From Lacrimispora xylanisolvens (GTDB lineage: Bacteria; Bacillota; Clostridia; Lachnospirales; Lachnospiraceae): a DNA stretch of 64,000 nucleotides. The first letter of the stretch is position 1, and each line of letters starts with the position of its first letter. The DNA is taken from assembly GCA_017084465.1 (NCBI GenBank), contig CP070896.1, positions 1-64,000 on the forward strand, in the 5' to 3' direction. Of this stretch, positions 1 to 64,000 are shown piece by piece. The notes under the pieces were generated by a model. The model was not told the origin of the DNA. It was given only the letters and a program-made list of their open reading frames with translations, and made no database searches. The position numbers and the translations under genes were made by a program.

Positions 1-2043
1 CAGGCATTGGCCGAAAAAAAACCGCATGCCGTCTTGTTTCACAGTATGGTTCTTTGCAGGCAATCTATGAACAGAAAGAGGAACCTGAGTCTGGTCAGAT
101 CCGGGAAGCATTAACGAAGTATGAACAGCAGATCAACAAAGAAGCGCAATTCCTTTGCCTGAAAACAGATTATGATGTTCATCTTAATGAGGTCAGATCC
201 ATTGCAGAATCAGAAATTGAAGAAATCATGGATATGGATTTTGAACCTGCAAGTTTCCCGGAAGAAGCGGAGGAGATTTCTTCTGATGGCTGGATGGGAA
301 AAGCGATTACAGAGCTTGCTGATGCAGAGGCGATTTTTCAAGATGTGCTGCAGGTACGAGCCTTGGTCTGCAGGTGGCAGGAGCTGACAAAAAAATCACT
401 GCCCTGGCTTTATGTCTGTCAAAAGAGGAGTGCTGGTGTTTGATTGCCCAGGGGAATTTAACGTCAGAATACCTGAAAGAAAAGGCAGAAGAAGTCATAA
501 GACACGGAGCAAATGTTACCGTTCTTGATCTGAAAAAGCCAGCTTCCATTTTTTTGAATGTGTCTGATGAAAAAAAAAGCAGTGTTTGATGCTTCCCTGG
601 CGGCTTATTTAATTGATCCCTTAAAAGCTCCTATGAATACAATGATCTGGCACAGGATTATCTCCAGTTATCCCTTTCTTCCAAAACAGAATTGTTGGGG
701 AAACGTACGATAATCCAGGCACTTTCTGAAAATCAAACCCAGGCAGTAACCTGTATGTGTTCCATGGCTTATGTTTCTTTTATGTGCGGAAGCATTTTAA
801 AAGAAGGACTCAAAACAGCTGAGATGGATCAGTTGTTTTATGAGATTGAAATGCCCCTGGTATATAGTTTATTTACTATGGAAGAAACAGGAATCCGTGT
901 GGAGAGGGACAGGCTGAAAGAATACGGGGACAGATTAAAGATCCGGATTAAGGAAACAGAACAGAAAATATATGAACAGACAGGGGAAAACTTTAATATT
1001 AATTCGCCCAAACAGCTGGGTGAGATCCTGTTTGAAAAGATGAAACTGCCAGGTGGAAAAAAAAACAAAACCGGTTATTCCACAGCTGCCGATGTGCTTG
1101 AAAAGCTGGCGCCTGATTATCCGGTCATAGAACAGATTCTGGATTACAGACAGCTGACTAAATTAAATTCCACCTATGCCGATGGACTGGCCGCCTATAT
1201 TGGCTCCGATGAACGGATTCACGGGACCTTTAATCAGACAATTACCGCTACCGGCAGAATCAGCAGTACAGAGCCTAATTTGCAGAATATCCCCATCCGT
1301 ATGGAACTGGGAAGAGAGATCCGAAAAGTTTTTGTTCCACAGGAAGGCTGTGTTTTTGTAGACGCCGATTACTCCCAGATTGAGCTGAGGGTACTGGCTC
1401 ATATGTCGGGAGATGAAAGGCTGATCGGTGCCTATCAGCAGGCCGAGGATATTCACGCAATCACTGCTTCAGAGGTTTTTCATGTTCCTTTGACGGAAGT
1501 AACCTCCCTGCAGCGACGCAATGCCAAGGCGGTCAATTTCGGGATTGTATATGGAATCAGTTCATTTGGTTTAAGTGAAGGCTTAAGTATTACCAGAAAA
1601 GAAGCGACCGAATATATCGAAAAGTATTTTGAAACCTATCCAGGGGTAAAACTGTTCCTGGACAAACTGGTGGCAGATGCAAAGAAACCGGGTATGCAGT
1701 CAGCATGTTTGGAAGGCGCCGACCAGTCCCTGAACTGAAATCATCTAATTTTATGCAGCGTTCCTTTGGAGAACGTGTAGCGATGAATTCTCCGATTCAG
1801 GGAACAGCGGCAGATATTATGAAGATTGCCATGATTCGGGTTGATCGTGCCCTTAAAAAACAGGGTCTGCAGTCAAAAATAGTCCTTCAGGTTCATGACG
1901 AACTTTTAATAGAGACCCGGCTGGAAGAACTTGATCAGGTGAAAAAAAACTGTTGGTGGGAAGAGATGAAGAGTGCTGCCAGTCTTGCTGTACCGCTGGA
2001 AGTTGATGCCAATGTTGGGGAATCCTGGTTTGATGCCAAATAA
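1..2043 (+). CDS. polA: DNA polymerase I, 5' end missing, several frameshifts
   Basis: Replication and repair polymerase that fills gaps and removes Okazaki primers. The window opens at the end of the 5'-3' exonuclease domain (GIG..TACRLVSQYGS, a helix-hairpin-helix). The polymerase domain is clear: motif A DYSQIELRVLAH near 1369, motif B RRNAKAVNFGIVYGIS near 1515, motif C QVHDELLIE near 1890. The middle third should be the 3'-5' exonuclease domain, but its acidic residues are not recognisable, as in proofreading-deficient Gram-positive Pol I. The reading frame breaks near 360-372, in the A-run at 570-578, near 631, and near 1683 where one A is missing. Each break continues in another frame. 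About 680 codons are present. coaE follows within 20 bp. Confidence 0.95.
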
Positions 2044-2059
2044 TAGGATGGTGAAACGT

Positions 2060-2643
2060 ATGAAAGTAATTGGACTTACTGGCGGAGTGGGGGGGCTGGT
2101 AAAAGTCTGGTTCTCACCATATTAAGAACAAAATATAATGCAGAAGTGATGGAAGCGGACAAAGTTGCCCATGAACTGATGGAACCTGGAGAAGAAGGAT
2201 ATCTGCGGATCAGGGAAACTTTTGGTGAAGCCATTCTTAATTCAGACGGCACCATTAACCGTACTGCACTGGGAAAAGTGATTTTTGACAATGAATCTGC
2301 CAGAGAACAGATTAATTCAATGATTCATCCCCTGGTGTGGAAAAGAATCAGACAAAAAATTTCCGCTTCCCAAGCCGGGCTTATTGTGGTAGAATTTGCA
2401 ATTATGGGTGAAGAAGCGGAAGATATCTATGATGAGATGTGGTATGTACATGCATCAGAAGAAGTCAGAATGAGCCGGCTTTTAAAAAACAGGGGCTACT
2501 CAAAAGAACATTCGGAAAAAATGATCAGAAGCCAGGCGTCGGAACAGGAATATGCAAGGCGTTGTGACCGGATAATCGAAAACCATGGTTCTGTTAAGGA
2601 TTTAGAGGATCAATTGGCGGAAATATTAAAAAGCAGGGGATAG
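2060..2643 (+). CDS. coaE: Dephospho-CoA kinase, one frameshift
   Basis: Catalyses the last step of coenzyme A synthesis, ATP-dependent phosphorylation of the ribose 3'-OH of dephospho-CoA. The N-terminus reads MKVIGLTGGVG; the P-loop GAGKS is split by extra G bases in the G-run at 2087-2096. Downstream the frame holds EADKVAHELM, INSMIHPLVWKRI and RCDRIIENHG, all typical of CoaE. The reconstructed length is about 194 residues, normal for the family. The polA-coaE order is common in Firmicutes, and the two genes probably share a transcript. The partner enzyme coaD lies at the other end of the window. Confidence 0.93.
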
Positions 2644-2649
2644 AAAACG

Positions 2650-3447
2650 ATGAGACTGGTAAGCATTGCTAGCGGGAGCAGCGGAAACTGCATTTATGTA
2701 GGTTCTGATACGACTCATGTTCTGGTAGATGCCGGAATAAGTAATAAAAGAATTGAACAGGGCTTAAATGAAATTGGATTAAAGGGCAGCGAGCTCACAG
2801 GAATTGTAATCACTCATGAACACTCTGACCATACCAAAGGGCTTGGAGTACTGGCCAGAAAGTATGGAGTTCCCATCTATGGAACAAAGGAGACGCTGGA
2901 GGAGATTTCCAAGCAGAAGTATCTGGGAGAATATCCCCGGGAATTGTTTTGTGCCATTCGCCCGGATGTGGATTTTTTCCTTGGAGATTTAGAGGTCAAA
3001 CCGTTTTCCATTGACCATGATGCGGCAAATCCGGTAGCATACCGGATACAGCATGAACATAAATCTGTTGCGGTAGCAACGGATATGGGGCATTACAACC
3101 AGTACATTATCGAGCATCTCCAGGGACTGGATGCTCTTTTATTAGAATCCAACCATGATGTGAATATGCTTCAGGCAGGACCTTATCCTTATTACTTAAA
3201 ACGAAGGATTTTGGGAGATCATGGACATTTATCCAATGAAAATGCAGGACGTCTGCTGTGCTGCATTCTTCACGAAAACTTAAAGAAGATTCTGCTGGGC
3301 CATCTAAGCAAGGAAAATAATTACGAAGAGCTTGCTTATGAAACCGTAAAGCTTGAAATCTCAGAAGGAGATAATCCATTTAAGGCATCTGATTTTTCCA
3401 TAGCCGTTGCAAAACGGGATCAGATGTCGGAAATTATCACTATATAA
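2650..3447 (+). CDS. MBL-fold metallohydrolase, YycJ/WalJ family
   Basis: Cytoplasmic metallo-beta-lactamase-fold hydrolase of 265 residues, intact. The zinc motif THEHSDHTKG is near residue 55, a further acidic metal ligand is in ATDMGHYN, and histidines are in LLESNHD and GDHGHLSNENA. In Bacillus the homologue YycJ/WalJ is linked to the WalRK cell-wall regulon and may be a 5'-3' DNA exonuclease; here no walRK genes are near. It starts 7 bp after coaE with an AGGGG-type ribosome site and so is probably in the polA-coaE operon. The substrate is not known from the sequence. Confidence 0.85.
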   Translation: MRLVSIASGSSGNCIYVGSDTTHVLVDAGISNKRIEQGLNEIGLKGSELTGIVITHEHSDHTKGLGVLARKYGVPIYGTKETLEEISKQKYLGEYPRELFCAIRPDVDFFLGDLEVKPFSIDHDAANPVAYRIQHEHKSVAVATDMGHYNQYIIEHLQGLDALLLESNHDVNMLQAGPYPYYLKRRILGDHGHLSNENAGRLLCCILHENLKKILLGHLSKENNYEELAYETVKLEISEGDNPFKASDFSIAVAKRDQMSEIITI

Positions 3448-3458
3448 AGAGGAGATGC

Positions 3459-3734
3459 ATGATGAATAAGACGATTATTACAGTAGTTGGCAAGGACACA
3501 GTAGGGATTATAGCAAAGATTTGCACTTATCTGGCAAATAACCAGGTAAACATATTGGATATTTCCCAGACCATTGTACAGGGATATTTTAATATGATGA
3601 TGATTGTTGACATCAATGAAGCAGCGAAGCCTTTTGGAGAGCTTGCGGATGAACTGGAACAAATTGGAGACGAGATTGGTGTAAAGGTAAAATGCCAGAG
3701 AGAAGAAATTTTTACTAAAATGCATCGGATCTGA
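3459..3734 (+). CDS. ACT-domain regulatory protein (UPF0237)
   Basis: A 90-91 residue protein that is almost only an ACT domain, a small ligand-binding fold that often senses amino acids. It opens with KTIITVVGKDTVGIIAKI, the usual start of the UPF0237 family. Two ATG codons lie in tandem (3459, 3462); GAGG at 3450-3453 fits either. It stands directly before the UPF0210 gene, a pairing found across Clostridia and other anaerobes, so the two proteins probably act together, perhaps with the ACT protein as the sensor. No ligand is known. Confidence 0.9.
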   Translation: MMNKTIITVVGKDTVGIIAKICTYLANNQVNILDISQTIVQGYFNMMMIVDINEAAKPFGELADELEQIGDEIGVKVKCQREEIFTKMHRI

Positions 3735-3773
3735 TTACTGCAGTGAGGCTTAAGAAAAGGATGGGTTATCGAT

Positions 3774-5138
3774 ATGTTGAATATGTTTGAAGTAAATGAG
3801 ACCAATAAGATGATCGAGCAGGAATTGCTGGATGTGCGCACTATCACCATGGGTATCAGTCTCCTTGACTGCTGCGACAGTGATTTAAAAGCGGTGAATG
3901 AAAAGATTTACAACAAGATCACCACGGTTGCAAAAAATCTGGTATCTGTAGGAAAAGAGATAGAGAAAGATTTTGCAATTCCCATTGTAAATAAACGTAT
4001 TTCCGTAACCCCGATTGCAATGGTAGGAGCTGCTGCCTGCAAAACTCCTGATGACTTTGTTACCATAGCACAGACCCTTGACCGCGCAGCAAAAGAAGTT
4101 GGTGTTAATTTCATTGGCGGATATTCTGCACTTGTCAGCAAGGGAATGACAACGGCTGATAAAAATCTGATCTGCTCTATTCCAAAAGCTCTGGCCTGTA
4201 CAGACCGTGTCTGCAGTTCTGTAAATGTAGGTTCTACCAAGACAGGAATTAATATGGATGCAGTTGCTCTTATGGGTAAAATTGTTCTGGAAACAGCGGA
4301 GGAGACCAAAGATAATGATTCCCTTGGCTGTGCAAAACTGGTGGTATTCTGCAACGCGCCGGATGATAATCCATTTATGGCTGGTGCATTCCACGGTGTT
4401 ACAGAAGCAGATGCAATTATTAACGTAGGTGTCAGCGGACCCGGTGTAGTAAAACGTGCGATTGAGACTGCGAGAGGAAGGACTTTGAAGTTCTTTGCGA
4501 GACCATTAAGAAAACTGCATTTAAGATTACACGTGTAGGACAGCTGGTTGCCCAGGAAGCATCCAAAAGACTTAATATTCCATTTGGAATCATAGATTTG
4601 TCTCTGGCTCCCACACCTGCAATCGGCGACAGTGTAGCTGAAATCCTGGAAGAGATTGGTCTGGAACGGGTTGGCGCCCCAGGTACAACGGCTGCCCTGG
4701 CTCTGCTCAATGACCAGGTGAAAAAGGGAGGAGTTATGGCTTCATCCTATGTAGGTGGTTTAAGCGGTGCATTTATCCCTGTCAGCGAAGATCAGGGAAT
4801 GATTGATGCAGTGGCCATGGGTGCATTAAACCTTGAAAAACTGGAAGCAATGACCTGTGTCTGCTCCGTTGGTCTGGACATGATCGCCATTCCTGGAGAT
4901 ACTCCTGCCACCACCATATCCCGGAATTATTGCAGATGAATCCGCAATCGGTATGATAAACCAGAAGACAACCGCAGTTCGTATTATTCCGGTAATCGGT
5001 AAGACTGTTGGTGAAACCGTGGAATTCGGCGGTCTTTTAGGATACGCTCCTGTTATGCCGGTCAATCAGTACTCCTGTGAAAAGTTTGTAAACCGCGGAG
5101 GAAGAATTCCTGCGCCTATACACAGCTTTAAGAATTAG
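3774..5138 (+). CDS. UPF0210 (PFL/DUF711) family protein, two frameshifts
   Basis: Member of a conserved family distantly related to glycyl-radical (PFL-like) barrel proteins; the biochemical role is not established. Family marks are [15 protein letters not shown] near the N-terminus, [52 protein letters not shown] and [19 protein letters not shown]. The frame breaks in a purine run at 4472-4485 and again near 4919 (extra C in TCCCGG), then ends in [21 protein letters not shown]. Reconstructed length is about 454 residues, as expected. The C-terminal glycine-rich end is family-typical but is not proof of a glycyl radical. It is the partner of the ACT protein 40 bp upstream. Confidence 0.92.
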
Positions 5139-5140
5139 CC

Positions 5141-6306
5141 ATGGAACAGAACGATAAAAGAGAAGTGACGGAAGCACTCCAGGAATTTCTTGATGAATAT
5201 CTAATCCGTATGATCATCAGCAATCCGGTTGAGAAACAGGGAATGTCCAAAGTGAAAATCCGTCCTCTTAAGCAAAAGGATTTATTACTGTTTCAGGCCG
5301 AGGAGCTGGTTGGAAACCAGGCATTTCATAAATCTGACAAAAGAGGAATGTGCAGACTATGCTGCAGATTTACTGGCTGGAACCTTTCGTCAGCTGGAAC
5401 TGGAATCAGCAAAAGGCCAGGTCAGGGTTCTGATCAGCAAAAAAGGAGTTCCTGGTATTAAGATGAAACGTATTCCCCAAAAAATTACAGCACTTCCTGT
5501 AGTAACGGACCACAACAGACAAAAAAATTATATTTTAAAAGAAGGAACACCCATACCATTTTTAGTTGATTTGGGAGTTATGTCGGAAAATGGAACGATC
5601 ATAAAATCAAGATATGACAAATTCCGCCAGATTAACCGGTTCCTTGAATTTATTGAAGATATACTTCCCAGACTTCACAAAGACAGGGAAAATGTAATTA
5701 TTGATTTCGGCTGCGGCAAATCCTATTTAACATTTGCCATGTATTATTATCTTCATGTGCAGAAGGGATACTCCATCCGCATTATTGGTCTTGATTTAAA
5801 GCAGACGGTAATTGACAACTGCAACCGGTTAAGTGAGAGCTATGGATATGAAAAACTCAGATTCTATCACGGTGATATTGCATCATACGAGGGCGTTAAT
5901 CAGGTGGATATGGTAGTTACACTTCATGCCTGTGATACAGCCACTGATTTTGCTCTGGCCAAAGCGGTTTCGTGGGGGGGCATCTGTCATATTATCCGTA
6001 CCGTGCTGTCAGCATGAACTCAACAAGCACATAGAGAACAGTCTGATGGCACCTGTTTTCCAGTATGGTCTTATAAAAGAACGAATGGCAGCTCTGTATA
6101 CAGATGCCCTTAGGGCAGAGATATTGGAGAACCAGGGATACAGAACACAGATTCTGGAATTTATTGATATGGAGCATACACCAAAGAACATATTAATCCG
6201 TGCTGTTAAGCAGGGAGAAAAGAAAAATAACCGAAGCCAAATTGATGAAATTATGGAGTTTCTTCATGGAAATCTGACTCTTTATGATTTGTTTTACAAA
6301 GAATAA
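5141..6306 (+). CDS. SAM-dependent methyltransferase (Methyltransf_32 type), two frameshifts
   Basis: Class I methyltransferase of about 388 residues. The SAM-binding motif I is VIIDFGCGKSYLTFAMYYYL (from 5695) and motif II RIIGLDLKQ. The pair LHACDTATD and SVPCCQHELN is characteristic of the Methyltransf_32 domain, found in RNA- and glutathione-S-transferase-like methylases. The frame breaks near 5325-5335 (two A bases missing) and in the seven-G run at 5974-5980. It starts 3 bp after the UPF0210 stop with no clear ribosome site, which suggests translational coupling. The substrate cannot be told. Confidence 0.85.
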
Positions 6307-6380
6307 ATAATATAAAATTATAAGTGAAATTTGCTGTCATATATGTTATGATATAAGCAATAATTTAAGGAGGAAAATCC

Positions 6381-6726
6381 ATGCCTTTTATTAATTCAAA
6401 AGTAAATGTTGCGTTATCCGAAGAAGAGAAAGAACTGATAAAGGATAAACTTGGCCAGTCAATCAGTCTGATTCAGGGAAAGTCAGAAAGCTGGCTGATG
6501 GTTGGTTTTGAAGATAACTATTCTCTTTATTTTAAAGGAAAGAACAATACGAAGCTTGCTTTTGTAGAAGTTAAGATTTTCGGGCATGCTTCTGACCGGG
6601 ATTTGGATCATTTAACTGCTGAGATTTCCAGAATTTTTTAAAGAAGTACTTGGAATTGCCCAGGATAAAATCTATATTAAATACGAAGAAGCAGAACACT
6701 GGGGCTGGAATGGAGCAAACTTCTAA
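6381..6726 (+). CDS. MIF-like tautomerase, one frameshift
   Basis: Small tautomerase-superfamily protein resembling macrophage migration inhibitory factor. Met is followed by Pro (MPFINSKVNV), so removal of Met would expose the catalytic N-terminal proline. An extra T in the run at 6635-6639 brings a false stop after ISRIF; in the next frame it continues KEVLGIAQDKIYIKYEEAEHWGWNGANF, matching the MIF end pattern (DRVYINY...WNNSTF). Reconstructed length is 114 residues, the length of MIF. A strong AAGGAGG sits at 6368-6374. Likely activities are phenylpyruvate or similar keto-enol tautomerisation; the physiological role in gut bacteria is open. Confidence 0.85.
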
Positions 6727-6761
6727 ATTTAACTGTTGACACGTCAGACAGGGAGCGGCTT

Positions 6762-7268
6762 ATGGAGCTTTGGGATATCTACGATGAAAACAGAGCGGCA
6801 ACTGGAAGGACTCATGTCCGGGGAGTTCCGCTGGGAAAGGGGAATATCATCTGATTGCTGATATCTGGACCGTAAATCACAGGAATCAGATTTTACTGAC
6901 CAGACGGCATCCGAATAAGCCTTACGGCTTAATGTGGGGAGTGTACCGGCGGTTCGGTTCTTGCCGGCGAGACCACAGTGGAAGGGGCTATAAGAGAACT
7001 TTGGGAAGAAGCCGGAATTCATGCTGAAAAAGAGGATTTAACGCTGATTCACAGCATCAGACAGAGGGAACGGTTTGTGGATACTTATATCAACAGGCAG
7101 AATGTCTCGAAAGACGATCTTAAGTTACAGGCAGAGGAAGTTGTGGACGCAAAGCTTGTGACTTTTGATGAGCTTCTTGATCTGTGGAAGCAGGGAATTG
7201 TAGTACCCAAATCCCGGTTTCTTCTATATAAAGACAGGATCAGAGAATTTATCAATCCGCCGTCATAA
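6762..7268 (+). CDS. Nudix hydrolase (IDI-like subgroup), two frameshifts
   Basis: Pyrophosphohydrolase fold. The start MELWDIYDENR...TGRTHVRG is typical of the Nudix group related to isopentenyl-diphosphate isomerase (YfcD-like). After a break near 6838-6845 it reads EYHLIADIWTVN and RRHPNKPYGLMW; an extra G at 6937-6941 shifts the frame again before CTGGSVLAGETTVEGAIRELWEEAGI. The last part is the Nudix box (G-x5-E...REL.EE.GI). About 168 residues. ATG 6762 has GGGAG 6-10 bp upstream. Its stop overlaps the convergent tmcAL stop by 6 bp. The nucleotide substrate is unknown. Confidence 0.85.
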
Positions 7269-7279
7269 TATGACGACGG
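7257..7279. terminator. Possible bidirectional hairpin between Nudix gene and tmcAL
   Basis: Ten-base arms 7257-7266 and 7270-7279 pair with one wobble around a 3-base loop and cover both stop codons of the convergent genes. A T-rich stretch follows on the plus strand about 15 bp later. It may end transcription from both sides, but the lack of an adjacent T-run makes this uncertain. Confidence 0.45.
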
Positions 7280-8528
7280 ATTGTGTAAATTCATTTTTTA
7301 TTTTTATATCATATTTAGCCTGTAATACTGTCTGATAAACGTGAGAAGAATAGAAGTCATGCCGGAGCATAGCGGCAGCTGCTCCCGTTAAATTGGTTTC
7401 TGCACCAGCAGTTTTGGCGATGAGAGGGATGCTCCCTCTCTTTTTTATTTCTCCCATCAGGGATACGGATTCTTTTTTGAAACCCAGAATTCTTGCATAA
7501 GGAGCATAGCCTGCCCGCCGGCCATCTTCTGTCAGCTGACCAGTTGTCCCCAGCATAATATGGAGCAAACCACGGCTCACTCTTGTATAGGTGTATTGTC
7601 TGGTTTTTAGCTGGTTGATCTTTTCTTCAAATGAATCATAATCAGGAAGCTGTTTTGTAATTCTTGCAGCCATTTCTTCTGATACATCGGAAAAATTATT
7701 AAATGGGATTCCTTCCATAGACAGCCTTAAGAGAGCGGAATTTAAAAGGAGATTGAAATCGTCGCAGTAAAGCGGTTTGCTTTCCTGTATTTTTAATTTT
7801 ACCGGATCTGGTACATAATTAAAGACTGAATTCCCTGCCTCATTGCAATTTTCTCCTGATTCCTTTAATGCCTTTCTAAGTCCGGTTGCGGAGCAAAAAA
7901 GATGGGGTGTAAGAAGAGGATCGTGATAGCCACTTCCATTTCTTGCAATGGTCAAAGGTGTTAAAGAAGCCTTTTGTCTATAAATGGCCTTTAAATATTC
8001 AATCCCCAAAATGTTGTTGGGAGAGGCCAGAATCGAGGCATCTTCTTCCCCAACAGCTCCGCTGGTGACAAGAGCGGTGTTTCTTGCTTCTGGAAAAGTA
8101 GCCCCTTTTTTCAGCTCTTTACGCAACTCATCTGAATAAACAGCAGGTTCGTTGGCGAGAATAGTAGCAATAGCGGAAAGTTTTTCCATATCCCCGCTTT
8201 CGCTGCCAAAGCACACGGTATCAACTGCCCCCAGGCCGTTTAGCAATGCCACAGAGCAGGAGGCAAAGTCTTCCGCGCTTCCGGAAGCAAAGACAGACGG
8301 AATTTCCAATACCAGATCGGCTCCGCAGGAAAGCGCCATGGCAGTCCTTGTATACTTATCATAAATAGCAGGAGCTCCCCGCTGTACAAAATCTCCACTC
8401 ATGACTACCACAGCAAATTCTGCATTTGACAGTTCTTTCGCTTTTCTGATATGATAGGCGTGGCCGTTGTGAAAGGGGTTGTATTCAGCGATAATACCTA
8501 CAGCATGCAATTTTTTCTCTTTTATCAT
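7263..8528 (-). CDS. tmcAL: tRNA(Met) cytidine acetate ligase
   Basis: Forms N4-acetylcytidine at the wobble position of elongator tRNA-Met, using acetate and ATP through acetyl-adenylate (established for the Bacillus homologue, formerly YlbM). The protein has 421 residues and is intact. The HxGH nucleotidyltransferase motif is in GIIAEYNPFHNGHAYHI near residue 18, followed by VVMSGDFVQRGAPA, LEIPSVFASGSAEDFA and a conserved SPNNILGIEYLKA. It is divergent from pduL-ackA, the acetate-forming pathway, which fits an enzyme that consumes acetate. A GGACG ribosome site precedes the ATG on the minus strand. Confidence 0.95.
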   Translation of the reverse strand: MIKEKKLHAVGIIAEYNPFHNGHAYHIRKAKELSNAEFAVVVMSGDFVQRGAPAIYDKYTRTAMALSCGADLVLEIPSVFASGSAEDFASCSVALLNGLGAVDTVCFGSESGDMEKLSAIATILANEPAVYSDELRKELKKGATFPEARNTALVTSGAVGEEDASILASPNNILGIEYLKAIYRQKASLTPLTIARNGSGYHDPLLTPHLFCSATGLRKALKESGENCNEAGNSVFNYVPDPVKLKIQESKPLYCDDFNLLLNSALLRLSMEGIPFNNFSDVSEEMAARITKQLPDYDSFEEKINQLKTRQYTYTRVSRGLLHIMLGTTGQLTEDGRRAGYAPYARILGFKKESVSLMGEIKKRGSIPLIAKTAGAETNLTGAAAAMLRHDFYSSHVYQTVLQAKYDIKIKNEFTQSVVIL

Positions 8529-8607
8529 AAAAAACGTCCTTTTTCTTTATTTCAACCTATATTATGCTATTGTTTCGCAAAAAATGCAAATTATTTTGTC
8601 ACAACAC

Positions 8608-8636
8608 TTGAAAATTTTCAGGAATGCTCATAGAAT
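8608..8636 (+). promoter_or_regulatory. Sigma-A type promoter for pduL-ackA
   Basis: TTGAAA at 8608-8613, a 17-base spacer, and TAGAAT at 8631-8636, leaving a leader of about 50 bases before pduL. Spacing is ideal and both boxes are close to consensus. Confidence 0.65.
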
Positions 8637-8690
8637 AGAGTGAGAATCAAGAAGAAGCATTGATCAATTAGAACAGGAGAATAGATAAGT

Positions 8691-9260
8691 ATGAATTTTA
8701 TCGTTGAAACATCAGCTCGTCATGTACATTTATCTCAGGAACATCTTGAGATTTTATTTGGACAGGGATATGAATTAACCAAGAAGAAAGAATTATCCCA
8801 GCCAGGTCAGTTTGCTTGCGAGGAGAGAGTTACTGTTGTGGGATCAAAAGGTGAGTTCAAAGGAGTTTCCATTCTGGGACCAGTCAGAAAATCGACTCAG
8901 GTGGAACTTTCTCTGACAGATGCCCGTTCTGCAGGAATCGCCGCACCAGTAAGAGAATCCGGAGATATTGCAGGCAGCGGACCATGTAAGATTGTCGGAC
9001 CGGCAGGTGAGATTGATATCACAGAGGGTGTAATTGCAGCTAAGCGTCATATTCACGCAACGCCTGCAGATGCACAAAAGCTGGGAGTTGAAAACGGCGA
9101 GATCGTTTCTGTGAAAATTGATACAAATGGCAGAAGTCTTGTTTTCGGAGATGTAGTTGTACGTGTAAGCGAGTCCTATGCTCTGGCTATGCACATTGAT
9201 ACGGATGAATCTAACGCAGCAGGCTGCGGCAGAGAACAGTACGGCGAAATTGTAAAATAA
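8691..9260 (+). CDS. pduL: Phosphate acetyl/propanoyltransferase, PduL type
   Basis: Non-canonical phosphotransacetylase that interconverts acyl-CoA and acyl phosphate. 189 residues, intact. Two PduL halves are visible: [15 protein letters not shown] near the N-terminus and [18 protein letters not shown] near residue 120. The histidines in the HVHL and RHIH motifs are the zinc ligands of the family. It lies 20 bp before ackA, so it most likely supplies acetyl phosphate for ATP formation in fermentation, taking the place of the classical Pta. There is no encapsulation peptide and no microcompartment shell gene nearby, so a metabolosome role is unlikely. Confidence 0.9.
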
Positions 9261-9280
9261 TTGAAGGAGAATTAAGTTTT

Positions 9281-10473
9281 ATGAAAATTTTAGTTATCAA
9301 CTGCGGAAGCTCTTCCTTAAAGTATCAGCTTATTGATATGGAAAACGAGGGAGTTTTAGCAATAGGTTTATGCGAAAGAATTGGTATTAACGGATCCAAA
9401 CTGACTCACAAAGCAGAAGGAATTGGCAAATTCGAATTAGAAGAAGAGATGCCTAACCACACTGTAGCAATCAAGCTGGTTATGGATGCCCTGGTTAATC
9501 CTGAGCATGGAGTAATCAAAGATACCAGTGAAATTTCTGCAGTAGGACACCGTGTTCTCCATGCCGGTACTATTTACAGTGATTCCATCGTTGTAAATGA
9601 AGATGTAAAAAGTAATCCGTGACTGTTTCGATTTAGGACCTCTGCATAACCCTGCAAACTTAATGGGTATTGAGGCATGTGAAGCAGCTATGCCAGGAAC
9701 ACCAAACGTAGCTGTTTTTGATACTGCATTTGGTATGGGTATGCCGGAGAAGGCTTCTCTTTACGCAATCCCTATGGAATATTATGAAAAATACAGCATT
9801 CGCCGTTACGGCTTCCATGGAACAAGCCACAGCTTCGTTTCCAAAGAAGCACTGGGCTTTTTGCGGACTTGATTCCAACAGTGGCAAGGTAATTGTCTGC
9901 CATTTAGGAAACGGCGCAAGCATCTCTGCTTCCATCGGAGGCAAGTGCGTAGATACAAGTATGGGTCTTACTCCTCTTGAAGGTCTTATTATGGGAACCA
10001 GAAGTGGTGATATTGATCCGGCTGTGATTCAGTTTATCTGCAACAAAGAAGGTAAGACAGTTAACGAAGTACTGGATATCTTAAATAAAAAATCCGGTAT
10101 TCTTGGTATGTCTGGCGGAATCTCCAGCGATTTCCGTGATGTTCAGAAAGCACAGGCAGAGGGTAATCACCTGGCTGATACAGCAATTAATGCATATATC
10201 TATCGTGTTGCAAAATACATCGGCGCTTATACTGCAGCCATGAACGGAGTAGATGCAATCGTATTTACAGCAGGTGTAGGTGAGAATGATAAGCCGATCC
10301 GTGCAGGAATCTGTTCTTATTTATCCTATCTTGGCGTAGAAATCGATGCAGAAGCTAACAGCCACAGAGGCGAGCGCATGATAATTTCCACACCTGATTC
10401 CAAGGTAAAAGTATGTGTAATTCCTACAAATGAAGAGCTTGCAATTGCAAGAGAAACAAAAGCTTTGGTATAA
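9281..10473 (+). CDS. ackA: Acetate kinase, two frameshifts
   Basis: Converts acetyl phosphate and ADP to acetate and ATP, the energy-yielding end of acetate fermentation. The N-terminal [17 protein letters not shown] is the ASKHA phosphate-binding motif; [39 protein letters not shown] and FTAGVGEN follow in the usual order. One A is missing at about 9607-9611 and one T is extra at about 9860-9864 (GALGF/CGLD junction). Reconstructed length is about 397 residues, standard for AckA. A GAAGGAG ribosome site precedes the ATG. Co-transcribed with pduL. Confidence 0.96.
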
Positions 10474-10488
10474 TTCCTTAAATATTAG

Positions 10489-10511
10489 CACATTATAGTT
10501 TTTATAATGTG
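10489..10511 (+). other. AT-rich hairpin after ackA
   Basis: Nine-base perfect arms (10489-10497 and 10503-10511) around a 5-base loop just after ackA. No T-run follows, so it may protect the 3' end of the mRNA or be a weak terminator. Confidence 0.4.
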
Positions 10512-10529
10512 AAATATGGAAATATTTTG

Positions 10530-10558
10530 TTGACAAATAGTGCGCCCCTATGTATAAT
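10530..10558 (+). promoter_or_regulatory. Consensus sigma-A promoter of yceD-rpmF
   Basis: Perfect TTGACA at 10530-10535, 17-base spacer, perfect TATAAT at 10553-10558. This is the strongest promoter-like sequence in the window and gives a leader of about 23 bases before the yceD ATG. Confidence 0.85.
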
Positions 10559-10570
10559 TACATAGGTGCG
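10543..10570. promoter_or_regulatory. Palindrome over the yceD -10 box, candidate operator
   Basis: Arms 10543-10554 and 10559-10570 are inverted repeats of 12 bases with one mismatch around TAAT. The palindrome covers the whole -10 box and the start of the transcript, a position suited to repression. The sequence does not match the FapR or FabT sites I know, so the binding protein is unknown. Confidence 0.55.
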
Positions 10571-10587
10571 TATTAGGAGACTATAAT

Positions 10588-11112
10588 ATGCTTATTAATT
10601 TAACCGAGTTGTTTACCCTGGAAGGGAAAGAGAAAACCTATACACTTGACATAGAGATGAAGACTTATCATGGACCCTATGGAGATTATGAAATAGCAGA
10701 TGCCAAACCGGTAGTGCTGCGGATCATGAATCTGGGTGGAAAGAAACTGGAGCTGGAAGGTAAAGTGGAACTCACTTTGCTGATTCCCTGTGATCGTTGT
10801 CTGGAGCCTGTCCCTAATGAGCTGAGTTTTGATGTCGTTCGAATGGTTGATTTAAGTGAAACCAGAGACGAGAGTGAAGAGGATCTCGAAGAACAGCCAT
10901 ATGTAATTGGTTATTGTCTGGATGTAGACCAGTTGGTTTGTGATGAACTCATACTGAATCTGCCTATGAAGGTTCTCTGCAGTGAAGACTGTAAGGGAAT
11001 TTGTAATAGATGTGGAACAAATCTCAATCATGAGACTTGTGACTGCGATGTTAGGTCGCTTGACCCGAGAATGGCAGTCATCCAGGATATTAAACAGTTT
11101 AAGGAGGTGTAA
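10588..11112 (+). CDS. yceD: YceD/DUF177 family protein
   Basis: 174-residue protein of the DUF177 family, linked in other bacteria and plants to 23S rRNA accumulation and ribosome assembly. PCDRCLEPV near residue 70 and the C-terminal CSEDCKGICNRCGTNL form the cysteine-rich, possibly zinc-binding features of the Gram-positive members. It is intact, has AGGAG before the ATG, and lies 2 bp before rpmF, its usual partner. In relatives this pair runs directly into plsX; here an 18 kb carbohydrate block intervenes. Confidence 0.9.
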   Translation: MLINLTELFTLEGKEKTYTLDIEMKTYHGPYGDYEIADAKPVVLRIMNLGGKKLELEGKVELTLLIPCDRCLEPVPNELSFDVVRMVDLSETRDESEEDLEEQPYVIGYCLDVDQLVCDELILNLPMKVLCSEDCKGICNRCGTNLNHETCDCDVRSLDPRMAVIQDIKQFKEV

Positions 11113-11114
11113 CC

Positions 11115-11297
11115 ATGTCTATCTGTCCAAAGAATAAATCTTCTAAAGCTAGAAGAGACAAACGTAGAGCAAACTGGAAGATGAGCGCTCCGAACTTAGT
11201 GAAATGCAGCAAGTGCGGTGAGCTTATGATGCCACACAGAGTATGCAAAGCTTGCGGTTCTTATAACAAGAAAGAAATCATTTCTGTTGCTGAATAA
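11115..11297 (+). CDS. rpmF: 50S ribosomal protein L32
   Basis: 60-residue large-subunit protein. It starts MSICPKNKSSKARRDKRRANW, and has two CxxC-type pairs (CSKCGELMMPHRVCKACG), so it is the zinc-binding form of L32. AAGGAGG lies just before the ATG and overlaps the end of yceD. A terminator follows. Confidence 0.97.
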   Translation: MSICPKNKSSKARRDKRRANWKMSAPNLVKCSKCGELMMPHRVCKACGSYNKKEIISVAE

Positions 11298-11325
11298 TTT
11301 CAGTATGGAAATAGCTCAAAACATA

Positions 11326-11364
11326 AAAAGACAGGGAATCTGATTATTCAGGTCCTTGTCTTTT
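11326..11364 (+). terminator. Terminator after rpmF
   Basis: Arms 11326-11333 (AAAAGACA) and 11357-11364 (TGTCTTTT) close a long hairpin that has further pairing inside, followed by CTTGTTG. It ends the yceD-rpmF transcript, so plsX 18 kb downstream cannot depend on it. Confidence 0.75.
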
Positions 11365-11488
11365 CTTGTTGTGGGGAAAAGGTGAGCGATACAGCTAATA
11401 TTGATAATAAGGACGCAAGTATTTTGTTTTTTATCATTGGGTTCTATGCTATACTGAAAGAAAAATGACCAGCTTATGGGGGTATAAT

Positions 11489-12999
11489 ATGGCACAGATA
11501 AAATTACCGGAAATCTTTCAGAATGGAATGATCATTCAGCGGAATAAGACGATTAAAATATGGGGAGAAGCAGAGGGAACGGACAAGCTGAGAATCACCT
11601 TATGTGGTGACAGCATTTTTGCAGATATAAAAGATAGGAAGTTTTATTGTGAATTAGCGGCAAAGGAAGCGGCATATGGTCAAAAAATAGAGATTTTTGC
11701 TGACGAAAGCAAGGAACCCGCTGTCGTTTTGGATGACATTTGTATTGGTGATATTTACATAGCAGCCGGTCAGTCAAACATGGAATATTATTTAAGATAC
11801 GATGCCCATTGGAATGAGATAAAGCAGTGGGAGCGAAATGATATGATCCGCATGTTTAACTGCAAAAGGATTGCTTATCCCGGTCAAAACAGGGATATTC
11901 CTGAATGCGGAAGCTGGTTTAAAGAACATGAATATCAGTGGGAGAGTTTTCTGCCCCAGGCTATTCCTTTGCCAGGTCCATTCAGCCGGTGATTGGTGTT
12001 CCGGTTGGGATTATCGGTTGTAACTGGGGCGGAACTCCAGCCTGTGCATGGATGGAAGCATCGTATTTAAATGATCCGCCTCTGTCTGTATTTAACAAAG
12101 AATATGAGGAGGCTGTGGGGGCTGTTGATGAAGAAGAAATGAGACGGCTCAGCCTTGAGGCCTGGGAATATGAGGATTCCTACCTTCATCAGGTTGCCTG
12201 GAGAGCAATGATGTATGGCATGAACCAGCAGGATCAGGAGCGTTGGATGGCTGAAACTGCGGATGCACCCGTACTCCCATTGGGGCCTTATCATCACTAC
12301 CGGCCTTCCGGATTGTATGAAATGATGCTGAAAGAACTTGCGCCTTTTTCTGTGAAGGGAGTTTTATGGTATCAGGGGGAATCAGATGCAGGACATGGGG
12401 AGATATATGATAAAACCTTTGCTTCTCTAATCCGCTGCTGGAGAGACTTGTGGCAGGATGAACTGCCCTTTCTCTATGTTCAGCTGGCACCATTTGGTAA
12501 ATGGCTTGGAATCGGAGGAGAAGATTATCCGGTGGTAAGGGAGAGCCAGGAACGGGTATTAAAAAACGTACCGGGTACAGGTATGATTTCTATTATGGAT
12601 CTGGGAATGTATGAGGATATCCATCCCAAAAGAAAGAAGGAAGTAGGGGAACGACTGGCACTTCTGGCAAGAGGATTGATCTACGGGGAAGACATCTTAT
12701 GTGAATCTCCGGAATTTACAGGGGGAGAGCGGGAAGGAAACCAGATCCGTCTGCATTTTTCCCATACTGGATTAAAACTGCATGTAAACGGGAAGGTTAT
12801 TAATAGCCTTTGTGTAGAACAGGGCGGTATTTTAATTGGAGTTAAGGATTTTAAACTGGACCAGGATTTGCTGCTGAATTTCGAAACGCTGTCAGAAGAG
12901 CCGGTTGAGATCAGGTTTGCAAAAGAGGGATACTGTGAAGTTAATCTGTTTAATGAAGCAGATCTTCCTGTTAAACCATTTGCTGCTGTGGTTATATAG
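11489..12999 (+). CDS. Sialate O-acetylesterase-type (SASA/DUF303) carbohydrate esterase, one frameshift
   Basis: SGNH-fold acetylesterase of about 503 residues. The catalytic Ser is in IYIAAGQSNMEYY, the oxyanion region in GVLWYQGESDAG, and Asp/His in YEDIHPKRKKEVGERLA. One G is missing near 11938-11944; the frame resumes at FSAPGYSFARSIQP. No signal peptide is present, so it acts in the cytoplasm on imported oligosaccharides. ATG 11489 is chosen over 11465 because GGGGG lies 7 bp upstream. It stands 9 bp before a GH43 gene and near a GH3 gene, which points to acetylated xylo-oligosaccharides rather than sialic acid as substrate (inference). Confidence 0.85.
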
Positions 13000-13008
13000 G
13001 AGGCTGCC

Positions 13009-14534
13009 ATGGTAAAAATAATAAATCCAATACAAAAAGGCTTTTATCCTGATCCATCCATATGCAGGGTTTCTGGTGATTACTACATGGTTCATTCCAC
13101 CTTTGCATATGCACCTGGTATTCCTGTATTCAAAAGCTGTGATTTAAAGAACTGGACTTTAATCGGACACGTTCTGGAACGGAAGGAGCAGCTTCGGCTT
13201 TCCGGTGCCAGAGTTTCCCAAGGGATTTATGCGCCCACAATCAGGTACCACAAGGGATTGTTCTATGTAATTGCCACGAATGTATCCGCAGGCGGTAATT
13301 TCTATGTTACTGCCACAGATCCAAAAGGCCCATGGTCAGACCCTGTTTTTCTGGAGAATGCGCCAGGAATCGATCCCAGTCTGTATTTCGAAGAGGATAC
13401 CTGCTATTACATCGGACAGCGTACAAAGGAACAACCGGCTTATTACGGTGATTGTGAGATATGGATTCAGGAGCTTGACTTAAAGGAGAAAAAGCTGGTG
13501 AAACAACCAGTTGTATTGTTTGATGGAAGTATGAAACGAACGATATGGGCGGAAGGACCTCATCTGTACCGAATTGGCGGTATGTATTACCTTCTTCTAG
13601 CAGAGGGAGGGACGGAGTTTAATCACAGTGTAACGGTTGCCAGAAGCCAAAACCTTTATGGCCCTTATGAGGCGTGCCCTAATAATCCGATTTTAACCCA
13701 CCGTCATTTGGGACATAATTACCCGATACAGTGTATCGGTCATGGAGATCTGATTGAAACTCCGGATAAAGAATGGTTTATGGTGATGCTTGGTACAAGA
13801 CCCTTAAATGGCTGTGCTGAATTAGGCAGAGAGACATTTCTTGCAGATGTAATATGGGAAGATGGGTGGCCGGTGGTGAGCCCTGTTTGGGAAAGGTGCC
13901 TGAGTGCCTGGAAGTTTCCTCTTCGGATAAAGAGCAGGAGGTTTTACCGTCTGAGCCCTATATTGAGTGGACAGATCCCCTTGACATGCGTTTTATTGGT
14001 TTAAGAGATCACCCAGCCCAGCTGCCTTTAAAAATCACAGGGGCTGGCGGCCTCCAACTTCCTTATCTTCCTGAAACCATAGAAGATTTATCTGTTCCTG
14101 CCTATTTAGGGATCCGGCTTTTATCCAGAACTTTCGATATTAGGGTAAAGATTGAGTCCGAGCCGAAAGAGTTAGAGGAAGCGGGGCTTGTCTATTTTTA
14201 TAATGAAACCCATTATGTAAAAGTTGTCATTTGTAAAAGAGAAGGACAGTTAGAAGCGGTAACGATTATTCGAAAAGGGGATAACTGGGAGGAGATAGGC
14301 AGAACAGAAATTACCGGCAAGATTCATGAAATTAAGCTGTTAGGGCATAACCAGACACTGTCTGTTGAAATTGATAATCAGATCGCAGGTCAGCCCTTTC
14401 ATATAGGGGATCTCTGCTCACAAAAAGCCGGTGGATTCACCGGCTGTACTGTAGGGATATATGCTTCTTCCGTACATAAGGCCTCTGACCGTTTCGCGGT
14501 CTTTGGACCGCTTCATGTCCACTTTTTTGATTAA
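13009..14534 (+). CDS. GH43 beta-xylosidase/alpha-L-arabinofuranosidase, one frameshift
   Basis: Five-bladed propeller glycosidase of about 508 residues. The catalytic base Asp is in GFYPDPSICR near residue 14, the pKa-modulating Asp in GIDPSLYFE, and the general acid Glu in TIWAEGPHLYRI. One G appears missing near 13886; after it the C-terminal beta-sandwich found in GH43 xylosidases (XynB type) continues to HVHFFD. No signal peptide, so cytoplasmic. GGAGG lies 5 bp before ATG 13009. The substrate, xylose or arabinose side groups, cannot be separated by sequence alone. Its stop overlaps the convergent araC-type stop by 4 bp. Confidence 0.9.
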
Positions 14535-15391
14535 TCCTGTATATACATCTGGCGAAATTCTGTAGGTGTACAGGATTTAATGATTTTGAACATACGTATA
14601 AAGGCGGAGGGGCTGGAAAAACCGGAGCGCAGTGCCACTTCAGTGACAGAAAGCTGAGGGTTAATCAGCAGCGTTTCGGCAACAGCAATCCGCTTTTTAT
14701 TGACATATTTATAAAATGAAATATTTGCAAATTGTTTAAACAGTCTGGAAAAATGATATTTGCTGAAGCCAAGAAGAGATGCAACTTCCTCTAAGGTTAA
14801 TTCCTCTGTGCAGTGGCTGCTGATATAATTGCAAATGTAAATGAATTTCTCTGCATATTTTTTTTGCTGAATGTTGCCAATATCCAGAGAGCTGACCTGC
14901 TGGGTATGGTTGCGCCCGATCAGAGCAAACATTTCCAGAAGCCTTGAGTAAATCTTTGTTTCTGTGAGAGGCATGTCTTTCCTGTATTCTTCAAAAATTT
15001 CCAGCATATACTGATGGAGCTGGTCATGTATAGAGGGATAAAGTTCCGGCGTAACAAGGAACGTAGGATTTAAAAGCGTAAGTATGGATTCCAGCTCTTT
15101 GATTTCATGAAACATGGGAAGTTCAGCCTGAAATATAATCCGCCGTCCTGATTTGGGCGCTTTCAAGGCGTGAATGACTCCCGGACAGATCAAAATAATA
15201 TCACCCGGTTTTAATTCAATGGTGTGGGTGCTTAAAACGATGGTGTATTTGCCTGTAAGAGGCATAATGATTTCAAGGGGTGTATGCCAGTGGGAAGGAT
15301 AGTCTTCCGCCTGGGTGTTGTCATATAGGCGTATATTGGTATATTCTTTATAATTTACAGTCTCATGAGTACCTCTCAGATTTTCAATCAA
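14531..15391 (-). CDS. AraC-family transcription regulator with cupin sensor
   Basis: 286 residues, intact. The N-terminal cupin holds PSHWHTPLEIIMPLTGKY and GDIILICPGVIHA; the C-terminal half has two helix-turn-helix motifs, LTLEEVASLLGFSKYHFSRLFKQ and SVTEVALRSGFSSPSAFIRMFK. It is divergent from the ABC importer genes and so probably controls them, and perhaps the esterase-GH43 pair, in response to a xylo- or arabino-oligosaccharide. The ligand is an inference from context. Confidence 0.93.
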   Translation of the reverse strand: MIENLRGTHETVNYKEYTNIRLYDNTQAEDYPSHWHTPLEIIMPLTGKYTIVLSTHTIELKPGDIILICPGVIHALKAPKSGRRIIFQAELPMFHEIKELESILTLLNPTFLVTPELYPSIHDQLHQYMLEIFEEYRKDMPLTETKIYSRLLEMFALIGRNHTQQVSSLDIGNIQQKKYAEKFIYICNYISSHCTEELTLEEVASLLGFSKYHFSRLFKQFANISFYKYVNKKRIAVAETLLINPQLSVTEVALRSGFSSPSAFIRMFKIIKSCTPTEFRQMYIQD

Positions 15392-15726
15392 AGTAAAACC
15401 TCCCCATAATATTAATGATAATGAATAATTGCTTTTTGTTGTATGTAAAAATTATAAAATATACTACAATAAATATCAATATAAAATAGTAAAATAGGCA
15501 TATTTTAATTTTATGGTAGTTAAATAATACAAAAAAAGCCTGGTTTAAAAAAAAAAAGTGTATTATGTATATTACGTTCAAAAGCAGAATATGTATAAAA
15601 TTTACAAATAGCAATATTTGATAATAGACAGGCAATAATTATAAAGAAAAACGGACAAAATTCTGATAGAGTTAATACATATCATAATTGCTTCAAATAA
15701 TGTGAAGATTGTTAAGGAGGAAAGGT
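15392..15726. promoter_or_regulatory. AT-rich intergenic region with candidate promoter of the importer
   Basis: 335 bp without a gene between the divergent araC-type and binding-protein genes, very AT-rich. On plus, TTGATA at 15618-15623, a 16-base spacer and TATAAA at 15640-15645 make a plausible promoter. AAGGAGG at 15714-15720 serves ATG 15727. I saw no convincing cre site and no clear repeat that could be assigned to the AraC protein. Confidence 0.45.
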
Positions 15727-17088
15727 ATGGTAAAGAGATTTGTTTCGGGTTTTTTGGCAGCTGCACTTGTATTGGGGTCACTTTCTGGATGTTCAGTATC
15801 TACAGATACTGGCGGAGGTGCAGGATCATCAGGCGCCACCACAGAGACTACTTCCGGATCTGTTACTGCAACGGGGAAAGAAGAGCAGATAACATGGATG
15901 TTCTGGGACGATTTAAATGCTACAGAAGATTTAGTCAGCAAGGGGTACAAACAGGTTATAGACCGGTTTAATGAACAGTATAAGGGGAAATATTACTGCA
16001 ATGTTGTCACTACCAATCTGGAGGAATACCCGACAAAACTAAATGCATTGGTTACTTCAGGCAATACACCCGATGTATTTATCTGTAATCCAGGGCCTAA
16101 TTTAACTCAGTATGTGGAATCTGGTGCAGCAGCAGATTTAACCGATATTTTGAAAATCAGGAATCACAGTGGTATGGTAATTTTACAGATGGTATCTTTG
16201 AACGTATTACATATGACGGAAAGATAATGGCAATTCCTACTAACTTTGCAGCTGCCTGTGTATTCTATAATACAGACATCTTTAAAAAGGCAGGAGTTGA
16301 GGTTCCGAAAACCTATGACGAACTTCTTGCAGCATGTAAAAAAATTAAAGAAGCAGGTTATACACCAATTTCCTGTTCTGCAGGTACTGCATGGTGCCTT
16401 TCCATGATAGCTGGTTATCTCTGCGACCGTGAAGGCGGACCGGATAATCTGGTTGATGTAAATGCAGGTAAAATTGAGTGGACCAGTAAAACTTTTGTTG
16501 ATGCAGCAACCAAATTAAAAGAACTTTCCCAGTATTTCCAGGACACTGCAGCTGGAGATTCCAATGATCAGGCAACTGCAAACTTCTATAATGGAGACGC
16601 AGCCATGCTGGTACAGGGATCATGGGCAATTGCTCAGATCAACGGAAACAATCCTGAATTCGAAGATAAATGCGGCGTATTCCAGTTCCCGGCTATTGAG
16701 GGTGGATCAGATCCTAACCGTATGATCGTAAAAAACAGATAATCTTGTTATGAGTTCAACCACAAAGCATAAAGAAGCAGCCCTTGCACTTATGAAGATG
16801 TTCACCGATGACACTGCTCAGAAATATACGGCTGAAGTAGCTGGTAAGATTCCGGTTACCAAAGTGGCAATTGACTATGACAAAGCTCCAAAGCAGTTTG
16901 CCTATATCAATGATATCTTAAAGAATGTAACCGGTACATTAGGATTTTATAATGAATCACTGGCAAGCGTAGAAGCAGGAGATACCTTTGATGCAGCCAT
17001 GGTAGATGTATTCCTCGGTAATGCAGAACCACAGCAGGCACTTCAGAAAGTACAGGATTTCTATAATAAAAACGTCTGGAAAAAATAA
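15727..17088 (+). CDS. CUT1 sugar ABC transporter, substrate-binding lipoprotein, two frameshifts
   Basis: Extracellular sugar-binding protein of about 453 residues anchored by lipid. A signal peptide runs to the lipobox LGSLSGC (Cys near residue 22), followed by a Ser/Thr/Gly linker and the mature domain starting ITWMFWDD. Family marks are VTSGNTPDVFICN and AAMLVQGSWAIAQI. One A is missing near 16152 and one A is extra near 16731-16735. It heads the importer genes and is separated from the first permease by a stable hairpin. Likely ligand is a xylan or arabinoxylan oligosaccharide, inferred from the flanking GH43 and GH3 genes. Confidence 0.92.
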
Positions 17089-17099
17089 TTGACAGAATG

Positions 17100-17140
17100 A
17101 TGAGGGTATGCGAAGCATAAACGCCTTTGCATACCCTCAT
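17100..17140 (+). other. Stable hairpin between binding-protein and permease genes
   Basis: Perfect 12-base arms 17100-17111 and 17129-17140, extended by three more pairs after one mismatch. There is no T-run after it. Such hairpins between the binding protein and permease genes usually stop 3' exonucleases, so that the binding protein is made in excess over the membrane parts. Confidence 0.75.
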
Positions 17141-17161
17141 TATAGAAAGAGAGGCAGCCAT

Positions 17162-18049
17162 ATGAACAGGCTATTGGAGGATAGAAAAGCGGCTTTTATA
17201 TTTATTGCGCCGGCATTCCTTTTATTTACTCTGATTTTATTTGTTCCAATTATCCAGGTTATCTACTATTCCCTGTGTAATTATACGGGACTAACGAAAC
17301 CGGATTTTGTCGGATTGAAAAATTATATCGATTTATTCACCAGTGATGAGACCATGAAAATCGCTTTGAAAAACTCCATATTTTTTATGCTTTTCTCTGG
17401 TGTGACCCAGCAGATCGTCGGTTTATTCCTGGCGGTTCTACTGACCAATATTAAGGCAGGCAGGAACTTATTTAAAAATATTTACTACCTTCCCTGTGTA
17501 CTTTCATCAGCTGCGCTTGGACTTTTATGGGCGTTTCTTTTTAATCCTAAAATAGGTATTAATAATCTTTTGAGTTCATTTGGTATCCAGGGACCCAACT
17601 GGCTTTTTGACACCAAAGGATTTATCCCTCTTCCCATGTGGGTGATCGGTTGTGTTGCTTTATGGCAGTACGTCGGTCAGAATATGATGCTTTATATGGC
17701 TCAGATCAGCGGGATATCCAGAGATATCTATGAAGCTTCCTATATTGACGGGGCATCCAAAGGACAGTCGTTTCGTTTTATAACCTTACCGTTAATCAAG
17801 CCTATGCTGATTACAACTCTTTCTTTGAACTGCATTGGTTCTCTTAAATTTTTTGACCTGATTTATAATATGACTCAGGGAGGACCAAACCATCGTACGG
17901 ATGTGCTGGCAACCCATTTATATACCCAGGGATTCAAGTATTATAAATACGGTTATGCAAGTGCGATTTCTATGATATTACTCATTTTATGCCTTTTTAC
18001 CACATTCCTCATCAGTAAATGCATAAAAGTTGAAACGTACGAGTCTTAG
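17162..18049 (+). CDS. Sugar ABC transporter permease (UgpA/LacF type)
   Basis: 295-residue inner-membrane subunit with six predicted helices. The first is IFIAPAFLLFTLILFVPII; the EAA loop that contacts the ATPase is EASYIDGASKGQSFRFITLPLI. Intact. ATG 17162 has AGAGAGG upstream; a longer reading from 17108 would run through the hairpin and is not likely. It works with the next gene as a heterodimeric channel. Confidence 0.95.
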   Translation: MNRLLEDRKAAFIFIAPAFLLFTLILFVPIIQVIYYSLCNYTGLTKPDFVGLKNYIDLFTSDETMKIALKNSIFFMLFSGVTQQIVGLFLAVLLTNIKAGRNLFKNIYYLPCVLSSAALGLLWAFLFNPKIGINNLLSSFGIQGPNWLFDTKGFIPLPMWVIGCVALWQYVGQNMMLYMAQISGISRDIYEASYIDGASKGQSFRFITLPLIKPMLITTLSLNCIGSLKFFDLIYNMTQGGPNHRTDVLATHLYTQGFKYYKYGYASAISMILLILCLFTTFLISKCIKVETYES

Positions 18050-18062
18050 AGGGAGGAACATA

Positions 18063-18916
18063 ATGAGAATAGAAGATAACCAGAAAAAAAAGAAAAAGAT
18101 CACTGTAACCGGTGTGCTTTTATATGCATTCCTGTTTGCCCTTGCTCTTGTTTATTTACTTCCGCTGGTCTGGATGCTCAGCGTTTCTCTAAAATCCAAC
18201 AGGGAAGTACTGACTTCACCATTTTCACCTCCCAGTGTTCTACAGCTGGGCAACTACATATTTGCATGGGTCAACGGGCAGTTAGGAGTGGCAACTTTAA
18301 ACTCTGTAATCGTGTGTACTACCGCATTGATCATCAGTTTACTGATCGGAGCTATGGCGGCATTTGCCATCGCCAGAATGAGACTGGGCTTTCTTAAGTA
18401 CATGATGCAGTATTTTCTGATTGGAATGATGATACCTGTACATTGTGTACTGATCCCGCTTTTCGTCCGGTTTTCCAACTGGCATCTGACCAATCAGCTC
18501 ATTGGACTGATTATTCCATATATTACGTTTTCTCTTCCAATGACCATATTTTAATGACAGGGTTCTTTAAAAGCATGCCAGGTGAGATTTTTGAAGCAGC
18601 GTGTATTGACGGCTGTTCCATCTATGGCTGCTTTATCAGAATCGCATTACCTCTCTCCAGAGTGGGGATGTTCGTGGCAGGTATTATGACGTTTGTCGGC
18701 AACTGGAATGAGCTGCTGCTAGCAATGGTATTTATATCTGACGTAGCTAAAAAAACACTTCCCGTTACTCTGACTTATTTCGTAGGTCCCTATGCTACAA
18801 ACTATGTACAGATGTTTGCAGCAATTATCATAGCAATTGCCCCAACAGTTATCGTTTACAGCATTTTCAGCAACCAGATTGTAGACGGACTTACAACAGG
18901 AGCAGTAAAGGGATAA
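18063..18916 (+). CDS. Sugar ABC transporter permease (UgpE/MalG type), one frameshift
   Basis: Second channel subunit, about 284 residues. The N-terminal part has helix LLYAFLFALALVYLLPLVW and the middle LNSVIVCTTALIISLLIGAMA. The frame breaks near 18548-18553 (MTIF/ILMTGFFKSMP), then the EAA loop EAACIDGCSIYGCFIRIALPL and the last helices follow. GGGAGG precedes ATG 18063. No ATPase gene of this system is in the window, so it must use a shared MsmX/UgpC-like ATPase encoded elsewhere, as is common for CUT1 importers. Confidence 0.92.
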
Positions 18917-18943
18917 GACATCATTTTTCAGGAGGAAAGACAA

Positions 18944-21032
18944 GTGAATCGGAAAGAAGCGCGAAAAAGAGCGGAACAGTTAGTAGCAAACATGACATTA
19001 GAAGAGAAGGCAAGCCAGTTGCGATATGATGCACCGCCTATACGCAGACTTAATATACCAGCTTATAACTGGTGGAATGAAGCGCTTCATGGTGTAGCAA
19101 GAGCCGGGACAGCAACCAGTTTTCCTCAGGCCATTGGTTTAGCAGCTGCTTTTGATGAAGATCTGGTGCATGAAATTGCAGAGGTCATAGCAGAAGAAGG
19201 AAGAGCCAAGTACAATGCATTTACAAAACAGGATGACAGGGATATCTATAAAGGACTGACATTCTGGTCTCCAAACGTAAATATATTCCGGGACCCCAGA
19301 TGGGGCAGAGGTCAGGAAACCTACGGGGAAGACCCGTATTTAAGCAGCAAGCTGGGTGTTTCCTATATAAAAGGACTTCAGGGTGAGAAAGAGACCATGA
19401 AGGCTGCTGCCTGTGTGAAACATTTTGCTGTTCATTCAGGACCGGAAGCTCTGCGTCATGAATTTAATGCAGAAGTTTCCCCCAAGGATTTAAGAGAGAC
19501 CTATCTGCCTGCATTTGAAGCTGCAGTAAAAGAAGGAAAATCAGAAGCGGTTATGGGAGCTTATAACCGAACCAATGGAGAGCCTTGTTGTGCCAGCAAA
19601 ACCCTGATGCAGGATATTTTGAGAGGGGAATGGGGATTTGAGGGACATTACGTTTCTGACTGCTGGGCAATCCGCGATTTTCATGAACGCCATTTAATCA
19701 GCCCTGATGCAAAACATCTGCAGCCATGGCAATCAATGCAGGCTGTGATTTAAACTGCGGTAATACTTATCTTCATATATTAAATGCCTACGAACACGGG
19801 CTGGTAAGCGAGGAGACAATTACAGAATCCTGTACACGTCTGTTTACAACCAGATACTTACTGGGATTGTTTGATGACAATGAATTTGATTCCATTCCTT
19901 ATGAGAAAGTGGAGTGTAAAAAGCATCTGGAGCTTTCAGAACGGGCTGCCAGGGAAAGCATGGTTCTGTTAAAGAATAACGGGATTCTGCCTCTGGATAA
20001 GGAAGCGGTAAAAACAATCGGGGTAATTGGGCCGAATGCAAACAGCAGGGCTTCTCTTATTGGTAATTATCATGGTACTTCCTCAGAATACATTACGATT
20101 CTGGAAGGGATAAAAACGTTTGCGAAAGATGAGATCAGGGTTCTCTATTCAGACGGCTGCCATATCAGCAGTCCTAAGACGGAAGCACTGGCATTTGATC
20201 ATGACCGTATCTCAGAGGCTGTGATTGTAGCTGGGCATAGCGATGTGGTGGTTCTCTGTCTGGGATTAAATGAACTCCTGGAAGGAGAAGAAGGCGATCA
20301 GGGCAATCAGTATGCTTCTGGAGATAAGGAATCATTGCTGCTTCCTGAGTCTCAGAGAAAATTAATGGAAGCATTGTCTCATACCGGTACTCCGGTAGTG
20401 CTGTGTATGATGGCAGGCAGTGATATTGATTTAAGCATTGCCAAAGAGAATTACGACGCAATTATACAGGCATGGTATCCGGGTGCAAGAGGAGGAAAGG
20501 CGTTTGCAGAGCTTTTATTCGGCCTTTATTCTCCATCTGGTAAATTATGCGTGACGTTCTATGACCCGGAATGCGATCTGCCGGAATTTACGGATTATTC
20601 CATGAAGAACAGAACCTACCGTTATTTGGAAAGTAAGCCACAGTATCCTTTTGGGTATGGTTTGACTTATGGTCGGGCTAAAGTGTGTGATGCTAATTTA
20701 GCAATGGAAGAAATGGAGATTGAGGCTGTCGTTGAAAATATAGGTGACAGAGCGGTTGAAGAGGTTATTCAGGTTTATGTAAAAGTTATGGATTCAGAAT
20801 ATGCACCCCTGCATCCCAGACTTTGCGGGTTTAAAAGGGTGCACTGAATTGTGGGGAGAAAAAGAGTGTAAAAATAAAGTTGGATCAGCGGGCTTTTATG
20901 GTTGTAAATGAAAATGGGGAGTATGTTAAAGACGGAAACCACGTCGAATTATATGCAGGCTTTAGCCAACCAGATGAAACAAGCATACAGCTTATGGGAT
21001 GTAAGCCGGTGAAGTTGACGGCAGAGATCTAG
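18944..21032 (+). CDS. GH3 beta-xylosidase/beta-glucosidase, two frameshifts
   Basis: Cytoplasmic family 3 glycosidase of about 696 residues, no signal peptide. The N-terminal barrel has DPRWGRGQETYGEDP, CVKHFAVHSGPE, GAYNRTNGEPCC and the nucleophile Asp in GHYVSDCWAI, a pattern typical of GH3 xylosidases. Next are the alpha/beta sandwich (GVIGPNA, WYPGARGGKAFAELL) and a fibronectin-III-like end. One A is missing near 19705-19710 and one G near 20838-20841; the second break would otherwise cut off about 60 residues ending KLTAEI at 21032. GTG start with AGGAGG upstream. It releases xylose or glucose from the oligosaccharides brought in by the importer (inference). Confidence 0.92.
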
Positions 21033-21042
21033 ATTCCACGGT

Positions 21043-21082
21043 CAAATACGGACTATCAGCTTCTTTTGATAGTCCGTATTTG
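21043..21082 (+). terminator. Hairpin terminator after GH3 gene
   Basis: Perfect 16-base arms 21043-21058 and 21067-21082 with an 8-base loop. Only a short T-poor tail (TGTT) follows, but the stem is very stable and separates the xylan block from the lacI block. Confidence 0.65.
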
Positions 21083-21118
21083 TGTTATAGCTTTATTGTT
21101 TGAAATTTACAGAAAGCC

Positions 21119-21147
21119 TTTACTTTATGTGAATTTTATGTTAATAT
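21119..21147 (+). promoter_or_regulatory. Promoter of the lacI-type gene
   Basis: TTTACT at 21119-21124, 17-base spacer, TAATAT at 21142-21147. The palindrome operator starts 5 bp downstream, over the likely transcription start, which suggests autorepression. Confidence 0.5.
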
Positions 21148-21152
21148 CATAC

Positions 21153-21168
21153 ATGTAACCGGTTACAT
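21153..21168. promoter_or_regulatory. LacI-type operator 1
   Basis: Perfect 16-bp palindrome ATGTAACCGGTTACAT with the central CG expected for LacI-family operators. It lies just before the lacI-type gene. The same 16-bp core occurs again before deoC. Confidence 0.8.
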
Positions 21169-21182
21169 AAGGAGAGCTTGAA

Positions 21183-22207
21183 ATGAACATACGGGATATA
21201 GCAAGAAAAGCAGGCGTTTCTTCCGCAACTGTTTCCAGAGTCATTAATGAATCTGGATATGTGAAAGAGGAAACAAAGCGCAAAGTATTAGAGGCAATAG
21301 AAGAGGCTGATTACGTACCCAATGCCATAGCCAGAAGTCTCAGTATACGTGATTCTTCCAGTATTGGAGTGATTGTCCCGGATATTGCCAATGAGTTTTT
21401 TTCGGGCATCATAAGCGGAATAGGCGAAAGAGCTGCCAATAATCAGTATAATATCGTTTTATTTGATACTGGTGAACTTCTGGAGAGAGAGAACATCAAT
21501 GTCTTATGATGGCAGAAAGCCAGCGTCTGTCAGGGCTTTTAATCACTCCTATTTCAGAGCTTGATGAGGTGACCAGGGATAAGCTGATCCAATTTGAAAG
21601 CAAAGGGATTCCAGTTGTATTAGTTGACCGCAACATCAGAAATTCCAGTCTGGATGGCGTGTTTGTAGAGAACTATGACGCTGCCTACAAGGCTGTTGAG
21701 GCTTTGATTCAGAATGGACATCAAAAGATTGCAGTGATTACAGGACCCAACACTTCTATGCCTGGAAAGGACCGTCTGAAGGGCTACAAGGCAGCTCTTA
21801 AGGATTACGGGATTGGACTAAGAGAAGATTATGTGGTATCAGGCGATTTTAAGATTATGAAGGCTTATGAGCGGACCAGGGAATTACTGGAACTTCCGGA
21901 TCCGCCAACTGCTATATTTGCTTCTAACAACCAGACCAGCCTGGGTGTACTCAAATATTTAACAGAGCATAAGCTGAAAATTGGCAGGGATATTTCCATA
22001 GTAGGCTTTGATCAGATTGAGTCTCTTAAAATCATTGATTACAGTCTTTCAACCATTGACCGGGATGCAAGAAAGCAAGGATATCAGGCAATGGAGATGC
22101 TGATCGACAAACTGACCCGTAAGGAAAGTCAAAGCTCTGGCCGCAAGATTTTCGTTCCATATCAGATGGTGCTTCGCGGTTCAGAAAAGATAAATAAGCT
22201 GCAGTAA
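21183..22207 (+). CDS. LacI-family repressor of the pentose operon, one frameshift
   Basis: About 341 residues. The N-terminal helix-turn-helix is NIRDIARKAGVSSATVSRVIN, followed by the hinge region YVPNAIARSLS and a periplasmic-binding-protein-like sensor (DSSSIGVIVPDIANEFFSGI, VVLVDRNI, AIFASNN, ISIVGFDQIE). A two-base slip in the GA repeat at 21482-21492 breaks the frame before MMAESQRLSG. The gene is flanked by two copies of the same palindrome, and the next gene is deoC, so it is most likely an RbsR/DeoR-like local repressor released by ribose, deoxyribose or a phosphate ester. Confidence 0.92.
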
Positions 22208-22227
22208 GGCAGTTTATTTTTAACCTG

Positions 22228-22247
22228 ATATGTAACCGGTTACATAT
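22228..22247. promoter_or_regulatory. LacI-type operator 2
   Basis: Perfect 20-bp palindrome with core TGTAACCGGTTACA, identical in its central 16 bp to operator 1. It lies between the repressor stop and the deoC ribosome site. I see no good promoter next to it, so it may act by looping with operator 1 or as a roadblock. Confidence 0.8.
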
Positions 22248-22271
22248 TAAAAATTACAATGGAGGATGGAT

Positions 22272-22907
22272 ATGAGTATAGCAAACATGATTGACCATAC
22301 AATGCTGAAGGCAGATGCCGGAGCGGAAATTATCAGGAGATATTGTCAGGAGGCAAAGGAATATGGATTTGCGTCTGTCTGTGTAAATTCCTGTAACGTA
22401 CCTCTGGCAGCTTCGGAATTAAAGGATAGCAGCGTGTCTGTGTGTTGTGTAGTAGGTTTTCCATTAGGAGCCATGCTCACATCTGCCAAGGCTTTTGAAG
22501 CATCAGAGGCAGTAAAAGCTGGAGCAGATGAAGTGGATATGGTTATTCATATCGGAGCATTAAAAGATAAGAATTATGATCTGGTCAGAGAAGATATCAG
22601 AGCGGTAGTTGATGCATGCCAGGGAAGATTAGTGAAAGTAATTCTGGAAAACTGTCTTTTGACAAAGGAGGAGATTGTAAAGGCCTGCCAGCTTTCCATG
22701 GAGGCGGGTGCCCATTATGTAAAAACATCCACAGGATTTAGTACTGGTGGAGCAGTAGCAGAAGATGTTGCCCTTATGAAAAAAACTGTGGGAGAAAAAT
22801 CGAAAGTGAAAGCCAGCGGCGGGATCCGTACGCCAAAGGAGGCTGAGGCAATGATTTTAGCCGGAGCAGACCGGATTGGTGCCGGAAATGGAATTACCCT
22901 TCTATAA
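22272..22907 (+). CDS. deoC: Deoxyribose-phosphate aldolase
   Basis: Cleaves 2-deoxyribose 5-phosphate to acetaldehyde and glyceraldehyde 3-phosphate. 211 residues, intact. The Schiff-base Lys is in [13 protein letters not shown], the relay Lys in VKASGGIRT, and the acidic site residue in [16 protein letters not shown] 22272 is chosen because GGAGG at 22261-22265 sits 6 bp ahead; the ATG at 22266 directly abuts that site. It stands first in a sugar uptake operon with a PfkB kinase, which suggests free deoxyribose or nucleoside sugar as substrate. Confidence 0.95.
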
Positions 22908-22920
22908 ATAAAAGGAGATG

Positions 22921-23868
22921 CTTATGGGAAAAAAGATAACAGTATTTGGAAGTTTTGTCGTGGATTTAATGGGAAGATGCCCCCATCTGCCGGTTCCGGG
23001 GGAAACGGTGAAAGGAAGCCTTTTTAAAATGGGACCGGGGGGAAAGGGGTTTAACCAGGCGGTAGCCGCTCACAAGGCAGGTGCTGACGTAACCATGGTA
23101 ACGAAGGTTGGTAAGGATGCCTTTGCCGATCTTGCCATTGAAACCATGACCAGACTGGGGATGGATACAAAACGGGTATTTTGCAGTGAACAGGCAGAGA
23201 CAGGCACCGCATTAATCATGGTAGATGAAAATACCAGTCAGAATGAAATCGCAGTGATCCTGGGCGCTTGTGATACGATTTCCGATGAGGAAGTGGAATC
23301 TGTTTCCGATCTTTTAGATCAGTCAGATTATCTGCTGATTCAGCTGGAAACCAATATTTCTTCCGTGAGGAAGGCGGTAGAAATGGCATATGACAAGGAC
23401 GTTAAAATTATTTTAAACACGGCCCCGGTACAGCCTGTCAGTGATAGTATTTTAAGCCGTGTGGATTTGATAACTCCCAATGAAGTAGAAGCTTCAATAT
23501 TATCTGGCATACCAGTAACAGAAGAAGAGAGTGCCGGAAAAGCAGCGGATTATTTTCTAAATAAGGGAGTAAAAAATGTGCTCATTACAATGGGAAGCAG
23601 GGGAGTATATATTGCAACCGGAAAAAGAAGAGGATTATTACCTGCTTATCAGGTAGATGCAGTAGATACCACCGGAGCAGGAGACGCATTTAACGGGGGC
23701 CTTGCAGCCGCTTTGGCAGAAGGAAAGGATATATGGGAAGCAGCAAAATTTGCCAATGCACTGGCAGCGATTTCTGTACAGAGAATTGGAACCACTCCTG
23801 CCATGCCTGACCGGTCAGAAATCGATGCATTTATCAAATCCCATGAAATGGAGGAACAGTCATGTTAA
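22921..23868 (+). CDS. PfkB-family ribokinase or deoxyribokinase
   Basis: Phosphorylates a pentose at O5. 315 residues, intact, with the substrate loop GPGGKGFNQAVAA near residue 37 and catalytic DTTGAGDAFNGGL near 245. In E. coli RbsK the ribose contacts Asn14 and Asp16 lie in GSINAD; here the region is GSFVVDLMG, with Val in place of Asn and the Asp kept. From memory, deoxyribokinases (DeoK) also have a hydrophobic residue there. With deoC as neighbour, deoxyribokinase is a serious alternative to ribokinase. ATG 22921 follows AAAGGAG. rbsD overlaps its end by 7 bp. Confidence 0.85.
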   Translation, partial: LMGKKITVFGSFVVDLMGRCPHLPVPGETVKGSLFKMGPGGKGFNQAVAAHKAGADVTMVTKVGKDAFADLAIETMTRLGMDTKRVFCSEQAETGTALIMVDENTSQNEIAVILGACDTISDEEVESVSDLLDQSDYLLIQLETNISSVRKAVEMAYDKDVKIILNTAPVQPVSDSILSRVDLITPNEVEASILSGIPVTEEESAGKAADYFLNKGVKNVLITMGSRGVYIATGKRRGLLPAYQVDAVDTTGAGDAFNGGLAAALAEGKDIWEAAKFANALAAISVQRIGTTPAMPDRSEIDAFIKSHEMEEQSC

Positions 23869-24261
23869 AGACTGGTATTTTACATCCACAGTTGTCAAGA
23901 ATTATGGCAGAGATCAGACATATGGATATGCTTGTAATAGCAGATGCCGGACTCCCTGTACCAAAGGGAGTGGAACGGGTGGATTTAGGATGGAAACAGG
24001 GAAATCCGGGCTATTTAGAGGTGCTGGAAGAAATTGAAAAATATATGGTTACGGAAAAGGCAGTTTTTTGCTCAGGAAGCTCTTGTAGTAAGCGGGGAAT
24101 TACATAAAAAAGCACTGGCTCTTTTACCGGCAGGAATCCCTGTGGAGTATATCCCCCATACGGAATTAAAGAAAATGACAGAAGGAGCAAAAGCAATTAT
24201 TCTCACAGGTGAGTTTACAGGTTATACCAATGTAATACTGATCTCAGGCTGTGCATATTAA
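23862..24261 (+). CDS. rbsD: D-ribose pyranase, one frameshift
   Basis: Interconverts pyranose and furanose forms so the kinase receives the furanose. About 132 residues after repair. LKTGILHPQLSRIMAEIRHMD, VIADAGLPVPKGVERVDLGW and GEFTGYTNVILISG are the family signatures, with the active-site His in the first of these. An extra T in the run at 24062-24067 breaks the frame. Its ATG lies inside the end of the kinase gene (ATGTTAA overlap), so translation is coupled. Confidence 0.9.
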
Positions 24262-24288
24262 GACCCGTCGAGGGGAAGGGGAATTTAA

Positions 24289-25789
24289 ATGGGAGGAAGG
24301 TTAGTATTAAAACTGGAATCAATCGTTAAGACGTTTCCTGGTGTAAAAGCTCTTGACGGAGTTCATCTGGAACTATATGAAGGCGAGGTTCATGCTCTGT
24401 GCGGAGAAAACGGAGCAGGAAAGTCGACTCTGATGAAAATTATTGCGGGAGCTCAGCCCTATACATCGGGAGCCATGTACTTAAATGGGGAAAAGGTGGT
24501 ATTTCACTCTGCCAGGGAAGCAGAAAAATCGGGAGTTGCCATGATCTATCAGGAATTTAATATGGTGCCGGAATTAACAGTGGCTGAAAATATGTATCTT
24601 GGAAGGCTTCCTGTAAACAACTTTAAAAAGGTGGATTGGGATAAGCTGTTTGAGGAAGCACAGGATAATCTAAACCATCTGGGTTTGAAATTCAGTTCAA
24701 AAACCAAAGTGAAGAATCTTTCCGTAGCCGAGGCGCAGATGACAGAAATCGCCAAATGCCTTACCATAGGCGCCAAAATTATTATTATGGATGAGCCGAC
24801 TGCTGCGCTTGCCGAGGAAGAGATAAAAATACTGTTTGGGATTATTGAAGAACTTAAGAAAGGAATTGCCATTATTTATATTTCTCACCGTATGGATGAG
24901 ATTTTTAAGATATCAGACCGGCTGACGGTATTCCGGGATGGCAGATATGTGGCTTCCAAAGAAATTAATGAGACAGATTATGATGATGTGGTATCCATGA
25001 TGGTAGGCAGAAACGTTTCTAACCTGTATCCTGTCCGTAATTACAAGGCTCAGGAAGTGGTGCTTGAAGCCAAAGAAATAAACAGCAGGAATGTGCATGA
25101 TATGAATCTGAAGCTTCATAAAGGAGAAATACTTGGCATAACCGGACTTCTGGGCTCAGGAACCATTGAATTATCAAAGCTGTTATACGGTGCCATACCA
25201 ATGGTAAGCGGTGAAGTCTTCGTACATGGGATGAAAAAAGACTGCTCAGCACCTGTAAAAGCGCTGAAAGCGGGAATCGGTTTTGTTTCTGATGACAGGA
25301 AACAGGAGGGGCTGGTATTAATAAGAAACATCCGGGAGAATATTTCCATGTCTTCCTTAAAGAAGCTTACAAAAGGAATTCATTTAAATACCAGATTGGA
25401 AACAGAACGGGTCAACCAACAGGTTCAGTCACTGAATATCCGGATTAGCTCAGCTTCCCAACTGGCTGGTAAACTCAGTGGAGGCAATCAGCAGAAAATT
25501 GTTTTTGCAAAGGTGCTGGAGGCAGATTCCGACATTCTCATATTAAACGAGCCCACAAGAGGCGTGGATGTTGGGGGCGAAGGCGGAAATATATGCAATT
25601 ATCAACCAGCTGACGCAAAAGGGGAAAAGCATTCTTATGATTTCCACCGATTTACCCGAGCTGATCGGAGTCAGTGACCGTGTAATTGTAATGCGGGAAG
25701 GGCGTATGGTATTGGAAATTTCAGGCAAGGACATGAACCAGGAAATAATTTTAGCACATGCATCTGGAGGGGTGAAAGAAAATGAATGA
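24289..25789 (+). CDS. rbsA: Ribose-type ABC transporter ATP-binding protein, one frameshift
   Basis: Double ATPase of a CUT2 sugar importer, about 499 residues. First domain: Walker A GENGAGKST, signature LSVAEAQM, Walker B IIIMDEPTAAL. Second domain: altered Walker A GLLGSGTIEL, as is usual for RbsA, signature LSGGNQQK, Walker B ILILNEPTRGVDVG. An extra G in the run at 25572-25576 shifts the frame right after this Walker B; AKAEIYAIINQL follows in the new frame. It overlaps rbsC by 8 bp. Confidence 0.94.
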
Positions 25790-26744
25790 AAAAGCTAAGA
25801 AACAATTGATCAATCAGATCAATATTTACCGTTCGGTTTTAATACTGCTGATCATATGCCTGTTTGCCGCATTTTTGTCAAAAAGCTTTTTAAATATATC
25901 CAATCTTTTTAACGTATTTAAACAGGTAACGGTGGCCGGTATTATTGGCTGCGGAATGACTTTCGTAATTCTGACCGGAGGAATAGACTTATCTGTTGGT
26001 TCCATACTTGGACTTTCCGGCGTGGTTGCTTCCGGGGTACTGGCTTCTACGGGAAACACATTCCTGGCTGTAGCCACAGCATTAGCCATTGGCACGGTCT
26101 GTGGGACTGCCAACGGATTTTTTATCTCTCACTGCGGAATTCCGCCATTCATTGCAACACTGGGTACCATGACTTTGCTGCGGGGCTGTGTTTTGATTTA
26201 TACGAAGGGTTCGCCTATTCCGGTAAAGTCTGAGGTCTATAAATTTATTGGAAAGGGTTCTGTCATTGGTGTGCCGGTACCTGTAATCATTCTCATACTT
26301 CTTTTTCTGGCAGCACATTACATATTGACACAAACCCCATTTGGAAGGAGCATCTATGCTGTTGGAGGAAACCGGGAAGCCGCCCGCCTGTCGGGAATTT
26401 CAGTTAAAAGGACAGAATGGACCGCTTATATCATGAATGGATTATTAAGTGGAATCGCCGCTGTTGTACTGACTGCCAGGCTTGGATCGGCGCAATCCAC
26501 CAGCGGACAGGGAATTGAAATGGATGCAATTGCAGCGGTTATTCTTGGAGGAACCAGCTTAAGCGGAGGAACCGGATTTGTACTTCCTACGGTGGTGGGT
26601 GCCATGATTATGGGAATTATCGATAATATCCTTACTCTGATGAACGTCAATCCTCATGCAACCAGCATTGTAAAAGGATCTGTGGTACTGATTGCAGTAT
26701 TGGTGGATAAAAAAGTCAAGGATTTATCCGCAAAAGCGGAATAA
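25782..26744 (+). CDS. rbsC: Ribose-type ABC transporter permease
   Basis: 320-residue CUT2 permease, intact, with 8-10 predicted helices. Family marks are TFVILTGGIDLSVGSILGLSG, GIPPFIATLGTMTLLRG, YAVGGNREAARLSGI and AVILGGTSLSGGTG. The overlap with rbsA implies coupled translation. It forms the channel as a homodimer. Confidence 0.95.
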   Translation: MNEKAKKQLINQINIYRSVLILLIICLFAAFLSKSFLNISNLFNVFKQVTVAGIIGCGMTFVILTGGIDLSVGSILGLSGVVASGVLASTGNTFLAVATALAIGTVCGTANGFFISHCGIPPFIATLGTMTLLRGCVLIYTKGSPIPVKSEVYKFIGKGSVIGVPVPVIILILLFLAAHYILTQTPFGRSIYAVGGNREAARLSGISVKRTEWTAYIMNGLLSGIAAVVLTARLGSAQSTSGQGIEMDAIAAVILGGTSLSGGTGFVLPTVVGAMIMGIIDNILTLMNVNPHATSIVKGSVVLIAVLVDKKVKDLSAKAE

Positions 26745-26786
26745 ATAGAAACTATTTAATGTATTTGAGAAGGGAAGGGAAGAATT

Positions 26787-27806
26787 ATGATGAAAAAGAG
26801 AATTGCAGCTACAATGATGGCAGGATTTGTTGTATGTTCGATGGCTGGCTGCAGTACAAAAACAGCCACTGAAACTGCAAAGGAGACAACCCAGAAAGAA
26901 ACTGCTGTAACAAAGTCAGAAGAGACAACAGCAAAAGCGGATGCAGGAGCCAGTAAAAAATATGTAATTGGTCTTGCAATGAACACACAGACCAATCCAT
27001 TTTTTGTGGATGTTAAGGATGGGGTACAAAAAGCCGCTGATGAGCTGGGCGTAGAGTTATACATTACAGATGCCCAGGACGATCCCGCTGTCCAGATGAA
27101 GGATGTGGAGAATTTAATTACAAAGAAGCCTGATTGCATTATTATTGACACCTGTGACTCAGATGCCATAGTCTCATCCATTGAGGACTGTAATAAAGCT
27201 GGAATTCCGGTTCTCACCATGGACAGGGAAGCCAGTGGAGGAGAAGTGGTATCTCATATTGGATATGATGCCATTAAATCAGGAAAGCTGGCAGGACAGT
27301 ATCTGGCAGATACTCTTGGCGGAAAGGGAAATATTGTAGAACTCCAGGGAATCATGGGCACCAATGTGGCCCAGAACCGTTCCAAAGGATTTAATGAAAT
27401 CATAAGCCAGAATCCAGATATGAAAATTGTGGCATGCCAGGTGGCTGATTTTGACCGTGCAAAGGGCATGAGTGTAATGGAGAATATTTTACAGGCAAAT
27501 GATCACATTGACGGATTGTATGCTGCAAATGATGAAATGCTTCTTGGGGCATTAGAAGCAATTGAAGCAGCCGGACGATTAGATGAAATCACTATGATCG
27601 GCTGTGATGCCATTGATGACACCATTGAGGCAATTAAGGCTGGTAAAGTTGAAGCAACCATTGCGGAGCCCCCATTTTTCCTTGGAAAAGCAATATTAAA
27701 AACAGCTTATGACTATCTGGAAGGAAGGAAAGTAGAGAAATATGTTATTCTGGATAATGAGCTGGTTACTTCTGAAAATGTAAACGGATTGGTTACAAAA
27801 GAATAA
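26787..27806 (+). CDS. rbsB: Ribose-type ABC transporter substrate-binding lipoprotein
   Basis: 339 residues, intact. The signal peptide ends in lipobox SMAGC (Cys near residue 22), then a Thr/Glu/Lys-rich linker of about 30 residues leads to the periplasmic-binding fold (YVIGLAMNTQTNPFFVDV, IIDTCDSDA, MDREASGGEVVSHIGYD, YAANDEMLLGALEAIEAAG). It is the last gene of the operon and is followed by a strong terminator. The ligand may be ribose or deoxyribose. Confidence 0.93.
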   Translation: MMKKRIAATMMAGFVVCSMAGCSTKTATETAKETTQKETAVTKSEETTAKADAGASKKYVIGLAMNTQTNPFFVDVKDGVQKAADELGVELYITDAQDDPAVQMKDVENLITKKPDCIIIDTCDSDAIVSSIEDCNKAGIPVLTMDREASGGEVVSHIGYDAIKSGKLAGQYLADTLGGKGNIVELQGIMGTNVAQNRSKGFNEIISQNPDMKIVACQVADFDRAKGMSVMENILQANDHIDGLYAANDEMLLGALEAIEAAGRLDEITMIGCDAIDDTIEAIKAGKVEATIAEPPFFLGKAILKTAYDYLEGRKVEKYVILDNELVTSENVNGLVTKE

Positions 27807-27821
27807 ACTTAACAGATACAG

Positions 27822-27869
27822 TCTGCTGTCAGATTCCCTGATGTTCCGGTTTCTGACAGCAGATTTTTT
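27822..27869 (+). terminator. Terminator of the pentose operon
   Basis: Perfect 12-base arms 27822-27833 and 27852-27863 around an 18-base loop, followed by six T bases (27864-27869). Confidence 0.92.
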
Positions 27870-27890
27870 GCTTACTGTTTGAAAAGAATC

Positions 27891-27919
27891 GTGACAAGTG
27901 GTTGATAACATGGTAAAAT
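27891..27919 (+). promoter_or_regulatory. Candidate promoter of the MATE gene
   Basis: GTGACA at 27891-27896, 17-base spacer, TAAAAT at 27914-27919. It lies after the terminator and gives a leader of about 50 bases. Confidence 0.45.
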
Positions 27920-27978
27920 ACGTCTGTGCCACATGGTAAAGTATGGCAGAATAATAAAACAGCAAAGGGTGAAGGCTT

Positions 27979-29325
27979 ATGGAGACCGACATGACGAGAG
28001 GCAATCCTCTTCCCATCATTTTAAAATTTACACTTCCGTTATTAATCGGAAATATTTTTCAGCAGTTTTATAATATGGTGGATACTATTATTGTAGGTCG
28101 TTTCGTCGGAGCGGATGCATTGGCAGCTGTGGGATCAACAGGTACCATCATGTTCCTGGTAATTGGTTTTTCACAGGGAATGAGTACGGGATTTACAGTA
28201 CTTACCAGTCAGAGGTTTGGGGCTGGAGATGAAAACGGGACGAAGCGGTCGGTGGCAAATGGAACTTTCCTGTCATTATTTGTTATTGTATTTATGACAT
28301 TGATCAGTCTGACATTCATGAGAACATTATTGAAAATTATGAATACCCCCCAGAATATTATGGAAGATGCTTATACTTACATCTCTATTATTTGCATAGG
28401 AATCTTTGCAAATGTATTTTATAACCTGTTCTCTTCCTTTCTTCGTTCTGTGGGTAACAGCCGGATACCGCTTCTATTTTTGGTGCTATCCGCCTGCTTA
28501 AATATCGTGTTGGATTTGGTTTTTGTTATTAATTTTAAGATGGGAGTTGCGGGCGCTGCATGGGCAACCAATGTATCTCAGGGAATATCCGCTCTTTTAT
28601 GTATTATTTATATTACAAAAAAAGTACCTGTTCTCACGCCGGAAAAGCATCACTGGAAGCTGCATGGCTATGATACAAAGATCCAGCTGTCTGTGGGGAT
28701 TCCCATGGCTCTTCAGTTTGGAATCACCGCTTCGGGAACGATGATTATGCAGTCTGCAGTCAATTTATTTGGTTCCGTAGCAGTTGCATCCAATACAGCA
28801 GCCAATAAATTTCAAAGTATGGTGATTCAGGGAATGATGGCAATGGGGCAAACCATGGCTACTTATTCGGGACAGAATTATGGAAAAGGTGATATAGGAA
28901 GAATTAAACGGGGAGTCCGCCTTGCACTTACAACAGAAGTAATTTATGCCGTTGTATGCTCCTTTATTGTGATTCTGGGCCTTCCTTTTGCCCTAAGGCT
29001 GTTCTTTTCCGGTAATGTAGATATGGCGGAGATTCTTCCATGGGCAAAAACCTACAGTTATCTTTGCGCCTCTTTTTACATTCCTCTGGGAACCATTTTT
29101 ATTTTCCGAAATACCATGCAGGGATGCGGATATGGATTACTTCCCATGCTGGGCGGTGTAGTGGAACTGGCAGCCAGATTGGTTACTGCTACGCTTGCAA
29201 TAAGGTTTGTAAGCTTCCCGCTTGCCTGTGCCTGTGACCCTGCAGCATGGCTGAGCGCTGCATTGTTCACTGGAATATCTTATGTTTACGTTATAAAAAA
29301 GGTTGAGAAAAAGCTGGTCAGCTAA
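27979..29325 (+). CDS. MATE-family multidrug/sodium antiporter
   Basis: 448-residue membrane exporter with about 12 helices in two repeats. MTRGNPLPIILKFTLPLLIGN is the usual start of the clostridial DinF/NorM-like group, and FQQFYNMVDTIIVGRFVGADALAAVG is the first repeat mark. Intact. It has its own promoter region and no link to the sugar genes apart from position. Substrate unknown. Confidence 0.92.
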   Translation: METDMTRGNPLPIILKFTLPLLIGNIFQQFYNMVDTIIVGRFVGADALAAVGSTGTIMFLVIGFSQGMSTGFTVLTSQRFGAGDENGTKRSVANGTFLSLFVIVFMTLISLTFMRTLLKIMNTPQNIMEDAYTYISIICIGIFANVFYNLFSSFLRSVGNSRIPLLFLVLSACLNIVLDLVFVINFKMGVAGAAWATNVSQGISALLCIIYITKKVPVLTPEKHHWKLHGYDTKIQLSVGIPMALQFGITASGTMIMQSAVNLFGSVAVASNTAANKFQSMVIQGMMAMGQTMATYSGQNYGKGDIGRIKRGVRLALTTEVIYAVVCSFIVILGLPFALRLFFSGNVDMAEILPWAKTYSYLCASFYIPLGTIFIFRNTMQGCGYGLLPMLGGVVELAARLVTATLAIRFVSFPLACACDPAAWLSAALFTGISYVYVIKKVEKKLVS

Positions 29326-29336
29326 GGCTGTTTTTT
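29319..29336 (+). terminator. Weak terminator at the MATE stop
   Basis: A 4-base stem (CAGC/GCTG) that includes the stop codon is followed directly by six T bases. Short, so only a weak candidate. Confidence 0.3.
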
Positions 29337-29434
29337 CTGCTTTTAAATTTCTAAATTTATTATTGATTTATAGTATAATATTTAGTATATTATGTAATAG
29401 ATTATCTTAGGAAACACTTGAAAGGGGAATCATG

Positions 29435-30448
29435 ATGATAAAAGTAGCTGTGGATGCCATGGGCGGTGACTATGCACCAGTACAGACGGTAGCAGGTGCC
29501 GTAGAGGCGGTAAACGCGAATAAAGAGATCCGGGTTCTCTTAGTAGGGCAGGAACAGATGATATCTGATGAACTTGCAAAATACACATTTAATAAGGATC
29601 AGATACAAGTTGTGAATGCGACAGAGGTAATCGAGACGGAAGAACCTCCGGTTAACGCCATACGTAAGAAGAAAGATTCTTCCATCGTTGTGGGAATGAA
29701 TCTGGTAAAACAAAAAGAGGCGGATGCATTTGTATCGGCCGGTAGCTCAGGCGCCATACTGGTTGGCGGACAGGTGATAGTCGGACGGATCAAGGGTGTA
29801 GAAAGACCACCGCTTGCACCCCTTATTCCAACAGAAAAAGGCGTTTCCCTGCTGATAGACTGCGGCGCTAATGTGGATGCCAGACCCTCTCATCTGGTAC
29901 AGTTTGCCCAAATGGGCTCCTTATATATGGAGCATGTTGTAGGCATTAAGAATCCAACAGTTGCCATTGTTAACATCGGCGCAGAGGAAGAAAAGGGAAA
30001 TGCGCTAGTGAAAGAGACATTTCCGCTGTTAAAGGATTGTAAGGATATTCATTTTACCGGAAGCATTGAGGCCAGAGAGATTCCGCATGGCGGTGCAGAT
30101 GTCATAGTATGTGAGGCATTTGTGGGCAATGTAATCCTGAAGTTGTATGAAGGAGTGGGCGCGACCTTGATTAACAAGGTAAAGAGTGGTATGATGGGTA
30201 GCTTCAGGAGCAAAATCGGTGCTCTGCTTGTAAAACCTGCTTTGAAAGAGACTTTAAAATCATTTGATTCTTCCCGGTATGGCGGCGCTCCGCTTTTAGG
30301 GCTGAATGGTCTGGTGGTAAAGACTCATGGTAACTCCAAAGCAGCAGAAATAAAAAACTCCATACTTCAATGCGTAACCTTCAAAGAACAGGGAATTAAT
30401 GATAAGATAAGAGAAAGTCTTAAAATGAAAGAAGAAAATCAAGAATAG
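29435..30448 (+). CDS. plsX: Phosphate acyltransferase PlsX
   Basis: Makes acyl phosphate from acyl-ACP for phospholipid synthesis, at the inner face of the membrane. 337 residues, intact. Start [21 protein letters not shown], then [12 protein letters not shown] and [20 protein letters not shown] are family marks. ATG 29435 has better spacing to AAGGGG than the ATG at 29432. An AT-rich region with TATAAT just upstream suggests its own promoter, which is needed because rpmF and its terminator are 18 kb away. Confidence 0.96.
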
Positions 30449-30467
30449 GAGAGAGGAAGGAAAACAA

Positions 30468-30698
30468 ATGGAATTCGAAAAATTACAGAAAATTATTGCA
30501 GAGGTATTAAATATTGAGCCGGAGGAAGTTACTATGAACTCCACATTCGTGGATGACCTGGGTGCTGACTCCCTTGATGTGTTTCAGATCGTTATGGGCA
30601 TTGAAGAGGAATTTGATATTGAGATTCCAACTGAAGTGGCAGAGAACATTGTAAGTGTCAGCGACGCAGTAGAACAGGTCAAGAATGCATTAAATTAA
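30468..30698 (+). CDS. acpP: Acyl carrier protein
   Basis: 76-residue acidic four-helix protein that carries fatty acyl chains. The phosphopantetheine Ser is residue 35 in [10 protein letters not shown]. Intact, 19 bp after plsX, with GGAAGG before the ATG. No fab genes are adjacent. Confidence 0.97.
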
Positions 30699-30706
30699 TA
30701 GATGTG

Positions 30707-30748
30707 GGTGCTGCTAGGATCGTTTGGTCTGACCGCAGCACCTTCTTT
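30707..30748 (+). terminator. Partial terminator after acpP
   Basis: Arms 30707-30714 and 30735-30742 (8 perfect bases) with some inner pairing, followed by TTCTTT. Read-through into rnc is likely to some degree. Confidence 0.55.
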
Positions 30749-30764
30749 CATAATAGGGGGTAAT

Positions 30765-30859
30765 CGGGTACCCCTCTATGTCCAAAATACGTGGACAATA
30801 ATAAGGAACACCCTACGGGTACCCCTCTATGTCCAAAATACGTGGACAATAATAAGGAA
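30765..30859. repeat. Tandem 51-bp stem-loop repeat, two copies upstream of rnc
   Basis: A 44-base core at 30765-30808 is repeated without change at 30816-30859, a 51-base period. Each unit can fold a 6-bp stem TGTCCA/TGGACA, and the linker forms ACCC/GGGT. The second copy ends less than 20 bases before the rnc start codon, so it lies in the leader of rnc. A close variant (about 45 of 51 bases) is found on the other side of rnc. Confidence 0.93.
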
Positions 30860-30877
30860 ATAGGAAAGAGGAATGAG

Positions 30878-31568
30878 ATGAGCAGAAGTATGAAAGAACT
30901 GGAAGAACGGATCGGTTATCGTTTTTCGGACAAGCATCTTATGACACAGGCCATGACCCACAGCTCCTATGCCAATGAACACCGACTGAATAAAACGGAA
31001 TGTAATGAGAGACTTGAATTCTTAGGTGATTCGGTTCTGGAAGTGGTGTCCAGTGATTGTCTGTATCATAAATATCCACAAAAGCCAGAGGGAGATTTAA
31101 CAAAAAAATTCGTGCCAGCATTGTTTGCGAACCTACCCTTGCTTATTGTGCAGAAGTGATAAAGCTTGGGGAATATCTCCTTTTAGGACGGGGAGAGGAA
31201 GCAACAGGGGAAGAGGGAGAGCTTCAATTGTTTCGGATGCAATGGAAGCACTGATAGGAGCCATTTATCTGGATGGTGGTTTTGCTAATGCAAAAAGAGT
31301 TTATCCTTCGTTTCATCATGAATGATCTGGAACATAAGCAGCTCTTTTTTTTGATAGCAAGACTATCTTGCAGGAGATTGTACAAAGCCAGACGGAAGAG
31401 GCGTTAACGTATGAACTCTTAAAAGAGGAAGGCCCGGATCATAATAAGATATTTGAGACGCAGGTAAAAATCGGGGATGCGATTATCGGACAGGGAACTG
31501 GAAGAACAAAGAAAGCTGCGGAGCAGGTTGCAGCTTATCACGGAATATTAAAGCTGCGTGGACAATAA
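30878..31568 (+). CDS. rnc: Ribonuclease III, four frameshifts
   Basis: Endonuclease that cuts double-stranded RNA in rRNA and mRNA processing. The N-terminal nuclease domain has the signature [15 protein letters not shown] near residue 45 and [21 protein letters not shown] holds the second acidic site. The C-terminal double-stranded RNA-binding domain ends [19 protein letters not shown]. Frame breaks lie near 31107 (A-run), 31208 (missing G), 31290 (extra A) and in the eight-T run at 31344-31352. Reconstructed length is about 229 residues. ATG 30878 follows AAAGAGG. The last codons and the stop (CGT GGA CAA TAA) lie in the first copy of the downstream repeat. Confidence 0.93.
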
Positions 31569-31674
31569 TAAGGTAACACCCTTCGGGTATCCCTTTATGT
31601 CCAAAAGCGTGGACAATAATAAGATAACACCCTTCGGGTATCCCTTTATGTCCAAAGAACGTGGACAATAATAT
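31557..31674. repeat. Tandem 51-bp stem-loop repeat, downstream of rnc
   Basis: The unit starting GTGGACAATAATAAG occurs at 31558 and 31609, and its first 14 bases (GTGGACAATAATA) occur again at 31661 (periods 51 and 52). Each unit holds ACCCTTCGGGT, which folds a 4-bp stem, and the TGTCCA/TGGACA stem. The array fills the space between rnc and smc, begins inside the rnc coding end and is a diverged form of the array upstream of rnc. Confidence 0.93.
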
Positions 31675-31715
31675 GGAAAAGAAAGGGCAGCTGGTGATGG
31701 CTGTCAGCGTGGAGT

Positions 31716-34700
31716 ATGTATTTAAAAAAGTATAGAGATTCAGGGGTTTAAATCTTTTGCCAACAAAATAGTATTCGAGTTCCACAATGGAATTACAGGC
31801 ATTGTAGGCCCCAACGGAAGCGGTAAGAGCAATGTTGCTGATGCGGTACGCTGGGTACTGGGTGAACAAAAGTAAAGCAGTTAAGAAGTTCCAGTATGCA
31901 GGATGTTATTTTTTTTCGGGAACGGAAATGAGAAAACCCCAGGGATTTGCCTATGTGGCCATAACGCTTGACAATTCGGATCACCACCTATCCATTGACT
32001 ATGATCAGGTGACAGTATCAAGAAGAGTCTACCGGTCTGGCGAGAGCGAATATATGATCAATGGAAGTGCCTGCCGGTTAAAAGATATTAATGAGCTTTT
32101 TTATGATACCGGTATTGGTAAGGAAGGTTATTCCATTATCGGACAGGGTCAGATTGATAAAATCCTAAGCGGAAAACCGGAAGAACGCAGAGAGCTTTTT
32201 GATGAAGCTGCGGGAATTGTTAAATTTAAACGCCGTAAAGCCATTGCCCAGAAAAAACTGGAGGATGAAAAACAGAATCTGGTTCGTGTCAGTGATATTC
32301 TTTCGGAACTGGAAAAACAGGTTGGTCCTTTGGCAAAACAGTCTGAGGCAGCAAAAGAATATTTAAGATTAAAGGAAGAACTGAAAAAGTATGATGTAAA
32401 TCAGTTCCTGATGGAAACAGAAGGACTGCGCTTTCAGATGAAGGAAGTGGATGAGAAAGAAGTAATTGTCAGCCGTGATCTGGAAGAAGCTAAAAACGCA
32501 TCAGAGGGCATCAGAGAGCAGTATGAGACCCTTGATACATATTTATCCCAGTTGGATGAATCTATTTTAGTAAGCCGCAATGAAAAAAACAACTCTGATA
32601 TAGAGACTGGAAACTTGCAGGGACGCATCAATGTTCTAAAAGAGCAGATCAATACAGAACAGATGAATGCGGAGCACATTGCAGGCAGGGTGAGGTCCAT
32701 TCACTCCGAGATAGATATGAAAAAATCCCAGGCGTCCTCCTATGAAGAGGAACGTTCTGTCATTGCAGAATCAGTAAAGACTGCTATGGAGCAGTTAAAG
32801 CAGGGAGAAACGGTACTTTCAGCAGAAGACGAAAAAATTCATCTTCTGGAACAAAGGATTGAATCTGGTAAGGGGAGCATTATTGAGCTTCTCAATGAAA
32901 AAAGCCACCTTAAATGCCAAACAGCAGCGTTATGAGACCATGCTTGAGCAGGTAAATGTACGAAGATCTGAAGTACTCCAAAAACTCCTCAAATATAAAA
33001 GTGATGAATCAGAACAGGATCAACAGCTACTGGTTCTTCAAAAAGAAGCGGATGAAATTGATGCTGGTATTTTTAAGTACAATGAACTTCAGGAACAAAG
33101 CGAAAGCAGAGCCGGGGAACTGGAGCATGAAGTTAAACGTCTTGGGAAGAATTTAAACGACAGACAGCAGGAGTACCACACCAATTCTACCAAGCTGGAA
33201 TCTCTTCGAAATCTTGCCGAACGGTATGAAGGATATGGAGGCAGCATACGCCGGGTCATGGAAGTAAAGGACCGGGTGCATGGAATTCACGGTGTTGTGG
33301 CGGATTTAATTACTGTTTCTAAAAAGTATGAAGTCGCCATTGAAACAGCGCTGGGTGGAAGTATCCAAAACGTTGTTACCGACTCAGACCAGACAGCAAA
33401 GCAGCTGATTGAGTATTTAAAGAAAAACAAATACGGAAGAGCTACATTTCTCCCTCTTACCAGCATTGGTAATAAAAACGGTTTCAATCAGGAAAAAGCC
33501 CTTAGCGAACCAGGAGTTTTAGGACTTGCAAATTCTCTGGTTGAAGCGGATTCTCAGTACCAGGGACTTTTAAACTATCTTCTTGGAAGAGTGGTTGTTG
33601 TAGATACCATTGACCATGCAATCGCACTTGCTAAGAAATTTCAGTATTCTTTAAGAATTGTTACACTGGAAGGAGAATTGTTAAGTGCCGGAGGTTCCAT
33701 GACTGGTGGTGCTTTCAAAAACACCAGCAATTTACTGGGACGAAAGCGGGAAATGGAGGAACTGGAAGCAGCCTGTGAAAAGGCGCTGAAAGAAACCGGG
33801 CAGATTGAGACAGAGCTGGTCATGAACGAAGGGCTTTTAAGTGAATGTAAAGAAGAGCTTGAAACCATCCGAAGTGAGAAGCAGAAGCTTTATTTAAGAC
33901 AGAATACGGTTAAAATAAATCTGCGCAGGATTGAAGATAAAAAAGCAGAGATTATAGAATCCTACGGTGATTTAGAACTGGAAAATAACCAGCTCGAGGT
34001 ACAGAAAAAAGAGATTGGCGAAAACAGGCAGGAATTAATCCTTGCAGTGGAAAAGCTTGCAGTTCGGAGCCAGGATATAGACGGTGACTTAGAGAGTCTG
34101 AATGCTGATCTTGAAAAAGCAAAAGCCGACAGAGAAAAATTCTCCAGAGAATTGTCAGAAGCCCAGCTGGCAGCTTCCAGTCTGAAGCAAAAAGATGATT
34201 TTGAGCTGGAAAATATCCGACGGGTAAAAGATGAGATTAGTAGATTAGAAGAGGAACTGTTTAAGCTGTCTCAGGGATCCAGCGGATCTGGCCTGATTAT
34301 TGAAGAAAAACAAAAGGAAATAGAATCTATTAAAGCCAGAATTGCAGAGATCAGTTCAGCCAGAGAAACACTGGATGAGGCAATTAATGAGAAACTGGCT
34401 AAAAAAGAGATGAAATCAAAAGAGCAGAAAGAACTGTTCCAAAAACGAGAAGAATTCACCCAGCGTATCAGTCTGCTGGATAAGGAACTGTTCCGCCTTC
34501 AGAGCCAGAAAGAGAAAATGGAAGAGCGTATGGATAACCACGTAAACTATATGTGGAATGAGTACGAACTGACATTTTCAAAAGCGGAAGCTTTAAGAAA
34601 TGAAGAATGGACCTCTCTGCCGGACATTAAGAAGATGATCGGTTCCTTAAAAGAAGAGATACGAAAGCTAGGCAATGTCAATGTAAATGCGATCGAAGAT

Positions 34701-35279
34701 TATAAAGAAGTTTCAGAGCGGTATGAATTTATGAAGACACAGCATGACGATCTGATTACTGCCGAGGGAACCTTATTAAAAATTATCGATGAGCTTGATA
34801 CTGGAATGAGAAAACAGTTTGAAGAAAAATTCCGGGAAATCAGAGTGGAGTTTGATAAAGTTTTCAAGGAACTGTTCGGTGGCGGGCGTGGTGCACTTGA
34901 ACTTGTGGAAGATGAGGATATTCTGGAGGCGGGAATACAGATTGTTTCCCAGCCGCCTGGCAAAAAGCTTCAGAATATGATGCAGCTCTCCGGTGGGGAA
35001 AAGGCACTGACGGCCATAGCACTGCTTTTTGCAATTCAGAATTTAAAGCCATCTCCGTTTTGTCTTCTTGATGAGATTGAGGCCGCGCTGGATGACTCCA
35101 ATGTGGATCGTTTTGCAAAATATTTGCATAAGTTAACAAAATTTACACAGTTTATTGTTATTACACACAGGCGCGGTACCATGGTGTCTGCTGATCGTCT
35201 GTATGGTATCACCATGCAGGAAAAAGGCGTCTCGACGCTTGTATCTGTTAATCTGATTGAAGAAGATTTAGAAAGTTAA
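31716..35279 (+). CDS. smc: Chromosome segregation ATPase SMC, four frameshifts
   Basis: Condensin core protein of about 1187 residues. N-terminal Walker A is in [22 protein letters not shown]; two long coiled coils surround a hinge around [15 protein letters not shown] and [10 protein letters not shown]; the C-terminal head has [19 protein letters not shown] and Walker [17 protein letters not shown]. Breaks: extra A at 31723-31729 right after the start MYLK, near 31870 and 31910-31917 in the N-terminal head, and an extra A at 32899-32905. From 32906 to the stop the frame is open. Start 31716 gives the family start [17 protein letters not shown] after repair. ftsY follows. Confidence 0.94.
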
Positions 35280-35290
35280 GGAGGCCGACA

Positions 35291-36231
35291 ATGGGAGAAA
35301 AAAAGGGATTCTTTGGAAAACTGGTAGCTGGACTGCAAAAGACAAGAGATAATATTATCGCAGGTGTGGATTCCATTTTCAACGGTTTTTCGGCCATTGA
35401 TGATGAGTTTTATGAGGAAATTGAAGAAATTCTGATTATGGGTGATCTGGGTATCCAGACGACTACATCAATTGTGGAAGACTTGAGAAAAAAGTAAAAG
35501 AAAAAAACATCAAGGATCCGTCAGAATGTAAACAGCTTCTTATGGACAGTATCATGGAACAGATGGATTTGGGAGAAAATGCATATGAATTTGAGAGTCG
35601 TCGCTCCGTTTTATTAATAATCGGAGTGAACGGAGTGGGTAAAACCACTTCTGTAGGTAAGCTGGCAGGACAAATGAAAGACGATGGAAAAAAAGTGATC
35701 GTTGCAGCTGCCGACACATTCCGCGCAGCTGCAATTGAACAGCTGACAGAATGGGCGAGAAGGGCAAACGTGGATATTATTGCTCAGCAGGAAGGCTCTG
35801 ACCCGGCGGCAGTTGTATATGATGCAGTTGCTGCAGCAAAATCCAGACAGGCGGATATATTAATCTGTGATACGGCAGGACGTCTCCACAATAAAAAGAA
35901 CCTGATGGAAGAGCTGAAAAAAATTAACCGGATAATTGACAAAGAATATCCAGAAGCATATCGGGAAACTCTTGTGGTCTTAGATGGAACTACCGGCCAG
36001 AATGCTCTTGTGCAGGCGAAACAGTTCATGGAAGTGGCTGATATTACCGGAATTATTCTTACTAAGCTGGATGGTACGGCAAAAGGAGGGATTGCGGTAG
36101 CAATTCAGTCCGAGCTGGGAATTCCGGTGAAATATATTGGTGTCGGGGAGAAGATTGATGACTTGCAGAAATTCAATGCAAAAGAATTTGTAAATGCATT
36201 GTTTCACGTAGAAGAGAAAGAAGAGGCGTAA
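35291..36231 (+). CDS. ftsY: Signal recognition particle receptor FtsY, one frameshift
   Basis: GTPase that docks SRP-ribosome complexes at the membrane. About 313 residues with the short N-terminus usual in Firmicutes. G1 GVNGVGKTTSVGKLA, AAADTFRAAAIEQL, G3 CDTAGRLHNKKNLM and G4 TKLDGTAKGG are clear. One A is missing in the run at 35487-35493. AAGGAGG precedes the ATG; it is 11 bp after smc, a conserved pair. Confidence 0.96.
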
Positions 36232-36234
36232 ATT

Positions 36235-37458
36235 ATGTTGACATTGGAAAAGTTTGAGGAAGCATCAGAAGTCGTTGGCAAGGTTACCCTGGAAACAAAG
36301 CTTATATACAGTGAGTATTTTTCAGCTCAGACTGGTAATAAAGTGTATTTTAAGCCGGAAAATATGCAATATACAGGGGCCTATAAAGTAAGAGGTGCTT
36401 ATTATAAAATCAGCACTCTGACAGAGGAAGAAAAATCCAAAGGTTTGATTACTGCCTCTGCCGGCAATCATGCACAGGGTGTTGCCTATGCTGCAAAGCT
36501 TGCCGGGATTCCCGCTACCATTGTCATGCCTACAACAACTCCTCTGATGAAGGTTAACCGGACGAAAGGATACGGAGCAGAAGTGATTCTGGAAGGGGAT
36601 GTCTTTGATGAAGCCTGCAATCATGCCTATAAGCTGGCAGAAGAAAGAGGACTTACCTTTGTACATCCGTTTAATGATTTAGATGTGGCAACCGGACAGG
36701 GTACCATAGCAATGGAAATCATCAAAGAACTTCCTACAGTTGATTATATTCTGGTTCCAATCGGAGGAGGCGGTCTTTGCACAGGCGTTTCCGTATTGGC
36801 AAAGATGTTAAATCCCAAAATTAAGGTAATTGGTGTGGAGCCTGCAGGTGCAAACTGCATGCAGGAGTCAATTCGCCAGGGGAAAGTAGTATCTCTTCCA
36901 ACTGTCAATACAATCGCAGACGGTACAGCTGTTAAATGTCCTGGAGACAAACTTTTTCCCTACATCCAGGAAAATGTGGACAGTATTATAACAATTGAAG
37001 ATTCAGAACTGATCGTAGCATTTTTAGATATGATGGAAAATCATAAGATGGTGGTTGAAAACTCCGGACTTCTTACGGTCGCCGCTTTAAAGCATATTGA
37101 TGTGGATAATAAAAAGATTGTATCTATCTTAAGCGGCGGAAATATGGATGTCATTACAATGGCCTCTATCGTACAGCTGGGACTGATTCAGAGAGACCGT
37201 ATCTTCACCGTCTCCATTCTGCTTCCCGATAAGCCAGGAGAGCTGGCTAAAGTATCTGCCCTTCTTGCAAAAGAGCAGGGCAATGTCATCCGTCTGGAAC
37301 ATAACCAGTTTATCAGCATTAACCGGAATACAGCGGTAGAATTAAGAATTACACTGGAAGCTTTTGGTACAGATCATAAGAATGCTATAATGGCAGCTCT
37401 TACTTCTCAGGGGTATCGGCCAAAGCTGGTGAAATCTAAAGGAACATATGGGGACTAA
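36235..37458 (+). CDS. ilvA: Threonine ammonia-lyase with C-terminal ACT domain
   Basis: PLP enzyme that converts threonine to 2-oxobutanoate and ammonia. 407 residues, intact. The PLP Lys is in YTGAYKVRGAYYK near residue 51, SAGNHAQGVAYAA binds the substrate carboxylate, and IGGGGLCTG binds the PLP phosphate. The last 80 residues form one ACT domain (FTVSILLPDKPGELAKVS). The length fits the short ilvA/tdcB-like class, which may be biosynthetic or catabolic. It starts 3 bp after ftsY, so it may be co-transcribed. Confidence 0.93.
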   Translation: MLTLEKFEEASEVVGKVTLETKLIYSEYFSAQTGNKVYFKPENMQYTGAYKVRGAYYKISTLTEEEKSKGLITASAGNHAQGVAYAAKLAGIPATIVMPTTTPLMKVNRTKGYGAEVILEGDVFDEACNHAYKLAEERGLTFVHPFNDLDVATGQGTIAMEIIKELPTVDYILVPIGGGGLCTGVSVLAKMLNPKIKVIGVEPAGANCMQESIRQGKVVSLPTVNTIADGTAVKCPGDKLFPYIQENVDSIITIEDSELIVAFLDMMENHKMVVENSGLLTVAALKHIDVDNKKIVSILSGGNMDVITMASIVQLGLIQRDRIFTVSILLPDKPGELAKVSALLAKEQGNVIRLEHNQFISINRNTAVELRITLEAFGTDHKNAIMAALTSQGYRPKLVKSKGTYGD

Positions 37459-37470
37459 TGAAAGAAACAA

Positions 37471-37510
37471 AAAGAAGCAGAAACTGGACGTACTCCGGTT
37501 CTGCTTCTTT
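37471..37510. terminator. Bidirectional terminator between ilvA and agrA
   Basis: Perfect 12-base arms 37471-37482 and 37499-37510. The 3' arm ends in TTCTTTTATT on plus and the mirror side is A-rich, so it can serve both converging genes. Confidence 0.8.
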
Positions 37511-37512
37511 TA

Positions 37513-38253
37513 TTATAGACATTTTAGTGATTTATGTACCTTGGACAGCAGTCGTACAGATACTGAATAAGATTCTTTATTATTCATATACAAAAGTGCA
37601 TCTTCTCTTGAATATTTTATCACATGTTTTAAATTAACTATTGTGGATCGGTTGCATTGACAAAAATGTGAGTTCAAAGAAGCACTCAGTTCTTTGAGGG
37701 AACCAGACATTTGGCGGAAACCATTCAAAGTATGAATAATTATTTTGTGATACTCTTCACTTGTAGTAATGGCAACAATATCATCCTGATCCATGACCAA
37801 TGATGCTTTATCAACCTTTATGGACAAAAGACGGTCAGATGAATCTAATTGATTCCGATATTTTGTTTCCGCATTCTTTATGCAGGAATAGATCTGTTCA
37901 GGAAGATCGCTTACTTTATCTTTTACAATAAAGTCCATGGCTTCTACTTTGTATTGAAAGGTCAGATATGCCATTTCACTATGTGTTGTTACAAAGACAA
38001 TATATCCACGTGGATCATATTTGCGGATTTCTTCTGCCAATTGGATTCCATTCTTATTCGCTCTTAAATCTATATCCAGAAAATACAGGCCGGTAATATT
38101 AGAGTCTTTTCTTACCTTTAATAAATCATCCGGATAAGATGTAGCGCAATATAGCAATGACTCCGTTGAGTTCATTAATAAATATTTTTCTATAATAGAT
38201 GTCCAGCGTAATAATTGTCTTTTATCGTCTTCGCAAAGATATATATGAATCAT
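37513..38253 (-). CDS. agrA: LytTR response regulator, AgrA-like
   Basis: 246 residues, intact. The receiver domain has acidic IYLCEDDKRQ near the N-terminus and the phospho-acceptor Asp in LYFLDIDLRANKNGIQLA; the C-terminal LytTR DNA-binding domain holds HTLNGFRQMSGSLKELSASL and FCQCNRSTIVNLKHVIKYSR. Its ATG overlaps the agrC stop by 4 bp (ATGA), and AAGGAG lies inside the end of agrC. It should bind LytTR direct repeats, and a candidate pair is seen upstream of agrB. Confidence 0.93.
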   Translation of the reverse strand: MIHIYLCEDDKRQLLRWTSIIEKYLLMNSTESLLYCATSYPDDLLKVRKDSNITGLYFLDIDLRANKNGIQLAEEIRKYDPRGYIVFVTTHSEMAYLTFQYKVEAMDFIVKDKVSDLPEQIYSCIKNAETKYRNQLDSSDRLLSIKVDKASLVMDQDDIVAITTSEEYHKIIIHTLNGFRQMSGSLKELSASLNSHFCQCNRSTIVNLKHVIKYSREDALLYMNNKESYSVSVRLLSKVHKSLKCL

Positions 38254-39575
38254 AATTGCTCCTTGTTACCATAATGCATCAGAATCAGTTCCTGAGTAAA
38301 ATATGGTTCTTTATAAATTGTGTTCCATACCACATTATCATAATGATTCAGTACCATGGAAACATTATACAAACCGACGCCTCTGTTTTCACCTTTTGTT
38401 GATACCCCCTGTTCGCGGAGCTTATATAAAGAATGATCAGGAGGAAGAGCAGTATTTTTAATAACAATATAAAGATCGTCTTCTTTATAAAACATACAAA
38501 AATGCAACTCTTTTTCGTTTGTTTCTGCAGTTGCCTCAATGGCATTGTCCAAAAAAATGCCAATAATCCGGGATAAATCAAGAGCATCCATATACAAATT
38601 AGTAATTGGTTCTGTTAATTCAATTTCTGCTTTAATTCCTGTTTCCATGGAATAAATAAATTTAGAGGAAAGGAGGCTTTTTAATGCTGTGTCCTTTATA
38701 TTTGATAAAGTGCCAAGTTTTGTATCTGATTCCGTGAAAGAATGACTGATTGGTATTATTTTTTCTCCGAAATATTTTTTCAATCCCTGCAAATCATTAT
38801 CTTCCATAAATCCGGACATTGTTATAAGAATATTCATATAATCATGTTTGAACTTTCGCATTGTGCCATAGGACATTTCAAGCCTGTCTGTATAAGTTCT
38901 AAGATTTTCAAATTGCGACATACGGTTTTTATAGGAAAGCTCCCCCATAGTTGCTTTATAGATGGAATACATTAAAAAAACAGTGATTGCAAACAGCAAT
39001 AAAAATAGTATTCCATTCAAAGCAATTACACCATAATTGTATCCTAATTGTTCACCGTATGAAAAATTAAAAATATAAAAGAACACTAAAATAAAAAGGT
39101 CAGTAAAGATGGCCTTTAAAAGATGACGATTGGTTAAATACTTTGACAAATTAAGCTTTTTATGAAAATACCAACCCAGCATTTTAGTAGTTACTCCGCA
39201 AAATACACAGTAAAATATTGAAAAAATAATTGTCAGATTGTCCCGTACTAATAATTCTGCCATATCCATACGAAGAAAATAACTTGTCAGCCACATGATA
39301 ATATAATTAAAAGTGACTGAGTATAAGTAACCAAAAAGAAAGCATGAGGAAGAGAAAAAGTCAAATTTAGAAAAGACCATGGCTATAATCAGTATTCCTC
39401 CATAAGTTAAAAAAGTGCTTATTTGACCAAACATTCGATTGAACAGGTATACTGTCAGGAATGAGTATAAAAATAAAATCAGTTTCTTAAAAATGTTAAG
39501 TTTATGAGGAAGTAAATGAACGCATGAAAAATAACTGCATAGGCTTCCTGTTAATGAATAAATTAAGTAAGTCAT
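38250..39575 (-). CDS. agrC: Quorum-sensing histidine kinase, AgrC-like
   Basis: Membrane sensor of about 441 residues. Six or seven hydrophobic helices occupy the first 200 residues, followed by a coiled coil, the phospho-acceptor His in RKFKHDYMNILI and a GHKL ATPase domain with IFLDNAIEATAE and RGVGLYNVSMVL. Start 39575 (MTYLIYSLTG) is chosen over 39590 because GAGGTGG lies 6 bp ahead of it. It would sense the peptide made from agrD and phosphorylate AgrA. Divergent from agrBD. Confidence 0.93.
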   Translation of the reverse strand: MTYLIYSLTGSLCSYFSCVHLLPHKLNIFKKLILFLYSFLTVYLFNRMFGQISTFLTYGGILIIAMVFSKFDFFSSSCFLFGYLYSVTFNYIIMWLTSYFLRMDMAELLVRDNLTIIFSIFYCVFCGVTTKMLGWYFHKKLNLSKYLTNRHLLKAIFTDLFILVFFYIFNFSYGEQLGYNYGVIALNGILFLLLFAITVFLMYSIYKATMGELSYKNRMSQFENLRTYTDRLEMSYGTMRKFKHDYMNILITMSGFMEDNDLQGLKKYFGEKIIPISHSFTESDTKLGTLSNIKDTALKSLLSSKFIYSMETGIKAEIELTEPITNLYMDALDLSRIIGIFLDNAIEATAETNEKELHFCMFYKEDDLYIVIKNTALPPDHSLYKLREQGVSTKGENRGVGLYNVSMVLNHYDNVVWNTIYKEPYFTQELILMHYGNKEQL

Positions 39576-39684
39576 ATTATGCCACCTCATCTGCCGGGTA
39601 CTATTATTCTACAATTCATATGACAAAAAGTAAAGTGAAATTGTATTCAAAAGTCAAGAAATTGACGCTTAGGAATAAAAAAAC

Positions 39685-39716
39685 AACGTTAATTGCAAAA
39701 ACATTTGTAAGTTAGA
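39685..39716 (+). promoter_or_regulatory. LytTR-type direct repeats, candidate AgrA site
   Basis: AACGTTAAT (39685-39693) fits the LytTR consensus in all nine positions and TAAGTTAGA (39708-39716) in eight. Start-to-start distance is 23 bp, against about 21 in known sites. The second repeat lies next to the -35 position of a TAAAAT box at 39725-39730. Confidence 0.55.
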
Positions 39717-39724
39717 TTTTATGG

Positions 39725-39730
39725 TAAAAT
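39725..39730 (+). promoter_or_regulatory. Candidate -10 box of agrBD
   Basis: TAAAAT with no good -35 box, as expected for an activator-dependent promoter. A transcript start about 7 bp later would exclude the ATG at 39729 and supports GTG 39753 as the agrB start. Confidence 0.4.
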
Positions 39731-39752
39731 GGCATTGTTTGGTGGTGATAAA

Positions 39753-40341
39753 GTGATTATTTCGAGATTTTCAGCTGCTCTCTGTTGCTTATTAAATAAG
39801 GTTAATCCCAGAGATGAAGATGATAATATTACAATACAATATGGAGTTGAGCTGATATTAGATAATTTATTAAAGCTTTTGTTCATTCAGCTTCTAGGTT
39901 TTTTATTCGGTATGGGAGTTGAAACATTCATAATTTTATTTGTATTTTGTTCTTTGCGTCTGCAGGCTGGGGGAATTCACGCAAAAACAAATGCAGGTTG
40001 TTTTTTTGGTATGGTGACAGTTTGGGTTCTGTCTTTATCAGGAACAATTGTTTTCAAATTAAGCATATTTAATGTACTGGTTATCTATGTGTTTAGCCTG
40101 ATTATTTTTATATGTCTGGTACCGAAAAGCAAAAATATTACTTATTTTACTCGCTCAGCTATATTAAAGAAAAAAAATTATATCAATTTTTTTTGTTAAC
40201 CCTTTAGTATTGATTGCTATTTACAATGAAAATCTGAGAGAGTTGATCATTTATCCGGTTGCTTTGGAAGTACTAACATTACTTCCTCCAAATAAAGATG
40301 TTATGAAAGGAGATTTAAAAAATGAAGAAAGAAATTGTTAA
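39753..40341 (+). CDS. agrB: AgrB-like peptide protease/exporter, one frameshift
   Basis: Membrane endopeptidase that trims and cyclises AgrD. About 195 residues with four or more hydrophobic helices. The catalytic His and Cys are both seen in LQAGGIHAKTNAGCF. The frame breaks in the T-run at 40187-40194; in the next frame it goes on VNPLVLIAIYNENLRELI to a stop at 40339-40341 that overlaps agrD. GTG 39753 with GGTGGTG 5 bp upstream is preferred to ATG 39729, which has no ribosome site and lies in the likely promoter. Confidence 0.9.
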
Positions 40342-40471
40342 AGGATTACAAAAGGTTTTGCTTAAGGTTTCTGTTAATTCTGTTGAAAAAAGCATTCCAG
40401 CAACTATGTATGAAAGAGAAATTCCAAAAGCTGTTCTGAAAAAACATGAGACTGAGGCAAAGAATAACTAA
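40322..40471 (+). CDS. agrD: AgrD-like autoinducer prepeptide without cysteine
   Basis: 49-residue peptide whose ATG lies 20 bp inside the end of agrB, as usual for agrD. It has an amphipathic N-terminal part (MKKEIVKGLQKVLLKVSVNS) and an acidic or mixed C-terminal recognition part with YEREIPKAVLKK, matching the (Y/H)(E/Q)xxxP pattern that follows the ring in AgrD proteins. The region where the ring Cys is expected reads EKSIPATM: Ser is the only residue that could close a ring. The reading frame is open from start to stop, so a serine lactone, or a linear peptide, is likely. Identification rests on position and pattern. Confidence 0.8.
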   Translation: MKKEIVKGLQKVLLKVSVNSVEKSIPATMYEREIPKAVLKKHETEAKNN

Positions 40472-40666
40472 ATTTAAATGTTTCTTTCGTAGTACTATTT
40501 ATTAGCCTAATATTTATAATCTCAATCATGTGATTTTATTGTCATTAGGCAGGGGAGTATGACCGTAATTATATCATATGAATTGGTCATCTATGAGTGT
40601 TAATATATTGAAATTTATATATCTAAATGTTTTACTGTGCGTATGATTAATTGGGAGAAAGTACAG

Positions 40667-40855
40667 ATGAAAACAAAAATGTTTCGAAAATTTCTTGGAT
40701 TGGAACGTGAAATTCCTCATTACTCTGTTCTTAATGATGATACATCAAGTGACAGTAAGAGAATGATCATTCCAAGGGAATATCTAATAGAAGTAATAAC
40801 AACAATTCCTGAACGGCGGGTTGTTATTGAACATTTAGATGTTTATCAAGAATAA
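40667..40855 (+). CDS. Unknown 62-residue protein next to agrD
   Basis: Not recognised. A soluble, charged protein (MKTKMFRKFLGLEREIPHYS... VIEHLDVYQE) without signal peptide, helix repeats or cysteines. ATG 40667 is chosen because GGGAGA lies 8 bp upstream; earlier in-frame GTG 40637 and ATG 40643 have no ribosome site. It is 195 bp after agrD, same strand, and shares the terminator that ends the locus. It could be a target or part of the quorum system, but nothing proves this. Confidence 0.6.
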   Translation: MKTKMFRKFLGLEREIPHYSVLNDDTSSDSKRMIIPREYLIEVITTIPERRVVIEHLDVYQE

Positions 40856-40871
40856 TACATCGGAAAGTACT

Positions 40872-40918
40872 AAAAAGCAGATAAGAAGAGAGTTAAGCTT
40901 TCTTCTTATCTGCTTTTT
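40872..40918. terminator. Strong bidirectional terminator, agr locus and rqcH
   Basis: Perfect 18-base arms 40872-40889 and 40901-40918, with five T at the end of the 3' arm on plus and five A at the start of the 5' arm (T on minus). It separates two converging genes. Confidence 0.92.
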
Positions 40919-40923
40919 AAGGT

Positions 40924-42669
40924 TTAACTATTCACTGCTTCCGAATCTATCTTTGGTTCTGCCACCATAGAATAATTTGTATGATAGATTACAAAACCGG
41001 GAGCGGCTCCCGCAACTTTTTTAATCTGTTTTTTCTGTATATAATCTATCTCAACCTTATCGTTTTCTCTTCCTTTAGAATAGTAAGCAGCCAGAGCACC
41101 AGCCTCTTCAAAGGTGCGGTCGGGAAGTTCTTTTCCTTCTGATTTGACAATGACGTGGGAGCCGGGAATTCCTTTGGCATGAAACCACCAGTCATTACCA
41201 CTTGCAACCTTAAAAGTTAACTCCTCATTCTGATAGTTGTTCTTTCCTACATACATATGGAAGCCGTCAGATGAAATATAATGAAAAGGTTTGCTGGTTA
41301 TTTTCGGTTTTTTGTCTCCGCTTCTGCGATGCTTGACATAGCCATACTCCATAAGTTCTTCTTTAATCTGCACAAGATCTTCTTCCAGCAAAGCAATATC
41401 CAGTGCTGCACTGATGGACTCCAGGTGGTCAATTTCCTGCCGGGTTTCACTGATCTGCCCTGTAACGGCTTCAAACGTTCGTTTTAATTTATTGTATTTG
41501 TCAAAATATTTCTGAGCGTTTTCCCTGGCAGAAAGCTGGTCGTCTAAGGGAATGGTAATCTCCTCATTGGTATAATAGTTAAGGCAGGTGAGCTTCTTTT
41601 CACCTCCTGTCAGTTCATAACCGTAGGTATTTAAAAGCTCTCCATATACTTTATACTTATCCTTTTTCTCCGTATCTTTTAACTGCTTTTCCTGGAGATC
41701 GTATTTTTTGTAATTACGTTCCAGAGCCGTCTGTACAATCTTCCTTAAATCAACGGATTTCTGACGAATTCTTGTTACTGCATTTTTGGAAGCATAGTAG
41801 GTCTCTAAAAGAGTACTGATGGATTCGAAGGTTTTGGCTTCGTAATCGCTTCCTTCATAGCAGGTGAGTGAAACAGCTGCAAATTCTACCGGTTCCTCAT
41901 TCTTATAAACAATATTTGGTTTAAATGATCCTTTTTTGATATCTTCTATCATAAAAGAGAACATGCGGTAAAGATGTAAGAGTTCTGTCTCTGACAGCTC
42001 ATTGGCAGAGTGATCTCCATCAATAGAAGCCAGATGACAAAGTTCATGGCCAATGATGGGACTGATACCGGTCAGATTTAAATAAAGACTCTTTTGTACT
42101 GGTGCGGCCGCATGCCTGAAAGTAGAAATAAATTCTTCTTCGGTAATGGTCAGGGGATCTTTCTTGTCCATGGTCTGGGGAATAAAATATTTTCTCCCGG
42201 GCAATACCTCACGAATGGAACTTACCTGGGCAGAGATGTGTTTAATACTGTCCAGAATCATATCATCTTCATTGCAGAAGATGATGTTACTGTGTTTTCC
42301 CATAATTTCTATCATGAGTTTTTTCGTCCGTCTGTCGCCCAGTTCATCTAAATGTTCAATTTCCATGCAAAGGATTCGTTCCAGACCAGGCTGGCTGATT
42401 CTCATGATTCTGCCATTGCCAATATGTTTTCTTAGAAGCATACAGAAATTAGGAGCAGTCAGAGGACTTTGCTTGTTGTTTTCCGTGAAATAAACCAGTG
42501 GTAAGCTGGCACTGGCTGAAATTAAAAGTTTCCATGTATTTTTTTGATTTTTAACAGTAAACAGCAGTTCATCTTTTTCCGGCTGGGCGATTTTAGAGAT
42601 CTTTCCGCCTTCCAGCCGGTCTTTCATTTCTGCCGTGAGATTTGCCATAACAATTCCATCAAATGCCAT
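40924..42669 (-). CDS. rqcH: Ribosome quality control protein RqcH (NFACT)
   Basis: Binds stalled 50S subunits with peptidyl-tRNA and, in Bacillus, recruits Ala-tRNA to add C-terminal alanine tails. 581 residues from MAFDGIVMANLTAEM, intact. The NFACT-N domain has the DR pair in LGDRRTKKLMIEIMGKHSN; a coiled coil lies around residues 300-430; the NFACT-R domain holds FHMYVGKNNYQNEELTFK and NDWWFHAKGIPGSHV. Start 42669 is favoured by GGAGGA upstream; the longer reading from 42723 has none. Older names are FbpA or fibronectin-binding protein. Confidence 0.95.
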   Translation of the reverse strand: MAFDGIVMANLTAEMKDRLEGGKISKIAQPEKDELLFTVKNQKNTWKLLISASASLPLVYFTENNKQSPLTAPNFCMLLRKHIGNGRIMRISQPGLERILCMEIEHLDELGDRRTKKLMIEIMGKHSNIIFCNEDDMILDSIKHISAQVSSIREVLPGRKYFIPQTMDKKDPLTITEEEFISTFRHAAAPVQKSLYLNLTGISPIIGHELCHLASIDGDHSANELSETELLHLYRMFSFMIEDIKKGSFKPNIVYKNEEPVEFAAVSLTCYEGSDYEAKTFESISTLLETYYASKNAVTRIRQKSVDLRKIVQTALERNYKKYDLQEKQLKDTEKKDKYKVYGELLNTYGYELTGGEKKLTCLNYYTNEEITIPLDDQLSARENAQKYFDKYNKLKRTFEAVTGQISETRQEIDHLESISAALDIALLEEDLVQIKEELMEYGYVKHRRSGDKKPKITSKPFHYISSDGFHMYVGKNNYQNEELTFKVASGNDWWFHAKGIPGSHVIVKSEGKELPDRTFEEAGALAAYYSKGRENDKVEIDYIQKKQIKKVAGAAPGFVIYHTNYSMVAEPKIDSEAVNS

Positions 42670-42746
42670 TGTTTGTGTCCTCCGGTAAGGTTTATAGATG
42701 GAGATAGTATACCACAGAAACACGGTTATGTAAAATTTAAAACCAT

Positions 42747-42775
42747 TTGACTTGTTTTTTATTATGACTTATAAT
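42747..42775 (+). promoter_or_regulatory. Sigma-A promoter of the yicC-gmk-rpoZ operon
   Basis: TTGACT at 42747-42752, 17-base spacer, TATAAT at 42770-42775. Leader about 30 bases before the yicC ATG. Confidence 0.75.
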
Positions 42776-42809
42776 GGTTTATATCTATGGCGAAAGAGAG
42801 GCATTTGTA

Positions 42810-43688
42810 ATGATTAAGAGCATGACAGGTTTCGGCAGGTACGAAACCGTCACGGATGAATATAAAATTTCCGTCGAGATGAAGGCTGTAAATCACAGAT
42901 ATTTGGATTTAAGCATAAAGATGCCGAAAAAGTTTAATTTCTTTGAAGCAGGGATCAGAAATCTGTTAAAGAATTATATTCAGCGCGGTAAAGTAGACGT
43001 TTTTATCAGTTATGAAGATTATACGGAAAACAAGCTGTGTTTAAAGTATAACAGTGCGCTGGCTGCTGAATACATGGGATATTTTGCAAAGATGGAAGAG
43101 CAGTTCGGAATTCAGAACGATATCAAGGTTTCTGCACTCGCCAGATGTCCGGAAGTACTTATTATGGAAGAAGTACCGGAAGATGAGGATCAGATGTGGA
43201 AGCTTCTTTCAGAAACAGTAGAAGAAGCTGCAAAGCGTTTTGTGGAAACAAGATTAACAGAAGGCGAAAACTTAAAGACGGATCTTCTTGGTAAGCTGAA
43301 CCTGATGAATGATATTCTTGAATTTATTGAAGAGAGATCTCCAAAGATTCTTGTGGAATACAGGGCAAAGCTGGAAGATAAGGTGAAAGAGCTTCTGGCA
43401 GGAGCTGCCATTGATGAGGGCAGAATTGCTTCGGAAGTAACCATTTATGCAGATAAGATCTGTGTGGATGAAGAGACGGTTCGTTTAAGAAGTCACATTG
43501 AACATACACGGTCAGAACTGGAAGCTGGAGGAATTGTGGGCAGAAAACTGGATTTCATCGCCCAGGAGATGAATCGGGAAGCCAATACCATTCTTTCAAA
43601 GGCCAGTGATTTAGAGGTTTCAGATAAGGCAATTATATTAAAGACTGAAATTGAGAAAGTACGGGAACAGATCCAGAATATTGAGTAG
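42810..43688 (+). CDS. yicC: YicC-family endoribonuclease
   Basis: 292 residues, intact. MIKSMTGFGRYE at the start, the EMKAVNHRYLDLSIKMP motif near residue 25 and the C-terminal GRKLDFIAQEMNREANTILSKA are family signatures. E. coli YicC is reported to be a ribonuclease that acts on RyhB-type RNA. ATG 42810 follows AGAGAGG. It heads an operon with gmk and rpoZ, a common order in Clostridia. Confidence 0.92.
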   Translation: MIKSMTGFGRYETVTDEYKISVEMKAVNHRYLDLSIKMPKKFNFFEAGIRNLLKNYIQRGKVDVFISYEDYTENKLCLKYNSALAAEYMGYFAKMEEQFGIQNDIKVSALARCPEVLIMEEVPEDEDQMWKLLSETVEEAAKRFVETRLTEGENLKTDLLGKLNLMNDILEFIEERSPKILVEYRAKLEDKVKELLAGAAIDEGRIASEVTIYADKICVDEETVRLRSHIEHTRSELEAGGIVGRKLDFIAQEMNREANTILSKASDLEVSDKAIILKTEIEKVREQIQNIE

Positions 43689-43700
43689 GAGAATCGCAGT

Positions 43701-44321
43701 ATGAACGAACATGGCATGCTGGTAGTTGTATCCGGTTTTTCTGGTGCCGGAAAGGGCACACTTATGAAAGAGCTTCTGAACCGGTATGAGAATTATGCGT
43801 TGTCTATTTCCGCAACCACAAGAGCGCCCAGAACGGGTGAAGTGGATGGAAAAGAATATTTTTTTGTTACAGAAGAACATTTTAACGATATGATTGAAAA
43901 GGAAGAATTGATTGAATATGCACAGTACGTCAATCATTCTTATGGCACTCCCAAGGAATATGTTTTAAACCAGATGAAAAAGGGGAAAGATGTTATTCTT
44001 GAAATAGAAATTCAGGGAGCGCTAAAAGTAAAGGAACGGTTTCCGGAAGCAATCCTGCTGTTCGTCATGCCTCCTAATGCACAAGAGCTGAAACGCCGTC
44101 TGATCGGCAGAGGTACAGAAAGTATGGAGGTAATTAATGCCAGACTTCGCAGGGCTTCAGAAGAAGCACAGGGCATGGAGGCTTATGATTATATTTTAAT
44201 TAATGATGAGATCGACACCTGCGTGGAGGAGATGCATCTTATGATCCAGGTACAGCATAAGCGCGCTTCCAATAATATGGCATTTTTATCCCAGATCCGG
44301 GAAGAATTAAAGAATATATAA
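43701..44321 (+). CDS. gmk: Guanylate kinase
   Basis: Phosphorylates GMP to GDP with ATP. 206 residues, intact. The P-loop is SGFSGAGKGTLMKELL, the GMP-binding part is ATTRAPRTGEVDGKEYFF, and EIEIQGALKVKERFP and RRLIGRGTES follow. It starts 12 bp after yicC. Confidence 0.97.
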   Translation: MNEHGMLVVVSGFSGAGKGTLMKELLNRYENYALSISATTRAPRTGEVDGKEYFFVTEEHFNDMIEKEELIEYAQYVNHSYGTPKEYVLNQMKKGKDVILEIEIQGALKVKERFPEAILLFVMPPNAQELKRRLIGRGTESMEVINARLRRASEEAQGMEAYDYILINDEIDTCVEEMHLMIQVQHKRASNNMAFLSQIREELKNI

Positions 44322-44347
44322 ACTGGTTTGAGAAAGGGGAATGGAAG

Positions 44348-44602
44348 ATGTTACATCCATCTTATTCAGATTTGATTAATGTAGTAAACAGTGAGGTTGA
44401 GCCGGGAGATGCTCCGGTTGTACAGAGCCGTTATTCTATCGTGATTGCCGCAGCAAAGAGAGCAAGACAGATCATCGGAGGCTCTGACACTGAGATTCCG
44501 GGAGCCGGCAAGAAGCCGCTTTCAGTTGCCGTAGAAGAGTTATATGAGGGCAAAGTGAAGATTTTAAGCGAAGCGGACGCAACAGAAGAAGACGATAATT
44601 AA
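44348..44602 (+). CDS. rpoZ: RNA polymerase omega subunit
   Basis: 84-residue small subunit that helps assemble RNA polymerase. MLHPSYSDLINVVN, SRYSIVIAAAKRARQI and KPLSVAVEELYEGKVKI are the family blocks. Intact; GGGGAATGGAAG precedes the ATG. Follows gmk in the standard order. Confidence 0.95.
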   Translation: MLHPSYSDLINVVNSEVEPGDAPVVQSRYSIVIAAAKRARQIIGGSDTEIPGAGKKPLSVAVEELYEGKVKILSEADATEEDDN

Positions 44603-44608
44603 GAAGAG

Positions 44609-44642
44609 GGCCGTCTCCGTTATGGTAGATGGCCTTTTCTTT
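44609..44642 (+). terminator. Partial terminator between rpoZ and rimO
   Basis: Arms 44609-44616 and 44627-44634 pair over 8 bases with one wobble and are followed by TTTTCTTT. It may lower transcription into rimO. Confidence 0.6.
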
Positions 44643-44671
44643 CAGGAAAAACGAATGACAGGAGTTTAAAC

Positions 44672-46012
44672 ATGAAGTTATTATGCATATCACTGGGCTG
44701 TGATAAGAATCTGGTAGATACGGAGATGATGTTAGGCCTTTTAAATAGAGACGGTTATACTTTTACGGATGACGAATATGAGGCAGATGTCATTGTTATC
44801 AATACCTGCTGTTTTATTGGCGATGCCAAGGAAGAAAGTGTCAATACCATTTTAGAGATGGCACAGAGAAAATAGACGGCAACTGTAAGGCACTGATTGT
44901 TACAGGCTGCCTGGCACAGCGTTATAAGCAGGAGATTATTGATGAGATACCGGAAGTAGATGGTATTCTGGGAACATCAACCTATGACGAGATATCCAAT
45001 GTTTTAAAGAAGGCATTGGGAGGCGAGGGATCCGTATCCTGTTTCCATGAACTGGATTTACTTCCCCAGACAGAAACAGACAGAATCCTTACCACGGGAG
45101 GCCATTATGCCTTTTTAAAAATTGCAGAAGGATGTGACAAGCATTGTACTTACTGTATCATCCCGACTTTAAGAGGCAATTATCGCAGTGTTCCCATGGA
45201 AAATCTGATTAAAGAAGCAGAGAAACTGGCTGATAAGGGCGTAAAGGAACTGATTTTAGTAGCCCAGGAGACCACTTTATACGGTGTGGACTTATATGGA
45301 AAAAAATCTCTTCCTGAATTATTAAAGAAACTTTGCCAGATATCAGGGATTCAATGGATTCGCATCCAGTACTGTTATCCAGAGGAGATTACAGACGAGC
45401 TGATTGAAGTTATGAAAGAAGAAAGCAAAATCTGCCGTTACTTAGATATGCCGATTCAGCATGCAAGCGACCGGATCTTAAAACGCATGGGAAGAAGAAC
45501 ATCAAAAGAGCAGCTAAAGGACATCATTAACAAGCTTCGCAGTGAAATTCCTGATATTGCACTGAGGACTACACTGATCTCCCGGATTTCCGGGAGAAAC
45601 AGAGGAAGATCACGAAGAACTGATGGAATTCGTGGATGAGATGGAGTTTGAACGTCTTGGCGTATTCGCCTATTCCGCAGAAGAAGATACACCAGCAGCA
45701 GAATTTCCTGATCAGGTTCCACAGGAGATTAAAGAGGATCGCAGAGATGCGATTATGGAGCTTCAGCAGGAGATTTCCCTTGACCTTTCCCAGTCCATGG
45801 TTGGAAAAACCCTGGAAGTAATGATTGAGGGAAAAGTTGCTGACGAGAATGCATATGTAGCAAGAACCTATATGGATGGCCCGGGAGTGGATGGTATGAT
45901 TTTTGTTCAGACAGGTGAGGAACTGATGTCTGGGGATTTTGCAAAAATCCGTGTTACCGGAGCGATGGAGTATGACTTAATAGGAGAGTTGGAAGATGAA
46001 TTTACCGAATAA
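44672..46012 (+). CDS. rimO: Ribosomal protein S12 methylthiotransferase RimO, two frameshifts
   Basis: Radical SAM enzyme that adds a methylthio group to an Asp of S12. About 446 residues. The N-terminal MTTase domain has [15 protein letters not shown] and [15 protein letters not shown], the radical SAM cluster is [15 protein letters not shown], and a TRAM domain ends the protein. RimO rather than MiaB is shown by SLGCDKN and [12 protein letters not shown]. One A is missing at 44868-44872 and one C is extra at about 45579-45582. pgsA starts 17 bp inside its 3' end. Confidence 0.94.
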
Positions 46013-46538
46013 ACTGACTGTTTTAAGGGTTATCATGATTCCGTTTTTTGTACTTTTTTTACTGCTTGACGGCGGTAACAACGTGACTTACCGCTATATA
46101 GCTGCGGCTGTATTTATTGTTGCAAGCTTTACCGATTTGCTGGATGGCAAGATTGCAAGAAAGTATAATCTGGTAACTAATTTTGGAAAATTTATGGATC
46201 CTCTTGCGGATAAACTTCTGGTATGTGCAGGTTTGGTTTGCTTCACAGCACTTGGACAGCTTCCGGCCTGGATCGTGATTGTAATTATCAGCCGTGAGTT
46301 TATTATCAGCGGATTCCGCCTGGTTGCTTCCGATAACGGAGTTGTGATTGCGGCAGGCTATTGGGGGAAATTTAAGACAGCTTCCCAGATGGTGATGTCG
46401 GTTCTGCTGATTTTAAACATACCTGCATTATCGATTGTTACCAATGCTTTTATCTGGATTGCGGCAATACTCACAGTGGTTTCACTTGTTGATTATATAG
46501 CAAAAAATTATCGCGTACTTACAGAAGGGAGTATGTAA
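45996..46538 (+). CDS. pgsA: CDP-diacylglycerol-glycerol-3-phosphate 3-phosphatidyltransferase
   Basis: Makes phosphatidylglycerol phosphate. 180-residue membrane protein, intact, with four or five helices. The CDP-alcohol phosphotransferase motif runs through TDLLDGKIARKYNLVTNFGK and MDPLADK, with all Asp and Gly of D-G-x2-A-R-x8-G-x3-D-x3-D kept. AGGAG lies within rimO, so translation is coupled. Confidence 0.96.
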   Translation: MNLPNKLTVLRVIMIPFFVLFLLLDGGNNVTYRYIAAAVFIVASFTDLLDGKIARKYNLVTNFGKFMDPLADKLLVCAGLVCFTALGQLPAWIVIVIISREFIISGFRLVASDNGVVIAAGYWGKFKTASQMVMSVLLILNIPALSIVTNAFIWIAAILTVVSLVDYIAKNYRVLTEGSM

Positions 46539-46541
46539 ACC

Positions 46542-47786
46542 ATGGTAGTTGAACTGATTTCAGTTGGAACAGAAATTCTTCTTGGAAACATCGTTAATAC
46601 AAACACCCAGTATCTTGCAGAAAAATGTGCCCTTTTGGGACTCTCCATGTACCATCAGGTGACGGTTGGAGATAACAGGGAACGGCTCTTTGCAGTACTT
46701 GAGACAGCACTGAATCGTTCTGATGTGGTAATTCTTACCGGTGGTCTCGGACCAACAGAAGATGATCTGACCAAGGAAGTATGCGCAGAGGTAATGGGCT
46801 TTGATCTGGTTGAAGATGAACATACCAGAGAGCGGATCAGTAAATATTTTAAAAACAATATATATAAAGAAATCCCGGATAATAACTGGAAACAGGCGAT
46901 GATTCCCCAGGGGGCAACAGTGCTTGATAACAGCAACGGAACTGCCCCGGGACTTATTATGGAGAAGGACGGGAAAACAGCCATACTGCTTCCAGGACCT
47001 CCTAATGAGTTAAAGCCGTTATTTACCGAGCAGGTATTCCCTTACCTGCAAAGCCGCCAGCCGGAAGTAATCCGGTCCCAGATGGTTAAAATATGCGGCT
47101 ATGGTGAGAGTCAGGTGGAAGATAAGCTGATTGATTTAATTAATACCCAGACCAATCCTACCATTGCCACTTATGCCAAGACAGCAGAGGTTCATTTAAG
47201 AGTGACTGCTAAGGCTGCCAATGAGGAGGAAGCAAAAACCCTTCTTAAACCTGTTGTAAAAGAGATAAAAAACCGGTTTGATAATGCTGTATACACAACC
47301 AAGGAAGAAGAAACCCTTGAGATGGCAGTTGTGCGGCTTTTAAAGAAGCACGAACTGACTGTTACAACGGCGGAATCCTGTACAGGCGGTCTGATTGCTG
47401 GCAGACTGGTTAATGTCCCAGGTGCATCAGAGGTTTTCAGGGAAGGCTTTATTACCTATTCCAACAAAGCAAAAAGAAAATATTTAGATGTCAGCAAGGG
47501 CACCTTAAAAAAATATGGGGCAGTCAGTGAACAGACAGCCAAAGAGATGGCAACCGGTGGTGTATTTGCTTCCGATGCAGATGCCTGTATCGCAGTGACT
47601 GGTATTGCCGGTCCGGACGCAGATGGAGAAAAGCCTGTAGGACTGGTCTATATTGCCTGCTATATGAAGGACAAAGTAAAGGTGGAAGAATACCATTTTA
47701 AAGGTAACCGTGAAAAAATCAGGGAGCAGTCTGTGGTAAAGGCTCTTGATTTCCTGAGGAGATCTATTTTATCCAATTATCATTAA
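46542..47786 (+). CDS. cinA: CinA family protein (competence/damage-inducible, NMN deamidase domain)
   Basis: 414 residues, intact. The N-terminal MoCF/COG1058 domain has LISVGTEILLGNIVNTNTQYL and ILTGGLGPTEDDLTKE; the C-terminal NMN amidohydrolase domain has TVTTAESCTGGLIAGRLVNVPG and GITGIAGPDA-like AVTGIAGPDADGEKPVG. The C-terminal part recycles NMN to nicotinate mononucleotide in characterised homologues. Start 3 bp after pgsA, with GAAGGGAG. Confidence 0.95.
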   Translation: MVVELISVGTEILLGNIVNTNTQYLAEKCALLGLSMYHQVTVGDNRERLFAVLETALNRSDVVILTGGLGPTEDDLTKEVCAEVMGFDLVEDEHTRERISKYFKNNIYKEIPDNNWKQAMIPQGATVLDNSNGTAPGLIMEKDGKTAILLPGPPNELKPLFTEQVFPYLQSRQPEVIRSQMVKICGYGESQVEDKLIDLINTQTNPTIATYAKTAEVHLRVTAKAANEEEAKTLLKPVVKEIKNRFDNAVYTTKEEETLEMAVVRLLKKHELTVTTAESCTGGLIAGRLVNVPGASEVFREGFITYSNKAKRKYLDVSKGTLKKYGAVSEQTAKEMATGGVFASDADACIAVTGIAGPDADGEKPVGLVYIACYMKDKVKVEEYHFKGNREKIREQSVVKALDFLRRSILSNYH

Positions 47787-47808
47787 TACCCCCGAGAGGA
47801 GATAACAC

Positions 47809-49141
47809 GTGGAAACCCGTTTGATGAAAAAGCAGATGACTGCTGCTTATCAGTATTCTTATGTAAGGCTTGTATTAAACTACTATACATTACTGGAGAC
47901 CGTTGCTGAAGAAGCACCCCAGACCCAGCAGATGACTGATTACTTAAAACGGTTAAACAGCCTGATAGGAGAATGTATTTCCGGAAAGGAAGTAAACAAG
48001 GATCTGCTGGCGCTGAGGAAGGACATGACTCGCGAAGTAGAGGTACTGACCTCCTATGCCGACTGTTTTCAGATTTTTGAGTATATTTTAAATCGCATGG
48101 AACGAAAATTTATTTCTTCCGGCAAAACAAATGACGGAGACGAAGCATTTTTAAAAAGGCTGATGGGATTTATTACTGACACCAGTGACTCCGCTGTTAT
48201 GAACGGACGGATCAAACAGATTATGGGACAGCTCCCGGTCCGGCTGACAAAACAGAAATTTTACAGTCTTCTTATGGATGGGCTTTCTGTTTATCTTGGC
48301 TCTCCAAGGGAGAATTTACGGGATATGATGTATACCCTAAGGACGGAGTCCATGGTTTCTCTTCCAGAAGGTATGGATGCTGGTCATAAGGACATTTATG
48401 AAATTTTACAGCAGTTTAAGCGTATGGATTACCGGGATATGACCTTTGAAAGCTACGAAGAAGCTTCTGCAAAATTGTCCTATGCAAGTCAGGTGCTTAC
48501 AGATGAGTCTGGTTTTTATGTGATGGTTCAGGATGTGATTAATGATTTATGTGTATTGATGTTTGCCAGGCAGGATGCTGTCATTGATGTCAGTGAAGAG
48601 GAATTTTACCGATCTGTAATAAGCAGTATTCAGGTAAAACTGGATCAGGAAGATTTTACCCTTGGGAGAAGATGAATTTCTCCACCAGCTTACCCAGTTA
48701 GAAGGCAGACAGGAAGTTTACTACGAACGTTATTTAAAAGTAGAAGTTTTAAACGAAGAGTCTGCTGATGATGGGGACTATATTCGTTCCATGAATGTAG
48801 ACAGGCTGTTATCTGGAAGCAGCTTTGCTGATCTTATAATAGAAGAAGGCAGAGAGACTCTTTCTGGGGAAGAAAACGCAATCGTTGATAAGTCTTATTT
48901 AGATCAGCAGGCAGAAGCTTATATTCAGGAGCTGGAAGAACTATTCGCAGAGGCACCCAAACCGGTGGTTCGAGCTGTCATGGCCAAGATATTATCGGAT
49001 CTGCCTGTTTACTTTAATTCGATTGATGAAATCCAGGAATACGTAAGAGGCAGTCTTTCAAGCTGCTTAGATCGCGCTGAAAAAGAAACATGCATGGAAT
49101 TATTGGAAGAGCTGATGGATTATGAAAATAAGCTGGTATAA
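47809..49141 (+). CDS. Uncharacterised acidic helical protein, one frameshift
   Basis: I do not recognise a family. About 443 residues, soluble, mostly helical by composition, no signal peptide or membrane helix. The first half is mixed (MKKQMTAAYQYSYVRLVLNYYT...), the second half strongly acidic and rich in Glu. An extra G near 48664-48667 breaks the frame (EDFTLG/EDEFLHQLTQ). GTG 47809 has GAGAGGA 8 bp upstream. The next gene starts within its last 20 bases, so the two are translated together. Probably part of a cluster-specific pair that follows cinA; function unknown. Confidence 0.75.
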
Positions 49142-49442
49142 CCGTTTATACGTCGGAGAGAAAGCGAAGAAGAAACGATACCGGATCATTCAGGGAATCA
49201 GGAAGGGGAAACCCGGATTGGATATTTATGTGATTACACCTGCCTCAAATGGGAATAATATACTTGATATCTTTCCAGCTGCTGAAATAATATCTCCATT
49301 TTATAAGGAAAAAGAGTTTTTTATCCTTGGCATTGCTTCTGATTACTGGGAGGCAATGGAAGTGGCTGGACGTGTGATTCATGATTTATACCGGAAAACA
49401 GAAGGATTTAATCTGTCTGATTTTTTGAAAAGTGACCGGTAA
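49122..49442 (+). CDS. Uncharacterised 106-residue protein
   Basis: Not recognised. Basic N-terminus (MKISWYNRLYVGEKAKKKRYRI), then a mixed alpha/beta region with LDIYVITPASNGNNILDIF and a C-terminal helix. No membrane segment. It overlaps the preceding gene by 20 bp and is followed 14 bp later by the ytfI-like gene. Intact. Confidence 0.7.
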   Translation: MKISWYNRLYVGEKAKKKRYRIIQGIRKGKPGLDIYVITPASNGNNILDIFPAAEIISPFYKEKEFFILGIASDYWEAMEVAGRVIHDLYRKTEGFNLSDFLKSDR

Positions 49443-49456
49443 GATGTGAGGTGTTC

Positions 49457-50369
49457 ATGCTTCATGTAATTTTATTTATTTTAAAGCTGTTAGGGAATTC
49501 TGATCCTGATCCTTTTAGGACTTATTATTCTGGCAGTTCTTCTGGTGCTGTTTGTACCGGTCCGTTACCGTGGAGAAGGATCTTATTTTGAAAAAGTGAA
49601 GGGAAATATGAAAGTTTCCTGGCTGCTACATATCCTTTCTGTCACGGTTCGGTATGAAGAAGAAGTTGTCATTGTGATCCGCTTGTTTGGATTTCAAATT
49701 ATGAGACCAAAGAAAATGGATGAAGAGCTAAAAGAGGCAGAAGAAATCATGGTTCAGGCAATGGAAATAAAAGAGCCGGAGACCATAAAAGAAGCACGGC
49801 AATTAGGTCAGGATGTGAAAAGAACTGTCCAGGGAGAACCTCTGTCCCGGCAGCCAGTACAAAAAGAGAGCAGACAGACAGAACAAACACAATCAGAGCA
49901 TATTTCCTGGCTTCAGAGTTTTTATATTAAGATAAAGAAGAAAATAATCCATATTCTGGAAAAAATTAAGTACTTATACCGGAAATTTTGTGATACACTG
50001 AAGAACATGAAAGAGAAGAAGGATGAAATACAGGCTTTTCTTTCCAACAGCGAAAATCAGAAGACCGCAAAGCTGCTTTACAGACAGGTGAAACGTCTGA
50101 TCCGTCATATTTTCCCTGTTAAGGGGCATGGTAACGTGACATTTGGTTTTGAAGATCCGGCACTGACGGGACAGGTACTTATGGCAGCCAGTGTACTGTA
50201 TCCCTTCATTCATAAATATTGGAATCTATATCCGGTTTTTGATGAATCTGTGTTTCACGCAGAAGGAGCTTTTCGGGGAAGAATACGCCTGGGAACAGTT
50301 CTGATCATCGGCATACGGATGCTTCTTGATAAAAATTTCAGAGTTCTGTTAAAGAGATGGCTACGATAA
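49457..50369 (+). CDS. DUF2953 protein, YtfI-like, one frameshift
   Basis: About 303 residues. An N-terminal membrane helix (LILILLGLIILAVLLVLFVPVRY) is followed by a cytoplasmic or intermembrane region, a charged Lys/Glu-rich linker, and a C-terminal DUF2953 block (HGNVTFGFEDPALTGQVLMA). An extra A near 49494 breaks the frame within the helix. It directly precedes gerW, the same order as ytfI-ytfJ in Bacillus, so a role in sporulation is likely. Confidence 0.8.
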
Positions 50370-50386
50370 AGGAGGAATTGCGTTCA

Positions 50387-50797
50387 ATGGCAGATAATTA
50401 TTTTACGTCTACAGTAGAGGCATTGTTTAAAGGTATGGATGCCTTTGTAGCGACAAAAACAGTTGTAGGAGATGCGGTTAAGGTGGATGATACCATTATT
50501 CTGCCTTTGGTGGATGTGACCTGTGGAATGGCGGCCGGATCCTTTTCGGAAAATGCCAAGGAAAAGGGTGCCGGTGGTATGCATGCGAAGATGAGCCCAA
50601 GCGCCATACTGATTATTCAAAACGGTGTGACAAAGCTGGTCAACATCAAGCAGCAGGATGCAGTAACAAAGATCCTTGACATGGTTCCGGATTTTGTTAA
50701 TAAGTTTACATCAGGAAACAAAGATGTATCACCGGAAGCGATTAAAATGGCAGAGGAGATGGCTGCGGCAGCAGAGAAAGAAAAAGCAGAAGAATAA
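50387..50797 (+). CDS. gerW: GerW (YtfJ) sporulation protein
   Basis: 136 residues, intact. Marks are VGDAVKVDDTIILPLVDV, GMAAGSF and GGMHAKMSPSAILIIQNG. In Bacillus YtfJ/GerW is a spore-coat-associated protein needed for lysozyme-triggered germination. ATG 50387 follows AAAGGAGG; the earlier ATG at 50357 lies before this site. The Gly-rich middle and Ala/Glu-rich end are typical. Confidence 0.92.
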   Translation: MADNYFTSTVEALFKGMDAFVATKTVVGDAVKVDDTIILPLVDVTCGMAAGSFSENAKEKGAGGMHAKMSPSAILIIQNGVTKLVNIKQQDAVTKILDMVPDFVNKFTSGNKDVSPEAIKMAEEMAAAAEKEKAEE

Positions 50798-50851
50798 GAA
50801 AGGGATAAGCCGCATAGGATATTATATAGCCTGAATGGATTGAGGGATGAT

Positions 50852-50989
50852 ATGAGAAGAGTATGTGGACTTATGCTGTTCTGTTTTGGAGCAGGTATGG
50901 CAATCCTACTGTTTATCCCGGCGACGATCGTTACAATTCTGTTTATAATTGGATGCCTGGTACTGGGATATAATCTGTTTTGCTGCTGA
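50852..50989 (+). CDS. 45-residue membrane peptide after gerW
   Basis: A short reading frame, MRRVCGLMLFCFGAG..., with one hydrophobic hairpin or two short membrane helices (MAILLFIPATIVTILFIIGC, LVLGYNLFCC). GAGGG lies about 6 bp before the ATG. It stands 54 bp after gerW and before a terminator-like hairpin, so it may be part of the sporulation operon. It contains five Cys. Not a recognised family. Confidence 0.6.
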   Translation: MRRVCGLMLFCFGAGMAILLFIPATIVTILFIIGCLVLGYNLFCC

Positions 50990-51011
50990 CAGCGAAAACT
51001 GTTGCTATCAT

Positions 51012-51040
51012 TGAGACCCGATTGAATCAACCGGGTCTCA
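51012..51040 (+). other. Hairpin after the gerW operon
   Basis: Perfect 9-base arms 51012-51020 and 51032-51040, no T-run on plus but A/T-rich afterwards. Could end or stabilise the gerW transcript. Confidence 0.45.
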
Positions 51041-51047
51041 TAATTAT

Positions 51048-51082
51048 AAAAAAAATACTCCTGACTGATATCAGCCAGGAGT
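51048..51082 (-). terminator. Terminator of rpmB
   Basis: On minus, a hairpin formed by ACTCCTG/CAGGAGT with more pairing inside (51057-51082) is followed by a run of eight T (A bases 51048-51055 on plus). Confidence 0.88.
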
Positions 51083-51091
51083 TTCCTACGA

Positions 51092-51277
51092 TTAAGCTCT
51101 TTCAACTAATCCGGATCTTAAACAGGAAGTACATACGTACATCTTCTTAGCGCCGCCTGTTACTTTAACTTTAACGGACTTTACATTTGCTTTCCACATC
51201 TTGTTGGATCTTCTATGGGAATGGCTCACTGCGTTGCCAAAGTGAGCAGCCTTTTCACAAATTGCACATTTAGCCAT
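51092..51277 (-). CDS. rpmB: 50S ribosomal protein L28
   Basis: 61-residue ribosomal protein, intact. MAKCAICEKAAHFGNAVSHSH and CTSCLRSG give two CxxC pairs, so it is the zinc-binding form. AAGGAGG precedes the ATG on the minus strand. Single-gene unit, divergent from the Gls24 gene, a conserved arrangement in Firmicutes. Confidence 0.97.
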   Translation of the reverse strand: MAKCAICEKAAHFGNAVSHSHRRSNKMWKANVKSVKVKVTGGAKKMYVCTSCLRSGLVERA

Positions 51278-51446
51278 GATTGCACCTCCTTAAAAGTAAC
51301 TTGGATTTTTTATTGGTTGAAAAATCCACAACAAGTGTATGATAACAGAAATTACAGCGATTTGCAAGTGAAAAATAAAAATTTGTTTCTTTTTTTGGAA
51401 AAATCATGTATAATCATTACAGACAGAAAGAACGGAGGTAGAGACT

Positions 51447-51803
51447 ATGAAGGGTTATATCAATAATAAACTGGGCGAGATCCAGGTAAGCCCTGATGTT
51501 ATCGCTATGTACGCCGGAACCACAGCAGTTGAGTGCTTCGGTATTGTCGGTATGGCGGCTGTCAGCATGAAAGACGGACTCGTTAAGTTATTAAAACGGG
51601 AAGGACTGACACATGGAATTAATGTGATAATTCAGGACAACCATATCACCATTGATTTTCATGTGATCGTAGCATACGGAATCAGCATTTCTGCAGTAGC
51701 CGATAATCTGATTGAAAATGTAAAATACAAAGTAGAAGAATTCACCGGTATGACGGTAGATAAGATTAACATCTTTGTCGAAGGCGTAAGAGTGATTGAT
51801 TAA
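51447..51803 (+). CDS. Asp23/Gls24 family protein, YloU-like
   Basis: 118 residues, intact. NNKLGEIQVSPDVIAMYAGTTAVECFGIVGMA and VDKINIFVEGVRVID fit YloU, which always pairs with the fatty acid kinase gene. A TATAAT box at 51409-51414 with a weak -35 is the likely promoter, and GGAGG lies before the ATG. Role unknown; family members associate with the membrane or cell envelope stress. Confidence 0.9.
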   Translation: MKGYINNKLGEIQVSPDVIAMYAGTTAVECFGIVGMAAVSMKDGLVKLLKREGLTHGINVIIQDNHITIDFHVIVAYGISISAVADNLIENVKYKVEEFTGMTVDKINIFVEGVRVID

Positions 51804-51817
51804 GGAGGAAACTACCT

Positions 51818-53487
51818 GTGGGTATGAAGTATATAGACGCAAAGATGCTGCAGAAAGCATTTAGCAGGTGCAAAAGGACTGGAAGCCAAAAAGGACTGGA
51901 TTAATGAATTGAATGTATTTCCAGTTCCAGATGGAGATACCGGAACAAACATGACGATGACCATCATGTCAGCGGCAAAAGAAGTGGCTGCCATAGAGAA
52001 TCCAACCATGGAATCTTTGGCAAAAGCGATTTCTTCCGGTTCTTTAAGAGGCGCAAGAGGAAACTCCGGCGTTATCTTATCCCAGTTATTCCGAGGATTT
52101 ACAAAAGAGATCGCAAGCGCTGACCAGGTGACCGTTACTATTTTGGCTAATTCCTTTGTGAGAGCCACAGAGACAGCTTATAAGGCAGTCATGAAACCCA
52201 AAGAGGGAACCATTCTGACAGTAGCAAGAGGAATGGCAGAGAAAGCGGCTGAGCTTGTAACTGAAACAGAAGACATTCTTGAATTTTGCAGCCAGGTTGT
52301 AGAACAGGGCGATTACGTATTAAGCCAGACTCCCGGAGATGCTTCCGGTATTAAAGCAGGCAGGTGTTGTGGATTCCGGCGGTCAGGGTCTGATGCAGGT
52401 AGTAAAGGGTGCTTTTAACTTCCTCTCAGGGAAAGAAGTTGACTTAACCGTAGAAGCCGCAGTACGTGTGGAGCCGGTTGTCTCCATGGAAGGAAGCGCA
52501 CTGAAAGAAGCTGATATAAAATTCGGCTACTGCACAGAATTTATTGTTAATTTAGAAAAGCCTTATAACGAAAAAACAGAGCAGGAATTCAAAGGATATT
52601 TAGAATCCATTGGAGATTCCCTTGTCGTTGTATCCGATGATGATATTGTAAAAGTTCACGTTCATACCAACGATCCTGGACTTGCCATTCAAAGGGCACT
52701 TACTCTTGGATCTCTGTCCCGCATGAAGATTGATAATATGAGGGAAGAGCATCAGGAAAGACTGATTAAGGAATCAGAAAAGCTGGCAGCACAGCAGAAG
52801 GCAGAAGGAAAGAAATCAGAGCCAAGAAAGGCTTATGGCTTTATCTCTGTATCAGCAGGTGAGGGGCTTGATGAGATCTTTAGCGGTATCGGAGCCGATT
52901 ATTTAATTCAGGGCGGTCAGACCATGAACCCCAGTACTGAGGACATGTTAAATGCCATTGACCGGGTAAATGCAGATACAATCTACATTCTGCCGAATAA
53001 CAAGAACATTATTCTGGCTGCAGAACAGGCCAGAAGTCTGGTAGAGGATAAGAAAGTTATCGTCATTCCTTCCAAGACTATTCCACAGGGTATTACTGCA
53101 ATTATTAACTTTGCACCTGATTTATCTCCTGAGGAAAATGAAACAAATATGACGGAAGAGATGAGCCGTGTAAAGACCGGACAGATTACTTATGCAGTCC
53201 GTAATACCACCATCGATGATATCGAAATTAAAGAAGGCGATATCATGGCTCTTGGAGACCATGGCATTCTTGCTGTAGGGGAAGAGATTGAAGCTACTGC
53301 GCTGAAATCACTGGAAGCTATGGTAGAAGAAGAATCAGAACTGATTACCATTTATTATGGTAAGGATGTGAGTGAAGAGGATGCCACAGCACTGAAGGAG
53401 AAAACAGAAGAACAGTTTTCAAACTGTGAAGTGGAGCTTCACTGCGGCAGTCAGCCGATATATTATTATCTGATTTCCGTGGAATAA
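51818..53487 (+). CDS. fakA: Fatty acid kinase FakA (DAK2/DegV-kinase), two frameshifts
   Basis: Phosphorylates fatty acids bound by FakB carrier proteins. About 555 residues. The Asp metal site is in NELNVFPVPDGDTGTNM near residue 35, and GSLRGARGNSGVILSQLFRGF near 75; the middle and C-terminal domains hold DDIVKVHVHTNDPG and EIEATALKSLEAMVEEESE. Breaks lie near 51860-51863 and an extra G at 52333-52337. GTG 51818 with AAGGAGGA 8 bp upstream is preferred to ATG 51824. Same operon as the Gls24 gene. Confidence 0.93.
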
Positions 53488-53511
53488 AAAGGAGTCGAAG
53501 CTGTATGATTC

Positions 53512-53545
53512 CGGGCAGACGTGACTCTCGTCTGCCCGTTTTTTT
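53512..53545 (+). terminator. Terminator after fakA
   Basis: Perfect GC-rich 10-base arms 53512-53521 and 53529-53538 with a 7-base loop and seven T at 53539-53545. Confidence 0.95.
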
Positions 53546-53584
53546 AATATTCGGAGAAACAAAATGAAAGGAGGCGGTGAACGG

Positions 53585-55635
53585 ATGAACCAAAAACCCA
53601 TTGAATCCCTGAAAGGTATTGGAGAAAAAACCGGGAAACTGTTTCAAAAAATTGGAGTGGACACAATTGAAGATCTTCTGGAATATTATCCAAGGGCATA
53701 TGATACGTATGAGGACCCCTCACCAATTGCTGAAATCAAACCGGACAGCGTTATGACCGTTGCCGGGATGCTTGAAAGAACACCGGATGTAAAACGATAC
53801 AGTCGTGTACAGGTTGTTACAGCTGTTTTAAGAGATGGATCTGGCACCATGCAGCTAATCTGGTACAACATGCCTTATCTGCATGCTACGTTAAAAGCTG
53901 GAATGCGGGCAGTTTTTCGCGGAAAGGTTATTAAGAAAAGCGGCCGTCTCATCATGGAGCAGCCTGAAGTTTATACGGCAGAGGCTTATGGAGAGATCAT
54001 TCATTCCATGCAGCCTGTTTACGGTCAGACAAAGGGTTTAAGTAATAAGACCATTGTCCGTGCACAAAAGCAGGCACTCAGTGCCCGTCTTATAATCAGG
54101 GATTATCTGCCTGCAGATCTGCGAAGGAAGCACGAACTGGCAGAATATAATTTTGCAATTGAACATATTCATTTTCCGTCAGACAGAAAGGAACTTTTGT
54201 TTGCCAGAAAGACTGGTCTTTGATGAGTTTTTTCTTTTCTTAATGGCTGTCAGACGTTTAAAGGACAACAGAGAAAATAAAACCAGCCCGTTTGCAATCC
54301 GGTTATCAGAGGAAGTAAAAACATTTCAGAGCAGACTGCCGTATTCTTTGACAGCTGCCCAGCAAAAAGTACTTGATGAGGTTTATGCAGACATGACTGG
54401 CGGTCTGGTTATGAACCGGCTGGTACAGGGAGATGTTGGATCAGGAAAAACAATTATAGCCATACTGGCATTGCTCCAGGCAGCCTGTAACGGTTATCAG
54501 GGAGCTCTCATGGTGCCTACGGAGGTTCTTGCCAGGCAGCATTATGAATCCATGACTGAGCTGTTCTTAAAATACCAGATTAATAAGGTACCGGTACTTG
54601 TCACTGGATCCATGACTGCTAAGGAAAAAAGGATTGCTTATGAGAAAATAGCAAACCACGAGGCTGACATTATAATAGGTACTCATGCGCTGATTCAGGA
54701 TAAGGTTATTTACGATAAGCTTGCTCTTGTAATTACAGATGAGCAGCACCGCTTCGGCGTAGGGCAAAGAGAGCTGTTAGGGAAAAAAGGAGAAGAACCC
54801 CATGTTATGGTAATGAGTGCAACTCCCATTCCAAGAACCCTGGCCATCATTATTTACGGAGATCTGGATATTTCAGTAATTGATGAACTTCCTGCCAACC
54901 GGCTCCCCATTAAAAAACTGTGTGGTAGATACCGGGTACCGGAAGAAAGCTTATGATTTTATTAAAAAAGAAGTTGCAGCCGGACGTCAGGCTTACGTGA
55001 TCTGTCCAATGGTGGAAGCCAGCGAGATGATCGAAGCAGAGAATGTGGTGGATTATACTGCAGCATTAAAAGAAGCACTTCCAGGAATAAGCATTGAATA
55101 TCTTCATGGCAAAATGAAAGGAAAAGAAAAGAACAGCATTATGGAACGGTTTGCCTCCGGGGAAATTTCTGTTCTTGTTTCCACCACTGTCGTTGAGGTT
55201 GGTGTTAACGTACCTAATGCTACAGTTATGATGATAGAAAATGCGGAGCGGTTCGGACTTGCACAGCTTCATCAGCTAAGAGGCCGGGTGGGGCGCGGCA
55301 AATATCAGTCCTACTGTATTTTAGTAAATGGATCGGATCAGGATGGAACAAAGGAACGGCTGGATATCTTAAACCGGTCCAATGACGGTTTTTTTATTGC
55401 TTCCGAAGATTTAAAATTAAGGGGACCTGGTGATATTTTTGGTATCCGTCAAAGCGGAGAAATGGAATTTAAATTAGGCGATATTTTTACCGATGCCAAT
55501 TTATTAAAGACGGTATCAGAGGAAGTAAAACACATTTTTTCAGAAGATCCTGATCTGGAAAAAGAGGAGAATACAGAACTGAGCAGAAAGCTCAGTGAAT
55601 ATTTAGAAAAAAGTTACGACAGGCTGAATTTGTAA
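53585..55635 (+). CDS. recG: ATP-dependent DNA helicase RecG, two frameshifts
   Basis: Branch-migration helicase that remodels stalled forks. About 683 residues. The N-terminal wedge domain starts ESLKGIGEKTGKLFQKIGV; Walker A is VQGDVGSGKTI, DEQHRFGVGQRE is motif II, SATPIPRTL motif III, RFGLAQLHQLRGRVGRG motif VI. Breaks lie near 54208-54216 and an extra A at 54913-54918. ATG 53585 is preferred to 53564 since AAAGGAGG lies between them. It has its own transcript start after the fakA terminator, perhaps very close. Confidence 0.95.
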
Positions 55636-55671
55636 TTAATGAAATTAAACAATGAATCAGGAGGCAGCAGT

Positions 55672-56328
55672 ATGAACAGAGAAGCGTTAAAGGCAGATGC
55701 TAAAAATGCCATGAAACAGGCATTAATAAGCCCATATCTGGTTACTGTAATTATGGGTATCATTCTTACGGTATTATCAGTTATTCAGATGTTTCTGGAT
55801 AAATGGCAGAAAATACTGGAAAGCAGTGGCGCAGGAGCCGATCAGTGGCGGACTTATATCCTATTTAGTATTGTTTTCTTAATCGTATATTTAATTATTA
55901 ATACATTGTTGGAATTCGGTTATCAGTCTTTTTGTTTAAAAGTGTCAAAACGTGACGAATCCATGTCTTATGGTGATTTATTTTCCAGTGCTGCCTATTT
56001 TTTAAAAGCATTTGGTCTTTATTTTATGATAGGAGTGTTTGTAACTCTTTGGTCTCTATTGCTCATCATTCCAGGTATTATAGCTTCCCTAAGGTATTCT
56101 CAGGCAATCTTTATTATGGTTGAAAATCCGGAAAAAGGTATATTCCAGTGCATTGAAGAGAGCAAAGATATGATGGACGGGCGATTATGGGAATATTTTG
56201 TTTTGGAATTGTCCTTCATCCTGTGGCATCTGCTGGCAATTGTCACCTGTACTCTTGCTTATATTTATGTATATCCCTATATGACTGTAACCCTGGCAAA
56301 TTACTATAATGAAATAAAAGACCATTGA
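55672..56328 (+). CDS. DUF975 membrane protein
   Basis: 218-residue integral membrane protein with four to five helices and a strong family pattern: MNREALKADAKNAMKQA at the start and a C-terminal ESKDMMDGRLWEYFVLELSF. ATG 55672 follows CAGGAGG; the earlier ATG at 55639 has no ribosome site. Function unknown. Intact; 36 bp after recG. Confidence 0.88.
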   Translation: MNREALKADAKNAMKQALISPYLVTVIMGIILTVLSVIQMFLDKWQKILESSGAGADQWRTYILFSIVFLIVYLIINTLLEFGYQSFCLKVSKRDESMSYGDLFSSAAYFLKAFGLYFMIGVFVTLWSLLLIIPGIIASLRYSQAIFIMVENPEKGIFQCIEESKDMMDGRLWEYFVLELSFILWHLLAIVTCTLAYIYVYPYMTVTLANYYNEIKDH

Positions 56329-56397
56329 ATTCATCCGGCCTTTCTGATAAAATAATTTTTGTGTGTACAGAACCAGATTAGTGGAGGATTGCGGAAG

Positions 56398-57012
56398 ATG
56401 AATTGTATTATAATAGGAATTGCCGGAGGTACCGGTTCAGGAAAGTCAACATTTACCAACCGGTTGAAAGATGCATTTTGTGATAATATAGCAGTTCTTT
56501 ACCATGATAATTATTATAAGCGGCAGGATGGGGTTCCTTTTGAAGAAAGAAAAAAGATGAATTACGATCATCCGGAAGCATTTGAGACAGAACTTTTGCT
56601 CAATCAGCTGGCCGCACTGCGAAACGGAGAGTCAGTGGAGTGTCCGATTTATGATTATTCCAAACACAATCGTTCTGACAAGTTCGTTAAAGTAGAGCCT
56701 AAAAAGGTTATTTTAGTCGAAGGAATATTAGTTTTTGCTGATGAGCGCTTAAGAAATATGTTTGATATTAAGTTTTTTGTAGAGGCGGATGCAGACGAGA
56801 GAATTTTACGCCGGGTGATCCGTGACGTAAAAGACCGGGGCAGAGATATTGAAGGAGTTGTGGAACAGTATTTAACCACTGTAAAGCCTATGCATTATCT
56901 TTATGTTGAACCAACAAAGCCTCTGGCTGACGTAATTATTAACAGCGGCATGAATGAAGTGGCCTTCCAGCTGGTCAAAACAAATATAGAAAAGATACTA
57001 AACGAGGGCTAA
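56398..57012 (+). CDS. udk: Uridine kinase
   Basis: Pyrimidine salvage kinase (uridine or cytidine to the monophosphate). 204 residues, intact. P-loop GIAGGTGSGKSTFTNRL, then YHDNYYKRQDGVPFEERKKMNYDHP and VILVEGILVFADERLR are family marks. GGAGG is upstream of ATG 56398; the in-frame earlier start (56359) has no such site. Confidence 0.94.
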   Translation: MNCIIIGIAGGTGSGKSTFTNRLKDAFCDNIAVLYHDNYYKRQDGVPFEERKKMNYDHPEAFETELLLNQLAALRNGESVECPIYDYSKHNRSDKFVKVEPKKVILVEGILVFADERLRNMFDIKFFVEADADERILRRVIRDVKDRGRDIEGVVEQYLTTVKPMHYLYVEPTKPLADVIINSGMNEVAFQLVKTNIEKILNEG

Positions 57013-57111
57013 ATTCCTTTTAAGCATCATAAATAACATGAAGCGGTTCATTTTTTTCCTGAAAATAACATTTTACGAAAAACCTTCTAGTGTATTTCAC
57101 CTTATTAGAGC

Positions 57112-57118
57112 CATAATA
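57112..57118 (+). promoter_or_regulatory. Candidate forespore (sigma-G/F) -10 box of the SASP gene
   Basis: CATAATA fits the sigma-G -10 pattern CATnnTA, with a loose GTATT 15 bp upstream. The gene it precedes is expressed in the forespore. Spacing is shorter than usual, so this is tentative. Confidence 0.35.
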
Positions 57119-57136
57119 GGAGTGTAGCACAAAACA

Positions 57137-57166
57137 CACCATGAAAAAAGATTTACGAACATGGTG
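57137..57166 (+). other. Small hairpin in the SASP leader
   Basis: Seven-base arms CACCATG (57137-57143) and CATGGTG (57160-57166) in the leader, ending 9 bases before the ribosome site. May affect mRNA life or translation. Confidence 0.4.
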
Positions 57167-57192
57167 AATAGATGAAAAGGAGGCATTTAATT

Positions 57193-57396
57193 ATGTCAGG
57201 AAAATCTAACACTACAAATGTACCAGAGGCAAAAGAAGCAATGGATCGTTTCAAAATGGAAGTAGCAAACGAATTAGGAGTACCGTTAACAAATGGATAC
57301 AACGGTAACTTAACTTCCGCACAGAATGGTTCCGTAGGCGGATATATGGTTAAGAAAATGATCGAAGCCTATGAAAGACAGATTGCAGGCAAATAA
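57193..57396 (+). CDS. Alpha/beta-type small acid-soluble spore protein
   Basis: 67-residue DNA-binding spore protein. VPEAKEAMDRFKMEVANELGV and NGNLTSAQNGSVGGYMVKKMI are the two conserved SASP blocks, the first containing the GPR protease-cut type sequence. It coats DNA in the spore core and is degraded at germination. AAAAGGAGG lies 9 bp before ATG 57193. Its presence marks the host as a spore former. Confidence 0.95.
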   Translation: MSGKSNTTNVPEAKEAMDRFKMEVANELGVPLTNGYNGNLTSAQNGSVGGYMVKKMIEAYERQIAGK

Positions 57397-57410
57397 TCTG
57401 TAACAATTCA

Positions 57411-57475
57411 AAAGGAGCTACAGCCAGTAATCATTCATTTGATTACAAAGGGGCTGTAGCTCCTTTCTTTTTTTT
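57411..57475 (+). terminator. Terminator after the SASP gene
   Basis: Perfect 15-base arms 57411-57425 and 57452-57466 followed by C and eight T. Confidence 0.95.
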
Positions 57476-57537
57476 GTTGTATAATTTCCGTATTCATACT
57501 ATAATAGTTTGGAAAAATAATGTGAGGAACGTAGTAT

Positions 57538-58101
57538 ATGAGAGTAATTGCTGGAAAAGCCAGAAGGCTTATTTTAAAGACCATAGAAGGTCTGGATACA
57601 AGACCGACAACCGACCGGATAAAAGAAACACTTTTTAATATGATACATGACAGTATTTACGACTGCTGCTTTCTGGATTTATTCTCCGGAAGCGGAGCAA
57701 TTGGAATAGAAGCTTTAAGCAGGGGAGCGAAGCTGGCAGTTTTCGTGGAACAAAACCCCAAAGCGGCAGAATGCATCCGGGAAAACTTAAAGACTACACG
57801 GCTGGAAACCGATGCCGTGGTGATGAACTGCGATGTACTGACTGCAATGAAGCGGCTGGAAGGAAAAGACTATCAGTTTGATGTAGTCTTTATGGATCCC
57901 CCATACCGCATGGAATGGGAAAAGAGGGTCCTGGAATATTTCACTGATTCCTCTCTGATTGGAGAAGAAACCACCATCATTATTGAAGCGTCCCTGGATA
58001 CTGATTTTGATTATCTTAACTCTATGGGCTACGAGATTATGAAGGAGAAAAACTACAAAACAAATAAGCATGTGTATGTTAAAAGAACAGGAAAAGAATA
58101 A
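57538..58101 (+). CDS. rsmD: 16S rRNA (guanine-N2)-methyltransferase RsmD
   Basis: Methylates G966 of 16S rRNA. 187 residues, intact. MRVIAGKARRL and TRPTTDRIKETLFNMI at the start, SAM motif FLDLFSGSGAIGIEALSRGA, and catalytic DPPY in DVVFMDPPYRM. It precedes coaD by 18 bp, a common pair. Confidence 0.95.
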   Translation: MRVIAGKARRLILKTIEGLDTRPTTDRIKETLFNMIHDSIYDCCFLDLFSGSGAIGIEALSRGAKLAVFVEQNPKAAECIRENLKTTRLETDAVVMNCDVLTAMKRLEGKDYQFDVVFMDPPYRMEWEKRVLEYFTDSSLIGEETTIIIEASLDTDFDYLNSMGYEIMKEKNYKTNKHVYVKRTGKE

Positions 58102-58119
58102 ATAAAAGGAAGTAACAAT

Positions 58120-58608
58120 ATGAAAAAAGCAGTATATCCGGGAAGCTTTGATCCGGTGACTTTTGGCCATCTTGATATCATTGAGCGCTCGGCAAGAATG
58201 TGTGACCATTTAATTATCGGGGTTTTAAATAATTATTCAAAAACTCCGTTGTTTTCTGTAGAAGAACGTGTTAATATGTTAAAGAGCCTGACTGGTAATT
58301 TTGCTAATGTTGAAGTAAAATCCTTTGGCGGGCTGATGATAGATTTTGTACGAGCCAATCAGGCGGATGCGGTAGTCCGCGGACTTCGCGCTGTAACAGA
58401 TTTTGAATACGAATTGCAGATTGCACAGACAAACCGGGTGATTGCACCAGAGGTGGATACTGTGTTTTTGACAACGAATTTAAAGTATTCCTATCTAAGT
58501 TCCAGCATTGTGAAGGAGATTGCCTCTTATGGCGGTGAGATAAACGCGTTTGTGCCGGAAGAGATTGCAGAACGTGTAAGGAAAAAAATAGAAGATAGAA
58601 CGAAATAA
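58120..58608 (+). CDS. coaD: Phosphopantetheine adenylyltransferase
   Basis: Makes dephospho-CoA from phosphopantetheine and ATP, the step before coaE. 162 residues, intact. [20 protein letters not shown] carries the TxGH motif; [19 protein letters not shown] and [15 protein letters not shown] are family marks. Confidence 0.97.
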
Positions 58609-58627
58609 AGCAAGGAGTGTCCGTATT

Positions 58628-59209
58628 ATGATGAGCAGAATTGAACAGTTAATCGGTGAAATCGAAGAATATATTGACAGTTGTAAGTACCAGCCCCTTT
58701 CTAACAGCAAGATTGTGGTAAACAAAGATGAACTGGAAGAGCTGCTGGTGGAGCTTCGCCTTCGAATTCCGGATGAGATCAAGCAGTACCAGAAGATTAT
58801 CAGCAACAGGGATGCCATCATGGGCGAAGCACGTCAGCAGGCAGATTCCATTTTAGCCCAGGCCAACGCCCAGACCAATGAACTGGTAAATGAACACGAG
58901 ATTATGCAAAAAGCCTATGCACAGGCCAATGAGATTATCGAACAGGCTCAGGTTCAGGCACAGCAGATTGTTGAACAGGCTGTTGCCGATGCGAACGGCA
59001 TTCGCCAGAGCTCTGTTCAATATACAGATGATATGTTAAAGAGTCTTCAGACGATCATCAGTCACTCCATGGAGGGCGCACAGGGGCGTTTTGACGCTTT
59101 TATGACTTCCATGCAGTCAAGCTACGATATCGTTTCTTCTAACCGTCAGGAACTGACAGGAGCTGTTATGCAGACGGCAGAAGGAGTGGAAAACGGGTCA
59201 GCAGAATAA
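58628..59209 (+). CDS. Uncharacterised coiled-coil protein
   Basis: 193 residues, intact. The centre (about 65-130) is a long Ala/Gln/Glu-rich coiled coil (QQADSILAQANAQTNELVNEH) like the DivIVA- or ATP-synthase-b-like proteins that often follow coaD in Clostridia. No membrane helix. AAGGAG lies before tandem ATG codons. Its last 44 bases overlap the repaired 3' end of ylbJ on the other strand. Possible scaffold role; unproven. Confidence 0.75.
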   Translation: MMSRIEQLIGEIEEYIDSCKYQPLSNSKIVVNKDELEELLVELRLRIPDEIKQYQKIISNRDAIMGEARQQADSILAQANAQTNELVNEHEIMQKAYAQANEIIEQAQVQAQQIVEQAVADANGIRQSSVQYTDDMLKSLQTIISHSMEGAQGRFDAFMTSMQSSYDIVSSNRQELTGAVMQTAEGVENGSAE

Positions 59210-60091
59210 ACAGTAGAATTGTCAGGAGAGTATGTATTGCTTTCCATGCTACATAGTGCCGGATGGATAATCCGGCATTTTTATGACACTCTTTGTCTGA
59301 AATACACCGGATAAACCTCCGAAGGCAGTAGCCCCGCTGATCCATAAACCGCCCATAGTACCAGTGAATACATGGGAGACAGCCTGGATTCCTGTTGTGA
59401 TTTCCACAAAACCAAGAAGTACAGCTTTGTATTCGGGAGAAAGCACAGGAAGCTTTGTAATATAGAAAGCCAGGATGGAAAAAAGCATAATATATCCGCC
59501 GATTTTTACCATTACCTCGCAGGAGCTCATAAGGCTTTCATCAAAGGACTTTACAGATTCTTTTGAAACCGGCATGGATCGGAACGGACGATCCACCTTG
59601 TAACAGAACCGGGCTGCCAGTGCTACTGGTATGACTGGGGCATAAATGCAAAGCAGGAGCATCCAGACCGGAACACTCTTTGGCAGCCCAGAGGCTGCAT
59701 ATCCCAAAAGAAACATGGGGCTGGGATGGTTGCAGATTGCTAATAAGTATTTACCTTCCTTTTGTGTAATCCGGTTGGCATCCATAAATTCACTGCAGGT
59801 TTTAGCGCCCATGGGATAGCCGCAGAGCAGTCCGGAGACAAAGGTATAGCATCCGGCATCAGACAGACAGAAGAAACGTTGCAGAAGCTGTCTGACGGGA
59901 AAAATCAGAATATGTATGGCATTTAGGGAAACAATTACATTGGAACAGATCATAAACGGCAGGAGAGTGGGAACTACCACACTGCCCCAGAGAATCAGTC
60001 CGCTTTTGGCTCCTTCAAATGCGGTATCATGAAAAAGAAGCAGCGCAAAGAGTGCGGCTACAGAAAGAAAACGGAAAAAGGATTTTTTCAT
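59166..60091 (-). CDS. ylbJ: Sporulation membrane protein YlbJ, one frameshift
   Basis: Nucleoside-recognition/gate-domain membrane protein needed for spore formation in Bacillus. About 308 residues with eight or so helices; SGLLCGYPMGAKTCSEF, AICNHPSPMFLLGY and EVMVKIGGYIMLFSILAFY are family marks. As read, the frame ends at 59249 with a stray tail. Adding one base in the five-A run (plus T-run 59278-59282) restores KNAGLSIRHYVAWKAIHTLL and a last helix to a stop at 59166. Start 60091 is the MKKSFF codon. Divergent from the M23 gene. Confidence 0.85.
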
Positions 60092-60143
60092 ACGCACCTG
60101 AATAGATTGTTTTATACAATTATATTGAGAAGGCAAGATTGAT

Positions 60144-60953
60144 ATGATGGTGATTGTTTTTTTAATCCTGATCCTTTCTGTATTTCATGTGACCATGATT
60201 GATTATCTGTATAATAATCCGACGTTTTATCAGCTGAATGCCTATACCTGGGAAAGTGATGATTTCAGAAGTATGCAGCTTGGAACTATCGTTGCTGACT
60301 TAGAGGACATCGACTACGATACCCTGACTTCCCTGATGGTAGAGCATCAGTATGATTTAACAAAAGTAAAGGATTTAACCGTACATACCGACAGACTGTT
60401 GAAAATAAAGCCTGCAGAGTATCGGAAATTAAAAAAGGCATATGAAATCATACTGGGTGATTTAAAGTATTTTCCCGTACCGGAAAATGCCAATCCTGAT
60501 TTTCCTGATGTAAAATTCCAAAACGGCTGGATGGAAAGCCGCAGCTATGGAGGAGAACGGGGACATGAAGGCTGTGATGTGATGGGAAACACAAAACCAA
60601 GAGGAACCTATCCCGTCATCAGTATCAGCGACGGAGTGGTGGAAAAGGTGGGCTGGCTGGAAAAAGGCGGTTGGCGGCTGGGGATACGGGCTCCTGGAGG
60701 GGCATATTTATATTATGCCCATCTCTACAGTTACAGCAAAGAGTGGAAAAAAGGTGATAAGGTGATTGCAGGAGAGCTGCTGGGATTTATGGGTGATACC
60801 GGATACAGTAAAGTAGAAGGTACTACCGGTAATTTTGATGTCCACCTTCATCTGGGAATCTATATCCGGACGGACAACAACGAAGAGATGAGTGTAAACC
60901 CCTACTGGGTATTAAAATATCTGGAGAAATACCGGTTGAAATATTCATATTAG
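60144..60953 (+). CDS. M23-family metallopeptidase, membrane-anchored
   Basis: 269-residue cell-wall endopeptidase fold. The N-terminal helix (MVIVFLILILSVFHVTMI) should anchor it outside the membrane. The LytM zinc site is seen as His...Asp in RGHEGCDVMGN and HxH in DVHLHLGIY; all four ligand residues are present, so it may be active. Linked to ylbJ by a shared divergent promoter region; many such proteins act in sporulation, but this one cannot be assigned to SpoIIQ or another named type. Confidence 0.88.
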   Translation: MMVIVFLILILSVFHVTMIDYLYNNPTFYQLNAYTWESDDFRSMQLGTIVADLEDIDYDTLTSLMVEHQYDLTKVKDLTVHTDRLLKIKPAEYRKLKKAYEIILGDLKYFPVPENANPDFPDVKFQNGWMESRSYGGERGHEGCDVMGNTKPRGTYPVISISDGVVEKVGWLEKGGWRLGIRAPGGAYLYYAHLYSYSKEWKKGDKVIAGELLGFMGDTGYSKVEGTTGNFDVHLHLGIYIRTDNNEEMSVNPYWVLKYLEKYRLKYSY

Positions 60954-60996
60954 TATATTAAGATTGCTTACATAGAGATGAAATGGGAGTAAAAAA

Positions 60997-62361
60997 GTGA
61001 AAGAAATCAAGATTTCGGAAGAATTTTTAAACAGAATGAGGGACTTGCTGGGAGAAGAGGACTATAAGGCCTATCTAAATAGCTTTGAGGAAGAACGGCT
61101 GTATGGACTGCGGGTCAATACATTGAAGATTTCCCCCGAAGCGTTTGTGAAAATGACATCGTTAAAGCTTCATCCTGTTCCATGGATTAACAATGGATTT
61201 TATTATGAAGGAGAACAGCGTCCTGCAAAAGATCCTTATTATTACGCCGGACTTTATTATCTGCAGGAACCCAGCGCCATGACACCGGCACATATGCTTC
61301 CAATCGCGCCGGGAGATAAGGTTCTGGATCTTTGCGCTGCTCCGGGAGGCAAAAGCACGGAACTTGGGGCAAAGTTAAAGGGAAAGGGGCTCCTGGTCTC
61401 AAATGATATCAGTAATTCCAGAGCACGTGCACTGTTAAAAAATCTGGAGCTGTGGGGAATCGAAAATATCTGTGTTACCAGCGAGGAACCTCAAAAGTTA
61501 AAAACCACATTTACTGGTTTCTTTGATAAAATTCTTGTGGATGCACCCTGTTCCGGAGAAGGGATGTTTCGAAAAGACGCGGACATGGTAAAAAGCTATG
61601 AAGAGCATGGGCCGGAATATTACTGCGCAATTCAGAAAGAAATCGTTGGACATGCGGTGGATATGCTGGCTCCCGGCGGACTTATGATGTACTCAACCTG
61701 TACCTTCTCCATTTGTGAAAACGAAGATATTATCCGCCTCATCCTGGATAATTATACTGATATGGAATTGGTAAAGCTGCCGCTGTTTGAAGGAGCTTGC
61801 GATGGAATCGGTCTGTCAGGCTGCCTTCGTCTGTTTCCTCATAAAATTAAGGGAGAGGGCCATTTTATGGCACTTTTAAGGAAAAAGGGCGGATCTGTTG
61901 GGACAGAAGAGGCAAAGACCGGAAGGAAAAAGGAAAAAGAGCTGCCCAAAGAACTTTCCCAGTTTCTTTCTCTGATATCAAAACCTCTCATCAGCTCCCG
62001 CATTGAGATAAAAAATGACTGTGTGTATTATCTTCCGGAATATTTTCCGGAAAACGGAGGAAAACTCCGTTACCTTCGAACAGGACTTTGCCTTGGTGAG
62101 ATGAAAAAAGAACGGTTTGAACCTTCTCAGGCGCTGGCACAGTCTTTAAAAATGGAAGAATTTAAACAAACTCTCTCATTTCAAAAAGAAGATGAAAGAG
62201 TGATCCGGTATTTAAAAGGAGAAACTGTTTTTTTAACAGAAACGGAAGAACGAATAAAGGGCTGGTGCTTAATCTGCGTAGACGGATTTCCTCTGGGATT
62301 TGCAAAAGGCAATGGCGATACCCTTAAAAATAAATACTATCCGGGATGGCGGTGGCAGTGA
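60997..62361 (+). CDS. RsmF-like rRNA/tRNA cytosine-C5-methyltransferase (NOL1/NOP2/Sun)
   Basis: 454 residues, intact. The SAM domain has VLDLCAAPGGKSTELGAKL, catalytic motif IV DAPCSGEGMFRK and motif VI MYSTCTFSICENEDI with the nucleophile Cys; the C-terminal half is an RNA-binding extension as in RsmF (16S m5C1407 in E. coli). The exact base is unknown in Clostridia. GTG start with GGGAG 8 bp upstream. The next gene overlaps by one base. Confidence 0.92.
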   Translation: MKEIKISEEFLNRMRDLLGEEDYKAYLNSFEEERLYGLRVNTLKISPEAFVKMTSLKLHPVPWINNGFYYEGEQRPAKDPYYYAGLYYLQEPSAMTPAHMLPIAPGDKVLDLCAAPGGKSTELGAKLKGKGLLVSNDISNSRARALLKNLELWGIENICVTSEEPQKLKTTFTGFFDKILVDAPCSGEGMFRKDADMVKSYEEHGPEYYCAIQKEIVGHAVDMLAPGGLMMYSTCTFSICENEDIIRLILDNYTDMELVKLPLFEGACDGIGLSGCLRLFPHKIKGEGHFMALLRKKGGSVGTEEAKTGRKKEKELPKELSQFLSLISKPLISSRIEIKNDCVYYLPEYFPENGGKLRYLRTGLCLGEMKKERFEPSQALAQSLKMEEFKQTLSFQKEDERVIRYLKGETVFLTETEERIKGWCLICVDGFPLGFAKGNGDTLKNKYYPGWRWQ

Positions 62362-63107
62362 TGAAAGAGATTCGATTAGATAAATATTTAACTGAAATGG
62401 GAGAAGGAACAAGAAGTCAGATCAAAGAGATGGCAAGAAAAGGCAGAATTACCGTTGACGGGATTCCAGAGAAAAAATCGGAACGCAAAATTATTCCGGA
62501 CCAGAATGTCATTGCTGTTGACGGAAGAACCATCTCCTACGCAGAAGTAGAATATTATATGCTGTGCAAGCCTCAGGGGGTTGTATCAGCGACAGAAGAT
62601 AAACGGTATCAGACGGTGATTGACTTGATCACCGATCGAAAGCGGGGAGATTTATTCCCGGTAGGAAGACTGGATATTGATACGGAAGGTCTTCTTCTTA
62701 TTACCAATGACGGAGATCTGGCTCATCAGCTTTTATCTCCCAAAAAGCATGTGGATAAGGTGTACTATGCAAAAATAGACGGAGAGATTCCTGCAGATGC
62801 AGCGAAGCGCATGGAGGAGGGAGTGGAACTGGAAGATGGGACTTTAACCATGCCTGCCCGTCTTGAAATTCTGGAATACGGAAATCCATCCACCATACGT
62901 CTTACCATCAGGGAAGGAAAATTCCATCAGGTAAAACGAATGTTTGAAGCGCTGGGGTGCAGTGTGGTATACTTAAAGAGACTCTCTATGGGAAGTTTAA
63001 AACTGGATGAGAATTTACAGCCGGGAGATTACCGCCCCCTTACAAGAGAAGAGATTGACTTATTAAAGAGCCATGGAAAGGAAGAAAAAACAAAAGATGT
63101 TAAATGA
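62361..63107 (+). CDS. RsuA/RluB-family pseudouridine synthase
   Basis: 248 residues, intact. N-terminal S4 domain (RLDKYLTEMGEGTRSQIKEM), catalytic Asp in FPVGRLDIDTEGLLLITND, and C-terminal GKFHQVKRMFEALG. It probably modifies U516 of 16S rRNA (RsuA type), but RluB-like action is not excluded. Start by TGATG overlap with the previous gene, so it is translationally coupled to a second rRNA-modifying enzyme. Confidence 0.9.
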   Translation: MKEIRLDKYLTEMGEGTRSQIKEMARKGRITVDGIPEKKSERKIIPDQNVIAVDGRTISYAEVEYYMLCKPQGVVSATEDKRYQTVIDLITDRKRGDLFPVGRLDIDTEGLLLITNDGDLAHQLLSPKKHVDKVYYAKIDGEIPADAAKRMEEGVELEDGTLTMPARLEILEYGNPSTIRLTIREGKFHQVKRMFEALGCSVVYLKRLSMGSLKLDENLQPGDYRPLTREEIDLLKSHGKEEKTKDVK

Positions 63108-63762
63108 GAAAAAAGCCGTGATTTTTGATCTGGATGGAACCCTGGTGGATTCCATGTGGATGTGGAAATCCATTGATATAGAATTTTTAGGAAGCAGGGG
63201 AATTGCCTGTCCCGAAGATTTAGAAAAAGAGATTGAAGGAATGAGCTTTACGGAAACTGCTTTTTATTTTAAAGAGCGTTTTAAGCTTACAGAATCTCTG
63301 GAAGAGATCAAGGGGATCTGGACAGATATGTCTCTGGATAAATATAAGAATGAAGTACCCTTAAAAGCTGGAGCAGGAGAATTTCTGGCTTATCTGGCAT
63401 CCCAGGGTCTTTCCATGGGAATTGCCACCAGCAACGGCAGAGAGATGGTGGAGGCGGTGATTGATTCCTTAAAAATCGGGAAGTATTTTAATGTAGTAGC
63501 TACTTCCTGTGAGGTTGCGGCAGGGAAGCCTGCTCCGGATATTTATTTAAAGGTGGCAAAGGAGCTTAACGTCATACCGTCACAGTGTCTGGTGTTTGAA
63601 GATGTTCCGGCAGGAATACTTGCAGGGAAACGTGCCGGAATGACAGTCTGTGCCATAGATGACGGATTTTCCAAAGCAATGGAAAAAGAAAAACGGGAAC
63701 TTGCCGATTATTTTATTTACGATTATTACCAGCTGTTAGAAAGAAATGGAGTTCAATCATGA
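63097..63762 (+). CDS. HAD-superfamily phosphatase (beta-phosphoglucomutase-like)
   Basis: About 221 residues. Motif I AVIFDLDGTLVDSMWMW holds the nucleophile Asp, motif II IATSNGREM, motif III Lys in AAGKPAPDIYLK, motif IV VFEDVPAGILAGKRAG. The class is the C1-capped HAD hydrolases with phosphoglucomutase-like members. Start 63097 is favoured by GGAAGG upstream, though ATG 63073 is also possible. It overlaps the synthase gene by 11 bp. Substrate unknown. Confidence 0.88.
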   Translation: MLNEKKAVIFDLDGTLVDSMWMWKSIDIEFLGSRGIACPEDLEKEIEGMSFTETAFYFKERFKLTESLEEIKGIWTDMSLDKYKNEVPLKAGAGEFLAYLASQGLSMGIATSNGREMVEAVIDSLKIGKYFNVVATSCEVAAGKPAPDIYLKVAKELNVIPSQCLVFEDVPAGILAGKRAGMTVCAIDDGFSKAMEKEKRELADYFIYDYYQLLERNGVQS

Positions 63763-64000
63763 TGCACGACTATCTACCGATCACCAGGGCGGACATGAAT
63801 ATCCGGGGGTGGAAACAATGTGACTTTGTCTATGTAACAGGGGATGCCTATGTAGACCACCCGTCTTTTGGACACGCCATAATCAGCCGTCTGTTAGAGG
63901 CACATGGATATAAGGTGGGAATCATAGCACAGCCCGACTGGAAGGATCCATCAAGCATTTCTGTTCTTGGTGAACCAAGGCTTGGATTTCTAGTTTCCGG
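63759..64000 (+). CDS. YgiQ-family radical SAM protein, partial
   Basis: The start of a gene cut by the window end. Tandem ATG codons at 63759 and 63762 overlap the HAD stop. The 80 visible residues contain RADMNIRGWKQCDFVYVTGD, AYVDHPSFGHAIISRLLEA and VGIIAQPDW, the usual N-terminus of the UPF0313/YgiQ family. The radical SAM cysteines lie beyond the window. Function of the family is unknown. Confidence 0.88.
   Translation, partial: MMHDYLPITRADMNIRGWKQCDFVYVTGDAYVDHPSFGHAIISRLLEAHGYKVGIIAQPDWKDPSSISVLGEPRLGFLVS

Follow-up and report, generated by a model that had tools for sequence, protein, structure and literature searches.

A cysteine-free AgrD-type precursor in Lacrimispora and its predicted six-residue serine ring

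Introduction

How would an agr locus close the ring of its signal peptide when the precursor beside agrB has no cysteine? The question is raised by a locus in the window, by which we mean the whole stretch of DNA that was analyzed, the first 64,000 nucleotides of contig CP070896.1 of Lacrimispora xylanisolvens. The original prediction for this locus, made from the letters alone, described an AgrD-like peptide without Cys, offered either a serine lactone or a linear signal, and considered a six-member ring SIPATM to be unusual in size. Both S. pseudintermedius and E. faecalis have signals closed as Ser lactones, as passages of three papers state (PMC3673130, PMC4774685, PMC12312760). Here we go through the gene content, conservation, and relatives of the locus, and weigh what kind of peptide it is likely to make.

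Results

Gene content of the locus

The genome holding the locus is a single contig of 5.63 Mb, and its completeness is given as 89.5% despite the single contig. The genes agrA and agrC lie on the minus strand (37513-39590), divergent from agrBD, while agrB, agrD, and a small ORF that we call X follow on the plus strand. The agrA-type response regulator (LytTR; 37513-38253, 246 aa) matches PF04397 (6.9e-15) and PF00072 (4.9e-10), and the agrC-type sensor kinase (38250-39590, 446 aa) matches PF14501 (3.7e-14). Both are complete ORFs, as had been predicted, with the GHKL, LytTR, and receiver domains detected by Pfam; by these domains and the gene order, the linked AgrC-type GHKL kinase and LytTR response regulator of an agr locus are present. 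The two proteins also match the NCBIfam models for AgrA (NF046049, 2.4e-51) and AgrC (NF046015, 1.4e-59), yet under the cut-off of each model. The AgrC is 98% identical to its counterpart in the nearest relative.

The agrB gene (39753-40341, plus strand) has its likely start at a GTG at 39753, and its product matches PF04647 (3.5e-22). The catalytic His and Cys named in the original prediction are retained as His-x6-Cys (RLQAGGIHAKTNAGC), and GG[IV]H-x6-C is kept in all 25 AgrBs of the genus. What the prediction missed is that the frame is broken in the assembly: it stops at 40199 after about 150 residues, and the C-terminal part is in another frame that runs to 40341. In the five closest relatives agrB is an open frame of 209 aa (81-93% identity over that stretch). 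The 10.5 kb in common with the nearest relative differ in length by a single base at four places, and the only one of these inside agrB is in a homopolymer tract. We believe that the break is likely an assembly error, because ftsY (35279-36231), about 5 kb from agrB, is likewise split at another homopolymer, near about 35494, and ftsY is essential; it is a single frame in the relative. A third length difference, near 44869, has the longer frame on this genome's side, which speaks against a one-sided picture. A frame-changing sequence error had been named as something that could overturn the prediction, and the one seen here touches agrB but not agrD. A paralogous agrB of this genome (L001) likewise matches just in part.

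Right beside agrB is a small precursor gene, agrD (40322-40471, plus strand), whose beginning overlaps the 3' end of agrB. A good ribosome-binding site, AGGAG (40308-40312), precedes its ATG start by nine bases. As read from the ORF and its alignment with the genus, the product has 49 aa and no Cys; a serine, Ser24, stands at a ring-closing position, 11 residues before Pro35 of the C-terminal Pro motif. Against the NCBIfam model for the AgrD cyclic lactone autoinducer peptide (TIGR04223) it scores 17.3 bits, under the curated cut-off of 19, with residues 3-40 aligned to model positions 1-38 of 38. We therefore call the precursor AgrD-type by its position and the layout of the locus, and do not file it under TIGR04223. 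That model matches 4 of 17 genus AgrDs at E up to 1, and the hydrophobic moment of the leader is not above shuffles (four leaders tried); both are counted against our best reading below.

Conservation of the precursor

We found 25 genomes of the genus by their AgrB (24 relatives and this one), and in all of them the same kind of precursor follows agrB, which is more than chance would give. No Cys is present anywhere in 24 of the 25 AgrDs, and the single Cys of the other (L011) lies beyond the ring region, in the C-terminal tail. The claim of an AgrD-like peptide without Cys is borne out, and on comparative grounds we regard this Cys-less AgrD-type precursor as real. The core in all 25 is [KR]-S-[IF]-P-[AV]-x-[MIV] before YER[EK]IP, with Ser24 and Pro26 fixed and a basic residue directly before Ser24, so the alignment in relatives that had been proposed as a check on the serine comes out in its favor. 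The predicted six-mers are SIPATM in eight genomes, SIPAGI in seven, and SIPAGV in five, and SIPATI, SFPAGI, SIPAAI, SIPVTM, and SIPALI are seen once each.

Among the 24 distinct agrD sequences, the Ser24 codon is always AGC or AGT, one base away from the Cys codons, and variation in the codons of Ser24 and Pro26 is purely synonymous. The ring codons have an uncorrected pN/pS of 0.25 and those of YERxIP one of 0.06; the YEREIP of this precursor (40409-40426, plus strand), a C-terminal motif past the predicted cut, is the most constrained part of agrD.

A second set of 17 loci came from a named-genome search with the AgrD alignment, the best being L. defluvii (96% of AgrD). By name, seven of these are Lacrimispora and the others Clostridium, Hungatella, or Paenibacillaceae bacterium; the precursor is in all 17 by construction, because AgrD was used for that search. 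A profile of the 17 AgrD members run against 392 genomes of the order gave strong matches in the genus only (five genomes) and two marginal ones. A profile of Ser-x-Pro AgrDs (A3), also run against 392 genomes, has matches with E up to 1 in 139 of them. Seven are clear: the five of the genus plus L180 and L181, which correspond to L169 and L148 of the profile itself. L182 comes next (E 9.6e-4) and is a Ser type with a five-residue ring that adjoins an AgrB, and none of the other fetched matches (L183-L204) was beside an AgrB ORF found by the AgrB profile.

The predicted ring and its alternatives

Measured from the conserved Pro, this AgrD would form a ring of six residues, against five for the two Cys-type paralogs that the genome also encodes. 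The codons of the predicted ring, Ser24-Ile-Pro-Ala-Thr-Met29, are at 40391-40408 on the plus strand, as placed by the genus alignment and the position relative to the conserved Pro. The Met29/Tyr30 junction coincides with the cleavage site expected from that Pro, and the span from the nucleophile to the predicted cut is six residues by alignment. Two distant AgrDs of two other families (L148, L169) share R-S-x-P with six residues. Our preferred reading, to which we give a probability of about 0.7, is that this is a complete agr-type quorum-sensing locus in which AgrB would cut before Tyr30 and Ser24 would close the six-residue lactone SIPATM. Between the two signals offered originally, the Ser lactone is the best supported, given the invariant Ser24 and the aligned Met29/Tyr30 junction, and the linear signal found no positive support.

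It is unlikely that the tail-less serine lactone is just an intermediate and that an O-to-N acyl shift turns it into a head-to-tail cyclic hexapeptide as the lasting signal. The basic residue directly before Ser24 throughout the genus would allow a tail-less product, and a 2025 primer states in one passage that AIPs without an N-terminal extension can rearrange (PMC12312760). The tail-less Listeria AIP is described as rearranging to a homodetic peptide, and at 37 C its lactone analogue had rearranged to 48% after 22 h (PMC11297923). A longer N-terminal tail, however, would block the shift. We consider it quite unlikely that AgrB releases a linear peptide, as a ring region without Cys could suggest, since Ser24 is fixed at ring-closing distance, the AgrB active site is conserved, and S. 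aureus AIPs are stated to be inactive in linear form (in a passage of PMC12312760). Still more improbable is a larger ring that starts at Ser20 or Ser17. Both serines are also invariant in the 17-row AgrD alignment, which we count against our best reading, and larger rings are known, such as the nine-residue one of enterococcal GBAP, but Ser20 and Ser17 sit 15 and 18 residues before the conserved Pro, and L148 and L169 keep Ser24 and Pro26 although both lack Ser17 and one lacks Ser20. A decaying system with agrD as a relic, to which the broken agrB frame of this assembly could point, is scarcely tenable, since agrB is open in the five closest relatives, the break fits an assembly error, and agrD has a pN/pS well below 1, on which ground we reject a dead gene.

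A second agrD with Cys that serves this AgrB had been named as another possible refutation of the prediction. We rejected it, because the two Cys-type agrDs found in the genome each adjoin an AgrB of their own. For the remaining AgrB locus of this genome (L003), no AgrD candidate was found; by eye, this AgrB has a kinase-like ORF beside it.

Cys-less precursors in the order and class

For the order, we examined 85 of the 87 AgrB places listed in 46 of 106 genomes, leaving out a genus copy already included and a fragment, and an AgrD candidate (threshold E < 1e-4) was found for 58 of the 85. All 58 were classed by the residue 10 or 11 before the conserved Pro, which is Cys at -10 in 30, Cys at -11 in 5, Ser or Thr at -10 in 15, Ser at -11 in 4 (including this locus), and other in 4. 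An earlier form of the rule, which took Ser before Cys in L151, gave 29, 2, 16, 4, and 4, with 3 unplaced. Cys is missing from -6 to -14 in 21 of the 58 and from the whole ORF in 12. Because 23 of 58 are without Cys at either usual position, we consider Ser-type precursors to be common in the order. A class sample outside the order covers 82 of 82 places besides G000's own, in 40 genomes (41 of 109 searched genomes matched, G000 included), and its 47 AgrDs have Cys at -10 in 22, Cys at -11 in 8, Ser or Thr at -10 in 15, and Ser at -11 in none, with 2 others, one of which is unplaced under the uniform rule. The missing ring Cys is thus not exceptional in the order or the class.

In these surveys we also noted a Ser-type AgrD that is letter-for-letter identical in L152, L156, and L297, two of which are of one genus in the order and one from outside the order. 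Their AgrBs are nearly identical, and recent horizontal transfer would be a likely cause of the AgrD identity. On another contig (G459:C80), three agr units (L264, L265, L266) lie within about 22 kb and have near-identical AgrBs, and their AgrDs are six-residue Cys-type with ring sequences that differ.

Ring size and the AgrB tree

The size of the ring is also less unusual than the original prediction held, as a six-residue ring has already been described for clostridial AIPs (in passages of PMC10301443 and PMC12312760). We compared ring size with AgrB in two trees, in both of which L151, where a Cys directly precedes the Ser, was treated as a five-residue Ser row. The first tree has 66 AgrBs, 57 surveyed and nine Lacrimispora, with the frame-broken copy of this locus left out and L137 set aside as ambiguous. 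One clade takes 15 of the 16 six-residue rows and two ambiguous rows (UFBoot 93, SH-aLRT 85, not starred), a clustering that is swollen by near-copies because nine of the six-residue rows are one genus. Ring size changes 2 times on this tree (3 for the group label, against a shuffled mean of 14.3) and the nucleophile 12 times. If L151 is read as six-residue, the clade has 15 of 17 rows and ring size changes 3 times, which we count against the link.

The second, a quick tree, has 113 rows with the class sample included; L292 is entered as Ser -10, and both L246 and L281 count as ambiguous. The six-residue rows that are new here, 8 in number, all group with the six from outside the genus and with the two ambiguous rows (SH-aLRT 83), and there are 2 changes of ring size and 17 of the nucleophile. 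Two results are counted against the link: the Lacrimispora AgrBs join the other six-residue AgrBs under a weak fork (SH-aLRT 24), which also takes in 21 five-residue rows, and the six-residue row L165 is outside the clade in both trees. Judged by these trees, the AgrB phylogeny is followed more closely by ring size than by the nucleophile, and we find this link between AgrB clade and ring size more useful than the missing Cys.

Upstream repeat and the small ORF X

Upstream of agrBD is an AgrA/LytTR-type direct repeat, ACGCTTAGG-N12-ACGTTAATT (39665-39694, plus strand), with a 21-bp period, which is conserved in an alignment of 24 intergenic regions. AgrA binds such direct repeats in staphylococci. 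An extended -10-like element, TGGTAAAAT (39722-39730, plus strand), was identified by reading the sequence and from the intergenic alignment, and overlaps an alternative ATG that the ORF listing assigns to agrB. The exact repeat pattern occurs once in the whole genome, before agrBD. Among the 17 named loci, 12 have exact repeat matches, another four score highest with the repeat profile at the equivalent position, and the contig of L073 begins too late; since sites of this kind went into the profile, the result is partly circular. When up to 2 mismatches are allowed, the pattern is found at 6 places in the genome, versus 31 for a reversed-pattern control, so we have no candidate regulon beyond agrBD. 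Within the window, the second-best match to the repeat, which is far weaker, is at 40837-40870, overlaps the end of X, and is found in the closest relatives too. A search of 37000-43000 with Rfam gave no family at gathering score (e.g., RNAIII) and four matches far below it.

X (40667-40855, plus strand, 62 aa; the ORF listing has an alternative start at GTG 40637) is found in all 25 genus genomes beside agrBD, with two copies in G009, each on the contig of AgrB and within about 1.5 kb of it. In 36 other genomes we found none, apart from one marginal match. No Pfam family matched X of this locus, and 16 X members gave three stray weak Pfam matches to single members each (best E 0.037). The best E of a PDB profile search was 0.69, and the AlphaFold2 model has a mean pLDDT of 55. 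We found no terminator between agrD and X, and a bidirectional terminator-like hairpin is seen in the sequence 3' of X (40998-41012).

Two genomes, G012 and G009, have open 212-aa AgrC-like proteins adjoining the agr locus (L170:4922-5560 and L171:4878-5516, both on the minus strand), which contain the membrane sensor part and no kinase; none is listed for the other 23 genus genomes. Kinase-less proteins of this kind could possibly be decoy receptors.

Discussion

If the locus makes the six-residue serine lactone, the AgrB Cys would cut after Met29, the Ser24 hydroxyl would attack the acyl-enzyme, and Ser-Ile-Pro-Ala-Thr-Met would be released as a lactone. The fixed basic residue just before Ser24 may mark the site of leader removal, with no tail left. 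The peptide would then activate AgrC, and AgrA would bind the single repeat upstream of agrBD and raise transcription of agrB, agrD, and X; we include X because of the missing terminator between it and agrD. A bolder version is tentative and, taken as a whole, unlikely: in Lacrimispora, as a Ser-x-Pro branch, a tail-less hexalactone would become a cyclic hexapeptide and switch on the genus-private X as its main output, with ring size inherited with the AgrB subfamily and the ring-closing atom (S or O) switching freely.

The trees suggest a rule that can be tested, in which a ring of five or six residues is predicted from the AgrB clade and the precursor tells a thiolactone from a lactone. Many likely signals in the class would be overlooked if AgrD were recognized by its Cys. 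A nearly constant, Pro-containing Ser hexalactone across the genus would be a simple test case for AgrB setting the ring size.

Comparison with known systems

In the literature searched, which covered few subscription journals, no description of an AIP with a six-residue serine ring came up, and none of this Lacrimispora peptide. Serine lactones and rings of six residues have each been published, though we did not find the combination there, and the locus otherwise follows ordinary agr logic. Passages of one paper give five antiSMASH cyclic-lactone-autoinducer clusters in L. brassicae and call them common in Lacrimispora (PMC11316579); such clusters may include this locus and its paralogs, and those passages name neither ring chemistry nor a missing Cys.

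The AIP of L. monocytogenes is similar in being tail-less and able to rearrange (PMC11297923), as the signal here possibly is, but is a five-residue thiolactone, versus a predicted six-residue lactone. GBAP of E. faecalis (Fsr) is a Ser lactone, as is predicted here, and is processed by FsrB (PMC3673130, PMC12312760), with a nine-residue ring versus the predicted six. In C. acetobutylicum, where the six-residue AIP R6T0 was used as a synthetic signal (PMC10301443; we read the name as meaning no tail), the ring has the size predicted here and agrBD and agrCA are likewise separate operons, but the ring is closed through Cys, whereas the Lacrimispora AgrD is predicted to close through Ser. The effector CA_C0082 (lanthipeptide-synthetase-like) follows agrCA there, according to the same source, while here the 62-aa X follows agrBD. 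The AIP of S. pseudintermedius/intermedius shares with our locus the Ser in place of the ring Cys, the lactone as predicted here, and the agrBDCA logic (PMC3673130, PMC4774685), but it has a five-residue ring with a tail, whereas alignment gives six residues for the predicted ring here, the third of which is Pro.
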